A stretch of DNA of 64,000 bases from Paracidovorax avenae (lineage in GTDB: Bacteria; Pseudomonadota; Gammaproteobacteria; Burkholderiales; Burkholderiaceae_C). The notes beneath the pieces are model-generated. The model saw only the letters and a program-made list of their open reading frames with translations. It did not search any database and was not told where the DNA came from. Shown one piece after another: positions 1 through 64,000 of the stretch (position 1 is its first letter; the number at the start of each line of letters is the position of its first letter). A program made the position numbers and the translations under genes. The stretch spans positions 620,001-684,000 of the forward strand of contig NZ_CP156079.1 in NCBI RefSeq assembly GCF_040892545.1, read 5' to 3'.

Positions 1-238
1 CACGCTGGTTCCGCGCCTGTCCGTGCCGCGCGACGCGCTGCACACCGGCACCAAGCGCCGCAAGAGCGACGACACCCACATCCGTTATCTGCCCATCGAG
101 GAAGAGGACGGCAGCCCGCCGCCCATGCGCCGCGTGGTCCTGGCCTGGCGCCGCAGCTTCACGCGCTACGAGGCCATCGCGGCGCTGCGCAACGCCGTGT
201 ACGCCTGCGAGCTGCCGGGCGTCACCCGCCTTTCCTGA
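1..238 (+). CDS. oxyR: OxyR-type LysR regulator, C-terminal end only (partial)
   Basis: Only the last 78 or so residues are in the window; the reading frame is open from base 2 and stops at 238. The end reads RRVVLAWRRSFTRYEAI followed by ALRNAVYACELPGV, which fits the C-terminal part of the effector domain of OxyR-family LysR regulators, the peroxide sensors that activate catalase and Dps genes. The redox cysteines lie upstream of the window and cannot be checked. The next gene is a Dps protein, a common OxyR target, which supports the call. It could be another LysR paralogue. Confidence 0.6.
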   Translation, partial: TLVPRLSVPRDALHTGTKRRKSDDTHIRYLPIEEEDGSPPPMRRVVLAWRRSFTRYEAIAALRNAVYACELPGVTRLS

Positions 239-338
239 GAAAGCCGGGCCTGCCCCGATGGCCCGCAGTGCTCCGGGGGCGGTGCGCTTGCGATAAAGTT
301 TCCCCGATTCCCAGCCCATCCAACGAAGGAGCTCCTCC

Positions 339-863
339 ATGGCCAAAGCCTCCGGCAAATCCACTGCATCCCGGTCCCCCGCCACCGCGCCGCGCATCAA
401 CATCGGCATCAGCGACAAGGACCGCGCCGCCATCGCGCAGGGCCTCTCGCGCCTGCTCGCCGACACCTACACGCTCTACCTGACCACGCACAATTTCCAC
501 TGGAACGTGACGGGCCCGATGTTCAACTCGCTGCACACCATGTTCATGGAGCAGTACACCGAACTGTGGAACGCCGTCGATCCGGTGGCCGAGCGCATCC
601 GTTCGCTGGGCCATCCCGCCCCCGGCTCCTATGCCGAGTTCGGCCGCCTGACCTCGCTGGCCGACGTGCCCGGCACGCCGCCCGCGGCGCTGGACATGGT
701 GCGCATCCTGGTCGAAGGCCATGAAGCCGTGGCCCGCACCGCGCGCGAACTGTTCCCCGTGGCCGACAAGGCCAGCGACGAGCCCACGGCCGATCTGCTC
801 ACCCAGCGCCTGACCGTGCATGAGCAGACCGCCTGGATGCTGCGCTCGCTGCTGGAAGGTTGA
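339..863 (+). CDS. dps: Dps family DNA-binding ferritin-like protein
   Basis: This 174-residue protein is a mini-ferritin that uses peroxide to oxidise Fe(II), stores the iron in a 12-subunit shell and shields DNA in the cytoplasm. The Dps ferroxidase signature is visible around residues 50-80: [14 protein letters not shown], then the acidic stretch [18 protein letters not shown]. The N-terminal 20 residues are Lys/Ser/Ala/Thr-rich, as in Dps proteins whose tails bind DNA. The start is fixed by an AAGGAG ribosome-binding site just upstream. It follows a likely oxyR end by 100 bp and is closed by a clear terminator, so it is probably a single-gene unit. Confidence 0.93.
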
Positions 864-882
864 GTCTTTCCCGCTCCAGCCC

Positions 883-908
883 ACGCCCGCCTGCCGCGGG
901 CGTTTTTC
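883..908 (+). terminator. Rho-independent terminator after dps
   Basis: A perfect 8-bp stem (ACGCCCGC / GCGGGCGT) with a 5-base loop is followed at once by a run of T. It lies between the dps stop and the ubiA start, so it separates the two transcripts. Confidence 0.85.
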
Positions 909-925
909 ATTCCCGCCGCACGCCC

Positions 926-1813
926 ATGCAGAGCACCGCACCGCACCGTCCCCCCCGGCCCTCGCGCCTGGCGCTGTACCTCGACCTGATCCGCTGGAGC
1001 CGGCCTGCCGGCTGGCTGCTGCTGCTCTGGCCTACGCTCTCGGCGCTGTGGATCGCGGCCGGAGGCTTTCCGGGCTGGCACCTGCTGGCCGTCTTCACGC
1101 TGGGCACCATCCTCATGCGCAGCGCAGGATGCTGCGTGAACGATGTCGCCGACCGCGACTTCGACCGGCACGTGAAGCGCACCGCGCAGCGCCCCGTCAC
1201 CAGCGGCGCCGTATCGGTGCGCGAGGCGCTGGCCGTGGGCGCGGTGCTCGCCCTGGTGTCGTTCGGCCTCGTGCTCACCACCAATGCGGCCACCGTCGCG
1301 TGGTCGCTGCCCGCGCTGGCCGTCACCATGGCCTACCCGTTCGCCAAGCGCTTCGTCTCCATGCCCCAGGCCGTGCTCGGCGTGGCTTTCAGCATGGGCA
1401 TCCCGATGGCCTTCACCGCGGTGGGTGGCACCGTGCCGATGCTGGCTGCCTGGCTGGTGCTGGGCAACCTCTGCTGGGTGCTGGCCTATGACACCGAATA
1501 CGCCATGGTGGACCGCGACGACGACCTGAAGATCGGCATGAAGACCTCGGCGATCACCCTGGGGCGACACGACGTGCCGGCCGTGATGGCCTTCTACCTG
1601 GCGTTCGTCGCCCTCTGGGCCTGGGCGCTGGCGCCCTTCGGCCTGGGCTGGCCCCTGCATGCCGCGCTGGCCGCCGTGCTGCTCCAGGTGGCTTGGCACT
1701 GGCGCCTCATCCGGCACCGCACCCGCGATGGATGCTTCCGTGCATTCACCAGCAACCACTGGCTGGGCTTCACGCTGTTCGCGGGCATCGTGGCGGGGTT
1801 CGCACTGCACTGA
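926..1813 (+). CDS. ubiA: 4-hydroxybenzoate octaprenyltransferase
   Basis: This 295-residue integral membrane prenyltransferase attaches the polyprenyl tail to 4-hydroxybenzoate in ubiquinone synthesis at the inner membrane. Both Asp-rich motifs of the UbiA family are present: [15 protein letters not shown] near residue 75 and [17 protein letters not shown] near residue 190. Between and after them are about eight hydrophobic segments. I chose the ATG at 926 because the upstream in-frame TTG would place the start before the dps terminator. The gene converges on the deacetylase gene at 1859. Confidence 0.95.
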
Positions 1814-1817
1814 TCTG

Positions 1818-1854
1818 CCGCCGGCGCGCGTCCTTGGCGCCCGCCGGCCGGCGG
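1818..1854. terminator. Hairpin between convergent ubiA and chbG-like genes
   Basis: An 8-bp perfect inverted repeat (CCGCCGGC / GCCGGCGG) fills the 45-bp gap between two convergent stop codons. There is no strong T-run on either strand, so it may act as a weak two-way terminator or as an RNA 3'-end block. Confidence 0.4.
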
Positions 1855-1858
1855 TCTG

Positions 1859-2671
1859 CTACGGCGCGAACGGCCCTTGCTGCACATGCCGGCCGCTGCG
1901 CCGCAGCAGTTCGCCGAAGGCCTCGGACATCAGATAGGCGAACTCCACCGGCCGTTGCGCGCCGATGGCATCGCCATGCACCACCTCCGTGGCCGGATGG
2001 CACATCAGCAGCCCGCCGTCCGGCAGGTGCGGCAGCCACTTCGCCATGTGCGCCCCGTAGGCCGAGGCATCGGGCGCATCGAAGCCATAGACCCCCCCGA
2101 AACCCGGGTTCGTCGCCAGCCCCGTCCGGCGCCAGCGCCGCGTGGCCGTCCAGCCGCCCAGCATGGCGATGATGGATGCCTTCGGTTGGCGCCACAGCCC
2201 GGGGGCGGGCGCGGTGGAGCGTACCCAGGGGCGCTCGTGGGGCGCATAGCGGGCCAGCAGCTCGGTCTGCAGCGCATCCCGCGCGCGGGGCAACTGGTGC
2301 ACATGCTGGTGGCCATCGACGAAGTCCGGTGGCGTGCCTGTCTCCCGCTCGAAGGCGTCGAACTGCGCGCGCCAGGTGGCCCGCAGTGACGCGGCGGACA
2401 GCTGCCGGGCGTAGGCCCGCAGGATTACCTCTCCGAGGGGACGGGCGCCGGCGTGCGCACCTCCGTGGGTTTCGGTCAGGTTGAAATGCAGGCCAACGGC
2501 CAGGCGGGGGCGCAGATGCGCGAGGCGGCGCGCCGCTGCCGGCCATTGGGGCGATGTCGTCATGCAGCCGGTGGCGGAGAGGCGGCCAGCCAGTACGAGC
2601 TGCTCCACCGCTGCATCCACCAATGGATGCAGCGCGTAGTCATCCGCGCACAGGACGAGGGCGCGGGTCAC
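1859..2671 (-). CDS. ChbG/HpnK (YdjC) family carbohydrate deacetylase
   Basis: The 270-residue protein belongs to the YdjC/ChbG/HpnK family of metal-dependent deacetylases acting on N-acetylated sugars, including lipid-linked ones. The family metal site is visible: ADDYAL at residues 9-14 (Asp-Asp), HFNLTET near residue 62, and DGHQHVHQLP near residue 119. Its start overlaps the gtrA stop in an ATGA junction, so the two are translationally coupled. With a GtrA protein and a family 39 glycosyltransferase just upstream, it probably trims an N-acetylated lipid-linked or lipid A-type sugar rather than chitooligosaccharides; that is inference from context. Confidence 0.85.
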   Translation of the reverse strand: MTRALVLCADDYALHPLVDAAVEQLVLAGRLSATGCMTTSPQWPAAARRLAHLRPRLAVGLHFNLTETHGGAHAGARPLGEVILRAYARQLSAASLRATWRAQFDAFERETGTPPDFVDGHQHVHQLPRARDALQTELLARYAPHERPWVRSTAPAPGLWRQPKASIIAMLGGWTATRRWRRTGLATNPGFGGVYGFDAPDASAYGAHMAKWLPHLPDGGLLMCHPATEVVHGDAIGAQRPVEFAYLMSEAFGELLRRSGRHVQQGPFAP

Positions 2672-3099
2672 GACCGCGGGCCCGAGGAGTTCCTGAACGC
2701 CCAGGACTTGCTCAGCAGGAACGTGCCCGTGGCCACCAGCACCAGCACGCCGACCAGACTCCAGGCATAGTGCCAGTCCAGGGCATGCAGTGCCACGAAG
2801 TACAGTAGCTCGTTGGCGGCGAAGGACAGGCTGGCGACCGCGAAATAGCGTGCTACCACTGCGGGGCCCTTGGCCCGGGCGCTGGCGAACGTCAGCAAGG
2901 CATGGCCGTTGTAACTCACGGAAAAGGCCACCAGGAACGCGAACACGTTGGCAGCCAGCGGCGCCATGCCGGCGAGAGCCACCAGAGAGACCGCCACAGC
3001 GAGGTGTGTGGCGGCGGCAGCACCGCCCACCAGGATGAACTGAAGCTCTTGCGGCAGGCGCCGCAATACGGAAAAAAGGGTGTGCAGCGTCTGGATCAC
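2668..3099 (-). CDS. GtrA family membrane protein
   Basis: About 143 residues with four hydrophobic segments (roughly 20-42, 46-66, 82-100, 108-126), the usual shape of GtrA. GtrA proteins are small membrane proteins thought to flip undecaprenyl-phosphate-linked sugars to the outer face of the inner membrane. I chose the GTG at 3099 because it forms a GTGA overlap with the small upstream ORF; another GTG two codons earlier is possible. The stop overlaps the next start (ATGA), placing it between a family 39 glycosyltransferase and a deacetylase in one operon. Confidence 0.85.
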   Translation of the reverse strand: MIQTLHTLFSVLRRLPQELQFILVGGAAAATHLAVAVSLVALAGMAPLAANVFAFLVAFSVSYNGHALLTFASARAKGPAVVARYFAVASLSFAANELLYFVALHALDWHYAWSLVGVLVLVATGTFLLSKSWAFRNSSGPRS

Positions 3100-3266
3100 G
3101 ACCACTCGCGCGTCAGCGGGGCTCGATCTTCGCCGCGCGCCGTCAGGTCGGTCGGGTGCCTCCCGATCGCATTGCGGGGCCGTCCGGCGACCCCGGCGCC
3201 ATCGGGCAGGCAGTCATTCCTGCCGCCGCTGGGGGCGATGGGGGTGTCGGAGAAAGAGACCATCAT
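3096..3266 (-). CDS. Small ORF (56 codons) in the slot usually held by a GT2 glycosyltransferase
   Basis: A 56-residue frame beginning MMVSFSDTPIAPSGG and ending APLTREWS lies between the glycosyltransferase and gtrA. Its TGA overlaps the GTG of gtrA, as expected of a translated operon member. I recognise no domain. In related operons this position often holds a dolichyl-phosphate-mannose-synthase-like glycosyltransferase of about 250-330 residues. This frame could be what is left after an internal deletion, or an unrelated leader ORF, or not translated at all. Confidence 0.35.
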   Translation of the reverse strand: MMVSFSDTPIAPSGGRNDCLPDGAGVAGRPRNAIGRHPTDLTARGEDRAPLTREWS

Positions 3267-3289
3267 GTCAGCATGTCCGGAATTCGAGA

Positions 3290-4807
3290 TTAGCGGGCGC
3301 ATGCGTCGGGCACATAGGTGCGCCAATGCATGGTGAGCGGGGCTTCGGCGCCCCGGTACGGCCAGCGCACCTGCACCTGCCCCTGCTGCACGCGCATCCC
3401 GGGGGTGCTGTCCAGTTCTTCGAGCAGTGCCGGCACGGGGGGCTGGTCGCCCAGGCCGATCCACAGTGTGCCATTCGCCTGCAGCCGCTCCAGGGTGATC
3501 CACGGAGAAAACCGGTCGTCTCCGGTGATGAAGACGGACGGCCGGTCGGGCAGCTGTGCCGCCACCAGGCCGGTCGCCCAATAGTCGCCCGAGACGGAAT
3601 CCAGCGGGCAGCGCGAATGCGCCTCCCACAGCGCCCGCGCCTGCTGCGCGACCGCTGTCTGGGGCCAGTCCGTGCGCGCCGGGCGCTTGCGCCACTGCGC
3701 ACCATAGGCCAGGAACACGCCGGTCAGCACGGAAACCAGCACCAGCCACACGGCCAGGCCGCGCAGCAGCCGCGGCCGCAGGGCCGGCAGCCAGGCCTCG
3801 GGCAGCCACGCTGCCACCAGCAGGCCGCTGTACACCCACATGGGCACGCCCCACATGTCGCGCAGCCGCAGCCCCAGCACGATGCCCAGTGCGCAGGCCA
3901 GCAGGCACGGGCCCAGTGCGAGAACGAGCAGGTAGCCCGGCATGCGGGCCTGCAGCCGCCACGCGCCGGGACGGGCGTCCGCCGCGCGCTGCCCGCGCGT
4001 ATTCCACAGCGCCGCCAATACGATGATCGCCAGGGGCAGGTGGTTCAGTGCCTGCGTCGCCAGGAAGGACAGCGCATCCAGCCGCGCCGCGATGGGTCCG
4101 GCGCCCTCCACGGCCGCGCGGCCTTTGGCATATGCCATGGGCAGCCAGCCGGACTCCCGCAGCCAGTGCAGGTGCGGCGCGAACACCAGCAGCATCGCCG
4201 CCAGAGCGAGCCACGGCCCGGGGCCTGACAGCACCCGGCGAGCGGGCGTCAGCAGCAGGTACAGCGCCAGCGCCATCAGCAGCAGGCCGACGGAATACTT
4301 CGTGAGCAGGCCCAGACCCGCCACGATGCCCAGTGCCAGCCAGTGCCGCAGCCTGCCTTCCTGGAGCGCCGCCAGCAGGCAGTAACCCGCCGCCGCCCAC
4401 AGCGGCATCTGCGCGATGTTGTGGTTGAACTCCAGCGCCGGCCGGGTGTAGTAGGCCACTCCCATGGTCAGCAGCGTGCCCAGCAGGGCCCGCTCGCGCG
4501 ACATCAGGCGACACCCAGTGATCCACACCAGCCACAGCGTGGCCGCGATGAACAACTGGCTCAGCAGGAACGGACCGACGCGCCCGAACGCACGGTAGGA
4601 CATTTCCAGCACCCAGGGCGCCAGCGGCGGGTGCTTGTAGTAGCCCCACTCCCACTCCCGCCCCCAGGACAGGCTTTCCACCACGTCCAGCGGCAGGCTG
4701 GAGCTCAGCAGGGGCGGCAGCAGCGACCACGCGAGTACGTAGAGCGCCGCCAGCAGTGCGAGGGCTCTATGGGAAATGCTGGACGGTGCAGTGGTGGCGA
4801 TGGGCAT
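3290..4807 (-). CDS. Family 39 (ArnT/PMT-like) membrane glycosyltransferase
   Basis: A 505-residue polytopic membrane protein with about 10-12 hydrophobic segments. The N-terminal periplasmic loop has the acidic LPLDVVESLSWGREWEWGY, the position of the catalytic aspartates in ArnT-type GT39 enzymes, followed by YKHPPLAPWVL and later TKYSVGLLLM. Such enzymes move a sugar from a polyprenyl-phosphate carrier to a lipid or protein on the periplasmic side. I use the ATG at 4807; an upstream in-frame TTG at 4870 is less likely. A TACAAT -10 element lies at 4860-4855 on this strand. It is first in an operon with gtrA and the deacetylase. Confidence 0.85.
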   Translation of the reverse strand: MPIATTAPSSISHRALALLAALYVLAWSLLPPLLSSSLPLDVVESLSWGREWEWGYYKHPPLAPWVLEMSYRAFGRVGPFLLSQLFIAATLWLVWITGCRLMSRERALLGTLLTMGVAYYTRPALEFNHNIAQMPLWAAAGYCLLAALQEGRLRHWLALGIVAGLGLLTKYSVGLLLMALALYLLLTPARRVLSGPGPWLALAAMLLVFAPHLHWLRESGWLPMAYAKGRAAVEGAGPIAARLDALSFLATQALNHLPLAIIVLAALWNTRGQRAADARPGAWRLQARMPGYLLVLALGPCLLACALGIVLGLRLRDMWGVPMWVYSGLLVAAWLPEAWLPALRPRLLRGLAVWLVLVSVLTGVFLAYGAQWRKRPARTDWPQTAVAQQARALWEAHSRCPLDSVSGDYWATGLVAAQLPDRPSVFITGDDRFSPWITLERLQANGTLWIGLGDQPPVPALLEELDSTPGMRVQQGQVQVRWPYRGAEAPLTMHWRTYVPDACAR

Positions 4808-4911
4808 GCAGGCAGGCGTGGCGAGCGTAGCGGGCTCTTGAGGAAGAACCTGCGATTGTAAAAGTTGCAACGCCCTCCGCTACCACCTGCGGTACCGCCA
4901 TCCCGCCACGG

Positions 4912-5754
4912 TCACCTTCCGAACTCGTCCCCCAGTTCCCGGGCCCGTGCCTGTGCGGCTTTCATCGCGCGGATGAACTGGTCCGGCAGGCCGGCCTGCT
5001 CCATCGACTGGACGGCCGCGAAGGTGGTGCCGCCCTTGGAGGTCACGCGCTGGCGCAGCACCGCGGGCGACTCGTCCGAGCGGCGCGCCAGTTCCGATGC
5101 CCCCGTGAACGTGCCCACGGCCAGCTGGTGCGCCTGCTCGGGCGCGAGGCCCATCTCCACTCCCGCCTGCGCCATCGCCTCCAGGAACAGGAAGACATAG
5201 GCCGGGCCCGATCCCGACAGCGCGGTCACGGCGTCGAGTTGCGGCTCCTCGTCCACCCAGAGCAGTTCGCCCGTGGACGACAGCACCTGCTGCACGGCCG
5301 CGCGCTGCGCCGGGCTCACCTGCGTGCGGGCATAGAGCGCCGTCATGCCGCGCCCGATCAGCGCGGGCGTGTTGGGCATGGCGCGCACCACGCAGTCCGT
5401 GCCCAGCCAGGCGGCGATGCTGTCCGACCGGATGCCCGCGGCCACGCTGAGGTGGACCGCATTCGCCGTATACGGGCGTGCCTGCTGCGCCGCCTCCTTG
5501 AACGTCTGGGGCTTGACCGCCCACACCACCACGCCTGCGCGCTCCAGGGCCGTCCCGGCCTCCGGCAGGGCCTCGATGCCGTGGTGCGCACGCAGGGCGG
5601 CCCGCGCTTCCTCCCATGGCTCGACCACCTCGATGCCGGAGGCGGGTGTGCCCTGCCGGATCAGCCCGCCGATGATGGCGCTGGCCATGTTGCCCCCGCC
5701 GATGAAGGCGATCGCGGGCTGGTCGGATGCGGGGGAGGGGGTGTCGGGCGTCAT
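4912..5754 (-). CDS. proC: Pyrroline-5-carboxylate reductase
   Basis: This 280-residue cytoplasmic enzyme reduces 1-pyrroline-5-carboxylate to proline, the last step of proline synthesis. The NAD(P)H-binding motif FIGGGNMASAIIGGL lies at about residues 16-30. Family signatures follow: VWAVKPQTFKEA, VRAMPNTPALIGRGM, and the C-terminal LSGSGPAYVFLFLEAM with VTSKGGTTFAAV. I chose the ATG at 5754 because the longer in-frame extension is Pro/Arg-rich and unlike any ProC N-terminus. It is 106 bp from glpK and on the same strand, but is unlikely to be functionally linked. Confidence 0.95.
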   Translation of the reverse strand: MTPDTPSPASDQPAIAFIGGGNMASAIIGGLIRQGTPASGIEVVEPWEEARAALRAHHGIEALPEAGTALERAGVVVWAVKPQTFKEAAQQARPYTANAVHLSVAAGIRSDSIAAWLGTDCVVRAMPNTPALIGRGMTALYARTQVSPAQRAAVQQVLSSTGELLWVDEEPQLDAVTALSGSGPAYVFLFLEAMAQAGVEMGLAPEQAHQLAVGTFTGASELARRSDESPAVLRQRVTSKGGTTFAAVQSMEQAGLPDQFIRAMKAAQARARELGDEFGR

Positions 5755-5860
5755 GCGTGCGAAAGCGGGGAGGGCCGGCGGGCGGCCCGTGGAAGAAGGG
5801 AAGGCCCGCAGCGGAGCGCCGCCGCAGGCCGCGGCACCGGATGGTAGCGCTTCCTTCCGG

Positions 5861-7381
<1,521 letters not shown>

Positions 7382-7424
7382 GGCGTCCGGAGGGTATGCG
7401 GTGTTGGAAGAGGAAAGGGCGGCC

Positions 7425-8189
7425 TCACGCCGCCACGTCGAGTTCGACCCCGGCGTCGCGCAGCAGGGCGGGAAAGGGATCGGGCGGTGCCGCGTCCGTG
7501 AACATCCGGTCGATCTGCGCCAGAGTGGCCACCTGCACCATCGCGGGCCGGTCGAACTTGCTGTGGTCCGCGGCCAGCCACACCTCGCGGGCCTGGGCGA
7601 TGATGGTCTGCGCCACCTTCACCTCGCGCAGGTCGAAGTCGCGCAGCGAACCGTCCGGCTCGATGCCCGAGATCCCGATCAGCGCGATATCCACCTTGAA
7701 CTGGCGGATGAAGTCCACCGCCGCCTCGCCCACGATGCCGCGGTCCCGCGCGCGCACCACGCCGCCGGCCACGATCACCTCGCACTGCGGATTGCCCGCC
7801 AGGATCGCCGCCACGTTCAGGTTGTTCGTGATCACGCGCAGCCCCTGGTGGTGCAGCAGCGCCCGTGCGATCGCCTCGGTGGTGGTGCCGATGTTGAGGA
7901 TCAGGGAGCAGTTGTGCGGCACGGCCTCGGCCACGGCCCGCGCGATGCGCGCCTTGCCTTCGGCATGCAGCGTCTCGCGCTGGGTGTGCCCCAGGTTCTC
8001 CGTGGTGGAGCTCGGCACGCGCACGCCGCCATGGAACCGCAGCAGCAATCCGCTGTCGGCCAGCCGCTGGATGTCGCGCCGGACGGTCTGCAGCGTCACG
8101 CCCAGCGTTTCCGCGAGTTGTTCGACGGTGGCCGTGCGCCGGGTGCGCACTTCTTCGAGAAGCAGGAGCTGTCGGGGATTGGTGTTCAC
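7425..8189 (-). CDS. glpR: DeoR-family glycerol regulon repressor
   Basis: A 254-residue DeoR-family regulator. The N-terminal winged helix-turn-helix ([40 protein letters not shown]) is followed by the sugar-phosphate-sensing domain with [15 protein letters not shown] and [20 protein letters not shown]. GlpR repressors release DNA when they bind glycerol 3-phosphate. Its place between glpK and a divergent glycerol ABC operon makes this the natural target set. An AT-rich stretch with repeated GAACGAAA motifs lies just upstream of its start and is the likely operator. Confidence 0.92.
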
Positions 8190-8244
8190 GCGAAAAGGGG
8201 AAAGAGGGCTGTGCCGCAGGGCGCCGGTCGGATGGAGGCCTTGA

Positions 8245-8335
8245 CTTTAAAACGAACGAAAAGGAAAAAACCGAGGGTAAACCTGGAGGTGAACCGAATC
8301 AAAAAGAACAAAAATGAACGAAATCGAAACGTATT
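8245..8335. promoter_or_regulatory. AT-rich divergent control region with candidate GlpR operators
   Basis: The 226-bp gap between glpR and glpS holds the most A-rich stretch of the neighbourhood. The motif GAACGAAA occurs twice, at 8254-8261 (AAAACGAACGAAAAGG) and 8316-8323 (AAAATGAACGAAATCG). DeoR/GlpR operators often carry such TTTCGTTC direct repeats, so these are likely repressor sites serving both directions. No clean -35/-10 pair stands out. Confidence 0.55.
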
Positions 8336-8415
8336 GGCGCGTTGGGCGTGCGTTTCGGCAAAGAACACGCAGGCTGCGAAGCCCTGCGTCTCAAGACAAC
8401 ACGAAAGGTGCGGGG

Positions 8416-9492
<1,077 letters not shown>

Positions 9493-9493
9493 G

Positions 9494-9592
9494 ATGACGA
9501 CACACCCCCTGGCCTGCTCCGCGGGCACCGGACGGGCGCGGCAGCGCCGGTATCCCGCCCTGCGGATGGCGTGCAGCACGACGGAAGACTGA
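9494..9592 (+). CDS. Small linker ORF (32 codons) bridging glpS and glpT
   Basis: A frame beginning MTTHPLACSAG starts 1 nt after the glpS stop and ends 1 nt before the glpT ATG, so it exactly bridges the 101-bp gap. The DNA at about 9511-9535 (GGCCTGCTCCGCGG) matches the tail of the dispersed hairpin repeat found at 29768 and 61994. It may be a translated relay that lets ribosomes reach glpT, or chance. No domain is recognisable. Confidence 0.3.
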   Translation: MTTHPLACSAGTGRARQRRYPALRMACSTTED

Positions 9593-9593
9593 C

Positions 9594-10667
<1,074 letters not shown>

Positions 10668-10682
10668 GAAGGAGCTGCCTCC

Positions 10683-11573
<891 letters not shown>

Positions 11574-11633
11574 TGCGGCTGCCGCCATCGATCACGACGC
11601 CGATGCCGATCCACGAAACAAGGAATAGCCGCC

Positions 11634-12446
11634 ATGACTGAGCGCCGCTTCCGCAAACGCACCCTCTTCCTGCTGGCCTACCTGGTCTTCGCCCTGCTGC
11701 CCATCTACTGGATGGTCAACATGAGCTTCAAGACCAATGCCGAGATCCTCTCCACGTTCACCTTCTGGCCCCAGCACTTCACCTGGGACAACTACCGGAC
11801 CATCTTCACCGACGAGTCCTGGTACTCGGGCTACATCAACAGCCTGATCTACGTGGCCATGAACACGGTGATCTCGCTGGCCGTGGCGCTGCCGGCGGCC
11901 TACGCCTTCAGCCGCTACCAGTTCATGGGCGACAAGCACGTCTTCTTCTGGCTGCTGACCAACCGCATGACGCCGCCGGCCGTCTTCCTGCTGCCGTTCT
12001 TCCAGCTCTACACCACCGTGGGCCTGATGGACACGCACATCGCCGTCGCGCTGGCGCACCTGCTCTTCAACGTGCCGCTGGCCGTCTGGATCCTGGAGGG
12101 CTTCATGAGCGGCATCCCGCGCGAGATCGACGAGACCGCCTACATCGACGGCTACAGCTTCCCGCGCTTCTTCTTCACCATCTTCCTGCCGCTCATCAAG
12201 GCCGGCGTGGGCGTGGCCGCGTTCTTCTGCTTCATGTTCAGCTGGGTGGAGCTGCTGCTGGCGCGCACGCTCACCAGCGTGAACGCCAAGCCCATCGTGG
12301 CGACCATGACGCGCACGGTGAGCGCCTCGGGCATGGACTGGGCCACGCTCGCCGCTGCCGGCGTGCTCACCATCGTGCCCGGTGCCATCGTGATCTGGTT
12401 CGTGCGGCATTACATCGCCAAGGGCTTCGCGATGGGACGGGTATGA
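11634..12446 (+). CDS. glpQ: Glycerol ABC importer permease 2
   Basis: A 270-residue MalG-type permease with six predicted membrane segments, starting LFLLAYLVFALLPIYWMV. The EAA-loop reads EIDETAYIDGYSFPRFFFTI near residue 165-185. It should pair with the preceding permease in the inner membrane. The gap of 60 bp upstream holds no recognisable element. The symbol follows the rhizobial glycerol ABC operon, not the E. coli phosphodiesterase of the same name. Confidence 0.9.
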   Translation: MTERRFRKRTLFLLAYLVFALLPIYWMVNMSFKTNAEILSTFTFWPQHFTWDNYRTIFTDESWYSGYINSLIYVAMNTVISLAVALPAAYAFSRYQFMGDKHVFFWLLTNRMTPPAVFLLPFFQLYTTVGLMDTHIAVALAHLLFNVPLAVWILEGFMSGIPREIDETAYIDGYSFPRFFFTIFLPLIKAGVGVAAFFCFMFSWVELLLARTLTSVNAKPIVATMTRTVSASGMDWATLAAAGVLTIVPGAIVIWFVRHYIAKGFAMGRV

Positions 12447-12465
12447 GCGCACGAGGAAAGAAACC

Positions 12466-12603
12466 ATGAACTACTTTACTTTGGCGCAGAGCCTGCGCAC
12501 CTTCACCCGCCAGCAGCAGCCGTGGAACGGGCTTTGCCCGGCCACTGGCTGCGTCCCCCTGGGGGGAAGCGCCGCAGGCGCACAGGGGGGCGATCATGTT
12601 TGA
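12466..12603 (+). CDS. Small ORF (45 codons) running through a repeat element into glpU
   Basis: A frame starting MNYFTLAQSLRTF has one of the best ribosome-binding sites here (GAGGAAAG, 7 nt before the ATG). It reads through the hairpin repeat at 12508-12590 (PWNGLCPATGCVPLGG) and stops at 12603, 8 nt inside glpU. The overlap would allow ribosomes to restart at the glpU ATG. No family is recognised. It may be the remains of an original start region into which the repeat inserted. Confidence 0.4.
   Translation: MNYFTLAQSLRTFTRQQQPWNGLCPATGCVPLGGSAAGAQGGDHV
12508..12590 (-). repeat. Dispersed two-hairpin repeat, copy 1 (inverted)
   Basis: Read on the minus strand this matches the repeats at 29768-29890 and 61994-62130. 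It has the same two small stems, with bases swapped in pairs: CGGGC-TTT-GCCCG here against CCGGC-TTT-GCCGG, and GCGCC-TGC-GGCGC against GCGGC-TGC-GCCGC. It sits inside the glp operon between glpQ and glpU. Confidence 0.75.
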
Positions 12604-12904
12604 TTGGATGGCCTGGACCACCCCGGTGGCCGTATTTTTTACCTGCATCGTGCTTATGCTCGCGGGCATGGCCGTGTGGGAGGTGAAGTCGCCCACCATC
12701 TTGCGCAAGGGCTTCCTGCCGATGGCCACCACGCGCGGCGACCGGCTCTTCATCGGCCTGCTCTCGGCCGCCTATATCAACCTGATCTTCGTGGGCCTGG
12801 GCGCGAAATTCGCCGAGTGGTTCAAGCTCGAGCAGGAGCCCTCCGTCTGGATCAGCTTCGTGCTGTCGATGCTGGTCCTGGCGCTGATCCTGCGCAAGGG
12901 CTGA
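12596..12904 (+). CDS. glpU: GlpU-like small membrane protein of the glycerol importer (DUF2160)
   Basis: A 102-residue protein with three hydrophobic segments (about 8-26, 50-68, 80-98) and short loops (WEVKSPTILRKGFLPM, TTRGDRLF). It matches in size, topology and position the small membrane protein GlpU encoded within glycerol ABC operons of rhizobia, whose exact role is not known to me. It lies between the permease and binding-protein genes. Its start is preceded by AGGGGGG and overlaps the end of a 45-codon upstream ORF. Confidence 0.8.
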   Translation: MFDWMAWTTPVAVFFTCIVLMLAGMAVWEVKSPTILRKGFLPMATTRGDRLFIGLLSAAYINLIFVGLGAKFAEWFKLEQEPSVWISFVLSMLVLALILRKG

Positions 12905-12993
12905 TTTTTCGCGGACGCGCGGCCCCCCGCTCCCCGGGGCCGCCGGCCGGTCGCAATGGCAGCAGGGGACACCCACCTAACAAGGAGACAGTC

Positions 12994-14727
<1,734 letters not shown>

Positions 14728-14735
14728 CGACCGGC

Positions 14736-14768
14736 GGCGGCCCGGCGCGGGCCGCCACTTTCTTTCTC
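14736..14768 (+). terminator. Rho-independent terminator after glpV
   Basis: A perfect 9-bp GC stem (GGCGGCCCG / CGGGCCGCC) with a 3-base loop is followed by ACTTTCTTTCT. It ends the importer transcript and suggests that glpD has its own promoter. Confidence 0.8.
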
Positions 14769-14829
14769 CGGTCTCCCGCCCGGCCCTGTCCCCGGGGGCG
14801 CGCGGGAGACCTGCCTTTGCGGGGTGGAA

Positions 14830-14845
14830 TCAGGGTAAACCCTGA
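14830..14845. promoter_or_regulatory. 16-bp perfect palindrome upstream of glpD
   Basis: TCAGGGTAAACCCTGA is a perfect inverted repeat 33 bp before the glpD ATG. It does not resemble the GAACGAAA motif near glpR. The position suggests a regulator site controlling glpD, but the protein is unknown. Confidence 0.5.
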
Positions 14846-14877
14846 AATTCACCCCGGTTGAATGGACAATCGATCCC

Positions 14878-16470
14878 ATGACTTCCCCGAACACGCCCCA
14901 GCCCACCGTGCGCGCCCAGCTCCTGGCGCGGCTTGCCGAACCCCGGCAGTACGACCTGGCGGTCATCGGGGGCGGTGCCACGGGGCTCGGCGTGGCGCTC
15001 GACGCTGCCGCGCGCGGCTTCAGCGTCGTGCTCGTGGAATCCCATGACTTCGCCAAGGGGACCTCGTCGCGCGCCACCAAGCTGGTGCATGGCGGCGTCC
15101 GGTACCTGGCCCAGGGCAACATCTCCCTGGTGCGCGAGGCGCTCCATGAGCGTACGACCCTGCTGGGCAATGCGCCGCACCTGGCCCAGCCCCTGCCGTT
15201 CGTCATGCCCTCCTACCACCTGTGGGAGACGCCGTTCTACGGAGTGGGTCTGAAGGCCTACGACCTGCTGGCGGGCCGCGCCGGCCTGGGCTCCACCGAA
15301 TTCCTCGGCCGCGAAGGCACCCTGCGCCTGCTGCCCACCGTGCGGCGCGAAGGGCTGCGGGGCGGCGTGAAGTACTGGGACGGCCAGTTCGACGACGCCC
15401 GGCTGGCGCTGGCGCTGGCGCGCACGGCCGCGCTCCGCGGCGCGTTGCTGGTCAACTATTGCCCCGCCCGCGAGCTCATCCATGAAAACGGCAAGGTGGC
15501 GGGCCTGCTCTGCGAGGACGTGGAAACCGGCACCCGGTACACCGTGCGTGCGCGCTGCGTGGTCAACGCGACCGGCGTGTGGGTGGACGGGCTGCTGCGC
15601 CAGGACGCCGAGGCGCTCGGCCGTCCGGCCAAGCCCATCGTGGCCCCCAGCCAGGGCGTGCACATCGTCGTGGACCGCGAGTTTCTTCCCTCCGACCATG
15701 CCATGATGGTCCCCAAGACGGCCGACGGCCGCGTCCTCTTCGCCGTGCCCTGGCTGGGCAAGATCATCCTCGGGACCACCGACAGCCCCCGGCAGGACCT
15801 CGAACGGGAACCCCTGCCGTTCCGGGAAGAGGCCGACTTCATCCTGAGCGAGTCGGCCCGCTACCTCACCCGCGCGCCTTCCGTGTCGGACGTGCGCAGC
15901 ATCTGGGTGGGCCTGCGCCCCCTGGTCCGGCCGCCGGACGACGAGGGAGGCAGCACCAAGGGCATCAGCCGGGAACACACCGTGCTGGCCAGCCCCAGCG
16001 GACTGGTCACCGTGACCGGCGGCAAATGGACCACCTACCGCGCCATGGCGGAGGATGTGTTGCAAAAATGCTTCGACGCCGGCCTCCTGGCAGCCCGCGC
16101 CGGCGGCGTCACCCAGCGCCTGCCGGTGGTGGGTGCGCCCCAGGGCGCCGTGCGGCACGGCATGGACGAGGCCCAGGGCCCGCACTCCTACGGCTCCGAG
16201 GCAGAGTTCCTCGATACCGTGCCCGGCGCCCAGCGTTGGCTGGCGCCGGGACTGTCGGAGGCCATGGTCCGCTTCGCCGCCCGTCACGAATACGCCCGCA
16301 CGGTCGAGGACATGCTCTCGCGGCGCAGCCGGATGCTGTTCCTCGATGCCGCCCGCGCCCTCGCGATCGCCCCCGACGTGGCCCGCATCCTCCAGGAAGA
16401 GCTGGACAGGGACCCCGCGCTCGCCGCCTTCGAGGCCCTGGCGGCGCAGTACCTCTCCGTGCCACGCTAA
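14878..16470 (+). CDS. glpD: Aerobic glycerol-3-phosphate dehydrogenase
   Basis: A 530-residue FAD enzyme that oxidises sn-glycerol 3-phosphate to dihydroxyacetone phosphate and feeds electrons to ubiquinone at the inner membrane. The FAD-binding motif YDLAVIGGGATGLGVALDAA lies at residues 22-41. Family signatures follow: GTSSRATKLVHGGVRYL, the substrate region TDSPRQDLEREPLPF, and VTGGKWTTYRAMAED. It completes the route glycerol importer, GlpK, GlpD encoded in this block. It is 29-30 residues longer than the E. coli enzyme, mainly at the ends. The spc ribosomal operon follows on the same strand with its own promoter. Confidence 0.97.
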   Translation: MTSPNTPQPTVRAQLLARLAEPRQYDLAVIGGGATGLGVALDAAARGFSVVLVESHDFAKGTSSRATKLVHGGVRYLAQGNISLVREALHERTTLLGNAPHLAQPLPFVMPSYHLWETPFYGVGLKAYDLLAGRAGLGSTEFLGREGTLRLLPTVRREGLRGGVKYWDGQFDDARLALALARTAALRGALLVNYCPARELIHENGKVAGLLCEDVETGTRYTVRARCVVNATGVWVDGLLRQDAEALGRPAKPIVAPSQGVHIVVDREFLPSDHAMMVPKTADGRVLFAVPWLGKIILGTTDSPRQDLEREPLPFREEADFILSESARYLTRAPSVSDVRSIWVGLRPLVRPPDDEGGSTKGISREHTVLASPSGLVTVTGGKWTTYRAMAEDVLQKCFDAGLLAARAGGVTQRLPVVGAPQGAVRHGMDEAQGPHSYGSEAEFLDTVPGAQRWLAPGLSEAMVRFAARHEYARTVEDMLSRRSRMLFLDAARALAIAPDVARILQEELDRDPALAAFEALAAQYLSVPR

Positions 16471-16474
16471 CTAC

Positions 16475-16503
16475 TTGACACGCCTTTGGTTTTTTGAAAG
16501 AAT
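16475..16503 (+). promoter_or_regulatory. Strong sigma-70 promoter of the spc ribosomal operon
   Basis: A perfect TTGACA (16475-16480) is followed after 17 bp by AAGAAT (16498-16503), with a T-rich spacer. It starts 5 bp after the glpD stop and about 150 bp before rplN, so it should give a leader of about 145 nt. Confidence 0.8.
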
Positions 16504-16603
16504 CGAGGGCTTCGCGTTTCTCTACGCGGATTTCTGCCCAGCGGGAAGCGGTGCAAATGGTTTGCGCCGCGGACGACGGGCCCAAGACTGACTGGCTGAT
16601 AAG

Positions 16604-16628
16604 CAGCCCTGCGAGGTTTCCAGGGCTG
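16604..16628 (+). promoter_or_regulatory. Leader hairpin upstream of rplN
   Basis: A perfect 8-bp stem (CAGCCCTG / CAGGGCTG) with a 9-base loop lies 33 nt before the rplN start and lacks a T-run. It is a candidate structure for translational feedback or RNA processing in the spc leader. Confidence 0.45.
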
Positions 16629-16660
16629 TCGATCTTCTGGTGCAAGTTGGGAATATTCAC

Positions 16661-17029
16661 ATGATCCAGACAGAATCTCGGTTAGACGTTGCCGACAATA
16701 CCGGCGCGAAGTCCGTCCTGTGCATCAAGGTGCTGGGCGGTTCCAAGCGTCGCTATGCCAGCGTGGGCGACATCATCAAGGTGAGCATCAAGGAAGCCGC
16801 TCCGCGTGGCCGCGTCAAGAAGGGCGAGGTTTACAGCGCAGTGGTGGTCCGCACCGCCAAGGGCATCCGTCGCGGCGACGGTTCGCTCGTCAAATTCGAC
16901 GGCAACGCAGCAGTGTTGCTGAATGCAAAGCTGGAGCCCATCGGCACCCGCATCTTCGGCCCCGTGACGCGTGAACTGCGTACCGAGCGCTTCATGAAGA
17001 TCGTGTCCCTGGCTCCCGAAGTTCTCTGA
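16661..17029 (+). CDS. rplN: 50S ribosomal protein L14
   Basis: The 122-residue length and the sequence ([19 protein letters not shown], then [20 protein letters not shown] and the end [16 protein letters not shown]) are those of bacterial L14, which forms part of the subunit interface with 16S rRNA. The ATG at 16661 gives the standard N-terminus; a slightly earlier ATG adds seven residues not seen in L14. It is the first gene of this transcript, whereas in E. coli rpsQ lies just before it in the S10 operon. Confidence 0.98.
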
Positions 17030-17038
17030 GGACGCGCC

Positions 17039-17359
17039 ATGAACAAGATTCGCAAGGGCGACGAAGTGATCGTGCTCACCGGGCGCGACAAAGGCAAGCG
17101 CGGCACGGTGTCGCTGCGCAAGGATGACTCCCATCTGGTCATCGACGGCATCAACCTGGTCAAGAAGCACGTGAAGCCGAACCCCATGAAGGGTACGACC
17201 GGCGGCATCGTGGAAAAGGCCATGCCCATCCACCAGTCCAACGTGGCCATTTTCAACGCTGCCACGGGCAAGGCCGATCGCGTGGGCATCAAGGTGCAGG
17301 CGGATGGTTCGCGCGTTCGCGTGTTCAAGTCCAGCGGCGCTGAAATCAAGGCGGCCTAA
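17039..17359 (+). CDS. rplX: 50S ribosomal protein L24
   Basis: A 106-residue protein with the KOW motif at the N-terminus ([19 protein letters not shown]) and [20 protein letters not shown]24 starts 23S rRNA folding during 50S assembly. The gap to rplN is 9 bp and it lies in the standard spc order between L14 and L5. Confidence 0.98.
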
Positions 17360-17368
17360 GGAGTCAAC

Positions 17369-17908
17369 ATGGCACGACTGCAACAACACTACCGCGAAAA
17401 GATCGTTCCCGAACTCACCAAGCAGTTCGGCTACACCTCGCCGATGGAAGTCCCCCGTCTCACGAAGATCACCCTGAACATGGGTGTGAGCGAAGCGGTG
17501 TCCGACAAGAAGGTCATGGACAACGCCGTGGCCGACCTGACGAAGATCGCCGGCCAGAAGCCCGTCGTGACGAAGGCCAAGAAGGCCATCGCCGGCTTCA
17601 AGATCCGCGAAGGCCAGGCCATCGGCTGCATGGTCACGCTGCGTGGCGTCCAGATGTACGAATTCCTGGATCGTTTCGTGACCGTGGCACTGCCCCGCGT
17701 CCGTGACTTCCGCGGCATCTCCGGCCGTGCCTTCGACGGCCGCGGCAACTACAACATCGGCGTCAAAGAGCAGATCATCTTCCCCGAAATCGAGTACGAC
17801 AAGGTGGATGCCCTGCGCGGCCTGAACATCAGCATCACCACGACGGCCAAGTCGGACGAAGAGGCCAAGGCCCTTCTCGCCGGTTTCCGTTTCCCCTTCA
17901 AGAACTAA
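17369..17908 (+). CDS. rplE: 50S ribosomal protein L5
   Basis: A 179-residue protein that binds 5S rRNA and forms part of the central protuberance. Typical stretches are [39 protein letters not shown] and the C-terminal [17 protein letters not shown]. It is the third gene of the spc operon, 9 bp after rplX. In E. coli the L5 start region is where S8 binds spc mRNA; I could not confirm such a fold here. Confidence 0.98.
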
Positions 17909-17917
17909 AGGCAGCGT

Positions 17918-18223
17918 ATGGCTAAAGTAGCTTTGATCCAGCGCGAACTGAAGCGCGAAAAACTGGCAGCCAAGTACGCCGCGAAGTATGCGGAACTGAA
18001 GGCCATCGCCGGCGACGCCAAGCGCAGCGACGAGGAGCGTGAAGCCGCCCGCCTCGGCCTGCAGAAGCTTCCCCGCAACGCGAACCCCACGCGCCAGCGC
18101 AACCGCTGCGAAATCACGGGTCGTCCCCGTGGCACGTTCCGCCAATTCGGTCTGGCCCGCGCCAAGATCCGTGAACTGGCTTTTGCCGGTGACATCCCGG
18201 GTGTCACCAAGGCCAGCTGGTAA
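17918..18223 (+). CDS. rpsN: 30S ribosomal protein S14 (long, zinc-independent form)
   Basis: The 101-residue length and the single [11 protein letters not shown] motif, without paired CxxC motifs, mark the long zinc-independent S14. It ends [15 protein letters not shown], typical of proteobacterial S14, a 30S head protein. It lies 9 bp after rplE. Confidence 0.98.
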
Positions 18224-18241
18224 GCAGGCAGGAGAAAACAC

Positions 18242-18637
18242 ATGAGCATGAGTGATCCCATCGCCGACTTGCTGACCCGCATCCGCAATGCGCAAATGGT
18301 GTCCAAGGCCACCGTTTCCGTGCCTTCTTCCAAAGTGAAGATCGCCATCGCGCAGGTGCTGAAGGACGAGGGTTACATCGACGGCTTCGAAGTGAAGTCC
18401 GAAGGCAACAAGTCCGAACTCGAAATTTCCCTGAAGTACTACGCCGGCCGTCCGGTGATCGAGCGCATCGAGCGCGTGAGCCGTCCTGGCCTGCGCGTGT
18501 ACAAGGGCCGCGACTCCATCCCCCAGGTCATGAACGGCCTGGGCGTTGCCATCGTCACCACGCCCAAGGGCGTGATGACGGATCGCAAGGCACGTGCCAC
18601 CGGCGTCGGCGGCGAAGTGCTTTGCTACGTCGCTTAA
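18242..18637 (+). CDS. rpsH: 30S ribosomal protein S8
   Basis: A 131-residue protein with the S8 start [16 protein letters not shown] (preceded here by an extra MS) and the end [12 protein letters not shown]8 binds the central domain of 16S rRNA early in assembly and in E. coli also represses the spc operon. It is in the standard place between S14 and L6. Confidence 0.98.
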
Positions 18638-18660
18638 CGTGGCATCGAGGAGAAACTGAA

Positions 18661-19194
18661 ATGTCCCGCGTAGGAAAAATGCCGGTGGCCATCCCCAACG
18701 GGGTCGATGTGTCCATCACGGAAGACCAGATCAGCGTGAAGGGCTCGGGCGGTACGCTGTCCGTGGCGCAGAACCACCTGGTCAAGATCGCCAACAAGGA
18801 AGGCAAGCTCAGCTTCGAGCCTGTCAACGATTCCCGCGAAGCCAATGCCATGAGCGGCACCATCCGCCAGCTCGTGAACAACATGGTGGTGGGTGTCAGC
18901 AAGGGCTTCGAGAAGAAGCTGAACCTGATCGGCGTGGGCTACAAGGCCCAGGCTTCGGGCGCCAAGCTGAACCTCGCCGTCGGCTATTCGCACCCCGTGA
19001 ACTTCGACATGCCCGCCGGCATCACGGTGGCCACGCCGACCCCCACGGAAATCGTGATCAAGGGCGCTGACCGCCAACGCGTCGGCCAGCTGGCCGCCGA
19101 AATCCGTGCCGTTCGTCCTCCCGAGCCCTACAAGGGCAAGGGCATCCGTTATTCGGATGAAAAGGTCACGATCAAAGAGACCAAGAAGAAGTAA
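18661..19194 (+). CDS. rplF: 50S ribosomal protein L6
   Basis: A 177-residue protein with both L6 repeats; the start [19 protein letters not shown] and the C-terminal [16 protein letters not shown] are diagnostic. L6 sits near the factor-binding site of the 50S subunit. I use the ATG at 18661 with AGGAG 9 nt upstream; an earlier in-frame start would overlap rpsH. Confidence 0.98.
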
Positions 19195-19205
19195 GGAGCT
19201 GCAGC

Positions 19206-19571
19206 ATGTTGACCAAGAAAGAGCAGCGTCTTCGTCGTTCGCGCCAGACCCGCATCCGCATTGCACAGCAAGGCGTGGTCCGTCTGACGGTGAACCGCAC
19301 GAACCTCCACATCTACGCCAGCGTCATCTCCGAAGACGGCAGCCGCGTGCTTGCCAGCGCATCCACGGCGGAAGCCGAAGTGCGCAAGGAACTGGGCGGT
19401 TCCGGCAAGGGCGGCAACGCCGCCGCGGCCCAGATGATCGGCAAGCGCATCGCTGAAAAGGCGAAGGCCGCCGGCATCGAGAAAGTCGCATTCGACCGCG
19501 CTGGATTCGCATATCACGGCCGCGTGAAGGCCCTCGCAGAAGCCGCGCGTGAAGCCGGCCTGCAGTTCTAA
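19206..19571 (+). CDS. rplR: 50S ribosomal protein L18
   Basis: A 121-residue 5S rRNA-binding protein. Typical features are the basic N-terminus ([18 protein letters not shown]), [20 protein letters not shown] and the end [14 protein letters not shown]. It lies 11 bp after rplF with AAGGAG upstream. Confidence 0.98.
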
Positions 19572-19587
19572 GCGGAGCGAATAGAAA

Positions 19588-20106
19588 ATGGCTAAGTTTC
19601 AACCCAAAGTGCAGACCGAAGGACAAGACGACGGGATGCGCGAGAAGATGATCGCGGTCAACCGCGTGACCAAAGTCGTCAAGGGCGGCCGTATCCTCGG
19701 CTTCGCCGCACTGACGGTGGTCGGCGACGGTGACGGCCGCGTGGGCATGGGCAAGGGCAAGTCCAAGGAAGTGCCTGCTGCCGTGCAAAAGGCGATGGAA
19801 GAATGCCGTCGCAACCTGGTGAAGGTCTCGCTCAAGAACGGCTCCATCCACCATTCGGTGAAGGGCCATCACGGTGCCGCGTCGGTCGAGCTGCACCCGG
19901 CTCCCAAGGGTACCGGCATCATCGCCGGCGGCCCCATGCGCGCCGTGTTCGAAGTGGTGGGTATCACCGACATCGTGGCCAAGAGCCATGGTTCCTCGAA
20001 CCCCTACAACATGGTCCGCGCCACGTTCGACGCACTGGTGAACTCCACGACCCCCGCGGAAGTGGCTGCCAAGCGCGGCAAGTCGGTCGAAGACATCTTC
20101 GCCTGA
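19588..20106 (+). CDS. rpsE: 30S ribosomal protein S5
   Basis: A 172-residue protein with the double-stranded-RNA-binding-like N-domain ([20 protein letters not shown]) and the loop [20 protein letters not shown] that affects decoding accuracy. The C-domain has [19 protein letters not shown]. Standard spc position. Confidence 0.98.
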
Positions 20107-20120
20107 ACGGAGCTCTGCAA

Positions 20121-20303
20121 ATGACTACGCAACAAACCGTCAAGATTCAACTGGTGCGCAGCCCCATCGGCACCAAGGAATCGCACCGCGCCACCGTTCG
20201 CGGCCTGGGCCTGCGCAAGCTGAACAGCGTCAGCGAGCTCAAGGACAGCCCCGAAGTGCGCGGCATGATCAACAAGATCAGCTATCTGGTCAAGGTCCTC
20301 TGA
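20121..20303 (+). CDS. rpmD: 50S ribosomal protein L30
   Basis: A 60-residue protein reading [20 protein letters not shown] and [20 protein letters not shown], the conserved body of L30. It lies 14 bp after rpsE and 10 bp before rplO in the standard spc order. Confidence 0.98.
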
Positions 20304-20313
20304 GAGGTTGATG

Positions 20314-20745
20314 ATGGAACTCAATAGCATCAAGCCCGCAGAAGGCGCGAAGCATGCCAAGCGCCGTGTGGGCCGCGGCATCGGCTCCGGCCTGGGCAAG
20401 ACCGCAGGCCGCGGTCACAAGGGCCAGAAGTCGCGTTCGGGTGGCTACCACAAGGTGGGCTTCGAAGGCGGTCAGATGCCTCTGCAGCGCCGTCTGCCGA
20501 AGCGCGGCTTCAAGTCGCACCTGCTGAAGTTCAACGCCGAAGTGACCCTGAGCACGCTCGAGCAGCTCGGCCTGGCCGAAGTCGACCTCGCCGCGCTCAA
20601 GAGCGCCGGCGTGGTGGGCCAGCTCGCCAAGGTGGTGAAGGTCATCAAGAGCGGTGAACTGACCAAGGCCGTGAAGCTGAACGGCATCGGTGCCACGGCG
20701 GGTGCGAAGGCAGCCATCGAGGCAGCCGGCGGCAGCCTGGCCTGA
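20314..20745 (+). CDS. rplO: 50S ribosomal protein L15
   Basis: About 143 residues with the Gly/Arg/Lys-rich N-terminal arm ([21 protein letters not shown]) reaching into the 50S subunit and the signature [19 protein letters not shown]. Three start codons stand in a row (TTG 20308, ATG 20311, ATG 20314). I chose the last because GAGAGG lies 7 nt before it and the resulting MELNSIKP is the family N-terminus. Confidence 0.97.
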
Positions 20746-20772
20746 ACGGCACCCTGAAGAAGGAACGCATTC

Positions 20773-22092
20773 GTGGCTACCAGCGCAGCGTCGATTGCAA
20801 AGACCGGTAAATTCGGCGACCTGCGTCGCCGGCTGGTTTTCCTGCTGCTGGCCCTGATCGTCTATCGCATCGGGGCGCACATCCCGGTGCCGGGCATCGA
20901 TCCGGCCCAGCTGCAGCAGCTGTTCAGTGGCCAGCATGGCGGTATCCTGAACCTGTTCAACATGTTCTCGGGCGGGGCTCTGTCCCGCTTCACGGTGTTC
21001 GCACTGGGGATCATGCCGTACATCTCGGCATCGATCATCATGCAGCTGATGACCTATGTCCTTCCCACCTTCGAGCAATTGAAGAAGGAAGGCGAGGCCG
21101 GACGCCGCAAGATCACCCAGTACACGCGCTACGGAACACTCGGTCTGGCCATTTTCCAGTCGCTCGGCATCGCCGTGGCGCTGGAAAGTTCGGCCGGCCT
21201 CGTGCTGAGCCCGGGCTTCGGCTTCCGCCTCACCGCGGTGGTCAGCCTGACGGCAGGCACCATGTTCCTCATGTGGCTGGGCGAGCAGATCACCGAGCGT
21301 GGCCTGGGCAACGGTATCTCGATCCTGATCTTCTCCGGTATCGCTGCCGGCCTGCCGAGCTCCATCGGCGGCCTGCTGGAACTGGTGCGCACGGGTGCGA
21401 TGAGCATCCTGGCGGCGATCTTCATCGTGCTGCTGGTGGCAGCGGTGACCTACTTCGTGGTGTTCGTCGAACGCGGGCAGCGCAAGATCCTCGTGAACTA
21501 TGCGCGCCGCCAGGTGGGCAACAAGGTCTACGGGGGCCAGTCGTCGCACCTGCCGCTGAAGCTGAACATGGCTGGCGTGATCCCGCCGATCTTCGCGTCG
21601 TCGATCATCCTGCTGCCTGCCACGATCGTGAACTGGTTCAGCGCGGGCGAATCGATGCGCTGGCTGCGTGACATCTCCGGTGCGCTGACCCCTGGCCAGC
21701 CCGTCTACGTGATGTTCTATGCCGCTGCGATCGTGTTCTTCTGCTTCTTCTACACGGCGCTGGTCTTCAACAGCCGTGAGACGGCGGACAACCTGAAGAA
21801 GAGCGGTGCCTTCATTCCCGGGATTCGTCCCGGCGAGCAGACGGCCCGCTACATCGACAAGATCCTGGTGCGGCTGACGCTGGCCGGCGCGGTGTACATC
21901 ACCTTCGTCTGCCTGCTGCCGGAGTTCCTGATCTTGAAGTACAACGTGCCGTTCTATTTCGGCGGCACGTCCCTGCTGATCATCGTGGTCGTCACCATGG
22001 ACTTCATGGCCCAGGTGCAGAACTACATGATGTCCCAGCAGTACGAGTCGCTGCTCAAGAAGGCGAACTTCAAAGCAACACCAGGCACCTGA
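20773..22092 (+). CDS. secY: Protein translocase subunit SecY
   Basis: A 439-residue inner-membrane protein with ten membrane segments that forms the SecYEG channel for protein export and insertion. The segment-2 plug region ([29 protein letters not shown]), the cytoplasmic loop [18 protein letters not shown] and the C-terminal YYESLLKK-like tail ([16 protein letters not shown]) are clear. It starts with GTG at 20773. Uniquely for this operon, the next gene is rpmJ rather than infA. Confidence 0.97.
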
Positions 22093-22238
22093 GGTCTGGC
22101 GAGTCGGAAGCGGATCCGCTACAATCGCGGGTTCGCCTCTAGCTAAGTGACGGTTAATGATGCCCATCGATCCATCGCGGGCACGCAAATGTGTTCCGCG
22201 CCTGGCCGGAACGAATGGACTAGTTTTAGGAGAGTGAA
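22093..22238 (+). promoter_or_regulatory. Alpha-operon promoter and leader; infA slot is empty
   Basis: The 146-bp gap between secY and rpmJ has a TACAAT -10 element at 22120-22125 and no good -35. Two small inverted repeats follow, including GTTCCG / CGGAAC at about 22193-22212. No infA frame is present, although many betaproteobacteria carry infA here. The gap probably initiates a separate alpha-operon transcript. Confidence 0.55.
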
Positions 22239-22352
22239 ATGAGAGTTTCGGCTTCGGTCAAGAAAATCTGCCGCAACTGCAAGATCATCCGCCGCAAGGG
22301 TGTCGTGCGGGTCATCTGCACCGACATGCGCCACAAGCAGCGCCAAGGTTGA
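22239..22352 (+). CDS. rpmJ: 50S ribosomal protein L36
   Basis: A 37-residue protein ([19 protein letters not shown] through MRHKQRQG). The zinc ribbon ligands are present: Cys11, Cys14, Cys27 and His32, so this is the zinc-binding form. AGGAGAG lies just upstream of the ATG. Confidence 0.98.
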
Positions 22353-22373
22353 TTGAAAGTTTAGAGGACGCAA

Positions 22374-22739
22374 ATGGCACGTATCGCTGGCATCAACATT
22401 CCGCCGCATCAGCATGCTGAAATCGGCCTGACGGCTATCTTCGGCATCGGACGCACGCGCGCTCGCAAGATCTGCGAAGCCTGCGGCATCGCCTACTCCA
22501 AGAAGATCAAGGATCTGACGGACGGCGATCTCGAAAAAATCCGCGACCAGATCGCCCAGTTCACCATCGAGGGTGATCTGCGCCGCGAAACCACGATGAA
22601 CATCAAGCGCCTGATGGACATCGGCTGCTACCGTGGTTTCCGCCATCGCCGTGGTCTGCCGATGCGTGGTCAGCGCACCCGCACGAACGCCCGCACCCGC
22701 AAGGGTCCGCGCAAGGGTGCCGCAGCGCTCAAGAAATAA
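22374..22739 (+). CDS. rpsM: 30S ribosomal protein S13
   Basis: A 121-residue 30S head protein. [20 protein letters not shown], the helix-hairpin region [16 protein letters not shown] and the C-terminal [19 protein letters not shown] tail that touches P-site tRNA are diagnostic. It lies 21 bp after rpmJ. Confidence 0.98.
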
Positions 22740-22757
22740 GCAGATTGAAAGATCCAC

Positions 22758-23162
22758 ATGGCAAAGTCTCCCGCCAATAACGCAGCGCAGCGTGTGCGCA
22801 AGAAGGTTCGCAAGAACGTTTCCGACGGCATCGCGCACGTGCACGCTTCGTTCAACAACACGATCATCACGATCACGGACCGCCAGGGCAATGCCCTGTC
22901 CTGGGCCTCTTCCGGTGGCCAGGGCTTCAAGGGTTCGCGCAAGTCGACGCCCTTCGCAGCCCAGGTGGCGTCCGAAGTGGCCGGCCGCGCCGCGATCGAG
23001 CAAGGCATCAAGAACCTCGACGTCGAGATCAAGGGCCCCGGCCCGGGTCGCGAATCGTCGGTGCGCGCACTGGGTGCCCTGGGCATCCGCATCACGTCCA
23101 TCTCCGACGTGACGCCGGTTCCGCACAACGGCTGCCGTCCGCAAAAGCGCCGTCGCATCTGA
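22758..23162 (+). CDS. rpsK: 30S ribosomal protein S11
   Basis: A 134-residue 30S platform protein, recognised by [20 protein letters not shown] and the end [17 protein letters not shown]. Basic residues fill the N-terminal tail. It lies 18 bp after rpsM and is followed by a hairpin gap before rpsD. Confidence 0.98.
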
Positions 23163-23183
23163 TTTTTTTGCGTAAGCCCACCG

Positions 23184-23235
23184 CCACCCGGGCGCATGCC
23201 GCAAGGCATGGTGCGGGTGGCTCCCGCGTTTTTTG
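23184..23235 (+). promoter_or_regulatory. Large hairpin and T-run between rpsK and rpsD
   Basis: An outer stem CCACCCG / CGGGTGG (23184-23220) encloses an inner stem CATGCC / GGCATG capped by a GCAA tetraloop. A run of six T follows at 23229-23235. It could be a partial terminator or attenuator lowering expression of rpsD, rpoA and rplQ, or a protein-binding site. Confidence 0.6.
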
Positions 23236-23266
23236 GCGCGGTAGATGACATTTCAAGGAAGCTCAA

Positions 23267-23890
23267 GTGGCACGTTATCTCGGCCCCAAGGCCAAACTCT
23301 CCCGCCGTGAAGGCACCGACCTGTTCCTGAAGAGCGCACGCCGCTCGATCGCGGACAAGGCCAAGTTCGACTCCAAGCCCGGCCAGCACGGCCGCACCTC
23401 CGGCGCCCGCACCTCCGACTTCGGTCTGCAGCTGCGCGAGAAGCAGAAGGTCAAGCGCATGTACGGCGTGCTGGAAAAACAGTTCCGCCGCTACTTCGAA
23501 GCCGCTGACCGCCGCAAGGGCAACACCGGTGCCAACCTGCTGTCGCTGCTCGAGTCCCGCCTGGACAACGTGGTGTACCGCATGGGCTTCGGCTCCACCC
23601 GTGCCGAAGCACGCCAGCTGGTGTCGCACAAGGCCATCACGGTGAACGGCCAGTCCGTGAACATCGCTTCCTACCTCGTGAAGCCCGGCGACATCGTGGC
23701 CGTGCGCGAGAAGTCCAAGAAGCAGGCCCGCATCGTGGAAGCGCTGCAGCTGGCCCAGCAGGTGGGTATCCCCGCCTGGGTGGAAGTGAATGCCGACAAG
23801 GTCGAAGGTACCTTCAAGAAGGCTCCCGACCGCGACGAGTTCGGTGCAGACATCAACGAATCCCTGATCGTTGAGTTGTACTCGCGCTAA
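23267..23890 (+). CDS. rpsD: 30S ribosomal protein S4
   Basis: A 207-residue primary 16S rRNA-binding protein. It begins [20 protein letters not shown] and has the S4 RNA-binding domain [20 protein letters not shown]. The N-terminus lacks the zinc-binding cysteines found in some S4 proteins. In E. coli S4 represses its own alpha operon; hairpins flank the gene here on both sides. Confidence 0.98.
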
Positions 23891-23919
23891 TCCACAGCGT
23901 TCATCGATCGCAATTGTTT

Positions 23920-23947
23920 CCCGTACCGCGAGGCATCGCGGTACGGG
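23920..23947 (+). promoter_or_regulatory. Perfect 12-bp hairpin between rpsD and rpoA
   Basis: CCCGTACCGCGA pairs without mismatch with TCGCGGTACGGG around a GGCA loop. No T-run follows, so it is unlikely to be a terminator. It may protect or process mRNA ends, or bind S4, and could set the ratio of RNA polymerase alpha to ribosomal proteins. Confidence 0.6.
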
Positions 23948-24001
23948 TGCTTCGCCAGCCTTACCGGTGTAACGAGCTGGGGGTATTGAGAGGAAGTCTG
24001 C

Positions 24002-24994
24002 ATGCAAACCAATTTGCTGAAACCCAAGACGATCAACGTCGAGCAGCTCGGACACAACCGCGCCAAGGTCGCGCTGGAGCCCTTCGAGCGCGGTTACGGG
24101 CACACGCTCGGCAACGCCATCCGGCGCGTGCTGCTGTCGTCCATGGTGGGTTACGCAGCAACGGAAGTGACGATCGCCGGCGTGCTCCATGAGTACTCGT
24201 CCATCGACGGCGTTCAGGAAGATGTCGTGAACATCCTGCTGAACCTGAAGGGCGTCGTGTTCAAGCTCCACAACCGCGACGAGGTCACGCTGAGCCTGCG
24301 CAAGGATGGCGAGGGCGTGGTCACCGCGCGCGACATCCAGACGCCGCACGACGTGGAAATCGTCAATCCCGACCACGTGATCGCCCACCTGTCGCAAGGC
24401 GGCAAGCTGGACATGCAGATCAAGGTGGAGAAGGGCCGCGGCTACGTGCCGGGCAACCTGCGCCGCTATGCCGACGAATCGACCAAGTCGATCGGCCGCA
24501 TCGTGCTGGACGCCTCCTTCTCGCCCGTCAAGCGTGTGAGCTACACGGTGGAGAGCGCCCGCGTCGAGCAGCGCACCGACCTGGACAAGCTGGTGGTCGA
24601 GATCGAGACCAATGGTGCTATCACCGCGGAAGACGCCGTGCGCGCCTCCGCCAAGATCCTGGTCGAGCAGCTCGCGGTCTTCGCACAGCTCGAGGGCGGT
24701 GAACTGGCTGCGTTCGACACGCCGGCCGGCCCGCGTGGCAGCGCCACGTTCGATCCGATCCTGCTGCGCCCCGTGGACGAGCTCGAACTCACCGTGCGCT
24801 CGGCCAACTGCCTGAAGGCCGAGAACATCTACTACATCGGCGACCTGATCCAGCGTACCGAGAACGAGTTGCTCAAGACCCCGAACCTGGGTCGCAAGTC
24901 GCTCAACGAAATCAAGGAAGTGCTGGCTTCGCGCGGCTTGACGCTGGGCATGAAGCTCGAGAACTGGCCCCCGGCCGGCCTCGACAAGCGCTGA
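24002..24994 (+). CDS. rpoA: RNA polymerase alpha subunit
   Basis: A 330-residue subunit. The N-terminal assembly domain contains [18 protein letters not shown], through which alpha dimerises. The C-terminal domain contains [20 protein letters not shown], which binds UP elements and activators. It lies in the usual place between rpsD and rplQ. A promoter for rplQ overlaps its last codons. Confidence 0.98.
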
Positions 24995-25010
24995 TCCGGC
25001 GTTTTATAAT
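24981..25010 (+). promoter_or_regulatory. Promoter for rplQ overlapping the end of rpoA
   Basis: TCGACA (24981-24986, five of six bases of the -35 consensus) is followed after 18 bp by a perfect TATAAT (25005-25010). It would start a transcript about 80 nt upstream of rplQ, separating it from rpoA control. Confidence 0.7.
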
Positions 25011-25041
25011 CTTTGGCTTCCCATTTCGGGAACCAGTGCTG

Positions 25042-25071
25042 CGGGCAGTACCTGATACGGCTGCCCGTTTT
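25042..25071 (+). terminator. Terminator-like hairpin between the rplQ promoter and rplQ
   Basis: CGGGCAG / CTGCCCG forms a 7-bp stem with a 12-base loop, followed by TTTTAATT. It lies downstream of the TATAAT box and upstream of rplQ, so it could end rpoA mRNA or attenuate the rplQ transcript. Confidence 0.6.
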
Positions 25072-25095
25072 AATTGACTGATAAGGAAAAGCACC

Positions 25096-25500
25096 ATGCG
25101 CCACGGACACGGCCTCCGTAAACTGAACCGCACCAGCTCGCACCGCCTCGCGATGCTGCAGAACATGATGAACTCGCTCATCGAGCACGAGGCCATCAAG
25201 ACCACGGTCCCCAAGGCCAAGGAACTGCGCCGCGTGATCGAGCCCATGATCACCCTGGCCAAGGAAGACACGGTGGCGAACCGCCGCCTGGCCTTCGACC
25301 GCCTGCGTGACCGCGACAGCGTGACCAAGCTCTTCAACGTGCTCGGCCCCCTGTTCAAGGCCCGTCCCGGTGGCTACACCCGCATCCTGAAGATGGGTTA
25401 CCGCGTGGGCGACAATGCCCCCATGGCCTTCGTCGAATTCGTCGAACGCCCGGAAGTCGCTGAAGTTTCTGAAAATTCTTCCGCAGACGCCGCAAAGTAA
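25096..25500 (+). CDS. rplQ: 50S ribosomal protein L17
   Basis: A 134-residue protein beginning [20 protein letters not shown], with [20 protein letters not shown] and [20 protein letters not shown], as in all bacterial L17. The C-terminus carries a short acidic extension ([14 protein letters not shown]), usual in betaproteobacteria. It is the last gene of the cluster; tRNA-fMet follows. Confidence 0.98.
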
Positions 25501-25502
25501 GC

Positions 25503-25508
25503 TATAAT
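25503..25508 (+). promoter_or_regulatory. TATAAT -10 element of the initiator tRNA gene
   Basis: A perfect TATAAT begins 3 bp after the rplQ stop and ends 11 bp before the mature tRNA 5' end. No convincing -35 is present in the end of rplQ, so the tRNA might also be made by read-through. Confidence 0.55.
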
Positions 25509-25519
25509 TTATTTCTTGC

Positions 25520-25596
<77 letters not shown>

Positions 25597-25617
25597 ACAA
25601 AAGTGCTTTGCACTCTC

Positions 25618-25647
25618 AAAAACGCCCACTCCACAGTGGGCGTTTTT
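25618..25647 (+). terminator. Rho-independent terminator after tRNA-fMet
   Basis: A perfect 12-bp stem (AAAAACGCCCAC / GTGGGCGTTTTT) with a 6-base loop, T-rich on the 3' side and A-rich on the 5' side, so it can work in both directions. Confidence 0.92.
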
Positions 25648-25756
25648 GTTTTTGCGCTTCCCGCTGCCATGCTGGTTTCCCGGCTGGCGCTCTGTCCGGG
25701 TATGGCCCCTGCGAACCGGGGCGTGCCACTGTTTCTCACCCTGCTTTTCGTATTCC

Positions 25757-27007
25757 ATGCGCCCGCTGACCCTTGGCATCGACTTCGGCACTTCCAATTC
25801 CGCAATGGCGGTCCGGCGCGACGGGGAAACGGCGCAGATGGTGCCCGTGGAGCAGTCGTTCCACACGCTGCCGACGGCGATGTTCTTCAATACCGAAGAG
25901 TCCCGGACGCACGTGGGCCGGGATGCGATCGCCCAGTACCTGGCGGGTACCGAAGGGCGGCTGATGCGTTCGCTCAAGAGCCTGCTGGGCAGCGCGTTGC
26001 TGGAAGAGAAGACGGCGGTGCAGGGGGCGCTGATGAGCTACCAGGACATCATCGCGCTGTTTCTGCGCACGATGGCGCAGCGCGCGCAGGCCGTCGTGGG
26101 CGGTGTTCCCGCGCATGTCGTGCTGGGGCGGCCGGTGCATTTCGTGGACGGTGACCCGGCTCGGGACGCCCTGGCGGAGGGCGCGCTGCGGCGGGCCGCG
26201 GAGATGGCCGGCTTCGCGGATGTTTCCTTCCAGCTTGAACCCATCGCCGCGGCGCTCGACTATGAGCAGCGCGTGGACCGGGAAACGCGCGTGCTGGTGG
26301 TGGACATCGGCGGGGGAACATCCGACTTCACGGTGGTCCTGCTCGGACCGGAACGCTCCCGCCGCGCCGACCGCAGCGGCGATGTGCTTGCCACCGCCGG
26401 CGTGCACCTGGGCGGCACGGACTTCGACCAGCGGCTCAGCCGCTCGCAGGTGATGCCCCTGCTCGGCCTGGGGCACCACGGCCCATCGGGGCGGGAAGTG
26501 CCCAGCCGCATCTTCTTCGACCTTTCGACCTGGCACCTGATCCAGTGGCTGTACAGCCCCAAGGCCCTCGCGGAAGCGAAGGGTCTGCGGCCGGACTATC
26601 GCGACGCACGCCTGCATGACCGGCTGATGGTGGTGCTGTCGGAGCGGTGGGGGCATCGCCTGGCGCAGGCGGTGGAGCAGGCGAAGATCGATGTCTCGAG
26701 CACCGGGGCGCCGGCAGCGCTTCCGCTCGGATGGCTGGAGCGGGGTCTCGAGGCGACCATCACCCCGCTTGCGATGGCGGGCACGCTGCAGCAGCCATTG
26801 CAGGAGGTGGTGCGTTGCGCCGCGGAATGCCTCGCCGCGGCCGACCTCGGAGCCCGGGGCGTGGACGCGCTCTACCTCACGGGCGGTTCCTCGGCCCTCA
26901 AGCCCTTGCGTGAAGCGCTGGCCGTGGCGTTTCCCGGTGTGCCCCAGGTCGAAGGGGACCTGTTCGGCGGCGTGGCCTCCGGGCTGGCGTACACCGTCCG
27001 CTCCTGA
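25757..27007 (+). CDS. Hsp70-family protein, YegD-like
   Basis: A 416-residue actin-fold ATPase of the Hsp70 superfamily. The phosphate-1 motif [19 protein letters not shown] lies at residues 4-22, phosphate-2 [19 protein letters not shown] near residue 181, and the adenosine motif [17 protein letters not shown] near residue 375. The C-terminal peptide-binding domain and lid of DnaK are missing, as in E. coli YegD. Function is unknown in detail; chaperone-related ATPase is the family inference. I chose the ATG at 25757 because the longer frame begins inside the tRNA terminator. Confidence 0.88.
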
Positions 27008-27068
27008 CCGCCCCACCCAGCTTCCGTCTCCATGCAGGGCCGCCGTCGTGCGGCGGGCGCCGGCGCTC

Positions 27069-28028
27069 TCAGCTGCCCTCGGCGTCTTCCTTCTTCATGG
27101 CCAGCGCAGCGTCGTAGAGCGTATTGCGCGGCGCTCCACTGATTTCGGCCGCCAGGCGGACGGCGGTCTTGACGGGCAACTCGGCCAGCAGCTGGCGCAG
27201 GATGCGCAGGCCGGCGGCGGTGGCGGGGTGGTCATCACCGCCCGACAGCGCAGCGGGGTGCACGACGATGGCGAATTCCCCGCGCGTGCGCGAGCTTCCT
27301 TCTTCTCCCAGCCAGGCGGCGAGGTCCTGGGCGGGCAGGGTGGCGATTTCCTCGAACTGCTTGGTGATCTCCCGCGCCAGGGTGACCGGCCGGTCGCCCA
27401 GGGGGGCGAGCGCCGCGGCGAGGTCGGCGATGCGGTGGGGCGCTTCGAGCAGGACGGTGCAGCGGTGTTCGGCCGCGAGGGCCTGGACGGCAGCCTGGCG
27501 CTCCGAGGCGCGCGTGGGCAGGAAACCGGCGAAGAGAAATCCCCCGGCCAGTGGCCGGTGCGAGGCCGCGCCGGCATCCACGGCCCCGGCCACGCTGAGT
27601 GCAGCCGTCACGCTGCTCGCCCCGGGCAGCGGCAGTGCGCGCAGCCCGGCTGCCTGCACGGCCGCGACGAGCCGGGCGCCCGGGTCGCTCACGCCCGGGG
27701 TGCCGGCGTCGCTCACGTAGGCGATGCGTTCGCCGCGCTGCAGCCGCTGCACGACGGCCTGCGCCGCCTCGGCTTCGTTGTGCTGGTGCACGGCCATCCA
27801 TTGCGACGAGGTCTTGTCGATGCCGTAGGCGCGCAGCAGGGACTGCGTGTGCCGGGTGTCCTCGCAGGCGATGGCATCGGCCAGCTGCAATACGTGCAAG
27901 GCGCGCAGGGTGATGTCCGCGAGATTGCCGATCGGCGTGGCGACGACGTAGAGGGCGCCTTGCGGATAATGCTGCGCTGCGGCCGCGTCACGCGCGGCGG
28001 ACAGGGCGGAGGCGAAAGAGGCGCTCAA
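27069..28028 (-). CDS. rsmI: 16S rRNA (cytidine-1402-2'-O)-methyltransferase
   Basis: About 319 residues. RsmI 2'-O-methylates C1402 of 16S rRNA in the decoding centre. Family motifs are clear: YVVATPIGNLADITLRALHVL, ACEDTRHTQSLLRAYGI, VSDAGTPGVSDPGARLV and LPGASSVTAALSVAG, the SAM-binding tetrapyrrole-methylase fold. No ATG or GTG suits the N-terminus; a TTG at 28028 gives a leader of about 34 residues before YVVATPIGN. That TTG shares one base with the ATG of the divergent yraN. Confidence 0.9.
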   Translation of the reverse strand: MSASFASALSAARDAAAAQHYPQGALYVVATPIGNLADITLRALHVLQLADAIACEDTRHTQSLLRAYGIDKTSSQWMAVHQHNEAEAAQAVVQRLQRGERIAYVSDAGTPGVSDPGARLVAAVQAAGLRALPLPGASSVTAALSVAGAVDAGAASHRPLAGGFLFAGFLPTRASERQAAVQALAAEHRCTVLLEAPHRIADLAAALAPLGDRPVTLAREITKQFEEIATLPAQDLAAWLGEEGSSRTRGEFAIVVHPAALSGGDDHPATAAGLRILRQLLAELPVKTAVRLAAEISGAPRNTLYDAALAMKKEDAEGS

Positions 28029-28435
28029 TGGGAATCCTTGAAAAAAAGACCGGCGGCACCGACGGGGCCGCGCGCAAGACAACGACGCGGGCGGCAGGCA
28101 TGGCCGCGGAGGACCGTGCGCTGGCCCATCTGCAGGCCGCCGGCCTGCGGCTGCTGGCGCGCAATTATCGGACGCCGGGCCGCGGAGGCGGGGAGATCGA
28201 CCTGATCCTGCGCGACCGCGACGGCACCCTGGTGTTCGTGGAGGTGCGCAGCCGGGCGAGCGATGCCTACGGCGGTGCGGGCGCGAGCATCGGCGCAGCC
28301 AAGCGGCGGCGGATCGTGTTCGCGGCGCGGCACTACCTGCTGCGCTGGCCGTCGCTGCCGCCATGCCGCTTCGATGCGGTGCTGGTGAGCGGCGACGCGG
28401 TGCAGTGGCTGCAGGCTGCGTTCGATGCCGGCTAG
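28028..28435 (+). CDS. yraN: YraN/UPF0102 family endonuclease-like protein
   Basis: A 135-residue protein of the UPF0102 family, which has a restriction-endonuclease-like fold of unproven function. The nuclease-type motif GGGEIDLILRDRDGTLVFVEVRSR carries the Asp and Glu-x-Arg residues expected of that fold. The first 24 residues are variable; an internal ATG (MAAEDRALAHL) could be the true start, which would leave room for a promoter. It neighbours rsmI and diaA, as in enterics (yraL-yraN-yraO). Confidence 0.85.
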   Translation: MGILEKKTGGTDGAARKTTTRAAGMAAEDRALAHLQAAGLRLLARNYRTPGRGGGEIDLILRDRDGTLVFVEVRSRASDAYGGAGASIGAAKRRRIVFAARHYLLRWPSLPPCRFDAVLVSGDAVQWLQAAFDAG

Positions 28436-28506
28436 CGTGACGGCCACGGGCCGCGCCAGTGCTTTGCCACGAAAGCGATAGCACCCGGGGGGTATCATCG
28501 GCGCAC

Positions 28507-29109
28507 ATGCTCGAGCAACGCATCCAACAGCATTTCATCGACAGCGCGGATCTCAAGTACCAGGCCGCGCAAATCCTCAGTCAACCCATCGGGGCGGCCG
28601 TGCAGGCCATCCTGGCGTGCGTCACCAGCGGAGCCAAGGTCCTGGCCTGCGGCAGCGGTGCGGCCTCCGCGCAGGCGCGGCAGTTCGCGGCGCTCTGCGT
28701 GGCCGGCTTCGAGCGGGAGCGGCCCGAATTGGCTGCGGTCGCCCTGGAGCCCGACGCGCTCTGGTCCGCGCCCGGCATGCCCGGAGGCGACGCGCAGGTG
28801 CTGGCGCGGCAGGTGAGGGCCCTCGGCCAGGCGGGCGACGTGCTGCTGGCGGTGGCCGACGGCAGCGCGGCCACCGATGCCGCACTGGTCGAGGCCATCC
28901 AGTCCGCGCACGAGCGGGACATGACCGTGATCGCCCTCACCGGGCGTGGCGGCGCCGCGCTGGCCGGACTGCTGCGCGAGACGGACGTGCTGATCGAGGT
29001 GCCGCACGACCGCGCGGCCCGAGTGCGCGAAGTGCATGCGCTGGTGCTGCACTGCCTGTGCGATGGGGTGGATGCCCAGTTATTTGGTGAACAGGAGATA
29101 CCGCTATGA
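28507..29109 (+). CDS. diaA: DiaA-like SIS-domain protein
   Basis: A 200-residue SIS-domain protein. The phosphosugar-binding loop CGSGAASAQARQFAALCV and GDVLLAVADGSAATDAALVEA are typical of the DiaA/GmhA group. The context with yraN and a BON lipoprotein matches diaA, whose product binds DnaA and promotes timely replication initiation. A GmhA-type heptose isomerase is the alternative, and the usual GmhA catalytic His region is not obvious. The stop overlaps the next start (ATGA). Confidence 0.8.
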   Translation: MLEQRIQQHFIDSADLKYQAAQILSQPIGAAVQAILACVTSGAKVLACGSGAASAQARQFAALCVAGFERERPELAAVALEPDALWSAPGMPGGDAQVLARQVRALGQAGDVLLAVADGSAATDAALVEAIQSAHERDMTVIALTGRGGAALAGLLRETDVLIEVPHDRAARVREVHALVLHCLCDGVDAQLFGEQEIPL

Positions 29110-29762
29110 CCTTGCAGACGATGACCCGAACCACTGGCGCCGTGCTGGCCGCCGTCGCCCTGGGGACCGTGCTTTCGGCATGCGCACCGCTGGTGATCGG
29201 CGGCGCCGCCGTGGGCACCATGATGGCCGCGGACCGGCGCACCACCGGTACCCAGGTGGAGGACGAGACCATCGAGCTGCGCGCGGGCAACCGGCTGCGC
29301 GACACCTTCGGTGACCGGATCCACGTGAACGTGACCAGCTACAACCGCCAGGTGCTGCTGACGGGCGAGGTGCCCTCCCAGCAGGACAAGGAGCGGGTGG
29401 AGCAGACGGTGCTGACCGTCGAGAACGTGCGCTCGGTGGTGAACGACCTGGCGGTGATGTCGGCCAGCACGCTTTCCCAGCGCGCCAACGACACGCTCAT
29501 CACGGGCAAGGTGCGCGCCAGCCTGGTGGACGCCAAGGACATCTTCGCGACCGCCTTCAAGGTGGTGACGGAGCGCAACACCGTCTATCTGATGGGCCGC
29601 GTGACGCAGCGCGAGGCGGACCGCGCCACGGAGATCGCGCGCGGCGTGAACGATGTGCGCAAGGTGGTGCGCGTGTTCGAGATCGTCTCCGAGCAGGAGC
29701 TGGCGCGCGGCTTCTCGCAGCAGCCCCAGAGCCCTGCGCCGGTCACCACCGACAGCAAGTAA
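29106..29762 (+). CDS. dolP: BON-domain outer-membrane lipoprotein (DolP/YraP-like)
   Basis: A 218-residue lipoprotein with a signal peptide ending in lipobox LSAC (Cys near residue 26). Two BON domains follow: about residues 65-130 (RIHVNVTSYNRQVLLTGEVPSQ) and 140-205 (KDIFATAFKVVTERNTVYLMGRVTQ). DolP binds anionic phospholipid and supports outer-membrane integrity. It is coupled to diaA by an ATGA overlap. A second ATG at 29121 could be the start. The Gln/Pro/Thr-rich tail is low complexity. Confidence 0.85.
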   Translation: MTLQTMTRTTGAVLAAVALGTVLSACAPLVIGGAAVGTMMAADRRTTGTQVEDETIELRAGNRLRDTFGDRIHVNVTSYNRQVLLTGEVPSQQDKERVEQTVLTVENVRSVVNDLAVMSASTLSQRANDTLITGKVRASLVDAKDIFATAFKVVTERNTVYLMGRVTQREADRATEIARGVNDVRKVVRVFEIVSEQELARGFSQQPQSPAPVTTDSK

Positions 29763-29767
29763 GAGGC

Positions 29768-29890
29768 ACCCCCCGGAGCGGCTGCGCCGCTTTCCTCCGC
29801 TCTCGCCGCTCTGGCGGGGGCTGGACGCCAGTGGCCCGGCGAAGCCGGTTCCACGGCGTCTGCTGGTGTGGCCTGCTCCGCGGCCTTCTG
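29768..29890 (+). repeat. Dispersed two-hairpin repeat, copy 2
   Basis: It contains GCGGC-TGC-GCCGC, then CCGGC-GAA-GCCGG flanked by GTGG / CCAC, then GGCCTGCTCCGCGGCC. The same blocks in the same order and similar spacing occur at 61994-62130 and, inverted, at 12508-12590. It fills the gap between convergent genes. Confidence 0.75.
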
Positions 29891-29924
29891 ACGGGTGAGG
29901 CCGCGGCGGTTTCTTGCGCCGTAC

Positions 29925-30863
29925 TCAGTTGCTCTGCGGCTTTTTCACGCCCAGGCGGGTGATGAGGCTGGAGGTGTCCCAGCGCGCGCCGCCGGCCTGC
30001 TGCACGTCGGCGTAGAACTGGTCCACGAGGGCGGTGAGGGGCAGGCGCGCGCCGTTGCGGTGGGCCTCTTCCAGCACCAGGCCCAGGTCCTTGCGCATCC
30101 AGTCCACGGCGAAGCCGAAGTCGAAGCGGCCTTCCACCATGGTCTTGCCGCGGTTGTCCATCTGCCAGCTCTGGGCGGCGCCCTTGCCGATCACGTCCAG
30201 CACCAGCGGCATGTCCAGCCCGGCATGCTGGCCGAAGGCGATCGCTTCCGACAGGCCCTGGACGATGCCCGCGATGCAGATCTGGTTGACCATCTTGGCG
30301 AGCTGTCCGGCGCCGCTGTCGCCGATGCGCGTGAAAGCGCGCGAGAAGGCCATCGCCACGGGGCGCACGCTGTCGAATGCTTCGGCGTCACCGCCGCACA
30401 TGACGGTGAGCTGGCCGTTCTGCGCGCCGGCCTGACCGCCGGAGACAGGCGCATCGATGAAGCGCAGGCCCAGCGTGCGGGCGGCCTGGGCCAGTTCGCG
30501 CGCGACTTCGGCGGATGCGGTGGTGTGGTCCACGAAGACCGCGCCCGGCTGCATGCCGGCGAAGGCGCCATCGGCACCGAGCACGACCGAGCGCAGGTCG
30601 TCGTCGTTGCCCACGCAGCAGAACACGATGTCCGCGCCCTGGGCGGCCTCGCGCGGGGTGGCTGCATGCCGGGCGCCGGCCGCCTGGGCGAATTCCTCGC
30701 ACCAGGCCGCTGCCTTGGCGGCGGTCCGGTTGTAGACGGTGACCTGGTGGCCGGCGAGCGCCAGGTGGCCCGCCATCGGGTAGCCCATGACGCCCAGGCC
30801 CAGGAAGGCGACCTTGCGCGATGGGGTGGCGTCGTAGCTGCGCGGTGCGGTGCTGGATGGCAT
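29925..30863 (-). CDS. NAD(P)-dependent beta-hydroxyacid dehydrogenase (3-hydroxyisobutyrate dehydrogenase family)
   Basis: A 312-residue oxidoreductase. The Rossmann motif VAFLGLGVMGYPMAGHLALAG lies at residues 18-38, the substrate motif IDAPVSGGQAGAQNGQLTVM near residue 136, and the catalytic lysine in GQLAKMVNQICIAG (Lys190). Family members oxidise 3-hydroxyisobutyrate, tartronate semialdehyde relatives or similar short hydroxyacids; the substrate cannot be set from sequence. It lies 83 bp downstream of pilU on the same strand and may be cotranscribed without functional link. Confidence 0.87.
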   Translation of the reverse strand: MPSSTAPRSYDATPSRKVAFLGLGVMGYPMAGHLALAGHQVTVYNRTAAKAAAWCEEFAQAAGARHAATPREAAQGADIVFCCVGNDDDLRSVVLGADGAFAGMQPGAVFVDHTTASAEVARELAQAARTLGLRFIDAPVSGGQAGAQNGQLTVMCGGDAEAFDSVRPVAMAFSRAFTRIGDSGAGQLAKMVNQICIAGIVQGLSEAIAFGQHAGLDMPLVLDVIGKGAAQSWQMDNRGKTMVEGRFDFGFAVDWMRKDLGLVLEEAHRNGARLPLTALVDQFYADVQQAGGARWDTSSLITRLGVKKPQSN

Positions 30864-30946
30864 GGGGTGGTCTCCTGTCGGGTGCTGGGGAACGGTGGAA
30901 AAGACAACGCCCGCCGGGCTGCGGCGGGCGCGGCATGGGGCTGGCG

Positions 30947-32083
30947 TCAGACGATGGCGAAGTGCTCGGTGCCGGACGACAGGTCGGTGCTGCGGGCACG
31001 CTGGCTGCCCAGCTTGATCTGCAGCCGCAGGTCGTTGAGCGAGTCGGCGTTGCGCAGGGCGTCCTCGTAGCCGATGACGTTGGCCTCGAAGAGGTCGAAG
31101 AGCGACTGGTCGAAGGTCTGCATGCCGAGGTTGCGGCTCTTCTTCATGATTTCCTTGATCTCGGCGACCTCGCCCTTGAAGATCAGATCGGCGATCAGCG
31201 GCGTGTTGAGCATGACTTCCACCGCCGCGGCGCGGCCCTTGCCGTCCTGCTTGGGGATGAGGCGCTGGGACACCATGGCACGCAGGTTGAGCGACAGGTC
31301 CATGAGCAACTGCGCGCGCCGTTCCTCGGGGAAGAAGTTGATGATCCGGTCCAGCGCCTGGTTGGCGCTGTTGGCGTGCAGCGTGGCCAGGCACAGGTGG
31401 CCGGTTTCGGAGAAGGCGATGGCATGGTCCATGGTCTCGCGGTCGCGGATTTCACCCATGAGTATCACGTCGGGCGCCTGGCGCAGCGTGTTCTTGAGGG
31501 CGGCCTCCCAGCTGTCGGTGTCCAGGCCCACCTCGCGCTGGGTCACCACGCAGTTCTTGTGCGGGTGCACGAACTCGATCGGGTCTTCCACCGTGATGAT
31601 GTGGCCGAAGGAGTTCTCGTTGCGCCAGTCCACCATGGCCGCGAGGGTGGTGGACTTGCCCGAGCCGGTCGCGCCCACGAGGATGCACAGCCCGCGCTTG
31701 GACATGGTGATTTCCTTGAGCACCTGCGGCACGCCCAGCCCGTCGATGGTGGGCAGCGTGAGCGGGATGGTCCGCAGCACCATGCCCACGCGGCCCTGCT
31801 GGATGAAGGCGTTCACGCGGAAGCGGCCGATGCCCGCTGGGGAGATGGCGAAGTTGCACTCCTTGGTGCGCTCGAAGTCCGCCACCTGCTTGTCGCTCAT
31901 GATGGCGCGCGCGAGGGTGAGGGTGTGCGCCGGCGTGAGCGGCTGGGGGGAGACCTTCGTGACCTTTCCGTCCACCTTGATGGCGGGGGGGAATTCCGCC
32001 GTGATGAAAAGGTCGCTGCCGCCGCGCCCCACCATGAGCTTCAGCAGGTCGTTGATGAATTTGCTGGCCTGATCGCGTTCCAT
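30947..32083 (-). CDS. pilU: Type IV pilus retraction ATPase PilU
   Basis: A 378-residue cytoplasmic ATPase of the PilT family. Walker A GATGSGKST lies near residue 136, the Asp box follows, Walker B reads ILMGEIRDRET and the His box HLCLATLHANSANQALDRI. PilU assists PilT in retracting type IV pili under load. Differences from PilT (MVGRGGSDLFITAEFPPAIK start and an extended C-terminal tail) fix the call. It is third in a pilT / cyclic-nucleotide-binding protein / pilU set. Confidence 0.95.
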   Translation of the reverse strand: MERDQASKFINDLLKLMVGRGGSDLFITAEFPPAIKVDGKVTKVSPQPLTPAHTLTLARAIMSDKQVADFERTKECNFAISPAGIGRFRVNAFIQQGRVGMVLRTIPLTLPTIDGLGVPQVLKEITMSKRGLCILVGATGSGKSTTLAAMVDWRNENSFGHIITVEDPIEFVHPHKNCVVTQREVGLDTDSWEAALKNTLRQAPDVILMGEIRDRETMDHAIAFSETGHLCLATLHANSANQALDRIINFFPEERRAQLLMDLSLNLRAMVSQRLIPKQDGKGRAAAVEVMLNTPLIADLIFKGEVAEIKEIMKKSRNLGMQTFDQSLFDLFEANVIGYEDALRNADSLNDLRLQIKLGSQRARSTDLSSGTEHFAIV

Positions 32084-32110
32084 TCAGTGCTCCGGTCGTG
32101 CGCCGCGGCG

Positions 32111-32749
32111 TCAGCGCTGGCTGTCGCTCAGGCGGGCGCTGACGACCCGCAGGCGCTGCGAGAGCTTGCGCGCGAGCAGGGCGACCAGGCTCGCAGCGAG
32201 CTGGGGGTCCTTGGCCATCATGTCGTCCAGGGCTTCGGCGCTGAGCACGGCGATCTCGCAGTCGGTCAGAGTGGTGCAGGCGGAGAAGCGGATGCCGCTG
32301 TCCAGCAGGGACATCTCGCCGAGGATGTCGCCCGGGCGGGTCTCCGCGAGCCGCAGGTGTTCGCCCCAGGGCTGCACGCGGTCCACGGCGATGGTGCCGG
32401 TGAGCAGCACGACCATGAAGTTGCCGTATTCGTCCTGGCGGATGACGTCGCGGTCGGCGGGCACGGCCGCGAAATGGAAGAACCGCTCCATGCGTTCGAC
32501 GGCGGAGGCGTCGAGGTGGGCCATGTAGCGGTCTTTCGACCAGAGCGCCTGCAGCAGCTTGCCGCCCCGGCTGGCGGGCAGGCGCTGCGCGGCGACCTCC
32601 ACGGCACGGGCTTCCCAGGGTACGAGCATGGAACTGTCCACGCCCTGGCCGGCGAAGGCCGTGGTGAAGAAGACCGAATCGCTGGCGCCTTCGCCGCCCG
32701 ACTTGTTGCCGCGGGACTTGGCTTTGAGCAGGCCGAGGATGCCTTTCAT
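32111..32749 (-). CDS. Cyclic-nucleotide-binding-domain protein between pilT and pilU
   Basis: A 212-residue protein. The N-terminal 70 residues are unassigned (KAKSRGNKSGGEGASDS is a low-complexity linker). The rest is one CAP-type cyclic-nucleotide-binding domain: SKDRYMAHLDASAVERM, then GNFMVVLLTGTIAVDRV and the phosphate-binding cassette GEMSLLDSGIRFSA, which keeps the Glu and Arg needed to hold a cyclic nucleotide. No DNA-binding domain is present. Lying 28 bp before pilU and 85 bp after pilT on the same strand, it probably senses cAMP or c-di-GMP and tunes pilus retraction; that role is inference. Confidence 0.85.
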   Translation of the reverse strand: MKGILGLLKAKSRGNKSGGEGASDSVFFTTAFAGQGVDSSMLVPWEARAVEVAAQRLPASRGGKLLQALWSKDRYMAHLDASAVERMERFFHFAAVPADRDVIRQDEYGNFMVVLLTGTIAVDRVQPWGEHLRLAETRPGDILGEMSLLDSGIRFSACTTLTDCEIAVLSAEALDDMMAKDPQLAASLVALLARKLSQRLRVVSARLSDSQR

Positions 32750-32834
32750 GGAGATGCTCCGGTGCGCGCGGCGGGGTGGATGTCTGCAGCGCGGTATGTT
32801 GGGAAATGGGGATGGCGGGGCGCCCGGACCGGTG

Positions 32835-33878
32835 TCAGCCCGGGAAGTTCTCCGGAATCTTGGCCTTGCCGCGGGCTTCCGCGGGGCTGATGATGTTGCG
32901 CCGCACGAGGTCGGTGAGGTTCTGGTCCAGCGTCTGCATGCCGACGCTGCTGCTGGTCTGGATGGTGGAGTACATCTGCGCCACCTTGGCCTCGCGGATC
33001 AGGTTGCGGATGGCACTGGTGCCCAGCATGATCTCGTGCGCCGCCACGCGGCCCTGGCCGTCCTTGGTCTTGCACAGCGTCTGGGAGATCACGGCCTGCA
33101 GCGATTCGGACAGCATGGCGCGCACCATCTCCTTCTCTTCGGCGGGGAACACGTCGATGATCCGGTCGATGGTCTTGGCGGCGCTGGAGGTGTGCAGGGT
33201 GCCGAACACGAGGTGGCCCGTCTCGGCGGCGGTCATGGCCAGGCGGATGGTCTCGAGGTCGCGCATTTCACCCACGAGGATGGCGTCCGGGTCTTCGCGC
33301 AGCGCGGATTTCAGCGCGGCGGCGAAGGACAGCGTCATCGGCCCGACCTCGCGCTGGTTGATCAGGCACTTCTTGGAGTCGTGCACGAACTCGATCGGGT
33401 CTTCCACGGTCAGGATATGCCCGTACTCGGTCTCGTTGAGGTGGTTCACCATGGCCGCGAGCGTGGTGGACTTGCCCGAGCCCGTGGGGCCGGTGACGAG
33501 CACGAGGCCGCGCGGCTTGAGGGCCAGGTCGGCGAAGATCTTCGGGGCGTTGAGCTGCTCGAGCGTGAGGATCTTGCTCGGGATGGTACGGAACACGGCG
33601 GCCGCGCCGCGGTTCTGGTTGAAGGCGTTGACCCGGAAGCGCGCCAGGCCCTCGATCTCGAACGAGAAGTCCACTTCCAGGAACTCCTCGTACACCTTGC
33701 GCTGGGCGTCGCTCATGATGTCGTACACCATGGCATGCACCGTCTTGTGGTCGAGCGCATCGACGTTGATGCGGCGCACGTCGCCATGCACGCGGATCAT
33801 CGGAGGCAGGCCCGCGGACAGGTGCAGGTCGGAGGCCTTGTTCTTCACGCTGAAGGCGAGCAGTTGGGTGATGTCCAC
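32835..33878 (-). CDS. pilT: Type IV pilus retraction ATPase PilT
   Basis: A 347-residue hexameric ATPase that drives pilus disassembly and twitching motility. It starts with GTG at 33878, giving the family N-terminus VDITQLLAFSVKNKASDLHL. Walker A GPTGSGKST lies near residue 129, Walker B ILVGEMRDLET, His box HLVFGTLHTSSAAKTIDRI, and the C-terminal AIRNLIREAK motif needed for retraction is present. It diverges from yggS with only 41 bp between starts. Confidence 0.97.
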   Translation of the reverse strand: MDITQLLAFSVKNKASDLHLSAGLPPMIRVHGDVRRINVDALDHKTVHAMVYDIMSDAQRKVYEEFLEVDFSFEIEGLARFRVNAFNQNRGAAAVFRTIPSKILTLEQLNAPKIFADLALKPRGLVLVTGPTGSGKSTTLAAMVNHLNETEYGHILTVEDPIEFVHDSKKCLINQREVGPMTLSFAAALKSALREDPDAILVGEMRDLETIRLAMTAAETGHLVFGTLHTSSAAKTIDRIIDVFPAEEKEMVRAMLSESLQAVISQTLCKTKDGQGRVAAHEIMLGTSAIRNLIREAKVAQMYSTIQTSSSVGMQTLDQNLTDLVRRNIISPAEARGKAKIPENFPG

Positions 33879-33919
33879 GAAAAGCCCTTGGTCGTTTGGT
33901 ACGCTTGAGAGCAATCATT

Positions 33920-34645
33920 ATGACGACGATTGGTAACAACCTCCAAGGGGTCCTGGACCGCATCGCGCAGGCCTGCGCGGGGGCGGGCCGGGCGCCCTCC
34001 AGCGTGCGGCTGCTGGCCGTTTCCAAGACCTTCGGCGCACCGGCCGTCCGCGAGGCGGCGCTGGCGGGACAGCGGGCGTTCGGCGAGAACTACATCCAGG
34101 AGGGCGTCGGGAAGATCGTTGCCCTGGGCGCGCCGGAGTCCGGCTTGGCCCATGCGCTGGAATGGCACTGCATCGGCCCCGTGCAGAGCAACAAGACGCG
34201 GCTGGTGGCGGAGCATTTCGACTGGGTGCACACGGTGGACCGCCTCAAGACGGCCGAGCGCCTGGCGCAGCAGCGTCCGGACCACCTGCCGGCGCTGCAG
34301 GTGTGCATCCAGGTGAACGTGGACGGCGGCGCCACCAAGGCCGGCCTGCCGCCGGACGACGTGCCCGGCCTGGCCCTGGCCGTGGCGCGGCTGCCACGCC
34401 TGAGGCTGCGGGGGCTGATGGCCATCCCCGAGCCGGCGCCGGACTTCGCGGCGCAGTTCGCGGTGCATGCGCAGGCGAGGGCGCTCTTCGACCTTCTGCG
34501 CGCATCCGGCGCGCCGGGCATGGAGGACTTCGACACGCTCTCGCTGGGCATGACGGCCGACCTGGAGGCCGCCATCCACGCGGGCAGCACCATGGTGCGC
34601 GTGGGCAGCGGCATCTTCGGCGCGCGCAGCTACCCTGCGCGCTGA
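33920..34645 (+). CDS. yggS: YggS-type PLP-binding protein (PLPHP)
   Basis: A 241-residue single-domain protein with the alanine-racemase-like barrel. The PLP lysine lies in LLAVSKTFGAP (about Lys37), followed by GQRAFGENYIQEG and EWHCIGPVQSNKTRLV, all typical of YggS/PROSC. These proteins keep vitamin B6 and amino-acid pools in balance and have no proven catalytic activity. The pilT-yggS divergent pair is a widespread arrangement in proteobacteria. The stop is 11 bp from that of the convergent aldolase gene. Confidence 0.93.
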   Translation: MTTIGNNLQGVLDRIAQACAGAGRAPSSVRLLAVSKTFGAPAVREAALAGQRAFGENYIQEGVGKIVALGAPESGLAHALEWHCIGPVQSNKTRLVAEHFDWVHTVDRLKTAERLAQQRPDHLPALQVCIQVNVDGGATKAGLPPDDVPGLALAVARLPRLRLRGLMAIPEPAPDFAAQFAVHAQARALFDLLRASGAPGMEDFDTLSLGMTADLEAAIHAGSTMVRVGSGIFGARSYPAR

Positions 34646-34656
34646 GGAGCGCAGGG

Positions 34657-35721
34657 TCAGCCCTGGAATGCCTCGACGCAGCCCAGGGTGTGTTCGACAT
34701 CTTCGGGCCCCACGTCCAGGTGGGTGACCCAGCGCAGGCGGATCTGCCCGCCGCAGAGGCTGCGCGTGACGTAGATGCCGTGCTGGGACAGCCAGGCCAT
34801 CAGGGCCGGGGCGATGTCGGAGTGCACGTCGGTGAACAGGATGTTGGTGTGCGCGGAGGCCACGCTGAGGCGCCGGCGCAGCACCGGATGGCTGCGGCCG
34901 ACCTCCGCCAGGCCCTCGGCCAGCGAGCGCAGCAGGGTGTGGTCGTCCGCCATGCGGCGCACGTGGTGGTCCAGGGCGTAGTGCCCTGCGGCAGCGAGCA
35001 TGCCGACCTGCCGCATGGCGCCGCCCAGCATCTTGCGGGTGCGGCGGGCGCGCGCGATGAAGTCGTGGGAGCCGAGCAGCAGGGAGCCCACGGGAGCGCC
35101 CAGGCCCTTGCTCAGGCAGATCGACGCGGAGTCGAAATGCGCGCAGATGGCGCGCGCCTCGTCGTACACGTCCGTGCCGTGGGCCATGGCGTTGGCGGTC
35201 GCCGCATTGAACAGTCGTGCGCCGTCGAGGTGCATGGACAGCTGGCGGCTGCGCGCGAGGGCGGCCACGTCGGCGATGTACGGGTTGGGCAGGACCTGGC
35301 CGCCGGCCGTGTTTTCCAGCACCACCAGGCGGGTGCGGGCGAAGTGAGGGTCGTCCGGCTTGATGGCAGCGGCGATGTCGCGCAGGCACAACGTGCCGTC
35401 GGCGCGGTTCTCGATGGGCTGGGGATGGATGGAGCCCAGCGTCGCCATGCCGCCGCCTTCCCAGCGGTAGGTGTGCCAGCTCTGGCCCACGATGGCTTCG
35501 TCCCCCCGCTGGCAGTGGCCCATGAGCGCAATGAGGTTGGCCTGCGTGCCGCTGGGGGCGAACAGCGCGGCGTCGAACCCGAGAAGTTCCGCGGCATGGT
35601 TCTGCAGGTCGTTCACGGAAGGGTCGTCGCCGAAGACGTCGTCGCCCAGGGGGGCGCCCTGCATGGCTTCACGCATGGCGGCAGTGGGCTGCGTGACGGT
35701 ATCGCTGCGGAAGTCGTGCAT
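34657..35721 (-). CDS. ltaE: Low-specificity L-threonine aldolase
   Basis: A 354-residue PLP enzyme of fold type I that splits L-threonine and L-allo-threonine to glycine and acetaldehyde. It begins MHDFRSDTVTQPTAAMREAM, the family N-terminus. Further signatures are GDDVFGDDPSVNDLQ, ENTAGGQVLPNPY, HLDGARLFNA and the PLP lysine in SICLSKGLGAPVGS. I use the ATG at 35721; the longer in-frame extension is Arg/Pro-rich and unlike the family. Confidence 0.93.
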   Translation of the reverse strand: MHDFRSDTVTQPTAAMREAMQGAPLGDDVFGDDPSVNDLQNHAAELLGFDAALFAPSGTQANLIALMGHCQRGDEAIVGQSWHTYRWEGGGMATLGSIHPQPIENRADGTLCLRDIAAAIKPDDPHFARTRLVVLENTAGGQVLPNPYIADVAALARSRQLSMHLDGARLFNAATANAMAHGTDVYDEARAICAHFDSASICLSKGLGAPVGSLLLGSHDFIARARRTRKMLGGAMRQVGMLAAAGHYALDHHVRRMADDHTLLRSLAEGLAEVGRSHPVLRRRLSVASAHTNILFTDVHSDIAPALMAWLSQHGIYVTRSLCGGQIRLRWVTHLDVGPEDVEHTLGCVEAFQG

Positions 35722-35939
35722 CGGAACGGGCTCCTGGGGGGGCGGGAGAAGGGGCGGGCTTCGGCTGCGATAGTAGCTGCGGCGACCCGCTCCGCGAGTG
35801 AAACGGGGGCAAATCCCCTCGGGATGCCGGTGCGCTCCCGCCTGCGGGCGGTGTAAGCTGGGGCGGTTGCGCGCCGTGCCCGCTCCAGGGCCTGCCCCCC
35901 CTTTTTTACCCTTTCCCGTTTTCAAGGAGTTGCCCTGCC

Positions 35940-37079
35940 ATGCCCGGTCTGTTGCCCGATGTCGATCCCGATGGCCTGCTGGAGTTCTCGGTCGTGTACA
36001 CCGACCGGGCGCTCAACCATATGTCGCGCCGTTTCGCCGGCGTGGTGCAGGACATCCTCGCCACGCTGAAGTCGGTGTACGGCGCCCACACCGCCGTGCT
36101 CGTTCCCGGCAGCGGCACGTTCGGCATGGAGGCGGTGGCCCGCCAGTTCGCCAACCGCGAGAAGGTGCTGATCGTTCGCAATGGCTGGTTCAGCTACCGC
36201 TGGAGCCAGATTTTCGACGCGGGCGGGCTGGGCGGCGGTGCCGTGGTCTGCCAGGCGCGCCGGCAGGGCGAGGGCCCGCAGGCACCCTGGGCGCCGTGCC
36301 CGGCCGACGAGGTGGCGCAGGCCATCCGCGCCGAACGGCCGAAGGTGGTGTTCGCGCCGCACGTGGAGACGGCCAGCGGCATCCTGCTGCCGGACGACTA
36401 CCTGCGCACCGTGGCTGAGGCGGCGCACGAGGTGGGCGCGCTGTTCGTGCTGGACTGCGTGGCTTCCGGCGCGATGTGGGTGGACATGCGTGCCACGGGC
36501 GTGGACGTGCTCATCTCCGCGCCGCAGAAGGGCTGGAGCGGCTCGCCCTGCTGTGCCATGGTCATGCTCAGCGAGCGCGCGCGTCATGCGATCGAGGGAA
36601 CGCAGAGTTCCAGCTTCTCCTGCGACCTCAAGAAGTGGATGCAGATCGCGGAAGGCTACGAGAAGGGGCAGCATGCCTACCACACGACCATGCCGACCGA
36701 TGCGCTCGTGCGGCTGCGGGACGTGATGTTCGAGACCCGCGACGACGGCTTCGAGCGGGTGCGCGAGCGGCAGATCGAACTGGGGGCGAAGGTGCGCGCG
36801 CTGCTGGAGTCGCGCGGGTTCCCGAGCGTGGCGGCCGAGGGCTGGAAGGCGCCGGGCGTGGTAGTGAGCTACACCACCGATCCGGGCATCCAGAGCGGCC
36901 GCAAGTTCCTGGAGGCGGGGCTGCAGACCGCTGCGGGCGTGCCGCTGCAGTGCGGGGAAGGGCCTGACTTCCAGACCTTCCGCATCGGCCTGTTCGGGCT
37001 GGACAAGTGGCGCAACGTGGACCGCACGGTCGGCCACCTGGCCGCGGCCCTGGACCGCATCGCGCCCGCCCGGGGCTGA
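35940..37079 (+). CDS. Class V aminotransferase (serine-pyruvate / alanine-glyoxylate type)
   Basis: A 379-residue PLP enzyme. GSGTFGMEAVARQFAN binds the cofactor phosphate, FVLDCVASGAMWVDM holds the Asp of the PLP ring, and the PLP lysine lies in VLISAPQKGWSGSPCC near residue 199. This fits the alanine-glyoxylate/serine-pyruvate aminotransferase group, though the precise donor and acceptor cannot be set. The ATG at 35940 is preceded by AAGGAG. It runs alone between the divergent ltaE and a DUF445 gene. Confidence 0.88.
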   Translation: MPGLLPDVDPDGLLEFSVVYTDRALNHMSRRFAGVVQDILATLKSVYGAHTAVLVPGSGTFGMEAVARQFANREKVLIVRNGWFSYRWSQIFDAGGLGGGAVVCQARRQGEGPQAPWAPCPADEVAQAIRAERPKVVFAPHVETASGILLPDDYLRTVAEAAHEVGALFVLDCVASGAMWVDMRATGVDVLISAPQKGWSGSPCCAMVMLSERARHAIEGTQSSSFSCDLKKWMQIAEGYEKGQHAYHTTMPTDALVRLRDVMFETRDDGFERVRERQIELGAKVRALLESRGFPSVAAEGWKAPGVVVSYTTDPGIQSGRKFLEAGLQTAAGVPLQCGEGPDFQTFRIGLFGLDKWRNVDRTVGHLAAALDRIAPARG

Positions 37080-37194
37080 GTCCGCGCCGGGCGCGGCGGC
37101 GCCTGGGGCCTTTTGACAGGCCCTAAACCGCCAAGCCCGTACGGGCAACAGTTCCTTACGCCCCGCCGGGCGGCGGGCGGGCTATTCTCCGGGC

Positions 37195-38619
37195 ATGGAC
37201 AGCAGCAGTCGCAACCGCAACCCCGGCGACGGCGGGCCCGCGCCGGGCATGGAAGCCCTGGGCGCCGCGGGCGGCCTCCTGGGTGTGCCTCCCCTGGGCG
37301 AAAGCCCTTCTGCGTCGCCGGCCGCCACCGAGCGCGCGCTGGCGCTGGCGCGGTCGAAATGGCTGGCCACCGGGCTGCTGCTGGCCGTGGCGGCGGTCTT
37401 CGCGGGCACCTATGCCCTCCCGCCGAGCCTGCTGGTGTCGTGCGTGCGCGCGATGGCCGAGGCGGCGATGGTCGGTGCACTGGCGGACTGGTTCGCGGTG
37501 TCCGCCCTGTTCCGCCGGATCCCGCTGCCCTGGGTGCAGCGCCATACCGACATCATCGCGCGCAACAAGGAGCGCATCGGTGGCAATCTGGCCGTGTTCG
37601 TGCGCGACAAGTTCCTGGACGCCCCCTCGCTGGTCACGCTGATCCGCCGCCACGACCCGGCGGACATGCTGGCGCAGTGGCTGACGTCGCCGGGCAACGC
37701 GCAGCTGCTGGGGCGGCAGGTGGCGCGGCTGGCGCTCGCGGCGCTCGATACGGTGGAGGACGCGCGCATCCAGCGCTTCATGAACCAGGCCGCGCGCGCG
37801 CTGGTGGGGCAACTGGACCTGTCGCGCACCATGGCCGCGGCGCTGGGCGCGCTCACCCAGGGGGGGCGCCACCAGGTGCTGCTGGACGACGTGCTGGCGC
37901 GCGTGACCCTGCTGCTGCGCGCCCCCGAGACGCGCACCTTCATCGCGGAAGCCATCGTGCAGTGGATCAAGCGGGAGCACCCCCTGAAGGAGAAGGTGCT
38001 GCCCACCGACTGGCTCAGCGGCAAGGGGGCGGGGGCCATCGCCCAGGCCATCGACAGCCTGCTGGCCGAGGTGGCGAGCGATCCGGCGCACCAGTTGCGC
38101 TCGGCGCTCGATGCCGCGGTGCAGCGCCTGATCGAGCGGCTTCAAACCGATCCCGACTGGGAGCGGCGCGGCCTGGAGCTGCGCGAGTACCTGCAGAACG
38201 ACGAGACCCTGGGCCGCTACGTGCACGACCTGTGGACGAACCTGCGCGAGCGGTTGCAGAAGGACCTGGCCGACGACGACTCCGAGATCTCCCGCAGGGT
38301 GGCCGCCATGGGGCAATGGCTGGGCATGGCCCTGGCAGGCGACCCCGCGCTGCGCGTGCGTCTGAACGTGCGCCTGCAGCTCTGGGCCACGCAGGTGGCG
38401 CCCGACCTGTCGCAGTTCGTGGCCGAGCACATCCGCAACACCGTGGACCGGTGGGATGCCAAGGAAATGGCGCGGCTCGTGGAGCTGCACATCGGCAGTG
38501 ACCTGCAGTTCATCCGCATCAACGGCACCGTGGTCGGCGGCCTGATCGGACTCGTGCTGTTCGCGCTATCGCACGCGCGGGAAATCGCCCAGGGGCTGGG
38601 AATCCTCGCCGCCGGCTGA
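37195..38619 (+). CDS. DUF445 family membrane protein
   Basis: A 474-residue protein of the DUF445 family, function unknown. A Gly/Pro-rich N-terminal tail of about 45 residues is followed by two membrane segments (WLATGLLLAVAAVFAGTYAL and the MAEAAMVGALADWFAVSALF region), then a long helical domain of about 330 residues and a final membrane segment (VVGGLIGLVLFALSHA). The motif ALADWFAVSALFRRIPLPW and the late IGSDLQFIRINGTVVGGLIG are family hallmarks. Confidence 0.85.
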   Translation: MDSSSRNRNPGDGGPAPGMEALGAAGGLLGVPPLGESPSASPAATERALALARSKWLATGLLLAVAAVFAGTYALPPSLLVSCVRAMAEAAMVGALADWFAVSALFRRIPLPWVQRHTDIIARNKERIGGNLAVFVRDKFLDAPSLVTLIRRHDPADMLAQWLTSPGNAQLLGRQVARLALAALDTVEDARIQRFMNQAARALVGQLDLSRTMAAALGALTQGGRHQVLLDDVLARVTLLLRAPETRTFIAEAIVQWIKREHPLKEKVLPTDWLSGKGAGAIAQAIDSLLAEVASDPAHQLRSALDAAVQRLIERLQTDPDWERRGLELREYLQNDETLGRYVHDLWTNLRERLQKDLADDDSEISRRVAAMGQWLGMALAGDPALRVRLNVRLQLWATQVAPDLSQFVAEHIRNTVDRWDAKEMARLVELHIGSDLQFIRINGTVVGGLIGLVLFALSHAREIAQGLGILAAG

Positions 38620-38641
38620 GCTGGCGGCTTCCATCGCCGGG

Positions 38642-39070
38642 TCAGCCCTTGCGTGGTTCCTCGCCCGCCGCGTGGGCCCGCGCGATGGCCAGGATGACCT
38701 CGCGTGCCAGGCGCCGCTGGGGGACCGGCAGCTTGAGATAGATGTCGAAAAGCTCTCGGTCGTCGTAGCCGAGTCCGGCATGCCATTTGTGGAGAGGCTC
38801 GCCTGCCGCGCGCAGGACGGCGCTGCCGTCCCCGGCATCGACGAAGTCCTCCAGCGGCACGCGCAGCCACTGCGACAGCGTGGTGAGCTTGCGGGGGCCC
38901 GGCATGGTTTCCCCGAGCAGCCACCGGCGCACGCCGTGGAGCGTCATGGGCTTGCCCCAGTGCCGTGTATTGAACTCGCGTTCCAGCACCGAGGGTTTGG
39001 GTTCGTAGCCTGCCGTTTCCATTGCCTCCCGCAATTTCCGGGCGAATTTTTGTTTTGCTTGGTCCTGCAT
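38642..39070 (-). CDS. Small helix-turn-helix regulator, paralogue A
   Basis: A 142-residue protein. A lambda-repressor-like helix-turn-helix fills residues 1-75 (SVLEREFNTRHWGKPMTLHG, then VRRWLLGETMPGPRKLTTLS). The C-terminal half (ELFDIYLKLPVPQRRLAREV) is helical and of unknown role. It is closely similar over its whole length to the next gene, by eye about 60-65% identical. It may be a chromosomal regulator of itself and its neighbours; no partner is known. Confidence 0.75.
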   Translation of the reverse strand: MQDQAKQKFARKLREAMETAGYEPKPSVLEREFNTRHWGKPMTLHGVRRWLLGETMPGPRKLTTLSQWLRVPLEDFVDAGDGSAVLRAAGEPLHKWHAGLGYDDRELFDIYLKLPVPQRRLAREVILAIARAHAAGEEPRKG

Positions 39071-39177
39071 GCCGGCACGCTAGGGACCCCTGCAGTGTGT
39101 GGCGTGACTCGGAAGGCGGGTTACGTCCGGGGTGTGATCCCTGGTTCAGTGGACTGCGGGGAACGGGTGTCCGTACG

Positions 39178-39603
39178 TCAGCTCCGGCCCCGCCGCTCTT
39201 CTTCCGCGGCATGCGCGCGGGCGATGGCGAGGATCACTTCGCGGGCGATGCGGCGCTGCGGCACGGGCAGCCGCAGATAGACCTCGAACAGCTGGCGGTC
39301 GTCGTAGCCCATGCCGGCGTGCCAGAGGGCGGCGGGCTCGGTGCTGGGGCGCACGGCCTGCGGGGCCGCGTCTTCCAGGAAGTCCTGGAGGGGGATCTGC
39401 AGCCACTGGGAGAGGGTGACGAGCTTGCGGTGGTCGGGCAGGGTTTCGCCGCGCAGCCAGCGCCGCACGCCGTGCAGGCTCATGGGCTTGCCCCAGTGGC
39501 GGGTGTTGAATTCCCTCTCGAGAACGGACGGCCGGGCCTCGTAGCCCGCCTTTTCCATAGCGTTCCGTAACTTCTCGGCAAAATTTTGCTTTGCATCCTG
39601 CAT
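39178..39603 (-). CDS. Small helix-turn-helix regulator, paralogue B
   Basis: A 141-residue twin of the preceding protein, sharing the block SVLEREFNTRHWGKPM exactly and WHAGMGYDDRQLFEVYLRLP nearly so. The duplication seems to extend upstream: both starts are followed on the plus strand by TGCATGC-(A/C)-(G/G)(T/G)CACGCTA-type sequence. It diverges from the unknown gene at 39769, with an inverted repeat between them that could be its operator. Confidence 0.75.
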   Translation of the reverse strand: MQDAKQNFAEKLRNAMEKAGYEARPSVLEREFNTRHWGKPMSLHGVRRWLRGETLPDHRKLVTLSQWLQIPLQDFLEDAAPQAVRPSTEPAALWHAGMGYDDRQLFEVYLRLPVPQRRIAREVILAIARAHAAEEERRGRS

Positions 39604-39653
39604 GCAGTCACGCTATGGATCGCCCATCGGAATGGGGTGATTCGGCTATATAG

Positions 39654-39670
39654 TCACGAAATCAACGTGA
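39654..39670. promoter_or_regulatory. Candidate operator of the HTH regulator pair
   Basis: TCACG-N7-CGTGA forms an inverted repeat in an AT-rich patch in the 165-bp divergent gap. A further TCACG lies at 39608-39612. Its place between an HTH gene and a divergent gene suggests a repressor site. Confidence 0.4.
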
Positions 39671-39768
39671 TTTGTGGTTACGGATGCGGTGTGCGGCGCT
39701 GTCCGGCGGGCCGGACGGGCATGCACAGGTGACCGGGAACGGATCCACGACAAAGGGAAGGGCGTGCG

Positions 39769-40872
39769 ATGGAGGACGTGGTTGGCATGGCGCTGCAGGC
39801 GCCGGAACGGGCGCTTTGCGTCGGGGGCTGGGGGGTCTCCGAAAACGGGGAGCGTAGCGAAGGGTACAACTCCCGGCCTGCGGGCCGGCCGGAGCCTGAA
39901 GACCCGATGGAGAGCGCCATCGCCCAGTTGCGGCTCGCGTGGTGCATGAAGGACCCCGACACGACGGCAGACCGCTGGATCGCCTCGGCCGAGTGGCCCT
40001 TCCGCGCGATGGCGCTGGCATTGGAGGCGCGCCGGCGTGCCCTCTGGGGCCGGCTGTCGGCCCTGGGGATGGCGCGCCTGCAGGCCCAGGGAGAAGGGCT
40101 GGACACGGTGCTGCGCCTGGCGCGGCGGCTGCCGCGCGGGATGGCGCCCACGCGCGGCGCAGGGCTGGGGGGCACGCCGGAGCAGGGTGCCCCGCGGCTG
40201 GAGGATCTGGCGGGCCTGGTGGGCCGTGCGGCGGACCTGCGCAGCTATGGCTGGCAGGGGCTGTCCCCCGGGGCCATGGTGGCCTGGGCGCTGGGGCACG
40301 GGGCTGGCGCGGTGGGCGCCGCGTCGGAGAATCCGACGGTGGCCTGGCTGAGCGGCGGCGCCGTGGCAGCGGCCAATGCGCAGGGGCCCTGCATGGTGCT
40401 CGGCGGGGTGATCGATGCGGTGGTGCTGCGTGCCCTGCGCGCCAGCGCGGAAGGCCGGGTGGACGAGGCGCTGGCGATCGCCCGCATGCATTCCGCACCG
40501 CTGCAGGATGCGGCGGAGCAGGTGGAGTGCGCCGCCACCATGCTGGACGCGATCGACCTGCGCGTGCAGGAAATCACCTGGCTGCTCGGGCGGCTGGAGG
40601 CGCGCCTTGGCCCGGTGGCGCACCGGGCCGAGATCGCGCTCGCGTTGCGGGAGGCGCGCCAGGCGCACCCGGTGCGCAACGCGGGGCAGGGCCTGGCGCC
40701 TGAGCTGTTGCCTGGCGAGCGTGCGGTGCTGGAAATGCTGACCACGCTGGGCGGCGCGCTGTACCGCACCGCGACGGTCCAGCTGCTGGACGATCTGGGT
40801 CGCCTGACGCGCCAGAGCGGCGAAACCGTGGCCCGCATGCGGCGCTGGCTGCTGATGACCCCGGCGGGGTAA
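39769..40872 (+). CDS. Hypothetical protein, 367 residues
   Basis: I do not recognise this protein. It is rich in Ala, Arg, Leu and Gly, looks mostly helical and soluble, and has no signal peptide or clear membrane segment. A Gly/Ala stretch (WLSGGAVAAANAQGPCMVLGG) lies near residue 190. The first 46 residues look unlike the rest, and an internal ATG at 39907 (MESAIAQLRLAWCM) could be the true start. It diverges from two small HTH regulators, which may control it, and converges on glcD. Confidence 0.6.
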   Translation: MEDVVGMALQAPERALCVGGWGVSENGERSEGYNSRPAGRPEPEDPMESAIAQLRLAWCMKDPDTTADRWIASAEWPFRAMALALEARRRALWGRLSALGMARLQAQGEGLDTVLRLARRLPRGMAPTRGAGLGGTPEQGAPRLEDLAGLVGRAADLRSYGWQGLSPGAMVAWALGHGAGAVGAASENPTVAWLSGGAVAAANAQGPCMVLGGVIDAVVLRALRASAEGRVDEALAIARMHSAPLQDAAEQVECAATMLDAIDLRVQEITWLLGRLEARLGPVAHRAEIALALREARQAHPVRNAGQGLAPELLPGERAVLEMLTTLGGALYRTATVQLLDDLGRLTRQSGETVARMRRWLLMTPAG

Positions 40873-40980
40873 CTCCGGGGCAGCGCGGCGCAGCGGTACG
40901 GGCACGGCGCGGTGGAGCGGGCGATGCGCCTCGTGCGACGGCATGCTGCAAACGGAGCGGCACCACAGGGGTGGGCCGTC

Positions 40981-42516
40981 CTAGAACCGGGGCAGATCCG
41001 GGTGCGCGATCTGGCCGCCGCGCACCAGCATCTTGCCGTACTCCGCGCAGCGGCTCAGCGTGGGGATGACCTTGCCCGGATTGAGCAGGCCGGCCGGGTC
41101 GAACGCGGCCTTGAGGGCGAACATCTGTGCGTTTTCCTCGGTGGTGAACTGGGTGCACATGCTGTTCAACTTCTCCACGCCCACGCCATGCTCGCCCGAG
41201 ACGGTGCCGCCCATGGCCACGCTGGTTTCCAGGATGTCGGCGCCGAAAAGCTCGCAGCGGTGCAGCTCGTCGGCGTCGTTGGCATCGAACAGCACCAGCG
41301 GGTGCAGGTTGCCGTCACCGGCATGGAAGACGTTGCAGCAGCGCAGGCCGTACTTTTTCTCCATCTCCTGGATGGCCAGAAGGATGTCGGCCAGGCGCTT
41401 GCGGGGGATGGTCGAGTCGAGGCACATGTAGTCGGGGCTGATGCGGCCGCTGGCGGGGAAGGCGTTCTTGCGGCCGCTCCAGAAGCGCAGGCGCTCGGCC
41501 TCGTTCTCGCTCATGGTGATGGCGGTGGCGCCGGCCGCGCGCAGCACCTCGCTCATGCGGCCGATCTCTTCCTCGACCTCTTCGGGCGTGCCGTCGCTCT
41601 CGCACAGCAGGATGGCTTCGGCCGTCAGGTCGTAGCCGGCCTGGACGAAGTCTTCCACGGCGGCCGTCATGGGCTTGTCCATCATCTCCAGCCCGGCCGG
41701 GATGATGCCGGCCGCGATGACGGCGGCCACCGCGTCGCCGGCTTTGCGCACATCGTCGAAGCTGGCCATGATGCAGCGCGCCAGCTGGGGCCTGGGGATG
41801 AGGCGCACCGTGGCCTCGGTGGTCACGGCCAGCATGCCTTCGCTGCCGATCACGGCGGCCAGCAGGTCGTAGCCGGGCGTATCGAGCGCCTCGCTGCCGA
41901 ATTCGACCGGCTCGCCTTCGACGGTGAAGCCGCGCACGCGCAGCACGTTGTGCACGGTGAGGCCGTATTTCAGGCAGTGCACGCCGCCCGAGTTCTCGGC
42001 GATGTTGCCGCCGATGGTGCAGGCGATCTGGCTGGACGGGTCGGGCGCGTAATAGAGCTGCCAGGGCGCGGCGGCCTCGCTGATGGCCAGGTTGCGCACG
42101 CCGCACTGCACGCGGGCGGTGCGGCTGACCGGGTCGATGCCCAGGATGCGGTTGAAGCGCGCCAGCGACAGCGTGACGCCCAGGGCGTGCGGCATGGCGC
42201 CGCCCGACAGGCCCGTGCCCGCGCCGCGCGCCACCACGGGCACGCCCAGCGCGTGGCAGGTGCGCAGCACGGCCTGCACCTGGAGCTCGGTCTCGGGCAG
42301 GCACACCACCAGCGGGCGCTGGCGGTAGGCGGTGAGGCCGTCGCATTCGTAGGGCGTGGTGTCTTCCGCGTGCCAGAGCAGCATGTGCGCGGGCAGGTGC
42401 GCGGACAGGGCCTGCACGACCTCTGCCTGCCGGGCGGCGCGCTCGGTGGCGCCGGGGGGCGGGCTGGCGGTCGTGGGGCCGGGGGATGCAGCGGGGAGGG
42501 GGGCGACGGCGCTCAT
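40981..42516 (-). CDS. glcD: FAD-linked oxidase, GlcD-type glycolate/lactate oxidase subunit
   Basis: A 511-residue flavoenzyme with the PCMH-type FAD-binding domain (VPVVARGAGTGLSGGAMPHA near residue 95) and the FAD-oxidase C-terminal domain (NVFHAGDGNLHPLVLFD and GTVSGEHGVGVEKLNSM, with the metal/FAD histidines). It resembles GlcD, the catalytic subunit of glycolate oxidase, which works with GlcE and GlcF. Neither glcE nor glcF lies next to it here; they may be elsewhere, or the enzyme may act alone like D-lactate dehydrogenases of the family. Confidence 0.85.
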   Translation of the reverse strand: MSAVAPLPAASPGPTTASPPPGATERAARQAEVVQALSAHLPAHMLLWHAEDTTPYECDGLTAYRQRPLVVCLPETELQVQAVLRTCHALGVPVVARGAGTGLSGGAMPHALGVTLSLARFNRILGIDPVSRTARVQCGVRNLAISEAAAPWQLYYAPDPSSQIACTIGGNIAENSGGVHCLKYGLTVHNVLRVRGFTVEGEPVEFGSEALDTPGYDLLAAVIGSEGMLAVTTEATVRLIPRPQLARCIMASFDDVRKAGDAVAAVIAAGIIPAGLEMMDKPMTAAVEDFVQAGYDLTAEAILLCESDGTPEEVEEEIGRMSEVLRAAGATAITMSENEAERLRFWSGRKNAFPASGRISPDYMCLDSTIPRKRLADILLAIQEMEKKYGLRCCNVFHAGDGNLHPLVLFDANDADELHRCELFGADILETSVAMGGTVSGEHGVGVEKLNSMCTQFTTEENAQMFALKAAFDPAGLLNPGKVIPTLSRCAEYGKMLVRGGQIAHPDLPRF

Positions 42517-42603
42517 GCCCTTGACTTTAGAGGAAGGCGGCCCGCGGGTGCGTGAGTTTTCTTTCAGCGCCGCGTGAATCGGCCGGATGACCGGCCGGAT
42601 CGA

Positions 42604-44601
42604 TCACACCGGTCCGGGGCTGACCGGGCGCCGGCTGCCTTCCAGCAGCCAGAGATGCCGGCTGGCGCGGGTCAGGGCCACGTAGAGCATGTTGCGTTCC
42701 CGGTAGGCCTCGTGCCGCGCGGCGGCACGGGGAAAGCGGCCGCGCTCGACCAGCGGCACGGCGACGTATTCGTATTCATGGCCTTTGCAGCGCTCCACGG
42801 TCAGCAGCTGCAGGCTGGGGGCCTCGTTGTGGCGGTGCTGCCGGATGCCGGACTCCACCATGAGCGCGAGCTGTCCCAGGAACTCATCGACGGACAGGCC
42901 CGCGCAGATGCGCGAGAGCGCCTGCAGGCTGTCCAGGCACTGGCGGTGTTCATGAGGGCTGATGGGGGCTTCGGCGAAGAATCGGTGCAGCAGCGGATGG
43001 CTGCAGAGCCGGCCGGCGTCCGCGCACACCTCGGGCGGCAGGTCGAGCCAGGCCTCGCAGGCGGCGGAGGCCACGGACGCGTTGGGGTCAAAGCTGGCGC
43101 GCAGCAGGAAGTCGCGCATGCGGTCCGGCTGGTGGACGAGTTCGGCGGCCACGGCGCGGGTGTCCACTTCGGCGGTGGAGTATTGCGCCAGCGCCTGCAG
43201 GTCGAACTGGCCATTGGCCAGCACGTCGGCATCGGGCCGGCTGCCGCGCCGCACATAGCGCATCAGGCCGTCGAGGGCGCTGCTCAGGATGCCCTGCGTG
43301 AGCCGCACGTGGCCGCCGCAGCCCGGCAGCGCGCGTAACAGGGCCAGTACCAGGGCGATCGCGGGGCGCTGGTAGAACCGCTTCAGCCCCTTGCAGGCGT
43401 AATGGATGCCCTCGTGGGCGAAGCGCCATTCCAGCAGCACGGAGTCCTCGGGTGAGCGCAGCACCACGGTCAGGCAGGGCGCCGTACCGGTCGCGGGGGG
43501 CGGAGCGTCCTGCACGCGTTGGTGGACGGCCAGCAGTTGCCGGGCGCAGTCCTCGTCGCTGTCATACGTGAGCCGCTCGAAGCGGGCGGCCTTGGCGGGG
43601 TAGTGCGTCTCGAATTCCACGCCGAAGAGCGGGTTCAGGCCTTCGCAGATGGCCTTGCCGAAGCGGTAGGTGGTGTTGAGCGTAAGCACTTCGGGCGGCT
43701 CGGGCAGTTCCTGCCGGATGCGTTGCAGCCCGTTGCCGAAGACGGAGAACGCGCCGGGCAGGATGTGCTGGTTGAAGTCGCCCGCGCCCACGAACACGCC
43801 GTTGCCGCCTGCCACGAGGTGGCGCAGCACCAGCATGGCGGCCTCGTCCAGGTCCTGCAGTTCGTCGAACAGCACCGCGTCGTGGCGGCCCTCCAGCCAG
43901 GGGTATGGATCGCCGAAGTCCAGCGCGCAGAGCTGCCGGGCGATTTCGTAGGTGCAGTCGCCCGGAGCATAGAACTGTGGTTCGTCGTCCGGTCCCCGGC
44001 GCAGGCGCTCGTACCGGCCCAGCAGCAGGTAGAGTCCGTAGTCCAGCGCGTTGTCCCGGCAGTAGGCGGCCGCGTGCATGCCTTCCCGGTCGATGTCGCG
44101 GTGCAGGAGGCGCTGCTTGGCCAGGGCCTCGAAGTCGGTGAAGGCCTGCACGTCGAGTTCGCGGGCCAGGAAGTCGACGGCCTCGGGCGGTGCCTCGTGC
44201 CGCAGTTCCTGCAGCAGCGCGGCGTGGGCCTGGCGGATCAGCAACTGGCGCTCCAGCGGCTCGGTGAGTGCGTTCACGGGCAGGCCCTGCGCTTTCAGCA
44301 GGCCGGCGCAGAGCTGCTCCACCGTCATGATCCGCACCTCGCGCGCGTCGGCCGGCATGTAGCGGCCCAGCCGGTCGCGGAGGGCGGCGAGGCCCGCGTC
44401 GGAGTAGGCCAGCATGAGCACCCGGCGCGCACCGTGCATCTGGACCAGGTCCGCCGCCTTGGTCGCCAGGGTGGTGGTCTTGCCCGTGCCTGCCAGCGCG
44501 TTGATGAGCACCGTCTTCGCCGTGGTGTTGAGGACGGCCTTCTGCTCGTCGTTCGGGCGGCGCTGGATGAAGGGGGCGGCGGGGGAGGGATGCTGGGCCA
44601 T
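42604..44601 (-). CDS. Orphan UvrD/Rep-like superfamily 1 DNA helicase
   Basis: A 665-residue protein with SF1A helicase motifs in order: Q-motif region RRPNDEQKAVLN, Walker A LAGTGKTTTLATKAA (about residue 35), motif II AVLFDELQDLDEAA, motif IV-like NTTYRFGKAICEGL, motif V SLQLLTVERCKGHEYEYVAV and motif VI NMLYVALTRASRHLWLL. It is shorter than UvrD (about 720) and has an unusual middle region (about 400-540). I chose the ATG at 44601. It probably unwinds DNA using ATP; pathway unknown. No nuclease or defence partner lies beside it. Confidence 0.8.
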   Translation of the reverse strand: MAQHPSPAAPFIQRRPNDEQKAVLNTTAKTVLINALAGTGKTTTLATKAADLVQMHGARRVLMLAYSDAGLAALRDRLGRYMPADAREVRIMTVEQLCAGLLKAQGLPVNALTEPLERQLLIRQAHAALLQELRHEAPPEAVDFLARELDVQAFTDFEALAKQRLLHRDIDREGMHAAAYCRDNALDYGLYLLLGRYERLRRGPDDEPQFYAPGDCTYEIARQLCALDFGDPYPWLEGRHDAVLFDELQDLDEAAMLVLRHLVAGGNGVFVGAGDFNQHILPGAFSVFGNGLQRIRQELPEPPEVLTLNTTYRFGKAICEGLNPLFGVEFETHYPAKAARFERLTYDSDEDCARQLLAVHQRVQDAPPPATGTAPCLTVVLRSPEDSVLLEWRFAHEGIHYACKGLKRFYQRPAIALVLALLRALPGCGGHVRLTQGILSSALDGLMRYVRRGSRPDADVLANGQFDLQALAQYSTAEVDTRAVAAELVHQPDRMRDFLLRASFDPNASVASAACEAWLDLPPEVCADAGRLCSHPLLHRFFAEAPISPHEHRQCLDSLQALSRICAGLSVDEFLGQLALMVESGIRQHRHNEAPSLQLLTVERCKGHEYEYVAVPLVERGRFPRAAARHEAYRERNMLYVALTRASRHLWLLEGSRRPVSPGPV

Positions 44602-44642
44602 TGGATCGGATGCAGGAGGCCCGCAGGGCCTCGGGGGTGTTG

Positions 44643-45548
44643 TCAGGTGACCCTGCGCAGCCATTCGGCGAAGGCGGCACATTCCCAGCGGTCCATGGTG
44701 CCGGTGCGCCAGCAGAGGTAGTGGGCATGGGGGCTGGGCGCATCGAGCGGGAACAGCCGCACGAGGGTGCCGTTCTCCATCCAGGATGCGCCGAGCTTGA
44801 GGCGCACGAGCGCCACGCCCATGCCGGCCGACGCGGCGTCGCACATCAGGCCGATGTCGTTGAACTGCGAACCTTCCGAGGGCTCCGCCCAGCCGAGTCC
44901 GGCGGCGGCGAACCAGGTGCGCCACGGCTCCAGCGGGCTGCGCAGCAGGGGCGTGCCTTCGAGGTCCGCGGGGCGTTCGAAGGGGCCGTGCTCGCGCAGG
45001 AAGGCGGGGGAGGCCAGGGGCGTGACGACGTCGCGCGACAGCTCCACGTGCTCCATGTCGGCATAGTGCCCCGGGCCGAAGCGGACCACGAGGTCGGCGT
45101 CTTCCGCCACCACGTCGAGCAGGGGGATGGAGACGTGCAGTGCCAGGTCGATCTCCGGGTAGGCCTCCGTGAACTGGCGCAGGCGCGGGATCAGGATGGC
45201 CCGCGCGAAGGTGGGCGTGACGGCGATCTTGAGCCGCCGCTTGCCCGGCGCGGCCGCCGTGCCCGGAAAGCGCTGCAGCGCGCCCAGGCCCTCGCGCACG
45301 TGGGCCAGGTAGGCGCTGCCTTCGGTGGTGAGCGAGAAATCCGCCCGCCCGAACAGCCGCGCACCCAGGATCTGCTCCAGCTGGCGCACGCGATGGCTCA
45401 CCGCGCTGGGCGTGACGCACAGCTCGTCGGCCGTCTGCGTCACGCTGCGCAACCGCGCCAGCGCCTCGAAGGTCAGCAGGCACTGGATCGGCGGGATGCG
45501 CTGGGCGGCGCTTCTGGAAGACGGCGAAGTGGGGCTTAGGGAGGCCAT
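44643..45548 (-). CDS. LysR-family regulator (GcvA-like)
   Basis: A 301-residue LysR-type regulator. The helix-turn-helix (QCLLTFEALARLRSVTQTAD then ELCVTPSAVSHRVRQLEQIL) is of the GcvA/AmpR subgroup and the effector domain begins near residue 95 (LKIAVTPTFARAILIPRL). I use the ATG at 45548; a GTG seven codons earlier is possible. It lies 60 bp downstream of purU on the same strand. GcvA-type regulators act on glycine or one-carbon genes, so a link to purU is conceivable but unproven. Confidence 0.85.
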   Translation of the reverse strand: MASLSPTSPSSRSAAQRIPPIQCLLTFEALARLRSVTQTADELCVTPSAVSHRVRQLEQILGARLFGRADFSLTTEGSAYLAHVREGLGALQRFPGTAAAPGKRRLKIAVTPTFARAILIPRLRQFTEAYPEIDLALHVSIPLLDVVAEDADLVVRFGPGHYADMEHVELSRDVVTPLASPAFLREHGPFERPADLEGTPLLRSPLEPWRTWFAAAGLGWAEPSEGSQFNDIGLMCDAASAGMGVALVRLKLGASWMENGTLVRLFPLDAPSPHAHYLCWRTGTMDRWECAAFAEWLRRVT

Positions 45549-45608
45549 CTCACGGATTCCCGACGCCACGCTCCGCCTGCCGCGCAGCGCTTCAGGGGAT
45601 GTTGCACG

Positions 45609-46457
45609 TTATTTGAAAATCACCGTCTTGTGGCCGTTGAGCAGCACCCGGTGCTCGGTGTGCCACTTCACGGCGCGGGCCAGGACCTGGCTTTCGGTGT
45701 CGCGGCCGCGGGCCGTCAGGTCTTCCACGGTGTCGGTGTGGTCGGCGCGGGCCACGTCCTGCTCGATGATCGGGCCTTCGTCCAGGTCGGCGGTCACGTA
45801 GTGGGCGGTGGCGCCGATGAGCTTCACGCCGCGGTCGTGTGCCTGGTAGTAGGGCTTGGCGCCCTTGAAGCTGGGCAGGAAGCTGTGGTGGATGTTGATG
45901 GCCCGGCCTTCCAGCTTGCGGCACAGGTCGTCCGACAGCACCTGCATGTAGCGGGCCAGCACGACCAGCTCGGCGCCTTCCTGCTGGATGATCTCGTACT
46001 GGCGCGCCTCGGCCTGGGGCTTGTTGTCCTTCGTGACCGGAATGTGGTGGAAGGGCACGTTGTAGCTGGCCGCCAGTTGGTAGAAGTCGCGGTGGTTGCT
46101 GATGATGGCGCAGATGTGCACCGGCAGCAGCCCGGACTTCCAGCGGAACAGCAGGTCGTTGAGGCAGTGGCCTTCGCGGCTGACCATGATGGCGGTCTTC
46201 ATGGGCTCGCTGGCGGCGTGCAGGCTCCAGTGCATGCGGTGCGGCTCGGCGAACTCGGTGAGGCGGGCGCGCAACGCGGCCTGGTCGTGGGTGTCGCAGG
46301 CGAAGCGCACGCGCATGAAGAACAGGCCGGTGGCGTGGTCGTTGTACTGGGCGGCTTCCTCGATGTTGCCCCCATGCTCGAGCAGAAATCCGGAGACCGC
46401 ATGCACCAGCCCGAGCTTGTCCGGGCAGGAGAGGGTGAGAATATAGGCTTGGGTCAT
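45609..46457 (-). CDS. purU: Formyltetrahydrofolate deformylase
   Basis: A 282-residue enzyme that hydrolyses 10-formyl-THF to formate and THF, balancing one-carbon pools. The N-terminal ACT domain (AYILTLSCPDKLGLVHAVSG) is followed by the formyltransferase domain with NHRDFYQLAASYNVPFHHIP, the catalytic INIHHSFLPSFKGAKPYYQA (Asn-His) and the Asp in DLDEGPIIEQD. Length and all motifs are normal for PurU. Confidence 0.96.
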   Translation of the reverse strand: MTQAYILTLSCPDKLGLVHAVSGFLLEHGGNIEEAAQYNDHATGLFFMRVRFACDTHDQAALRARLTEFAEPHRMHWSLHAASEPMKTAIMVSREGHCLNDLLFRWKSGLLPVHICAIISNHRDFYQLAASYNVPFHHIPVTKDNKPQAEARQYEIIQQEGAELVVLARYMQVLSDDLCRKLEGRAINIHHSFLPSFKGAKPYYQAHDRGVKLIGATAHYVTADLDEGPIIEQDVARADHTDTVEDLTARGRDTESQVLARAVKWHTEHRVLLNGHKTVIFK

Positions 46458-46508
46458 AGCGGGGCGATTGTCGCAGCACGGCCCGCAGCAACGCGGAGCA
46501 AGGAATTG

Positions 46509-48482
46509 ATGCATGAGGAGGAGGGGGGCGTCCCCCGCAACGCTCCCGGGGGGATGGCAGGCTGGTGGGTACCCGCCGCCCTGCTTCTGTACGCTGCCGC
46601 CGGGCTGGCCTGGGTGGCCGGCGCGGAGGCGCTTTTGCCGGCCGGCAGTGTGCTGCGCGCGGTGTTGCAGGCGGCCTTCGTGCTGGCGCCGGCGGGCTGT
46701 GGCGTGTGGGCGCTGCGGCGCTGGCGCGCGCGCGGCCGGGAGATCGCGGTGCTGGCCCGTGGTGCCGTGCAGGCCGACGAGCGCCAGCGGCTCGCGGCCA
46801 CGGTGGTGGACAACGCGGCCGAGGGCATGGTGGTGACCGACGCCGAGAGCCGCATCCTCTCGGTGAATGCGGCCTTCACGCGGCTCATGGGGTACGGCGA
46901 GGCGGAACTGCTGGGCCGCACGCCGCGGATGTTCAAGTCGGGTCGCCACGGGCGTTCGTTCTACGAGGCCATGTGGGAAGAGCTGGGCCGCACCGGGCAC
47001 TGGCAGGGCGAAATCTGGAACCGCCGCAAGAACGGCGAGGTGTTCCCCGAGCGCATGTCGCTCTCCAGCGTGCGCAACGCGCGCGGCGAGGTGACGCACT
47101 ACGTGTGCCTGTTCACCGACATTTCCCAGGAGCACGAGCAGCGGCGCCGGCTGGAGGTGATGGCCCATACCGACCCGCTCACGGGACTGCCCAACCGCAC
47201 GTTCTTCGCGCAGCAGCTCGAGGAGGCGATGGCGGACGCGCGCGCCCGCGGCGAGCCGCTGGCGGTGCTGCTGGTCAACCTGGACCGGTTCAAGGATGTG
47301 AACGACAGCTACGGCCACGCGGTGGGCGACCAGGTGCTGCGCCACATCGCCGCGCGCGTGCAGGAGGCGCTGCGGCCGGGCGACCTCGCGGGGCGCCTGG
47401 CGGGCGACGAGATCGGCGTGATCGCCCGCCGCGTGGACGGGGCGCAGGGCGCGGTGGCGGCCGCCCGGGCCCTGCTGGCCGCCCTGGCCGAGCCCTGGCG
47501 CTCGCCCGACGGCTTCGAGGTGGTGGCCTCGGCCAGCGTGGGCATCTGCCTTTTCCCGGACCATGGCGATACCGCCGATGCGCTGCTGCAAGGCGCCCAT
47601 GCGGCGGTGTACGGCGCGCGCGAGCACGGGCAGGGCGCATGGCATTTCTTCGACGAGAGCCTGACCCAGGCCGCGCGCGAGCGCCTCGCCCTGGAAGCGC
47701 GGCTGCGCTCGGCGCTGGCCCAGGGGCACCTGCAGCTGCACTACCAGCCGCAGGTGGACATCGCCTCCGGGCGCATCGTGGGCGCGGAGGCGCTGGTGCG
47801 CTGGATCGACCCGGTGGAGGGGACCATCGCGCCCGACCGATTCATCCCGGTGGCCGAGCGCACGGGCATGATCGGCCCGCTGGGCGTCTGGGTGATGCAG
47901 GAGGCCTGCCGCCAGGCCCAGGGCTGGCGCGAGGCGGGGCTGCCCGAGGTGACGATGGCGGTGAACGTCTCCCCGCGCCAGTTCCACCTGACCGACCTGG
48001 CCGGCTGCGCGGCCCTCGCGCTGGCGGATTCCGGCCTGCCGTCCACGCTGTTGGAACTCGAACTGACCGAGGGCGCGCTGGCGGAGCGCCCCGAAGAGGC
48101 GCGCCAGGTGCTGCTGCGGCTGCGCGGCCTGGGACTGCGGCTGGCGATCGACGATTTCGGCACGGGCTACTCGTCGCTGGCGCACCTCAAGCGCTTCCCG
48201 ATCGATGTGCTGAAGATCGACAAGGGGTTCATCCGCGACCTGCCGCAGAGCGCGGACGACATGGCGATCTGCGCGGCCATCATCGCGATGGGGCACAGCC
48301 TGGGCCTGGCGGTGCTGGCCGAGGGGGTGGAGACGCCGGAGCAGCTGGCGTTCCTGCGCAGCCGCGGCTGCGACCGCTACCAGGGCTACCTGTGCCGCCG
48401 GCCGGTGCCCGCGGCGGAGTTCGCGGCCCTGCTGGCGCAGCAGGCCGCGGGAGTTGACGCGCCTTTGCCGGCCCAGCCATAA
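46509..48482 (+). CDS. Membrane PAS-GGDEF-EAL protein, probable c-di-GMP phosphodiesterase
   Basis: A 657-residue signalling protein. Two membrane segments lie at about residues 15-65, then a PAS domain (about 95-210; DNAAEGMVVTDAESRILSVN), a GGDEF domain (about 220-385) and an EAL domain (about 400-650). The GGDEF site is altered to AGDEI (about residue 298), so cyclase activity is doubtful. The EAL domain keeps its residues: EALVRW, NVSPRQF, ELTEG, IDDFGTGYSS, KIDKGF, AEGVET and YQGYL. It therefore probably degrades c-di-GMP, with the GGDEF part possibly sensing GTP. AGGAA precedes the ATG. Confidence 0.88.
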   Translation: MHEEEGGVPRNAPGGMAGWWVPAALLLYAAAGLAWVAGAEALLPAGSVLRAVLQAAFVLAPAGCGVWALRRWRARGREIAVLARGAVQADERQRLAATVVDNAAEGMVVTDAESRILSVNAAFTRLMGYGEAELLGRTPRMFKSGRHGRSFYEAMWEELGRTGHWQGEIWNRRKNGEVFPERMSLSSVRNARGEVTHYVCLFTDISQEHEQRRRLEVMAHTDPLTGLPNRTFFAQQLEEAMADARARGEPLAVLLVNLDRFKDVNDSYGHAVGDQVLRHIAARVQEALRPGDLAGRLAGDEIGVIARRVDGAQGAVAAARALLAALAEPWRSPDGFEVVASASVGICLFPDHGDTADALLQGAHAAVYGAREHGQGAWHFFDESLTQAARERLALEARLRSALAQGHLQLHYQPQVDIASGRIVGAEALVRWIDPVEGTIAPDRFIPVAERTGMIGPLGVWVMQEACRQAQGWREAGLPEVTMAVNVSPRQFHLTDLAGCAALALADSGLPSTLLELELTEGALAERPEEARQVLLRLRGLGLRLAIDDFGTGYSSLAHLKRFPIDVLKIDKGFIRDLPQSADDMAICAAIIAMGHSLGLAVLAEGVETPEQLAFLRSRGCDRYQGYLCRRPVPAAEFAALLAQQAAGVDAPLPAQP

Positions 48483-48483
48483 T
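48454..48483 (+). promoter_or_regulatory. Promoter of the mgtC leader region
   Basis: TTGACG (48454-48459) and CATAAT (48478-48483) are spaced by 18 bp, and the CATAAT overlaps the stop codon of the preceding gene. It would start a transcript with about 155 nt before the first small ORF and about 795 nt before mgtC. Confidence 0.65.
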
Positions 48484-48644
48484 CCGCCCGCTTTTTCCGC
48501 GGGCCGCGCGGGCGTCCCTGCCCGTGCCGAAGACGCCGCGGAAGCGGCGCGGCAGGACTGCCGCCTTCCGGCCCCTGCCGGCTTCTTCCCGCACCTCCCG
48601 TGCGGGCCCATCCACCGGAGCGCGCGAGCGCGGGAGAGAACGCC
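48484..48644 (+). promoter_or_regulatory. Structured 5' leader upstream of the proline-rich ORF
   Basis: This GC-rich stretch contains several inverted repeats, the clearest being CCCGCAC / GTGCGGG with a 5-base loop (48588-48606), plus GCCGC / GCGGC repeats near 48531-48553. No known riboswitch consensus is recognisable by eye. It ends in GGGAGAGA, a ribosome-binding site for the ORF at 48645. Confidence 0.45.
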
Positions 48645-48776
48645 ATGGACCCCTACCCTAGACGGCCCTCCCCTGCCATGACCCCGGTGTGCCCGATGGC
48701 CGCCCACTTCCCCCGCATTTCCCTTGCCGCATCCGGCGCGCGCCCGGACGCCGCCTGCCGTCCGCCCCGCCGCTGA
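48645..48776 (+). CDS. Proline-rich leader ORF (43 codons), MgtL-like in character
   Basis: The frame starts MDPYPRRPSP and has 9 prolines in 43 codons, four of them in the first ten. GGGAGAGA lies 6 nt before the ATG. Enteric mgtL, the leader of the magnesium transporter gene mgtA, starts MEPDPTPLPRRR; acidic-residue/proline runs there destabilise the ribosome at low magnesium and so raise expression of the downstream gene. The match of residue pattern, place before an mgtC gene and leader length support a similar role. High GC content raises the chance frequency of Pro codons, so this needs comparative support. Confidence 0.5.
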   Translation: MDPYPRRPSPAMTPVCPMAAHFPRISLAASGARPDAACRPPRR

Positions 48777-48784
48777 CGGCATGG

Positions 48785-48817
48785 AGGCTTCCCGCGCGTC
48801 TCGCGCGGCTGGAGCCT
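48785..48817 (+). promoter_or_regulatory. Hairpin covering the ribosome-binding site of the MgtE_N-like gene
   Basis: An upper stem CCGCGCG / CGCGCGG with a TCT loop and a lower stem AGGCT / AGCCT form one hairpin. The GGAG that would serve the ATG at 48822 is partly in the lower stem, so folding could block translation. It lies directly after the stop of the proline-rich ORF. Confidence 0.5.
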
Positions 48818-48821
48818 TCGC

Positions 48822-49193
48822 ATGTTCTTCTTCCGTTCCTTTCTTCCCGCTTCCTCCCTGAGGGACGAGGTGGTCGCCCTGGTGCTGCGCGACGCGCTCG
48901 CCCGCCGCCGCCCGCAGGCGCTGTGCGGCCTGCTGCAGAGCCACGGACGCGGCGCCGTGGCGGCCTGCCTGTCCCGCGAGCCGGGCGCGGTGATCGCCGA
49001 TGCGCTGTCCATGCTGCCCGCGGACCAGCGCCGCGCGGTCTTCCTGCGCCTGAGCCGGCCCGCGCGCGAGCGGGCCGAGCGCATCGGCGGCCGGGCTTTC
49101 GACGCTTTCGGGCCTTCCGGCCCGGCGGGTGCCTGGCGCCGCGCGCGGGCCTGGGTGGCCCGCCGCTGCCGGCGTTCCGGCAGGGCGGCCTGA
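48822..49193 (+). CDS. Small protein resembling a lone MgtE N-domain
   Basis: A 123-residue soluble protein with a hydrophobic start (MFFFRSFLPASSLRDEVVAL), helical repeats and a basic tail (RRARAWVARRCRRSGRAA). The stretch ADALSMLPADQRRAVFLRL resembles the repeat of the MgtE N-domain, the cytoplasmic part of MgtE magnesium channels that senses magnesium. No channel domain follows. Its stop overlaps the start of the next small ORF (TGATG). A role in magnesium sensing with mgtC is inference; the similarity is weak and read by eye. Confidence 0.5.
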   Translation: MFFFRSFLPASSLRDEVVALVLRDALARRRPQALCGLLQSHGRGAVAACLSREPGAVIADALSMLPADQRRAVFLRLSRPARERAERIGGRAFDAFGPSGPAGAWRRARAWVARRCRRSGRAA

Positions 49194-49255
49194 TGCGGCC
49201 CCGCCGCGGTCGCCCGCCCGTCTTCCGCTTCTTCCCGTTTCTTTTCGCAACCTGA
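49193..49255 (+). CDS. Second small ORF (20 codons) before mgtC
   Basis: The peptide is MRPRRGRPPVFRFFPFLFAT. It starts at a TGATG overlap with the stop of the preceding gene and ends 31 nt before the mgtC ATG. Pro, Arg and Phe make up most of it. It could be a second leader peptide, by analogy with the Salmonella mgtC leader that carries two short ORFs, or a relay ORF, or chance. Confidence 0.35.
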   Translation: MRPRRGRPPVFRFFPFLFAT

Positions 49256-49286
49256 CCGACCGGCCCCGCCGCATCCGGACCGCACC

Positions 49287-50003
49287 ATGCAATTCCTCCG
49301 CCATTTCCACCTGTTTCCCTTCCTCGACACCCTGGTCAGCCTGCTCACCGCCTTCGGGCTGGGTGCGGCGATCGGGCTGGAGCGGCAGATCCGCCAGCGG
49401 ACGGCAGGGCTGCGCACCAACACGCTCGTGGCCGTAGGGGCCGCGGCGTTCGTGGTGCTGGCCGACCGGCTCGAGGGGCCTTCCGGCGCGGTGCGCGTGA
49501 TCGCCTACGTGGTGTCGGGCGTGGGCTTCCTGGGCGCGGGGGCGATCATGAAGGAGGGCGCGAACATCACCGGGCTCAACACGGCGGCGACGCTCTGGGG
49601 CTCCGCGGCCGTCGGCGCCTGCGCGGGATCGCACCTCGTGGCCGAGGCGGTGCTGGCCGCACTGTTCGTGCTGGCGAGCAACACGCTGCTGCGCCCCGTG
49701 GCCAACCGCATCAACCGGCGCCCGGTGCAGGAAGCCACGAGCGAGGCCATCTACACCGTCTATGTGCTGTGCGAACGCGGCGTCCACGGCGAGGTGCGCG
49801 AGCGCATGGTGGAGCTGCTGGAGGGGGCGAACTACCCGGTGCGCGGCGTGGGCCAGCATGCCTTCGGGCGCACCGAGACCGAGATCGAGGCCACGCTCTA
49901 CGCCACGGCGGTGGAGGCCGACGAACTGGATGCCGTGATGCGTGCGATCGAGGCCCTGCCGGGCGTGCTGCAGGCGTTCTGGAACGCCGGCTCGGAGGAA
50001 TAG
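49287..50003 (+). CDS. mgtC: MgtC/SapB family membrane protein
   Basis: A 238-residue inner-membrane protein. The MgtC membrane domain covers residues 10-140: LTAFGLGAAIGLERQIRQR with the family Arg, TAGLRTNTLVAVGAAAFVVL, GVGFLGAGAIMKEGANITGL and NTAATLWGSAAVGACAG. A C-terminal ACT-like domain (about 155-235) is present, as in Salmonella MgtC. MgtC proteins help bacteria grow at low magnesium and inside host cells, in Salmonella by inhibiting the F1Fo ATP synthase. The long leader upstream suggests post-initiation control. Confidence 0.92.
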   Translation: MQFLRHFHLFPFLDTLVSLLTAFGLGAAIGLERQIRQRTAGLRTNTLVAVGAAAFVVLADRLEGPSGAVRVIAYVVSGVGFLGAGAIMKEGANITGLNTAATLWGSAAVGACAGSHLVAEAVLAALFVLASNTLLRPVANRINRRPVQEATSEAIYTVYVLCERGVHGEVRERMVELLEGANYPVRGVGQHAFGRTETEIEATLYATAVEADELDAVMRAIEALPGVLQAFWNAGSEE

Positions 50004-50039
50004 GCCCGCGGGCGATGGGCGCCCGGGCGCCTCATCGCC

Positions 50040-50852
50040 TTATCTCTTGAGTGCGGCGCAATGGTCCGTGGGTGGCAGGGGAGCGGTGGGCAGGACCGTA
50101 TCGGCGGCGTCCCCGGGCAGCGGATCGGTGGCGGATTGCGCCTGCGCGATCGCGATGCGGGCCTGCACGCCCGCGTCCCAGTGCAGCGGCACGCCGAGGT
50201 CGCGGCGCGCGTGGCCCGCGCCCGTGACCAGCAGCACCGTCTGCCCCGGCCGTCGCGCGCCGGCTGCCGTCCGCGCCAGGCTGTCGTCGCGCGCGATCTG
50301 GATGCGGGCCATGCCGGGCAGCTGCGACGCGGGCAGCAGGCCGCAGTGGCCGGCCTCCATCGCCTCGACCTGCCGGCGCAGCACAGGTGCCGGCACGCGG
50401 CCGTCCCAGGCCGTATCCTGCATGGCCTCGCGCATCCGCGCGCGGGGCAGGTTGCCGCCGAGCACCGGAACGCCGGCACGCACGGCCTCCATCACCACCG
50501 GGCCGTAGTGCGCCCAGGGCCAGGCCGCATCGTTCCATGCGAGCGCTTCACGCACGGCGGATTCGGTGGCATCGCGGGGCAGGCCGGCCGTGCCGTGGCC
50601 GGCCTCGGCCATCTCGATCACCAGCGCCGCCAGTTGCCCGCGGCCTGCCAGCGAGGCGACGGCCTCGCGCTCCAGCCGCTGGTGGTCGGGCGCGTCGTGC
50701 TGCTCGCCCAGGAGCAGGATGTCGGCGGGCAGCAGCGCCTGCCAGGGATCGCTGCCGGCAGGCGGGGAGGGCGGGGCGGGGCTGGCGCACGCCGCGGCCA
50801 GGACCAGCAGGGCCAGGGAGGCGGCGCGCCGCAAGCGGATGGGCAGGTGCAT
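50040..50852 (-). CDS. ChaN-family haem-binding-like lipoprotein
   Basis: A 270-residue lipoprotein (signal MHLPIRLRRAASLALLVL, lipobox AAAC with Cys near residue 22). The body has the ChaN domain: DILLLGEQHDAPDHQRLERE near residue 43, LVIEMAEAG, ALAWNDAAWPWAHYGPVVM and the late VLLVTGAGHARRDLGVPL with its His. Campylobacter ChaN binds haem through such histidines; the role elsewhere is unclear. It converges on mgtC and diverges from narX across an FNR-like box. Confidence 0.8.
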   Translation of the reverse strand: MHLPIRLRRAASLALLVLAAACASPAPPSPPAGSDPWQALLPADILLLGEQHDAPDHQRLEREAVASLAGRGQLAALVIEMAEAGHGTAGLPRDATESAVREALAWNDAAWPWAHYGPVVMEAVRAGVPVLGGNLPRARMREAMQDTAWDGRVPAPVLRRQVEAMEAGHCGLLPASQLPGMARIQIARDDSLARTAAGARRPGQTVLLVTGAGHARRDLGVPLHWDAGVQARIAIAQAQSATDPLPGDAADTVLPTAPLPPTDHCAALKR

Positions 50853-50900
50853 GGCCGGCACCTTAACCCATCGCGGCGGACGGCCCGGAAGGTCTCTGGC

Positions 50901-50914
50901 TTGACTTGCATCAA
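50901..50914. promoter_or_regulatory. FNR/ANR-type box between chaN-like gene and narX
   Basis: TTGACTTGCATCAA matches the FNR consensus TTGAT-N4-ATCAA at nine of ten positions. Oxygen-responsive control fits the nitrate locus. It lies only 11 bp before the first narX ATG, so if it activates narX the transcript start would fall near the second ATG at 50950. Confidence 0.65.
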
Positions 50915-50925
50915 GGGTTGCGGCC

Positions 50926-52860
50926 ATGCCCGTTCCTACACTGCCGGCCATGCGCAGGCCCCTTACCCTGACCACCCGGCTGCTCGCCATCGGCAGCGGC
51001 TTTCTTGCCGTCGCCCTGCTGTCCGTCGCCTTCACGCTGTGGATCACCTGGAAGCTCGAAGGCGGCGCCGCGGCCGTGAACGAGGCGGGCCGCCTGCGCA
51101 TGGCGATGATGCGCATGGCGCTGGCCGGGCGGGCCGAGGCCCCGGAGGCGCTGGCGCCGCTGTCCGGCCGGTTCGATGCCGGCCTGGACCTGCTGCGCCA
51201 GGGGGACCCCGCCCGGCCCCTGTCCGTGCCCTGGAACGAAGACACGCGGGCACGCTTCGCCCGCATCGTGGAAGACTGGGGCCGGCTGCGCGACGGCCGC
51301 GCCGCGCCGGACGTCGCCCGGGCGGATGCCTTCGTGGCGCGCGTGGACGGCTTCGTGGAGGCGATCGAGCGCCAGATGGCGCGGTGGACCGCGGCGCTGC
51401 ACCTGTTCCAGCTGGCGATGATGGCCGTGGCGATCGCTGCGGCGGTGGCCTTCATGGCCGTGAGCCACTGGCTGGTGCTCGCGCCGGTCGCGCGGCTGCA
51501 GCAGGCCCTGGCCCGCATGCGGCAGGGCAACCTGCGCACGCGGCTGCCGGTGGAGTCGCAGGACGAGTTCGGCCAGCTCGCCACGGGTTTCAACCTGATG
51601 GCGCACGCACTGCAGTCGTCCCACCAGGACCTGGAGCGCAAGGTGGCCGAGAAGACCTCGCGCCTGGAAGAGCGCAACGCGCGGCTGGCGGCGCTCTACG
51701 AGGTGAGCGCCCAGGTCTCCGGGGCCGGCAGCCTGGACGCACTGGCGCGCGGCTTCGTGCAGCGGGTGCGCGAGATCGCGCGGGCGGACGCCGCCGCCAT
51801 GCGCTGGTCGGACGAGGCCAACGAGCGCTACATGCTGCTGGCCGGTGACGGGCTCCCCGAAAGCCTGGTGCAGGGCGAGCACTGCCTGCCCACCGGCAAC
51901 TGCCATTGCGGCCAGCCGGAGGGCGCCGCGCGCCTGCGCGTCATCCCGATTCTTCCCGGTGCAACGGCCGGCATGCCGCACTGTGGCGAGGCCGGCTACC
52001 AGACCCTGGTGCTGGTGCCGGTGCGCACGCAGCAGCGCGTGCTGGGCGAGGTGGACCTGTTCTTCCGCTCGGCGACCGAGATCGAGCCCGGCATGCAGGA
52101 AATGCTGGAGGCCATGGCGAGCCATCTCGCGACGGCGATGGAGGGACTGCGTGCCACCGCGCTTGATCGCGAGGCCGCCGTGGCGCAGGAGCGCTCCTTC
52201 ATCGCGCGGGAGCTGCACGACTCCATCGCGCAGTCGCTGGCCTTCCTGAAGATCCAGACGCAGCTGCTGCGCGACGCGGTGGGCCGGGGCGACGATGCGG
52301 CGCGCGACCGCAGCATGGGCGAGCTGGACGTGGGCGTGCGCGGCTGCTATGCCGACGTGCGCGAACTGCTGCTGCATTTCCGCACCCGCACCAGCGAGGA
52401 AGACATCGAGGGCGCGCTGCGCGCCACGCTGTCCAAGTTCGGGCACCAGACCGGCATCGCGCACGGGCTGTCGATGGCCGGCCACGGGCTGCCGCTCGCG
52501 CCCGATGTGCAGGTGCAGGTACTGCACATGGTGCAGGAGGCGCTGTCCAACGTGCGCAAGCACTCGGGCGCACGCCGGGTGGAGGTGCGCGTGCAGCGCG
52601 AGCCGCACTGGCGCTTCGAGGTGGAGGACGACGGCCGCGGGTTCGACGCGGCCTCCGTGCCGCCCGACTCCGTGCACGTGGGCCTGGGCATCATGCGCGA
52701 GCGGGCGGAGCGCGTGGGCGCGCAGGTCAGCATCGAGGCGGCACCCGGGCGCGGCACGCGGGTGCGCATCGACCTCCCGGCGGCCGGGGAGCCCGGCGCC
52801 GACGACGCCGCCGCGACGGCGAGCTTCTCCATTTCCGATTTCGCGCCGCTCGCGTCCTGA
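50926..52860 (+). CDS. narX: Nitrate/nitrite sensor histidine kinase NarX
   Basis: A 644-residue sensor kinase. The periplasmic sensor between two membrane segments (about 17-42 and 160-185) contains the nitrate-binding P-box AAVNEAGRLRMAMMRMAL (about 50-67). A HAMP region and the NarX central module follow, with its cysteine cluster (HCLPTGNCHCG and PHCGEAGY, about 320-345). The HPK7-type H-box RSFIARELHDSIAQSLAFL has its phospho-His near 431, and the ATPase domain has VEDDGRGFD and GLGIMRERAERVGA. It phosphorylates the adjacent NarL. A second ATG at 50950 may be the true start. Confidence 0.95.
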   Translation: MPVPTLPAMRRPLTLTTRLLAIGSGFLAVALLSVAFTLWITWKLEGGAAAVNEAGRLRMAMMRMALAGRAEAPEALAPLSGRFDAGLDLLRQGDPARPLSVPWNEDTRARFARIVEDWGRLRDGRAAPDVARADAFVARVDGFVEAIERQMARWTAALHLFQLAMMAVAIAAAVAFMAVSHWLVLAPVARLQQALARMRQGNLRTRLPVESQDEFGQLATGFNLMAHALQSSHQDLERKVAEKTSRLEERNARLAALYEVSAQVSGAGSLDALARGFVQRVREIARADAAAMRWSDEANERYMLLAGDGLPESLVQGEHCLPTGNCHCGQPEGAARLRVIPILPGATAGMPHCGEAGYQTLVLVPVRTQQRVLGEVDLFFRSATEIEPGMQEMLEAMASHLATAMEGLRATALDREAAVAQERSFIARELHDSIAQSLAFLKIQTQLLRDAVGRGDDAARDRSMGELDVGVRGCYADVRELLLHFRTRTSEEDIEGALRATLSKFGHQTGIAHGLSMAGHGLPLAPDVQVQVLHMVQEALSNVRKHSGARRVEVRVQREPHWRFEVEDDGRGFDAASVPPDSVHVGLGIMRERAERVGAQVSIEAAPGRGTRVRIDLPAAGEPGADDAAATASFSISDFAPLAS

Positions 52861-52872
52861 GCACCACGTTCC

Positions 52873-53631
52873 ATGGCTTCCGACCCCCTGCCGCCCCGCA
52901 GCCCCTCCCTGGCGCCGGACGCCGCGCCCCTGCGGGTGTTCGTGGTGGACGACCATACGCTCTTCCGGCGTGGCCTGATCGCCCTGCTGTCGCAGTACCC
53001 GTCGCTGCGCGTGGTGGGGGAGGCCGGCGATGCCGGCGAGGCCCTGCGGCTGGCACCGCCGCTCGCGCCGCAGGTATTGCTGCTGGACAACCACCTGCCG
53101 GGGGTGCGCGGCATTGACGCCATCCGCGGCCTGCGCGAGGCCATGCCGGGCGTGCGGGTGCTGATGCTGACGGTGAGCGAGGATGGCGAGGATCTCGCCC
53201 AGGCGCTGCGCCAGGGGGCCCAGGGCTACCTGCTCAAGACCATCGAAGGCGACCTGCTGGCCGATGCCATCGGCCGGGCCGCGCGGGGCGAGCCGGTGGT
53301 GAGCATGGAGCTGATGGGCAAGCTCGTGGCGGCCTTCCAGGCGCAGGGCGGCCCGTCCGCGGTGCCGGCGCGCGGGCCGGAGGTCGCCGGCGGAGCCGCC
53401 ATCGTGTGCGAACCGGAGGACGCGGCTCCCGGCGGCGCATCCCCGCTGTCGCCGCGCGAGGAGGATGTACTGCGCGAGATCGCGCGCGGCGCGAGCAACA
53501 AGGAAATCGCCCGTGCGCTCGACATCGCCGAGACCACGGTGAAGATCCACGTGCAGCACATCCTGCGCAAGCTGGGGCTGAGTTCGCGCGTGCAGGCGGC
53601 GGTTTATGCGTCGGAGCGCCAGCGCGAGTAG
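52873..53631 (+). CDS. narL: Nitrate/nitrite response regulator NarL
   Basis: A 252-residue response regulator, 12 bp after narX. The receiver domain (about 20-140) has VVDDHTLFRRG, the phospho-acceptor Asp72 in VLLLDNHLPGVRG and GYLLKTIEGDLL. A Gly/Pro/Ala linker of about 35 residues leads to the LuxR-type helix-turn-helix (about 190-250: LSPREEDVLREIARGASNKE, then IARALDIAETTVKIHVQHIL). It should activate narK and narG in nitrate. Its 3' end overlaps that of the convergent MFS gene by 28 bp. Confidence 0.95.
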   Translation: MASDPLPPRSPSLAPDAAPLRVFVVDDHTLFRRGLIALLSQYPSLRVVGEAGDAGEALRLAPPLAPQVLLLDNHLPGVRGIDAIRGLREAMPGVRVLMLTVSEDGEDLAQALRQGAQGYLLKTIEGDLLADAIGRAARGEPVVSMELMGKLVAAFQAQGGPSAVPARGPEVAGGAAIVCEPEDAAPGGASPLSPREEDVLREIARGASNKEIARALDIAETTVKIHVQHILRKLGLSSRVQAAVYASERQRE

Positions 53632-54887
53632 GCGGGCGGCGCGCCGGTGCCTCCGGCCCATGCGTCCGCCGCACAGCGCCGCGCCCACCACCATGCCAGG
53701 CCGGCGGCCAGCGCCAGGCCCGCGAGCATGGCGACCGAGCCCGCGGCGTCGAGCGCCACGCCCGCGGCCAGAGGCACGAGCATGCGGCTGGCGGCGAACA
53801 GGCTGGCCTGCAGTCCGTAATCGAAGGCCTGCGAGCGTGGCCGGGCGAACTTCATCATGAAGCCGAACACGCAGGCCGAAGACGCCCCCATGGCCAATGC
53901 CACGCCGAGCACTGCCGCGGCCATGCCGGCCATGGGTGCGCCTGCCGCCACCACGGCGGCCAGAAGGGCCAGCGCAGCCGTGTTGAGCCCCGCATAGAGC
54001 GGCAGGGCGCGCGCCGTGCCCAGGCGCCGGGTGATCTGGGGCGACGCCGCTGCGGATACCGCGGCCACTACGCCGCCGCCCAGGCCTGCCAGCCAGGCGG
54101 CCTGCTCGGCGGCGAAGCCGTGGTCGAGCAGCAGCGGCTTGAGATAGAACCAGGCCGCACCGATGAAAGGAAAGTAGCTGACCAGCACCAGGGTCCAGTG
54201 CCAGGCGCCGGGCTGGGTGCCGTAGCCGCGTACCTGCGCCGCCAGGCCGGGAGCCGTGGACCGTTGCGGGGGGCCTGGCTCCTGATCGGGCTCCCGGCGC
54301 ACCGCCCAGGCCAGCAGCAGGGCGCCCAGCACCAGCGCGCCCGCCAGGCTCAGGAACGGCGCCCGCCAGCCCCAGCGCGCCTGCACGAGCAGCATGGCAC
54401 CGCCGCCGACGATGGCCCCCAGCGACAGTGCCGCCGCGCGCACGCCGCCAGCGCGCATGCGCTCCCCGGGAGGCAGAAGGCGGATGGCCAGCGCGCTGAC
54501 GGGAATGTCGGCCCAGGTCGCGGACAGCGCGGCGGCGAAGGCCAGACCGAACAGCCAGAGCCGCTCGGCCAGCAACTGCTGCCAGCCCAGGGCCAGCAGC
54601 ACGACCGCGTAGGCCAGGACCAGGGCCAGCGCCCAGGCGCGGTAGCGCGACCGGCCTCGGGCATCGCGCGCTTCCACTGGCGCGGCCAGCGCGAATTTGG
54701 CCAGCGCGGGCAGGCCCGCGAGCTGGAACAGGCCGATGGCCGTGCCCGACCAGCCGTGCTGCCGCATGACCAGCGGCAGGCCCAGCCAGAGATAGACGCT
54801 GGGCGCGGTCAATGCCAGGTGCAGCCAGCCGAACAACGCCTGCAGCAGCCAGGCGGGACGTCGCGCAGGGTTGGAGGCGGTATTCAT
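53604..54887 (-). CDS. MFS transporter of the iron-type cassette
   Basis: A 427-residue transporter with twelve predicted membrane segments and the MFS loop GDARGR-like EARDARGRSRYRAWAL between segments 2 and 3. Its N-terminal tail MNTASNPARRPAWLLQALFG is short. The nearest type I can suggest is RhtX/AmpG-like siderophore or small-molecule permeases, given the neighbouring TonB receptor. Direction of transport cannot be told. Its start overlaps the methyltransferase stop (ATGA), and its end overlaps narL. Confidence 0.8.
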   Translation of the reverse strand: MNTASNPARRPAWLLQALFGWLHLALTAPSVYLWLGLPLVMRQHGWSGTAIGLFQLAGLPALAKFALAAPVEARDARGRSRYRAWALALVLAYAVVLLALGWQQLLAERLWLFGLAFAAALSATWADIPVSALAIRLLPPGERMRAGGVRAAALSLGAIVGGGAMLLVQARWGWRAPFLSLAGALVLGALLLAWAVRREPDQEPGPPQRSTAPGLAAQVRGYGTQPGAWHWTLVLVSYFPFIGAAWFYLKPLLLDHGFAAEQAAWLAGLGGGVVAAVSAAASPQITRRLGTARALPLYAGLNTAALALLAAVVAAGAPMAGMAAAVLGVALAMGASSACVFGFMMKFARPRSQAFDYGLQASLFAASRMLVPLAAGVALDAAGSVAMLAGLALAAGLAWWWARRCAADAWAGGTGAPPAYSRWRSDA

Positions 54888-55939
54888 GGAAGGGCCTTGC
54901 GGGCCACGAGCACGGTCAGCGGTGCCATGGGAAAGCCACGCGCTTCCATGCGCTGGATCTGCACGAAGCCAGCCCGTGCCAGCATGGCTTCGGGCACCCC
55001 GCGCTCGGCCACGTGGCGGCCGAGCATGCGCATGGGCAGGTAGTAGGGCAGGGTGCGCAGTGCCTCTTCGGCTGTGTCGTCCACCTCGGCATGGGCGCAG
55101 ACGAAGACCCCGCCCGGCTCCAGGGCGTCGAAGACTTTGGCGATTACGGCGGCCGCATCGGGCACGAAGTGCAGGACCGAGGAGCACCAGACCAGGTCGT
55201 AACCGCTGCCGAAGCCTTCCCGGGCGAGATCGCCTCCCAGTGCGACGAAGCGATCGGCCAGCCCCGCCTGCCGTGCGTTCCGCGCCGCCACGGTCACGGC
55301 CTCGGGCCAGTCGAAGACGGTGGCCCGCAATGCAGGCTGGCAGCGCAGCCACGCCAGTGCGATCCAGCCGGGGCCGCCGCCCAGGTCCAGCATGTTGCGG
55401 GCGGCGGCGGCTTCGGGCACCTGCTGCAGCACCTGCAGCGCGGCGGGCACGCTGACGGCGCGCTGCTCCTGGTCGAGTTGGGCGCGCGCGGCCTCGGCCC
55501 AGCCCTCGGCAGTGCCTGCGGCCAGCGGCGCGGTGGCTCCGTCGCCCTCGGGGCCGTGCTCCACCAGGCCACGCAACCGGCCGGCTGCGTTGCGCAGCGA
55601 GCGCAGCCGGAACAGCCAGGCCGCGGCGCACGATTCGGGCGAGGCGCCGTGCAGGTAGCGCAGGGCGCTGGCGCTCAACTGGTAGCTGGCGGACGCGTCC
55701 GCGCTGCGCTGCAGGAGGCCCATGGCCCACAACAGTTCCAGCCAGTGCGCGGTGTTGGCCTCGTGCCAGCCGAGGGCCCGCGCCAGTTCGGGGGCGGAGT
55801 GCTGCGTGGCCAGCCGGTCCAAGGCGCCGGATTCGATCGCCAGCACCAGGGCCTCGGCCTGCACCTGGGCGGCTGCGAGATTCCACAGGGGCTGCAGCGC
55901 GTGGTCGCCGGACCGGGAGGCGGAAAGATGGGTGGGCAT
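54884..55939 (-). CDS. SAM-dependent O-methyltransferase (acetylserotonin/hydroxyneurosporene type)
   Basis: A 351-residue enzyme. An N-terminal dimerisation winged-helix domain (about 20-110, LVLAIESGALDRLATQHSAP) precedes the Rossmann domain with SAM motif I NMLDLGGGPGWIALAWL (about 181-197) and motif region VWCSSVLHFVPDAAAVIAKV. This is the plant-like O-methyltransferase fold used on phenolic or polyketide substrates. It lies between the TonB receptor and MFS genes in one operon, so it may modify an iron-chelating small molecule; that is inference. Confidence 0.82.
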   Translation of the reverse strand: MPTHLSASRSGDHALQPLWNLAAAQVQAEALVLAIESGALDRLATQHSAPELARALGWHEANTAHWLELLWAMGLLQRSADASASYQLSASALRYLHGASPESCAAAWLFRLRSLRNAAGRLRGLVEHGPEGDGATAPLAAGTAEGWAEAARAQLDQEQRAVSVPAALQVLQQVPEAAAARNMLDLGGGPGWIALAWLRCQPALRATVFDWPEAVTVAARNARQAGLADRFVALGGDLAREGFGSGYDLVWCSSVLHFVPDAAAVIAKVFDALEPGGVFVCAHAEVDDTAEEALRTLPYYLPMRMLGRHVAERGVPEAMLARAGFVQIQRMEARGFPMAPLTVLVARKALP

Positions 55940-55965
55940 GGGGTGTTCCTTTCTCGTGTGACCGT

Positions 55966-57966
55966 TCACAAGCGCCAGGTCAGGCGCAGGCCGAACTCGC
56001 GCGGTGGGCTGTAGACCACGACCTGGCCGTTGAGGTAGCCCGCGGCGTCATAGCGCCGGTCGGCCGCGTTGCGCAGGTAGGCGGCGATGTCCCAGGGGCC
56101 GCTGGCGTAGCCGGCCGAGAGGTGGACCAGTCCATAGCCGGGGCGGCGGTGGTCGTTGGCCGCGTCCAGATAGACCTTGCCCGTGCCCTGCACGGCGGCC
56201 TGGGCCCACCAGCCCCCGGGCGCGTCGTAGCGCAGGGCCACATGCAGGTTGGCGTCGGGAGCGAAAGGATTGCGGTGGCCGTCGTAGACGGCGGTGCCGT
56301 CGTGGAAGCGGCCGAAGCGCGTACGGTTCAGCCCCAGGGCGGTCCTGAGCTGCCAGCCATCGCCGAACACGTAGTCCAGCTCCAGGTCCGCGCCCGTGGA
56401 GCGCGCCCGCGCGGCATTGGTGATGTAGACGACGCCTGGCAGCCCCATCTGCTGCACCTGCATGTCGCGCACTTGCTGGGTGTAGAGCGACGCCGCATAG
56501 CGCAGCCGCTGGCCGGCGAGGCGGCCCTTGGCGCCGATTTCCCAGGCGCGCACGGTCTCGGGCGCGTAGGCCGCATAGCCCATGGCCGGCGAGAACACGT
56601 TGAAACCGCCCGCGCGGTAGCCCCCGCTGACGCTGGCATAGACCAGGGCCTGCGGCGACCACTGGTACTGCAGCGACAGCTTGGGGCTGAGGCGCGACCA
56701 GTCGTCGCTGCGCGCCGCGGCGCCCGCGGGCGCGAGCTCGACGCGGTTGCGCTCGATGCGCGCGCCCGCGGCCAGTGTCCAGCGATCGGCCAGGGGGACG
56801 GTCCAGTGCGTGAACAGCGCGGCCGTGCCGCCCTGGAGCCGGGCCGTGGGGCGCATCAGGGCGGCAGGCAGCTTCTGCTCGTAGCGCAGGTCATGGTCGT
56901 CGCGGTCCACGTACAGGCCTGCCAGCCAGCGCGCGCCGCGCAGGGCCCGGGATTCACCCTCCAGGCGCAGTTCCTGCGAGGTGGTAGCCAGGCGGTAGTC
57001 GCGGCCCACGTGCAGCAGGTCGGCGGGCTGGAAGTCCGTGTCCTGCAGGATGCGGTCGTCGAAGACATTGCGCGCGGTGATGGAGCGCAGCCGCAGTCCC
57101 GAGGCGAAGCGGTGCGACACGTCCAGCGACAGGGTCTGCCCGCGCGAGCGGTTCCAGCCCGCCGTGCCCGAGTTCACCGTGGCGCGCGGCGCGGCGATGC
57201 TGCCCCATTGCGCCGCGCCGTCGTCCCAGCGCTGCCCGGCGTAGCGCAGCGTGGCCTCGGTGCCGGCCGTGGGCGTCCAGCGCAGCGCCAGGCGGCCGCT
57301 GGCGCGGTCGCGGTCATCCAAGCGGTCACCCGTGCCCTGGTGGCGGATGAAGCCATCCTGGACGCGCGATTCGCCCGACAGGCCGATGAAGAGCTGGCCC
57401 GGCACCAGGACGCGGCCCAGCTCGAAGCTGCCGGCACGCCGGCCGTGGTTGCCGGCCTCGGCGCTGATCGATGCATGGGGCGTGTCGCCGGGCTGGCGCG
57501 TGACGATGCTGACCACGCCGGCTTCGGCATTGCGGCCGTACAGCGTCGATTGCGGGCCGCGCAGCACTTCCACGCGTTCCACGCCCTGCAGGTCGTGCTC
57601 GAAACCCTGGGCCATCAGCGTGGGAACGCCATCGACCAGCAGCAGGGTGGAGGAGGAAAACGACACGAAGTTGGCCGTGAGCCCGCGCATCACGGGTGGC
57701 TGCACGCCCGACTGGCCAAAGGCCTGGAACCCGAAACCCGGCACCTGCGCGGAGAGCGCGTCCAGCCCGTGTACGCCGGCCGACTCCAGCGCCGCGCCGT
57801 CGAAGACGGAAACGCTGGCGGGCACGGTGTCGAGGTTCTCGGCCTGCTTGTTCACGGTGACCGTGATGTCGGGCAGCGGCGCGCCGGGCGCGGGGGCCTG
57901 GGCTGCCGCGGCCAATGGTGCCCACGCCAGCGCGGCCTGCCAGCGAAGGGGAAAGGGAAGGGGCAT
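55966..57966 (-). CDS. TonB-dependent outer-membrane receptor
   Basis: A 666-residue receptor. A signal peptide (cleavage near AAAAQA) is followed by a TonB box-like DITVTVNKQ, the plug domain (about 35-150, with ERVEVLRGPQSTLYGRNAEA and GVVSIVTRQPG) and a beta barrel ending in FGLRLTWRL with a terminal hydrophobic residue before the Leu. Such receptors import siderophores, haem or other scarce ligands using TonB energy. It is first in the operon with the methyltransferase and MFS genes and diverges from an AraC regulator across a Fur-like site. Confidence 0.93.
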   Translation of the reverse strand: MPLPFPLRWQAALAWAPLAAAAQAPAPGAPLPDITVTVNKQAENLDTVPASVSVFDGAALESAGVHGLDALSAQVPGFGFQAFGQSGVQPPVMRGLTANFVSFSSSTLLLVDGVPTLMAQGFEHDLQGVERVEVLRGPQSTLYGRNAEAGVVSIVTRQPGDTPHASISAEAGNHGRRAGSFELGRVLVPGQLFIGLSGESRVQDGFIRHQGTGDRLDDRDRASGRLALRWTPTAGTEATLRYAGQRWDDGAAQWGSIAAPRATVNSGTAGWNRSRGQTLSLDVSHRFASGLRLRSITARNVFDDRILQDTDFQPADLLHVGRDYRLATTSQELRLEGESRALRGARWLAGLYVDRDDHDLRYEQKLPAALMRPTARLQGGTAALFTHWTVPLADRWTLAAGARIERNRVELAPAGAAARSDDWSRLSPKLSLQYQWSPQALVYASVSGGYRAGGFNVFSPAMGYAAYAPETVRAWEIGAKGRLAGQRLRYAASLYTQQVRDMQVQQMGLPGVVYITNAARARSTGADLELDYVFGDGWQLRTALGLNRTRFGRFHDGTAVYDGHRNPFAPDANLHVALRYDAPGGWWAQAAVQGTGKVYLDAANDHRRPGYGLVHLSAGYASGPWDIAAYLRNAADRRYDAAGYLNGQVVVYSPPREFGLRLTWRL

Positions 57967-58020
57967 GGTGTTCTCGTCCTCGTTCGAAAAGCTCTTGCAA
58001 GCGCATTTCGATGCTATTGG

Positions 58021-58041
58021 TGATGAGAATGGATATCATTT
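58021..58041. promoter_or_regulatory. Candidate Fur box in the TonB receptor / AraC divergent gap
   Basis: TGATGAGAATGGATATCATT resembles the Fur inverted repeat (AATGAGAAT-N-ATTATCATT type). It lies 55 bp upstream of the TonB receptor start and before the AraC gene, so iron could control both. Confidence 0.55.
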
Positions 58042-58070
58042 GGAAACATTTGCGCGCTGGCGAATTCCGT

Positions 58071-59054
58071 ATGGGCAACGTGCAACCGGCCCCTGACATG
58101 ACCTGCCGCATCCCGTCCTCGACCTCCGTTTCCCCATCCTGCGCGGCAGGCTGGACCCGCCATGCACTGCCGGCCGAATTCGGCGATTGCCATGCCGAAT
58201 TTTTCACGCTGGGCGACGGCGTCACGCTGGCGCGCTCGCACTACCGCCCGTTGCGCGATCTGGTGGAGGAGAGCGTGCAGGCCGATGCCTCGGAAGGGGG
58301 GAGCACCCTGGTCATCACGCTGGGGCTGACGGGCGAGTCGGGCTTCGTCGCCCGTGGCGGGGGGGTCACGCTGCGTTTCGGGGCGGGGCGCACGACCATG
58401 GCGGCCTTCCGCGGCAGCCGGGGCGAGCGCCGCTACACGGCCGGCCAGACCGTGCGGCAACTGAGGCTGCTGCTGTCGGGCGCGGCGCTGGACCGTTATC
58501 TGGGCCCGGAACTGGCGCGGCGGCTCTCGCAGACCGATGGCGTGCGGGCCCTGGACCACCGCGCCAGCCTGCCGGCCAGCGTGGCGCTGGCCCGGCGCCT
58601 GGCCCAGCCACCCGGTCCGCAGCCCACCGATGCGCTGGACCGCCACATCGCCATGCTGAGCCTGGCCTCGCTGGAACTGCGGCACCTGGTACCCTCGCCC
58701 GTGCCGGACGCGGCGCCGCCGCGCTGGTCGGCCGACGAACTGGCCCGCCTGGAGCACGCCCGCGAGCTGCTGTCCACGCAAATGGACCGCGCGCTGACCG
58801 TGGCCTACCTCAGCGCCGCCGTGGGCCTGGGGGAGCACCGGCTGAAGCAGGGATTCCGCGCCGTGTTCGGTGCCTCGCCGCAGGCCCTGCTGCTGGAGCT
58901 GCGCATGCGCCGCGCCTGGGCGCTGCTGGAGACCGGCTGCCAGGTCGCCCAGGCTGCCTGGCAGGTGGGCTATGCCCATCCACCGAATTTCAGCACGGCG
59001 TTCGCGCGGTTCTTCGGGCGCAGCCCGAAGTCGGTGTTCGGCCGCCGTTCCTGA
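58071..59054 (+). CDS. AraC-family regulator (PchR-like)
   Basis: About 327 residues. The N-terminal half is a ligand-sensing domain (LVITLGLTGESGFVARGGG, TTMAAFRGSRGERRYTAG) like that of PchR, which binds ferri-siderophores. The C-terminal 100 residues form the AraC DNA-binding domain (ALTVAYLSAAVGLGEHRLKQ, then GFRAVFGASPQALLLELRM and YAHPPNFSTAFARFFGRSP). The start is uncertain: ATGs at 58011, 58071 and 58098 are in frame; I chose 58071 because it lies after the Fur-like site. It probably activates the divergent receptor operon when the ligand is present. Confidence 0.85.
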   Translation: MGNVQPAPDMTCRIPSSTSVSPSCAAGWTRHALPAEFGDCHAEFFTLGDGVTLARSHYRPLRDLVEESVQADASEGGSTLVITLGLTGESGFVARGGGVTLRFGAGRTTMAAFRGSRGERRYTAGQTVRQLRLLLSGAALDRYLGPELARRLSQTDGVRALDHRASLPASVALARRLAQPPGPQPTDALDRHIAMLSLASLELRHLVPSPVPDAAPPRWSADELARLEHARELLSTQMDRALTVAYLSAAVGLGEHRLKQGFRAVFGASPQALLLELRMRRAWALLETGCQVAQAAWQVGYAHPPNFSTAFARFFGRSPKSVFGRRS

Positions 59055-59085
59055 CCGGCCCCGTTCCCGCCACCATCGCCGCGCC

Positions 59086-59125
59086 CTAGTTCGTTGGAAC
59101 TAGACCGCAGGCCCGCGGCTAGTTC
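59086..59125. promoter_or_regulatory. CTAGTTC/GAACTAG triple motif upstream of narK1
   Basis: CTAGTTC-GTTG-GAACTAG is a perfect 7-4-7 inverted repeat (59086-59103), and a third CTAGTTC lies at 59119-59125. It does not match the NarL heptamer or FNR consensus. It may be an operator for narK1 or for the AraC gene end. Confidence 0.5.
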
Positions 59126-59216
59126 TTCTGCCTCGCCCCGACCGTACCACCGGCGGATGTGCAGCGCGCGCCGCGGGCGCAATCATGGATGCCATCGCTC
59201 CCACGAGGAAAACAAG

Positions 59217-60527
59217 ATGGCAGATACCGCGTCCGCAACCCCGGACGGAACCCCGCGCCGCGCCCGCCAGGCCTGGTCCGTGCTCGCCGTGAGCACGCTC
59301 GCCTTCACCGTGTGCTTCATGGTGTGGATGATGTTCGGCGTCATCGGCATCCCGATCAAGAAGATGCTGGGCCTGAACGCCACCGAGTTCGGCCTGCTCA
59401 CGGCCATGCCGGTGCTCACGGGCTCGCTCGTGCGCGTGCCGCTCGGCATCTGGACGGACCGCTACGGCGGCCGCATCGTGATGGCCTGCCTGATGGCCGC
59501 GACGGTGCCGGCCATCTGGATCATGGGGTATGCCACGCAGTACTGGCACTTCCTCGCGATCGGCCTGTTCGTCGGGCTGGCCGGGGGCTCGTTCTCGGTG
59601 GGCACGCCCTACGTGGCGCGCTGGTTCCCCAGGGAGCGCCAGGGCACGGCCATGGGCATCTACGGCGCGGGCAATTCCGGCGCGGCGGTGAACAAATTCG
59701 TGGCGCCGGCCATCCTGGTGGCCTTCGGCTGGGCGGCCGTGCCGCACGCCTATGCGGCCATCATGCTCGGCACGCTGGTGCTGTTCTGGCTGTTCAGCCA
59801 CAGCGATCCGGCGCACCGCGTGCCCAGCCACGTCACCTTCATGGACCAGCTGCAGGCGCTGAAGGACCCGCGCGTGCTCAAGTACTGCCAGTACTACAGC
59901 ATCGTGTTCGGCGGCTACGTGGCGCTGTCGCTCTGGATGGTGCAGTACTACGTGGGCGAATACGGGCTGGACATCCGCGTCGCCGCCCTGCTGGCCGCCT
60001 GCTTCTCGCTGCCCGGCGGCGTGCTGCGCGCCATTGGCGGCGCGCTCAGCGACAGGTACGGCGCCCACAGCGTGACCTGGTGGGTGCTGTGGGTCTGCTG
60101 GGTGTGCCTGTTCCTGCTGTCGTACCCGCAGACCGATTTCACCGTGCTCGCCGCGGACGGCCCGCGCAGCTTCCACATCGGCCTGAACGTGTACGCGTTC
60201 ACCGGGCTCATGTTCGTGCTGGGCATCGCCATGGCCTTCGGCAAGGCGAGCGTCTTCAAGTACATCAGCGACGACTACCCCGCCAACATCGGCGCCATCA
60301 GCGGCATCGTGGGCCTGGCCGGCGGCCTGGGCGGTTTCGTGCTGCCGATCCTGTTCGGCGTGCTGCTGGACTGGACGGGCGTGCGCTCCAGCGCCTTCAT
60401 GCTGATGTACGGCGTGGTGTGGGTGTCGCTGGCCTGGATGTATTTCACCGAGGTGCGGCATACCGATGTCATGGACGCCGGCCGCGGCGCGGCGGACCAT
60501 GGAATGCCCAATGCAAGGAGACCGTGA
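59217..60527 (+). CDS. narK1: NarK1-type nitrate transporter
   Basis: A 436-residue MFS protein with twelve membrane segments. The nitrate-porter signature GIYGAGNSGAAVNKFVAP and the early FGVIGIPIKKMLGL with RVPLGIWTDRYGGR are present. NarK1-type proteins take up nitrate, likely with protons, to start nitrate respiration. I use the ATG at 59217 with GAGGAAAA upstream. The stop is 1 nt before the narK2 ATG, so the two are tightly coupled. Confidence 0.93.
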   Translation: MADTASATPDGTPRRARQAWSVLAVSTLAFTVCFMVWMMFGVIGIPIKKMLGLNATEFGLLTAMPVLTGSLVRVPLGIWTDRYGGRIVMACLMAATVPAIWIMGYATQYWHFLAIGLFVGLAGGSFSVGTPYVARWFPRERQGTAMGIYGAGNSGAAVNKFVAPAILVAFGWAAVPHAYAAIMLGTLVLFWLFSHSDPAHRVPSHVTFMDQLQALKDPRVLKYCQYYSIVFGGYVALSLWMVQYYVGEYGLDIRVAALLAACFSLPGGVLRAIGGALSDRYGAHSVTWWVLWVCWVCLFLLSYPQTDFTVLAADGPRSFHIGLNVYAFTGLMFVLGIAMAFGKASVFKYISDDYPANIGAISGIVGLAGGLGGFVLPILFGVLLDWTGVRSSAFMLMYGVVWVSLAWMYFTEVRHTDVMDAGRGAADHGMPNARRP

Positions 60528-60528
60528 C

Positions 60529-61989
60529 ATGCCTGCCATCCCTTCTTCCCCTTCCTCACCCTCCCACGGCGGTGCCCGGGCAGGGCGCGTGCTGACCCTC
60601 TGGACCCCGGAGGACAAGGATTTCTGGGAGCGCGAGGGCGAAGCCATCGCACGCCTGAACCTCTGGATCTCGGTGCCCGCGCTGTTCCTGTCCTTCGCCA
60701 TCTGGCAGGTCTGGAGCGTCGTCGCCGTGAGCCTGCCTGCGCTGGGCTTCCGCTATTCCACCAACCAGCTCTTCTGGCTGGCTGCGGCGCCGGCGCTGTC
60801 GGGTGCCACGCTGCGCATCTTCTATTCGTTCATGGTGCCGATCTTCGGCGGGCGGCGCTGGACGGCCCTGTCCACCGCCTCGCTGCTGCTGCCCGCGCTG
60901 GGCATCGGCTACGCGGTGCAGGACAACACCACCGGCTACCCGACGATGCTCGCGCTCGCGCTGCTGTGCGGCCTGGGCGGCGGCAACTTCAGCTCCAGCA
61001 TGGCCAACATCAGCTTCTTCTTCCCGAAGGAGCGCAAAGGCTCGGCGCTCGGCGTGAATGCCGGTCTGGGCAACCTGGGCGTGTCGGTGGTGCAGTTCCT
61101 GAGCCCGCTCGTCATCACGGCCGGTGTCTTCGGCGTGCTGGGCGGCGATGCGCAGACCATGGTGAAGAACGGCCAGGCGCAGCAGGTGTGGGCGCAGAAC
61201 GCGGCCTTCGTCTGGGTGCCCTGGATCGCGCTCGCATCGCTGGCCGCATGGTTCGGCATGAACGACATCGCCGATGCGCGGGCCTCGTTCGCTGCGCAGG
61301 CCGCGATCTTCCGCCGCAAGCACAACTGGATCATGTGCGTGCTGTACCTCGGCACCTTCGGCTCGTTCATCGGTTTTTCCGCGGGCTTCCCGCTGCTCAT
61401 CAAGAGCCAGTTTCCCGAGGTGAACCCGCTCGCCTACGCATGGCTCGGGCCGCTGGTGGGCGCGCTGATCCGGCCCGTGGGCGGGTGGCTGGCGGACAAG
61501 CTGGGCGGCGCGCGCGTCACGCTGTGGAACTTCGCTGTGATGGCGCTGGCCGTGCTGGGCGTGCTGGCCTTCCTGCCCAAGGGCACGGGTGGCTACGCGC
61601 TCGCCTTCGGGCCGGTGCAGGGCAGCTTCGCAGGCTTCTTCGCGATGTTCATGGTGCTGTTCCTGACGACCGGCATCGGCAACGGTTCGACCTTCCGGAT
61701 GATTCCCGTGATCTTCCTGAACCTGCGCCTGGCCGAAGTGCGCACGGGCAGTGCCGAGGCCCGCGCCCAGGCCACCCGCGAGGGCAACACCGAAGGCGCC
61801 GCGGCCCTGGGCTTCGCGGGCGCCCTGGGCGCCTACGGCGGCTTTTTCATCCCCAAGAGCTACGGCAGCTCCATCTCCGCGACGGGCGGGCCGGAGCTGG
61901 CGCTGTGGGCGTTCGCCGCTTTCTACGCGCTGTGCATCGGCATCACGTGGTGGTACTACGCGCGCCGCCGCGCCGAGATGCCATGTTGA
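60529..61989 (+). CDS. narK2: NarK2-type nitrate/nitrite antiporter
   Basis: A 486-residue MFS protein with twelve membrane segments. After a Ser/Pro-rich tail it shows WTPEDKDFWEREGEAIARLN, typical of NarK2, then GLGGGNFSSSMANISFFFPK and GVNAGLGNLGVSVVQFLSP, the two nitrate signatures. It should swap external nitrate for internal nitrite. AAGGAG lies 10 nt before the ATG. It precedes narG with a repeat element between. Confidence 0.93.
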   Translation: MPAIPSSPSSPSHGGARAGRVLTLWTPEDKDFWEREGEAIARLNLWISVPALFLSFAIWQVWSVVAVSLPALGFRYSTNQLFWLAAAPALSGATLRIFYSFMVPIFGGRRWTALSTASLLLPALGIGYAVQDNTTGYPTMLALALLCGLGGGNFSSSMANISFFFPKERKGSALGVNAGLGNLGVSVVQFLSPLVITAGVFGVLGGDAQTMVKNGQAQQVWAQNAAFVWVPWIALASLAAWFGMNDIADARASFAAQAAIFRRKHNWIMCVLYLGTFGSFIGFSAGFPLLIKSQFPEVNPLAYAWLGPLVGALIRPVGGWLADKLGGARVTLWNFAVMALAVLGVLAFLPKGTGGYALAFGPVQGSFAGFFAMFMVLFLTTGIGNGSTFRMIPVIFLNLRLAEVRTGSAEARAQATREGNTEGAAALGFAGALGAYGGFFIPKSYGSSISATGGPELALWAFAAFYALCIGITWWYYARRRAEMPC

Positions 61990-61993
61990 TGAC

Positions 61994-62130
61994 CTACCCC
62001 CTGTGCGGCTGCGCCGCTTCCCCTTCTCTCACGCTGCGCGTGGGAAGGGGGTCCACACCGGTGGCCCGGCAAAGCCGGTTCCACGGTGTGTGCTGGCGCG
62101 GCCTGCTCCGCGGCCACCGGATGCGTGCTG
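61994..62130 (+). repeat. Dispersed two-hairpin repeat, copy 3
   Basis: It contains CCCCCTGTGCGGCTGCGCCGC, then CCGGC-AAA-GCCGG flanked by GTGG / CCAC, then GGCCTGCTCCGCGGCC, matching the order in the copy at 29768-29890. It fills most of the 214-bp gap between narK2 and narG, inside a presumed operon. Confidence 0.75.
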
Positions 62131-62203
62131 GCGTGCCAGCTCCCGGCGAAGCGGGCGCGGCGTCAACACGACGGATGACATGACGATTTTCCAAGGAACC
62201 ACG

Positions 62204-64000
62204 ATGAGCCACTTTCTCGACCGCCTCACGTACTTCAGCCAGCCGCGCGAATCGTTCGCGGGCGGGCATGGCCAGGTCAACGGCGAAGACCGCACCTGGG
62301 AGGACGCCTACCGCAACCGCTGGGCGCACGACAAGACCGTGCGCTCCACCCACGGCGTGAACTGCACGGGCTCTTGCTCGTGGAAGATCTACGTCAAGGG
62401 CGGCATCGTCACCTGGGAAACGCAGCAGACCGACTACCCGCGCACCCGCTGGGACATGCCCAACCACGAGCCGCGCGGCTGCGCGCGCGGCGCGAGCTAC
62501 AGCTGGTACCTCTACAGCGCCAACCGCGTGAAGTACCCCATGGTGCGCGGGCGCCTGCTCAAGGCCTGGCGCGCGGCGCGGGCCACGATGGGGCCGGTGG
62601 AGGCCTGGGCCGCGATCGTCGGCGACGAGGCCATGCGCCAGGGCTGGCAGCGCGTGCGCGGCCTGGGCGGCTTCGCGCGCTCGAACTGGGACGAGGTGAA
62701 CGAGATCGTCGCGGCCGCCAACATCCACACCATCCGCCGCCACGGGCCGGACCGCATCATCGGCTTCTCGCCGATTCCCGCGATGTCGATGGTGAGCTAC
62801 GCGGCCGGCTCGCGCTACCTGAGCCTGATCGGCGGCGTGTGCATGAGCTTCTACGACTGGTACTGCGACCTGCCGCCCTCCAGCCCGCAGGTATGGGGCG
62901 AGCAGACCGACGTGCCCGAATCGGCCGACTGGTACAACGCCGGCTACATCATCGCCTGGGGCTCCAACGTGCCACAGACGCGCACGCCCGATGCGCACTT
63001 CTTCACCGAGGTGCGCTACAAGGGCACGAAGACGGTGGCCGTGACGCCCGACTATTCCGAGGTCGCCAAGCTCGCCGACCTGTGGATGAACCCCAAGCAG
63101 GGCACCGATGCCGCCGTGGCGATGGCCATGGGCCACGTGATCCTCAAGGAGTTCTACTTCCCCGAGCAGGGCGAGCGCAGCGCGTATTTCGACGAGTACG
63201 TGCGCCGCTACACCGACATGCCCATGCTGGTGACGCTGCGCGAGCAGGCGCTGCCCGACGGCCGCGTGGTGCGCGTGCCCGATCGCTACGTGCGGGCCAG
63301 CGATTTCGCGGACCGGCTGGGCCAGGGCAACCATCCCGAGTGGAAGACCGTGGCGCTCGATGCGCACGGCGAGGTCGTGTGCCCGCAGGGCGCGATCGGC
63401 TTCCGCTGGGGCCCGGACGGCCGTGCCGACCAGGGCCAGTGGAACCTGGAGGACAAGGACGCGCGCACGGGCGACGCGGTGCGGCTGCGCCTGTCGCTGA
63501 TGGAGGCCGGTGCGGAGGAAGCGCACGGCTGGGAGACGGCGCAGGTCGGATTCCCGTACTTCGGCGGCATCGCGAGCGAGCATTTCCCGGCGAACGTGCA
63601 GTCCGACGTGATCGCGCGCACTGTGCCCGTGCGGCGCCTGGCCACCGTGGATGCCGGCGGCACGGCGCGCGAAGTGCTCGTGGCCACCGTGTTCGACCTG
63701 CAGGTGGCGCAATACGGCGTGGCGCGCGGCCTGCCCGGCGAGAACGCCGCCGCCGGCTACGACGACGACACGCCCTACACCCCCGCATGGCAGGAGAAGA
63801 TCACCGGCACGCCGCGCGCCCAGGTGATCGCGGTGGCGCGCCAGTTCGCCGAGAACGCGCACCGCACGCGCGGCCGCTCGATGGTGATCATCGGCGCGGC
63901 GATGAACCACTGGTACCACTGCGACATGAACTACCGCGGCATCATCAACATGCTGATGATGTGCGGCTGCATCGGCCAGAGCGGCGGCGGCTGGGCGCAC
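62204..64000 (+). CDS. narG: Respiratory nitrate reductase alpha subunit, N-terminal 599 residues (partial)
   Basis: The frame is open to the last base of the window; full NarG is about 1250 residues. NarG is the molybdenum catalytic subunit that reduces nitrate to nitrite on the cytoplasmic side. The FS0 iron-sulphur ligands are visible (His50, Cys54, Cys58, Cys93, with STHGVNCTGSC and EPRGCARG), as is the molybdenum ligand Asp222 in WYCDLPPSSPQVWGEQTDVP. The ATG at 62204 has AAGGAA upstream. narH, narJ and narI should follow outside the window. Confidence 0.97.
   Translation, partial: MSHFLDRLTYFSQPRESFAGGHGQVNGEDRTWEDAYRNRWAHDKTVRSTHGVNCTGSCSWKIYVKGGIVTWETQQTDYPRTRWDMPNHEPRGCARGASYSWYLYSANRVKYPMVRGRLLKAWRAARATMGPVEAWAAIVGDEAMRQGWQRVRGLGGFARSNWDEVNEIVAAANIHTIRRHGPDRIIGFSPIPAMSMVSYAAGSRYLSLIGGVCMSFYDWYCDLPPSSPQVWGEQTDVPESADWYNAGYIIAWGSNVPQTRTPDAHFFTEVRYKGTKTVAVTPDYSEVAKLADLWMNPKQGTDAAVAMAMGHVILKEFYFPEQGERSAYFDEYVRRYTDMPMLVTLREQALPDGRVVRVPDRYVRASDFADRLGQGNHPEWKTVALDAHGEVVCPQGAIGFRWGPDGRADQGQWNLEDKDARTGDAVRLRLSLMEAGAEEAHGWETAQVGFPYFGGIASEHFPANVQSDVIARTVPVRRLATVDAGGTAREVLVATVFDLQVAQYGVARGLPGENAAAGYDDDTPYTPAWQEKITGTPRAQVIAVARQFAENAHRTRGRSMVIIGAAMNHWYHCDMNYRGIINMLMMCGCIGQSGGGWAH

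Follow-up and report, generated by a model that had tools for sequence, protein, structure and literature searches.

A candidate regulatory leader peptide ahead of a small MgtE_N-like gene and mgtC in Paracidovorax avenae

The short ORF upstream of mgtC in the analysed stretch of Paracidovorax avenae DNA (64,000 nucleotides, hereafter the window) is probably the regulatory leader peptide of a low-magnesium operon, in which ribosome drop-off would operate a switch that hides or releases a ribosome-binding site (RBS). Computation revealed a conserved leader, its association with Mg2+ genes, a hairpin hiding the next RBS and, in many loci, an alternative pairing of the same RNA. The elements of the locus are the following.

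48454..48483, plus strand: sigma-70-like promoter match TTGACG-N18-CATAAT (motif scan; kept in four relatives)
48632..48636, plus strand: RBS of the leader ORF, GGGAG (sequence)
48645..48776, plus strand: leader ORF, ATG start, 43 codons, MDPYPRRPSPAM... (ORF list and relatives)
48648..48659, plus strand: codons 2-5, D-P-Y-P, the window version of the MDPDP motif (sequence and comparison)
48726..48765, plus strand: region 2, leader tail predicted to base-pair with region 3 across the stop codon (predicted fold)
48772..48809, plus strand: region 3, right arm of 2:3, holding the 5' anti-RBS arm shared with 3:4 (predicted)
48778..48826, plus strand: hairpin 3:4, predicted to hide the next gene's RBS (GGAG, 48811-48814) together with its start codon (z -3.7)
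48822..49193, plus strand: 123-aa ORF, of a family with similarity to a portion of the MgtE N or FliG middle domain (profiles)
49287..50003, plus strand: mgtC, with MgtC and MgtC_SapB_C domains (domain match)

Results

Leader, promoter and downstream genes in the window

The promoter, the leader RNA (the ORF begins some 155 nt after the probable start of the transcript) and the 43-codon ORF starting MDPYPRRPSP all lie where the preliminary description had placed them. The promoter matches the consensus at 10 of 12 positions (one such match found, against a mean of 0.1 in shuffles), sits within the 3' end of an upstream ORF ending at 48482 and is kept in all four relatives examined (L031-L034), in L034 as TTGACT-N18-GATAAT. 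The sequence thus carries a short ORF with its RBS (48632-48776) in the leader RNA upstream of a Mg2+ gene, an arrangement that recurs family-wide. The host of this leader is a plant-associated bacterium.

The leader had been described as standing ahead of mgtC, and it does lie upstream of it, but not directly: the 123-aa ORF intervenes, and mgtC starts 93 nt past its end. The key structure stands at and just after the leader stop and extends to about 48826, partly beyond the range marked there. The hairpin 3:4 covers the RBS of the small gene only, not that of mgtC. The small protein appears to resemble, weakly, the MgtE N-terminal domain (PF03448), which was matched at E<=0.1 by 25 of 37 members, although the window's own 123-aa protein gave no PF03448 match; against a gathering score of 25.9 bits, L141 just reaches 25.9, L142 scores 25.5, L140 25.1 and the other scored members lower. 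In PDB profile searches, the family matched MgtE (E=6e-4) and FliG (E=2e-3).

Conservation of the leader

Of 53 loci of the small-protein gene in the same bacterial family, 44 have a short M(D/E)PxP ORF, mostly MDPDP, just ahead of that gene, and the other 9 lack it. Left out of the searches were the weak matches L145-L148 (E 1.2e-5 and weaker), L149-L152 and nine matches without an assigned locus; loci from an earlier search entered only if the profile recovered them. When both motif and RBS were required, the short ORF was present in 43 of 52 loci, compared with 0/52 on that region's opposite strand, 0/52 on either strand of a downstream region, 2/52 (plus) and 0/52 (minus) further upstream, and 0.00/52 in shuffles. 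Dropping the RBS requirement raised the further-upstream control to 3 (plus) and 4 (minus) of 52, and the shuffles to 0.50/52.

Frameshifts in close relatives, which the preliminary description named as refuting, do not occur in the three closest examined: L031-L033 each have 43 codons; L034 has 39. It had named conserved DP and P codons with synonymous-biased change as support; the start, the RBS and the MDPxP N-terminus are indeed kept, but conservation at the amino-acid level ends at about codon 9, after which the peptide varies freely among relatives. From codon 10 to the end, the window differs from each of three relatives by 0-2 synonymous and 3-6 non-synonymous codons. Leader length across the family ranges from 16 to 58 codons.

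Among 60 distinct leaders, codons 2, 3 and 5 being biased by the search and codon 4 also in the 14 pattern-found leaders, codon 4 is acidic in 48 (D in 46, E in 2) and non-acidic in 12, including the window, where it is Tyr and the motif thus has one acidic residue fewer. Proline, partly through search selection, occupies codon 3 in 59 of the 60 and codon 5 in all of them. The natural variants of the motif are DPDP, EPDP, EPGP, DPAP, DPYP, DPVP and DSDP, and two leaders start MDPVPP.

Association with Mg2+ genes

Beyond the leader and small gene, 33 of the 44 leader loci continue with mgtA (17), mgtC (12), mgtE (2) or Nramp (2), and 5 with an RND adaptor; none of the five gene types searched for was nearby in the remaining 6. 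Four RND operons were read further, and three of them continue into mgtA (L214, L215) or mgtC (L216). Searching 299 genomes for the motif with an RBS, without regard to the genes behind it, gave 23 matches; 20 of them are short leaders, and 17 of the matches precede mgtA, mgtC, mgtE or Nramp. A reversed-pattern control differs in composition and, judged by eye, matches more often than the pattern itself; its count was uninformative and we therefore used the downstream gene context instead.

Leaders were also sought outside the family. A scan of the order gave six matches, two being known loci of the window's family and the other four (L176-L179) having no reference transporter downstream. In L179 (MDPDPCSSGSAAARQS), an Nramp gene lies about 0.4 kb upstream on the same strand. 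A scan of the class (205 genomes) gave four matches and no Mg2+ leader among them: two are the starts of 504- and 224-aa proteins and two are ORFs of 61 and 6 codons with no reference transporter near. Five other pattern matches in the window's own genome were rejected as leaders of Mg2+ genes: L115 is the start of a several-hundred-residue protein, L118 and L119 resemble by eye parts of glycine-rich proteins, and neither of the short ORFs L116 and L117 has a reference transporter in the surrounding stretch.

Predicted RNA structure

In the predicted folds, the RBS of the small gene is in a stem that competes with a stem of the leader-ORF region, an arrangement of the mgtQ type. The region 2 coordinates follow the fold drawn for the window's own locus, L126; the 18 loci drawn as folds were picked because their effects are strong or because they are related to the window. 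Of 38 distinct linkers, 35 had an RBS-hiding hairpin with a computed z below -1. This test and the exposure test omit five of the 44 loci in which the next RBS was not found (L183, L185, L190, L193 and L194), and the hairpin test also one duplicate.

Pairing of the leader tail with the anti-RBS arm was equalled by at most 5% of codon shuffles in 25 of 57 loci (about 3 expected), missed that level in 32 and was equalled by at least 20% of shuffles in 16; this set adds four of the five omitted loci, L034 and all but one of the 14 pattern-found loci; L185, L174 and duplicates are not in it. In the window, 2 of 200 shuffles were as good, and in L034, the nearest different relative, 83 of 200. When the leader RNA was freed from codon 11 onward, the computed exposure of the RBS was equalled by at most 5 of 100 shuffled leaders in 17 of 39 loci (about 2 expected). 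The window's own exposure barely rose, from 0.02 to 0.03, with 11 of 100 shuffles as good. Averaged over loci, exposure with the whole leader plus 120 nt upstream free was 0.21, against 0.19 for the linker alone.

Compensating changes in the hairpins had also been named as support. In a group of 12 loci, both mutually exclusive helices reached a covariation score above all 500 shuffles and all slides, but two of five pairing measures (both-side changes and further pair types) were not clearly above shuffles. Covariation in a Delftia-like group was not above shuffles. With RNAalifold on MAFFT alignments, the Comamonas mgtC group yielded no usable consensus, and a five-locus mgtA group only the 3:4 hairpin and a short second stem.

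M-box and other Mg2+ riboswitches control Mg2+ genes from the 5' leader. A riboswitch was rejected here, as an Rfam search of 46000-53000 gave two sub-threshold matches, none in the leader and none reaching the gathering score.

Discussion

From this configuration we infer translation of the leader, ribosome drop-off, its sensitivity to Mg2+, the direction of control and the route to mgtC. With ample Mg2+, the leader would be translated to its stop and ribosomes would cover its last codons (region 2), and hairpin 3:4 would hide the RBS of the small MgtE_N-like gene heading the operon. When cytosolic Mg2+ is low, a young elongating ribosome would tend to drop off at the N-terminal acidic and proline codons (MDPDP; MDPYP here), leaving region 2 free to pair with region 3 across the stop codon; this 2:3 pairing would release the RBS, and the small gene and those behind it would be made. 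The predicted output is translational, through a hidden RBS, rather than Rho-dependent termination as in mgtL.

The same elements could be read in other ways. Plain translational coupling, in which ribosomes finishing the leader melt 3:4 and pass on to the small gene, full translation meaning ON, fits the distance of 41-50 nt from leader stop to next start in 31 of the 39 loci whose RBS was located, the hairpin beginning within reach of the terminating ribosome. We consider it quite unlikely, because it leaves the 2:3 pairing and the conserved MDPDP start unexplained, would shut down Mg2+ importers in low Mg2+, when ribosomes abort, and gains little in the model, where removing the first 12 nt of the linker lifts mean RBS exposure only from 0.19 to 0.22. 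About equally improbable is that leader translation, abortive or full, exposes or hides a Rho site while the hairpins only tune. Such transcriptional control would reach mgtC directly, mgtL acts through Rho (PMC11282234), and no intrinsic-terminator-like site occurs from the promoter to mgtC, on which ground attenuation at an intrinsic terminator was itself rejected; yet in most loci the conserved element lies on the next gene's RBS.

The leader might instead sense proline supply, charged proline tRNA or EF-P activity and not Mg2+ directly. The nearly invariant prolines at codons 3 and 5 (in part a product of the search) and the two MDPVPP leaders speak for it, as does Salmonella mgtP, which responds to proline (PMC3641672); such a sensor needs no acidic codon 4, yet most distinct leaders have one, and we regard this possibility as unlikely. 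That the ORF arose by chance and resembles MgtL by accident would agree with the lack of peptide conservation past codon 9, but is extremely improbable, since the controls are near zero across 52 loci and the association with Mg2+ genes contradicts it. A Mg2+-responsive switch that hides the RBS is our preferred reading.

The leader had been proposed as similar to MgtL but separately built and placed before mgtC. The comparison largely agrees and extends the proposal to several Mg2+ transporter families, while its position and predicted output differ. Like MgtL of E. coli and Salmonella mgtA, it is a short ORF before a Mg2+ gene with an acidic/proline start and, by prediction, alternative folds of the leader RNA, and many family members also precede mgtA. 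We read the E. coli K-12 MgtL start as MEPDP, whereas the relatives here mostly have MDPDP; in E. coli MgtL, EPDP is the motif that destabilises the ribosome (PMC11282234). Unlike MgtL, with 17 codons in E. coli, these leaders vary widely in length and often precede a small MgtE_N-like gene, codon 4 in the window is Tyr, and RBS hiding is predicted instead of Rho steering. By eye nothing is shared beyond the first codons, the peptides being too short for a proper test of descent.

Closer in logic is mgtQ, which, according to PMC8092293, has mutually exclusive stem-loops 2:3 and 3:4, the RBS in 3:4 and ribosome-destabilising acidic codons; the same exclusive stems, with the RBS in 3:4, are predicted here. 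In that account, mgtQ has 8 codons, can form a further stem 1:2 and lies inside an operon, in the mgtC-mgtB intergenic region, whereas the leader here precedes the first gene. The Salmonella mgtCBR leader also carries leader ORFs ahead of mgtC, mgtP and mgtM. The last codons of mgtP form part of an alternative stem (PMC3641672). In contrast to the leader here, mgtP is 17 codons long and has a run of three prolines at codons 10-12, mgtM belongs to an ATP-sensing attenuator, and both act on transcription, unlike the output predicted here. We found no published description of the present family, with mgtQ-like logic in a differently built leader.

A wider reading, which we offer tentatively and with more doubt than confidence, is that the Mg2+ regulon of one Burkholderiales family is run by a two-part mobile cassette, of an origin independent of the enteric leaders. 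It would join the MDPDP leader, with the ribosome as Mg2+ sensor and an RBS-hiding attenuator, to a small stand-alone MgtE_N-like protein that senses or gates Mg2+ for the transporter encoded behind it, be this MgtA, MgtC, MgtE, Nramp or an RND pump operon.

A few enteric leaders are known to sense Mg2+ through destabilisation of the ribosome. If true, a second, separately built family in another order, ahead of at least four transporter families, would make the acidic/proline start a more general device of Mg2+ sensing, and the natural variants of the motif allow testing which residues matter. Likely parts of Mg2+ homeostasis would then include the small, as yet unnamed MgtE_N-like protein as well as some RND pump operons.

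The leader ORF and its neighborhood

Re-reading of the window bore out the coordinates and the description of the promoter, leader and ORF in the preliminary description, with the ORF starting about 155 nt past the likely transcript start. The features of the locus are as follows:

48454-48483, match to a TTGACG-N18-CATAAT promoter
48632-48636, ribosome-binding site (RBS) of the leader, GGGAG
48645-48776, leader ORF, MDPYPRRPSPAMTPVCPMAAHFPRISLAASGARPDAACRPPRR
48822-49193, small ORF of 123 aa
49287-50003, mgtC (Pfam MgtC, E=1.5e-34)

The leader had been placed ahead of mgtC, which is indeed downstream, but the 123-aa gene, unmentioned in that description, lies in between; it starts 45 nt past the leader stop codon, and mgtC follows 93 nt past its end. 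In several mgtA loci, the transporter begins only 16-18 nt past the small gene.

MgtC of the window's genome shows 100% identity, across the entire match, to the MgtC proteins of Paracidovorax cattleyae and P. oryzae, and the same ORF, 43 codons long, is found in three named Paracidovorax relatives. An Acidovorax MAG carries a 39-codon version, MDPAPIRPSP. At the same place MDPDPARPRP is found in Delftia sp. PS-11 and MDPDPSRSCC in three Comamonas records; in both cases a small-gene relative and mgtC come next. In the window's own genome six sites fit the DNA pattern for M(D/E)PxPx(R/S), and only that of the window precedes a Mg2+ gene.

The small-protein family is diverse (24% mean column identity) and weakly resembles the MgtE N domain and the middle domain of FliG; its best members just reach, or come close to, the Pfam cut-offs, and an MgtE N domain match was not found for the window's own small protein. 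As a guess, the small protein could be an MgtE_N-like Mg2+ sensor or gate.

Leaders upstream of the small gene

A small-protein profile (A1, 13 rows) run on 399 genomes of the family matched in 29, and the analysis took in 25 loci with E values up to 4.6e-8; two genus searches, with matches in 35/53 and 5/6 genomes, contributed 28 more, for a total of 53. Of the 53, 44 have a short ORF of the form (M/V)(D/E)(P/S)xP ahead of the small gene; L120, L121, L130, L132, L133, L139, L197, L199 and L200 have none. When an RBS was demanded and L208 omitted, 43 of 52 loci had a leader; with the same demand, leader-type ORFs turned up at 0/52 loci when the opposite strand there was read, at 0 and 0 on the two strands of the downstream region, at 2 and 0 on those of the region farther upstream, and at 0.00 of 52 in shuffled sequence, and because the loci share kinship these counts and controls are not independent events. 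Downstream genes were called by tblastn, using reference proteins whose identity Pfam or NCBIfam had confirmed: the 44 leader and small-protein loci are followed by mgtA (17), mgtC (12), mgtE (2), Nramp (2), an RND adaptor (5) or none of these gene types (6).

In L144 and L161, leader and small gene have no Mg2+ transporter adjoining, and the ORFs downstream resemble, by eye, thioredoxin and Rho. Several loci share a small ORF with D.(R/Q/K)T.WPTHRIR.FL at its end, which directly precedes the leader (L035:1421-1855, L109) or, in L104 (901-1128), a locus without a leader, the small gene; the two such ORFs tested gave no Pfam match.

Leaders found regardless of downstream genes

The pattern AGGA-N4-10-ATGGANCCNGANCC, which takes no account of downstream genes, matched 23 times in 299 family genomes. 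Three matches (L164, L166 and L170) were rejected as starts of longer proteins. Among the remaining 20, 17 have mgtA (9), mgtE (4), mgtC (2) or Nramp (2) downstream in the fetched stretch, and the other three an RND adaptor (2) or the small gene without a transporter (1); six of the 20 were also reached via the small protein. A scan of the order (250 genomes) gave six matches, two of them loci of the family already known and four with no reference transporter downstream, and a scan of the class (205 genomes) gave four, with no Mg2+ leader among them. As far as the two patterns reach, the leader was found confined to this one family; both would miss other motif or RBS variants, and E. coli mgtL fails the first.

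Four operons with an RND adaptor were read onward: L214 and L215 reach mgtA, L216 reaches mgtC, and the 8-kb stretch of L213 holds none of the reference transporters. As three of the four run into mgtA or mgtC, the RND pump appears tied to Mg2+ genes. In all four the leader heads an operon of a CzcB-like adaptor and an RND pump.

Other arrangements were seen. An ORF of 227-258 aa lies between leader and mgtA in L162 (1650-2330), L165 (598-1371), L172 (597-1337) and L173, and between leader and mgtE in L154 (1663-2427); AGGH(H/Y)..DDAA is common to four of the five, and among the four run against Pfam (all but L173) only L172 matched, weakly (Phenol_MetA_deg, E=0.008). In L160 and L163, an ORF of 44-45 codons, directly after the RBS hairpin and with like C-termini, replaces the small gene between leader and Nramp. 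In L179, one of the four order-scan matches with no transporter downstream and from another family of the same order, a 16-codon MDPDP ORF with an RBS lies about 0.4 kb behind an Nramp gene (77% identity to the reference) that shares its strand.

Conservation of the leader peptide

Codons 2, 3 and 5 were constrained by the search, such that their conservation proves nothing alone. Codon 4, unconstrained in the 44-locus search and Asp or Glu by construction in the 14 leaders from the pattern search alone, is Asp in 46 of 60 distinct leaders, Ala in 4, Tyr in 4 (the residue in the window), and Val, Glu and Gly in 2 each; Ser occupies codon 6 in 31 and Arg codon 7 in 33. Leaders range from 16 to 58 codons.

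The synonymous-biased change proposed as a check on the ORF was found in its beginning but not beyond. When close relatives were compared pairwise in four groups, codons 2-9 had no non-synonymous and up to three synonymous differences per pair, whereas from codon 10 to the end non-synonymous differences outnumber synonymous ones in nearly every pair (3-6 against 0-2 between the window and three relatives). The leader start thus looks conserved as a peptide and the tail does not.

Rare codons (CCT, AGT, CGA, TCT) cluster at codons 5-8, directly past the acidic/proline motif, in many loci. Codon 5 is CCT in 34/60 leaders, while in the longest downstream ORFs CCT makes up 12% of the codons for proline; the same comparison gives AGT in 21/31 Ser at codon 6 (3%), CGA in 22/33 Arg at codon 7 (7%) and TCT in 21/22 Ser at codon 8 (5%). 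In the window, this stretch (48657-48668) includes CCT AGA; E. coli mgtL, too, uses CCT, CGA, CGG and AGA.

Predicted RNA structure around the leader stop codon

A linker of 41-50 nt separates the leader stop from the following start codon in 31 of 39 loci, and in most loci the linker is predicted to form a hairpin carrying the RBS in its 3' arm. Its energy relative to dinucleotide shuffles has a mean z of -2.9; among 38 distinct linkers, 35 fall below -1 and L128, L129 and L144 do not. For the window z is -3.7, with the RBS computed as 2% unpaired. With the RBS forced open (18 selected loci, best fold each), pairing in most spans the stop codon and joins the last leader codons to the 5' arm. 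The leader tail (region 2) and the RBS of the next gene (region 4) would compete for the anti-RBS arm (region 3) in mutually exclusive helices, 2:3 and 3:4, of which 3:4 would hide the RBS.

Real tails were compared with codon-shuffled tails for 2:3 pairing in 57 loci: 25 real tails, where about 3 would be expected, outpair 95% of their shuffled versions (mean z over all loci -1.8), and in 16 at least 20% of shuffled tails pair as well. The tail of the window is equalled by 2/200 shuffles and that of L034, its nearest different relative, by 83/200. When the leader is freed from codon 11 on, computed RBS exposure exceeds that of shuffled leaders (median rank 7, 39 loci), with at most 5/100 shuffles as good in 17/39 and an absolute rise that is often small; in the window the rise is negligible (0.02 to 0.03; 11/100 shuffles as good). 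Mean exposure is 0.28 for the partly freed leader, 0.21 when the whole leader plus the 120 nt ahead of it is free, and 0.19 when only the linker is considered.

Covariation of the two helices was scored in a 12-locus alignment. For both exclusive helices, covariation score and doubly changed cells exceeded all 500 shuffles and all slides, against which the structures are favored because they were taken from one of the twelve sequences; the scores are 0.312 for 3:4 (shuffled 0.197, best slide 0.223) and 0.410 for 2:3 (0.263 and 0.211). Two other measures were, however, not outstanding: 29 and 108 of 500 shuffles had as many pairs with changes on both sides, and 426 and 249 had as many further pair types. 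In the Delftia-like group, variation is too low for covariation to tell.

Discussion

No leader of this kind in the family was found in the open literature searched, most subscription papers lying outside it. The related work found there concerns enteric mgtL, mgtP, mgtM, mgtQ and corA, together with a candidate riboswitch of mgtE from Thioalkalivibrio (PMC11109978), a copper-responsive uORF (PMC9426467) and an M. tuberculosis M-box uORF (PMC12810186).

The EPDP start of E. coli MgtL allows ribosomes to fall off at low Mg2+ (PMC11282234), and the acidic codons of Salmonella mgtQ do likewise, upon which the RNA shifts from stem 3:4, hiding the mgtB RBS, to 2:3, which frees it (PMC8092293). The pieces of mgtQ recur here in the same order: acidic/proline start, tail (2), anti-RBS arm (3) and RBS (4). 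Ribosome destabilisation was reportedly named by a 2017 study. By analogy, mgtQ-like attenuation is the most likely working of the leader, and we infer each of its ribosome and Mg2+ steps: full translation would cover region 2 and keep 3:4, leaving the next gene off, and early ribosome drop-off would free region 2 and turn it on. The predicted sign of control would suit Mg2+ importers.
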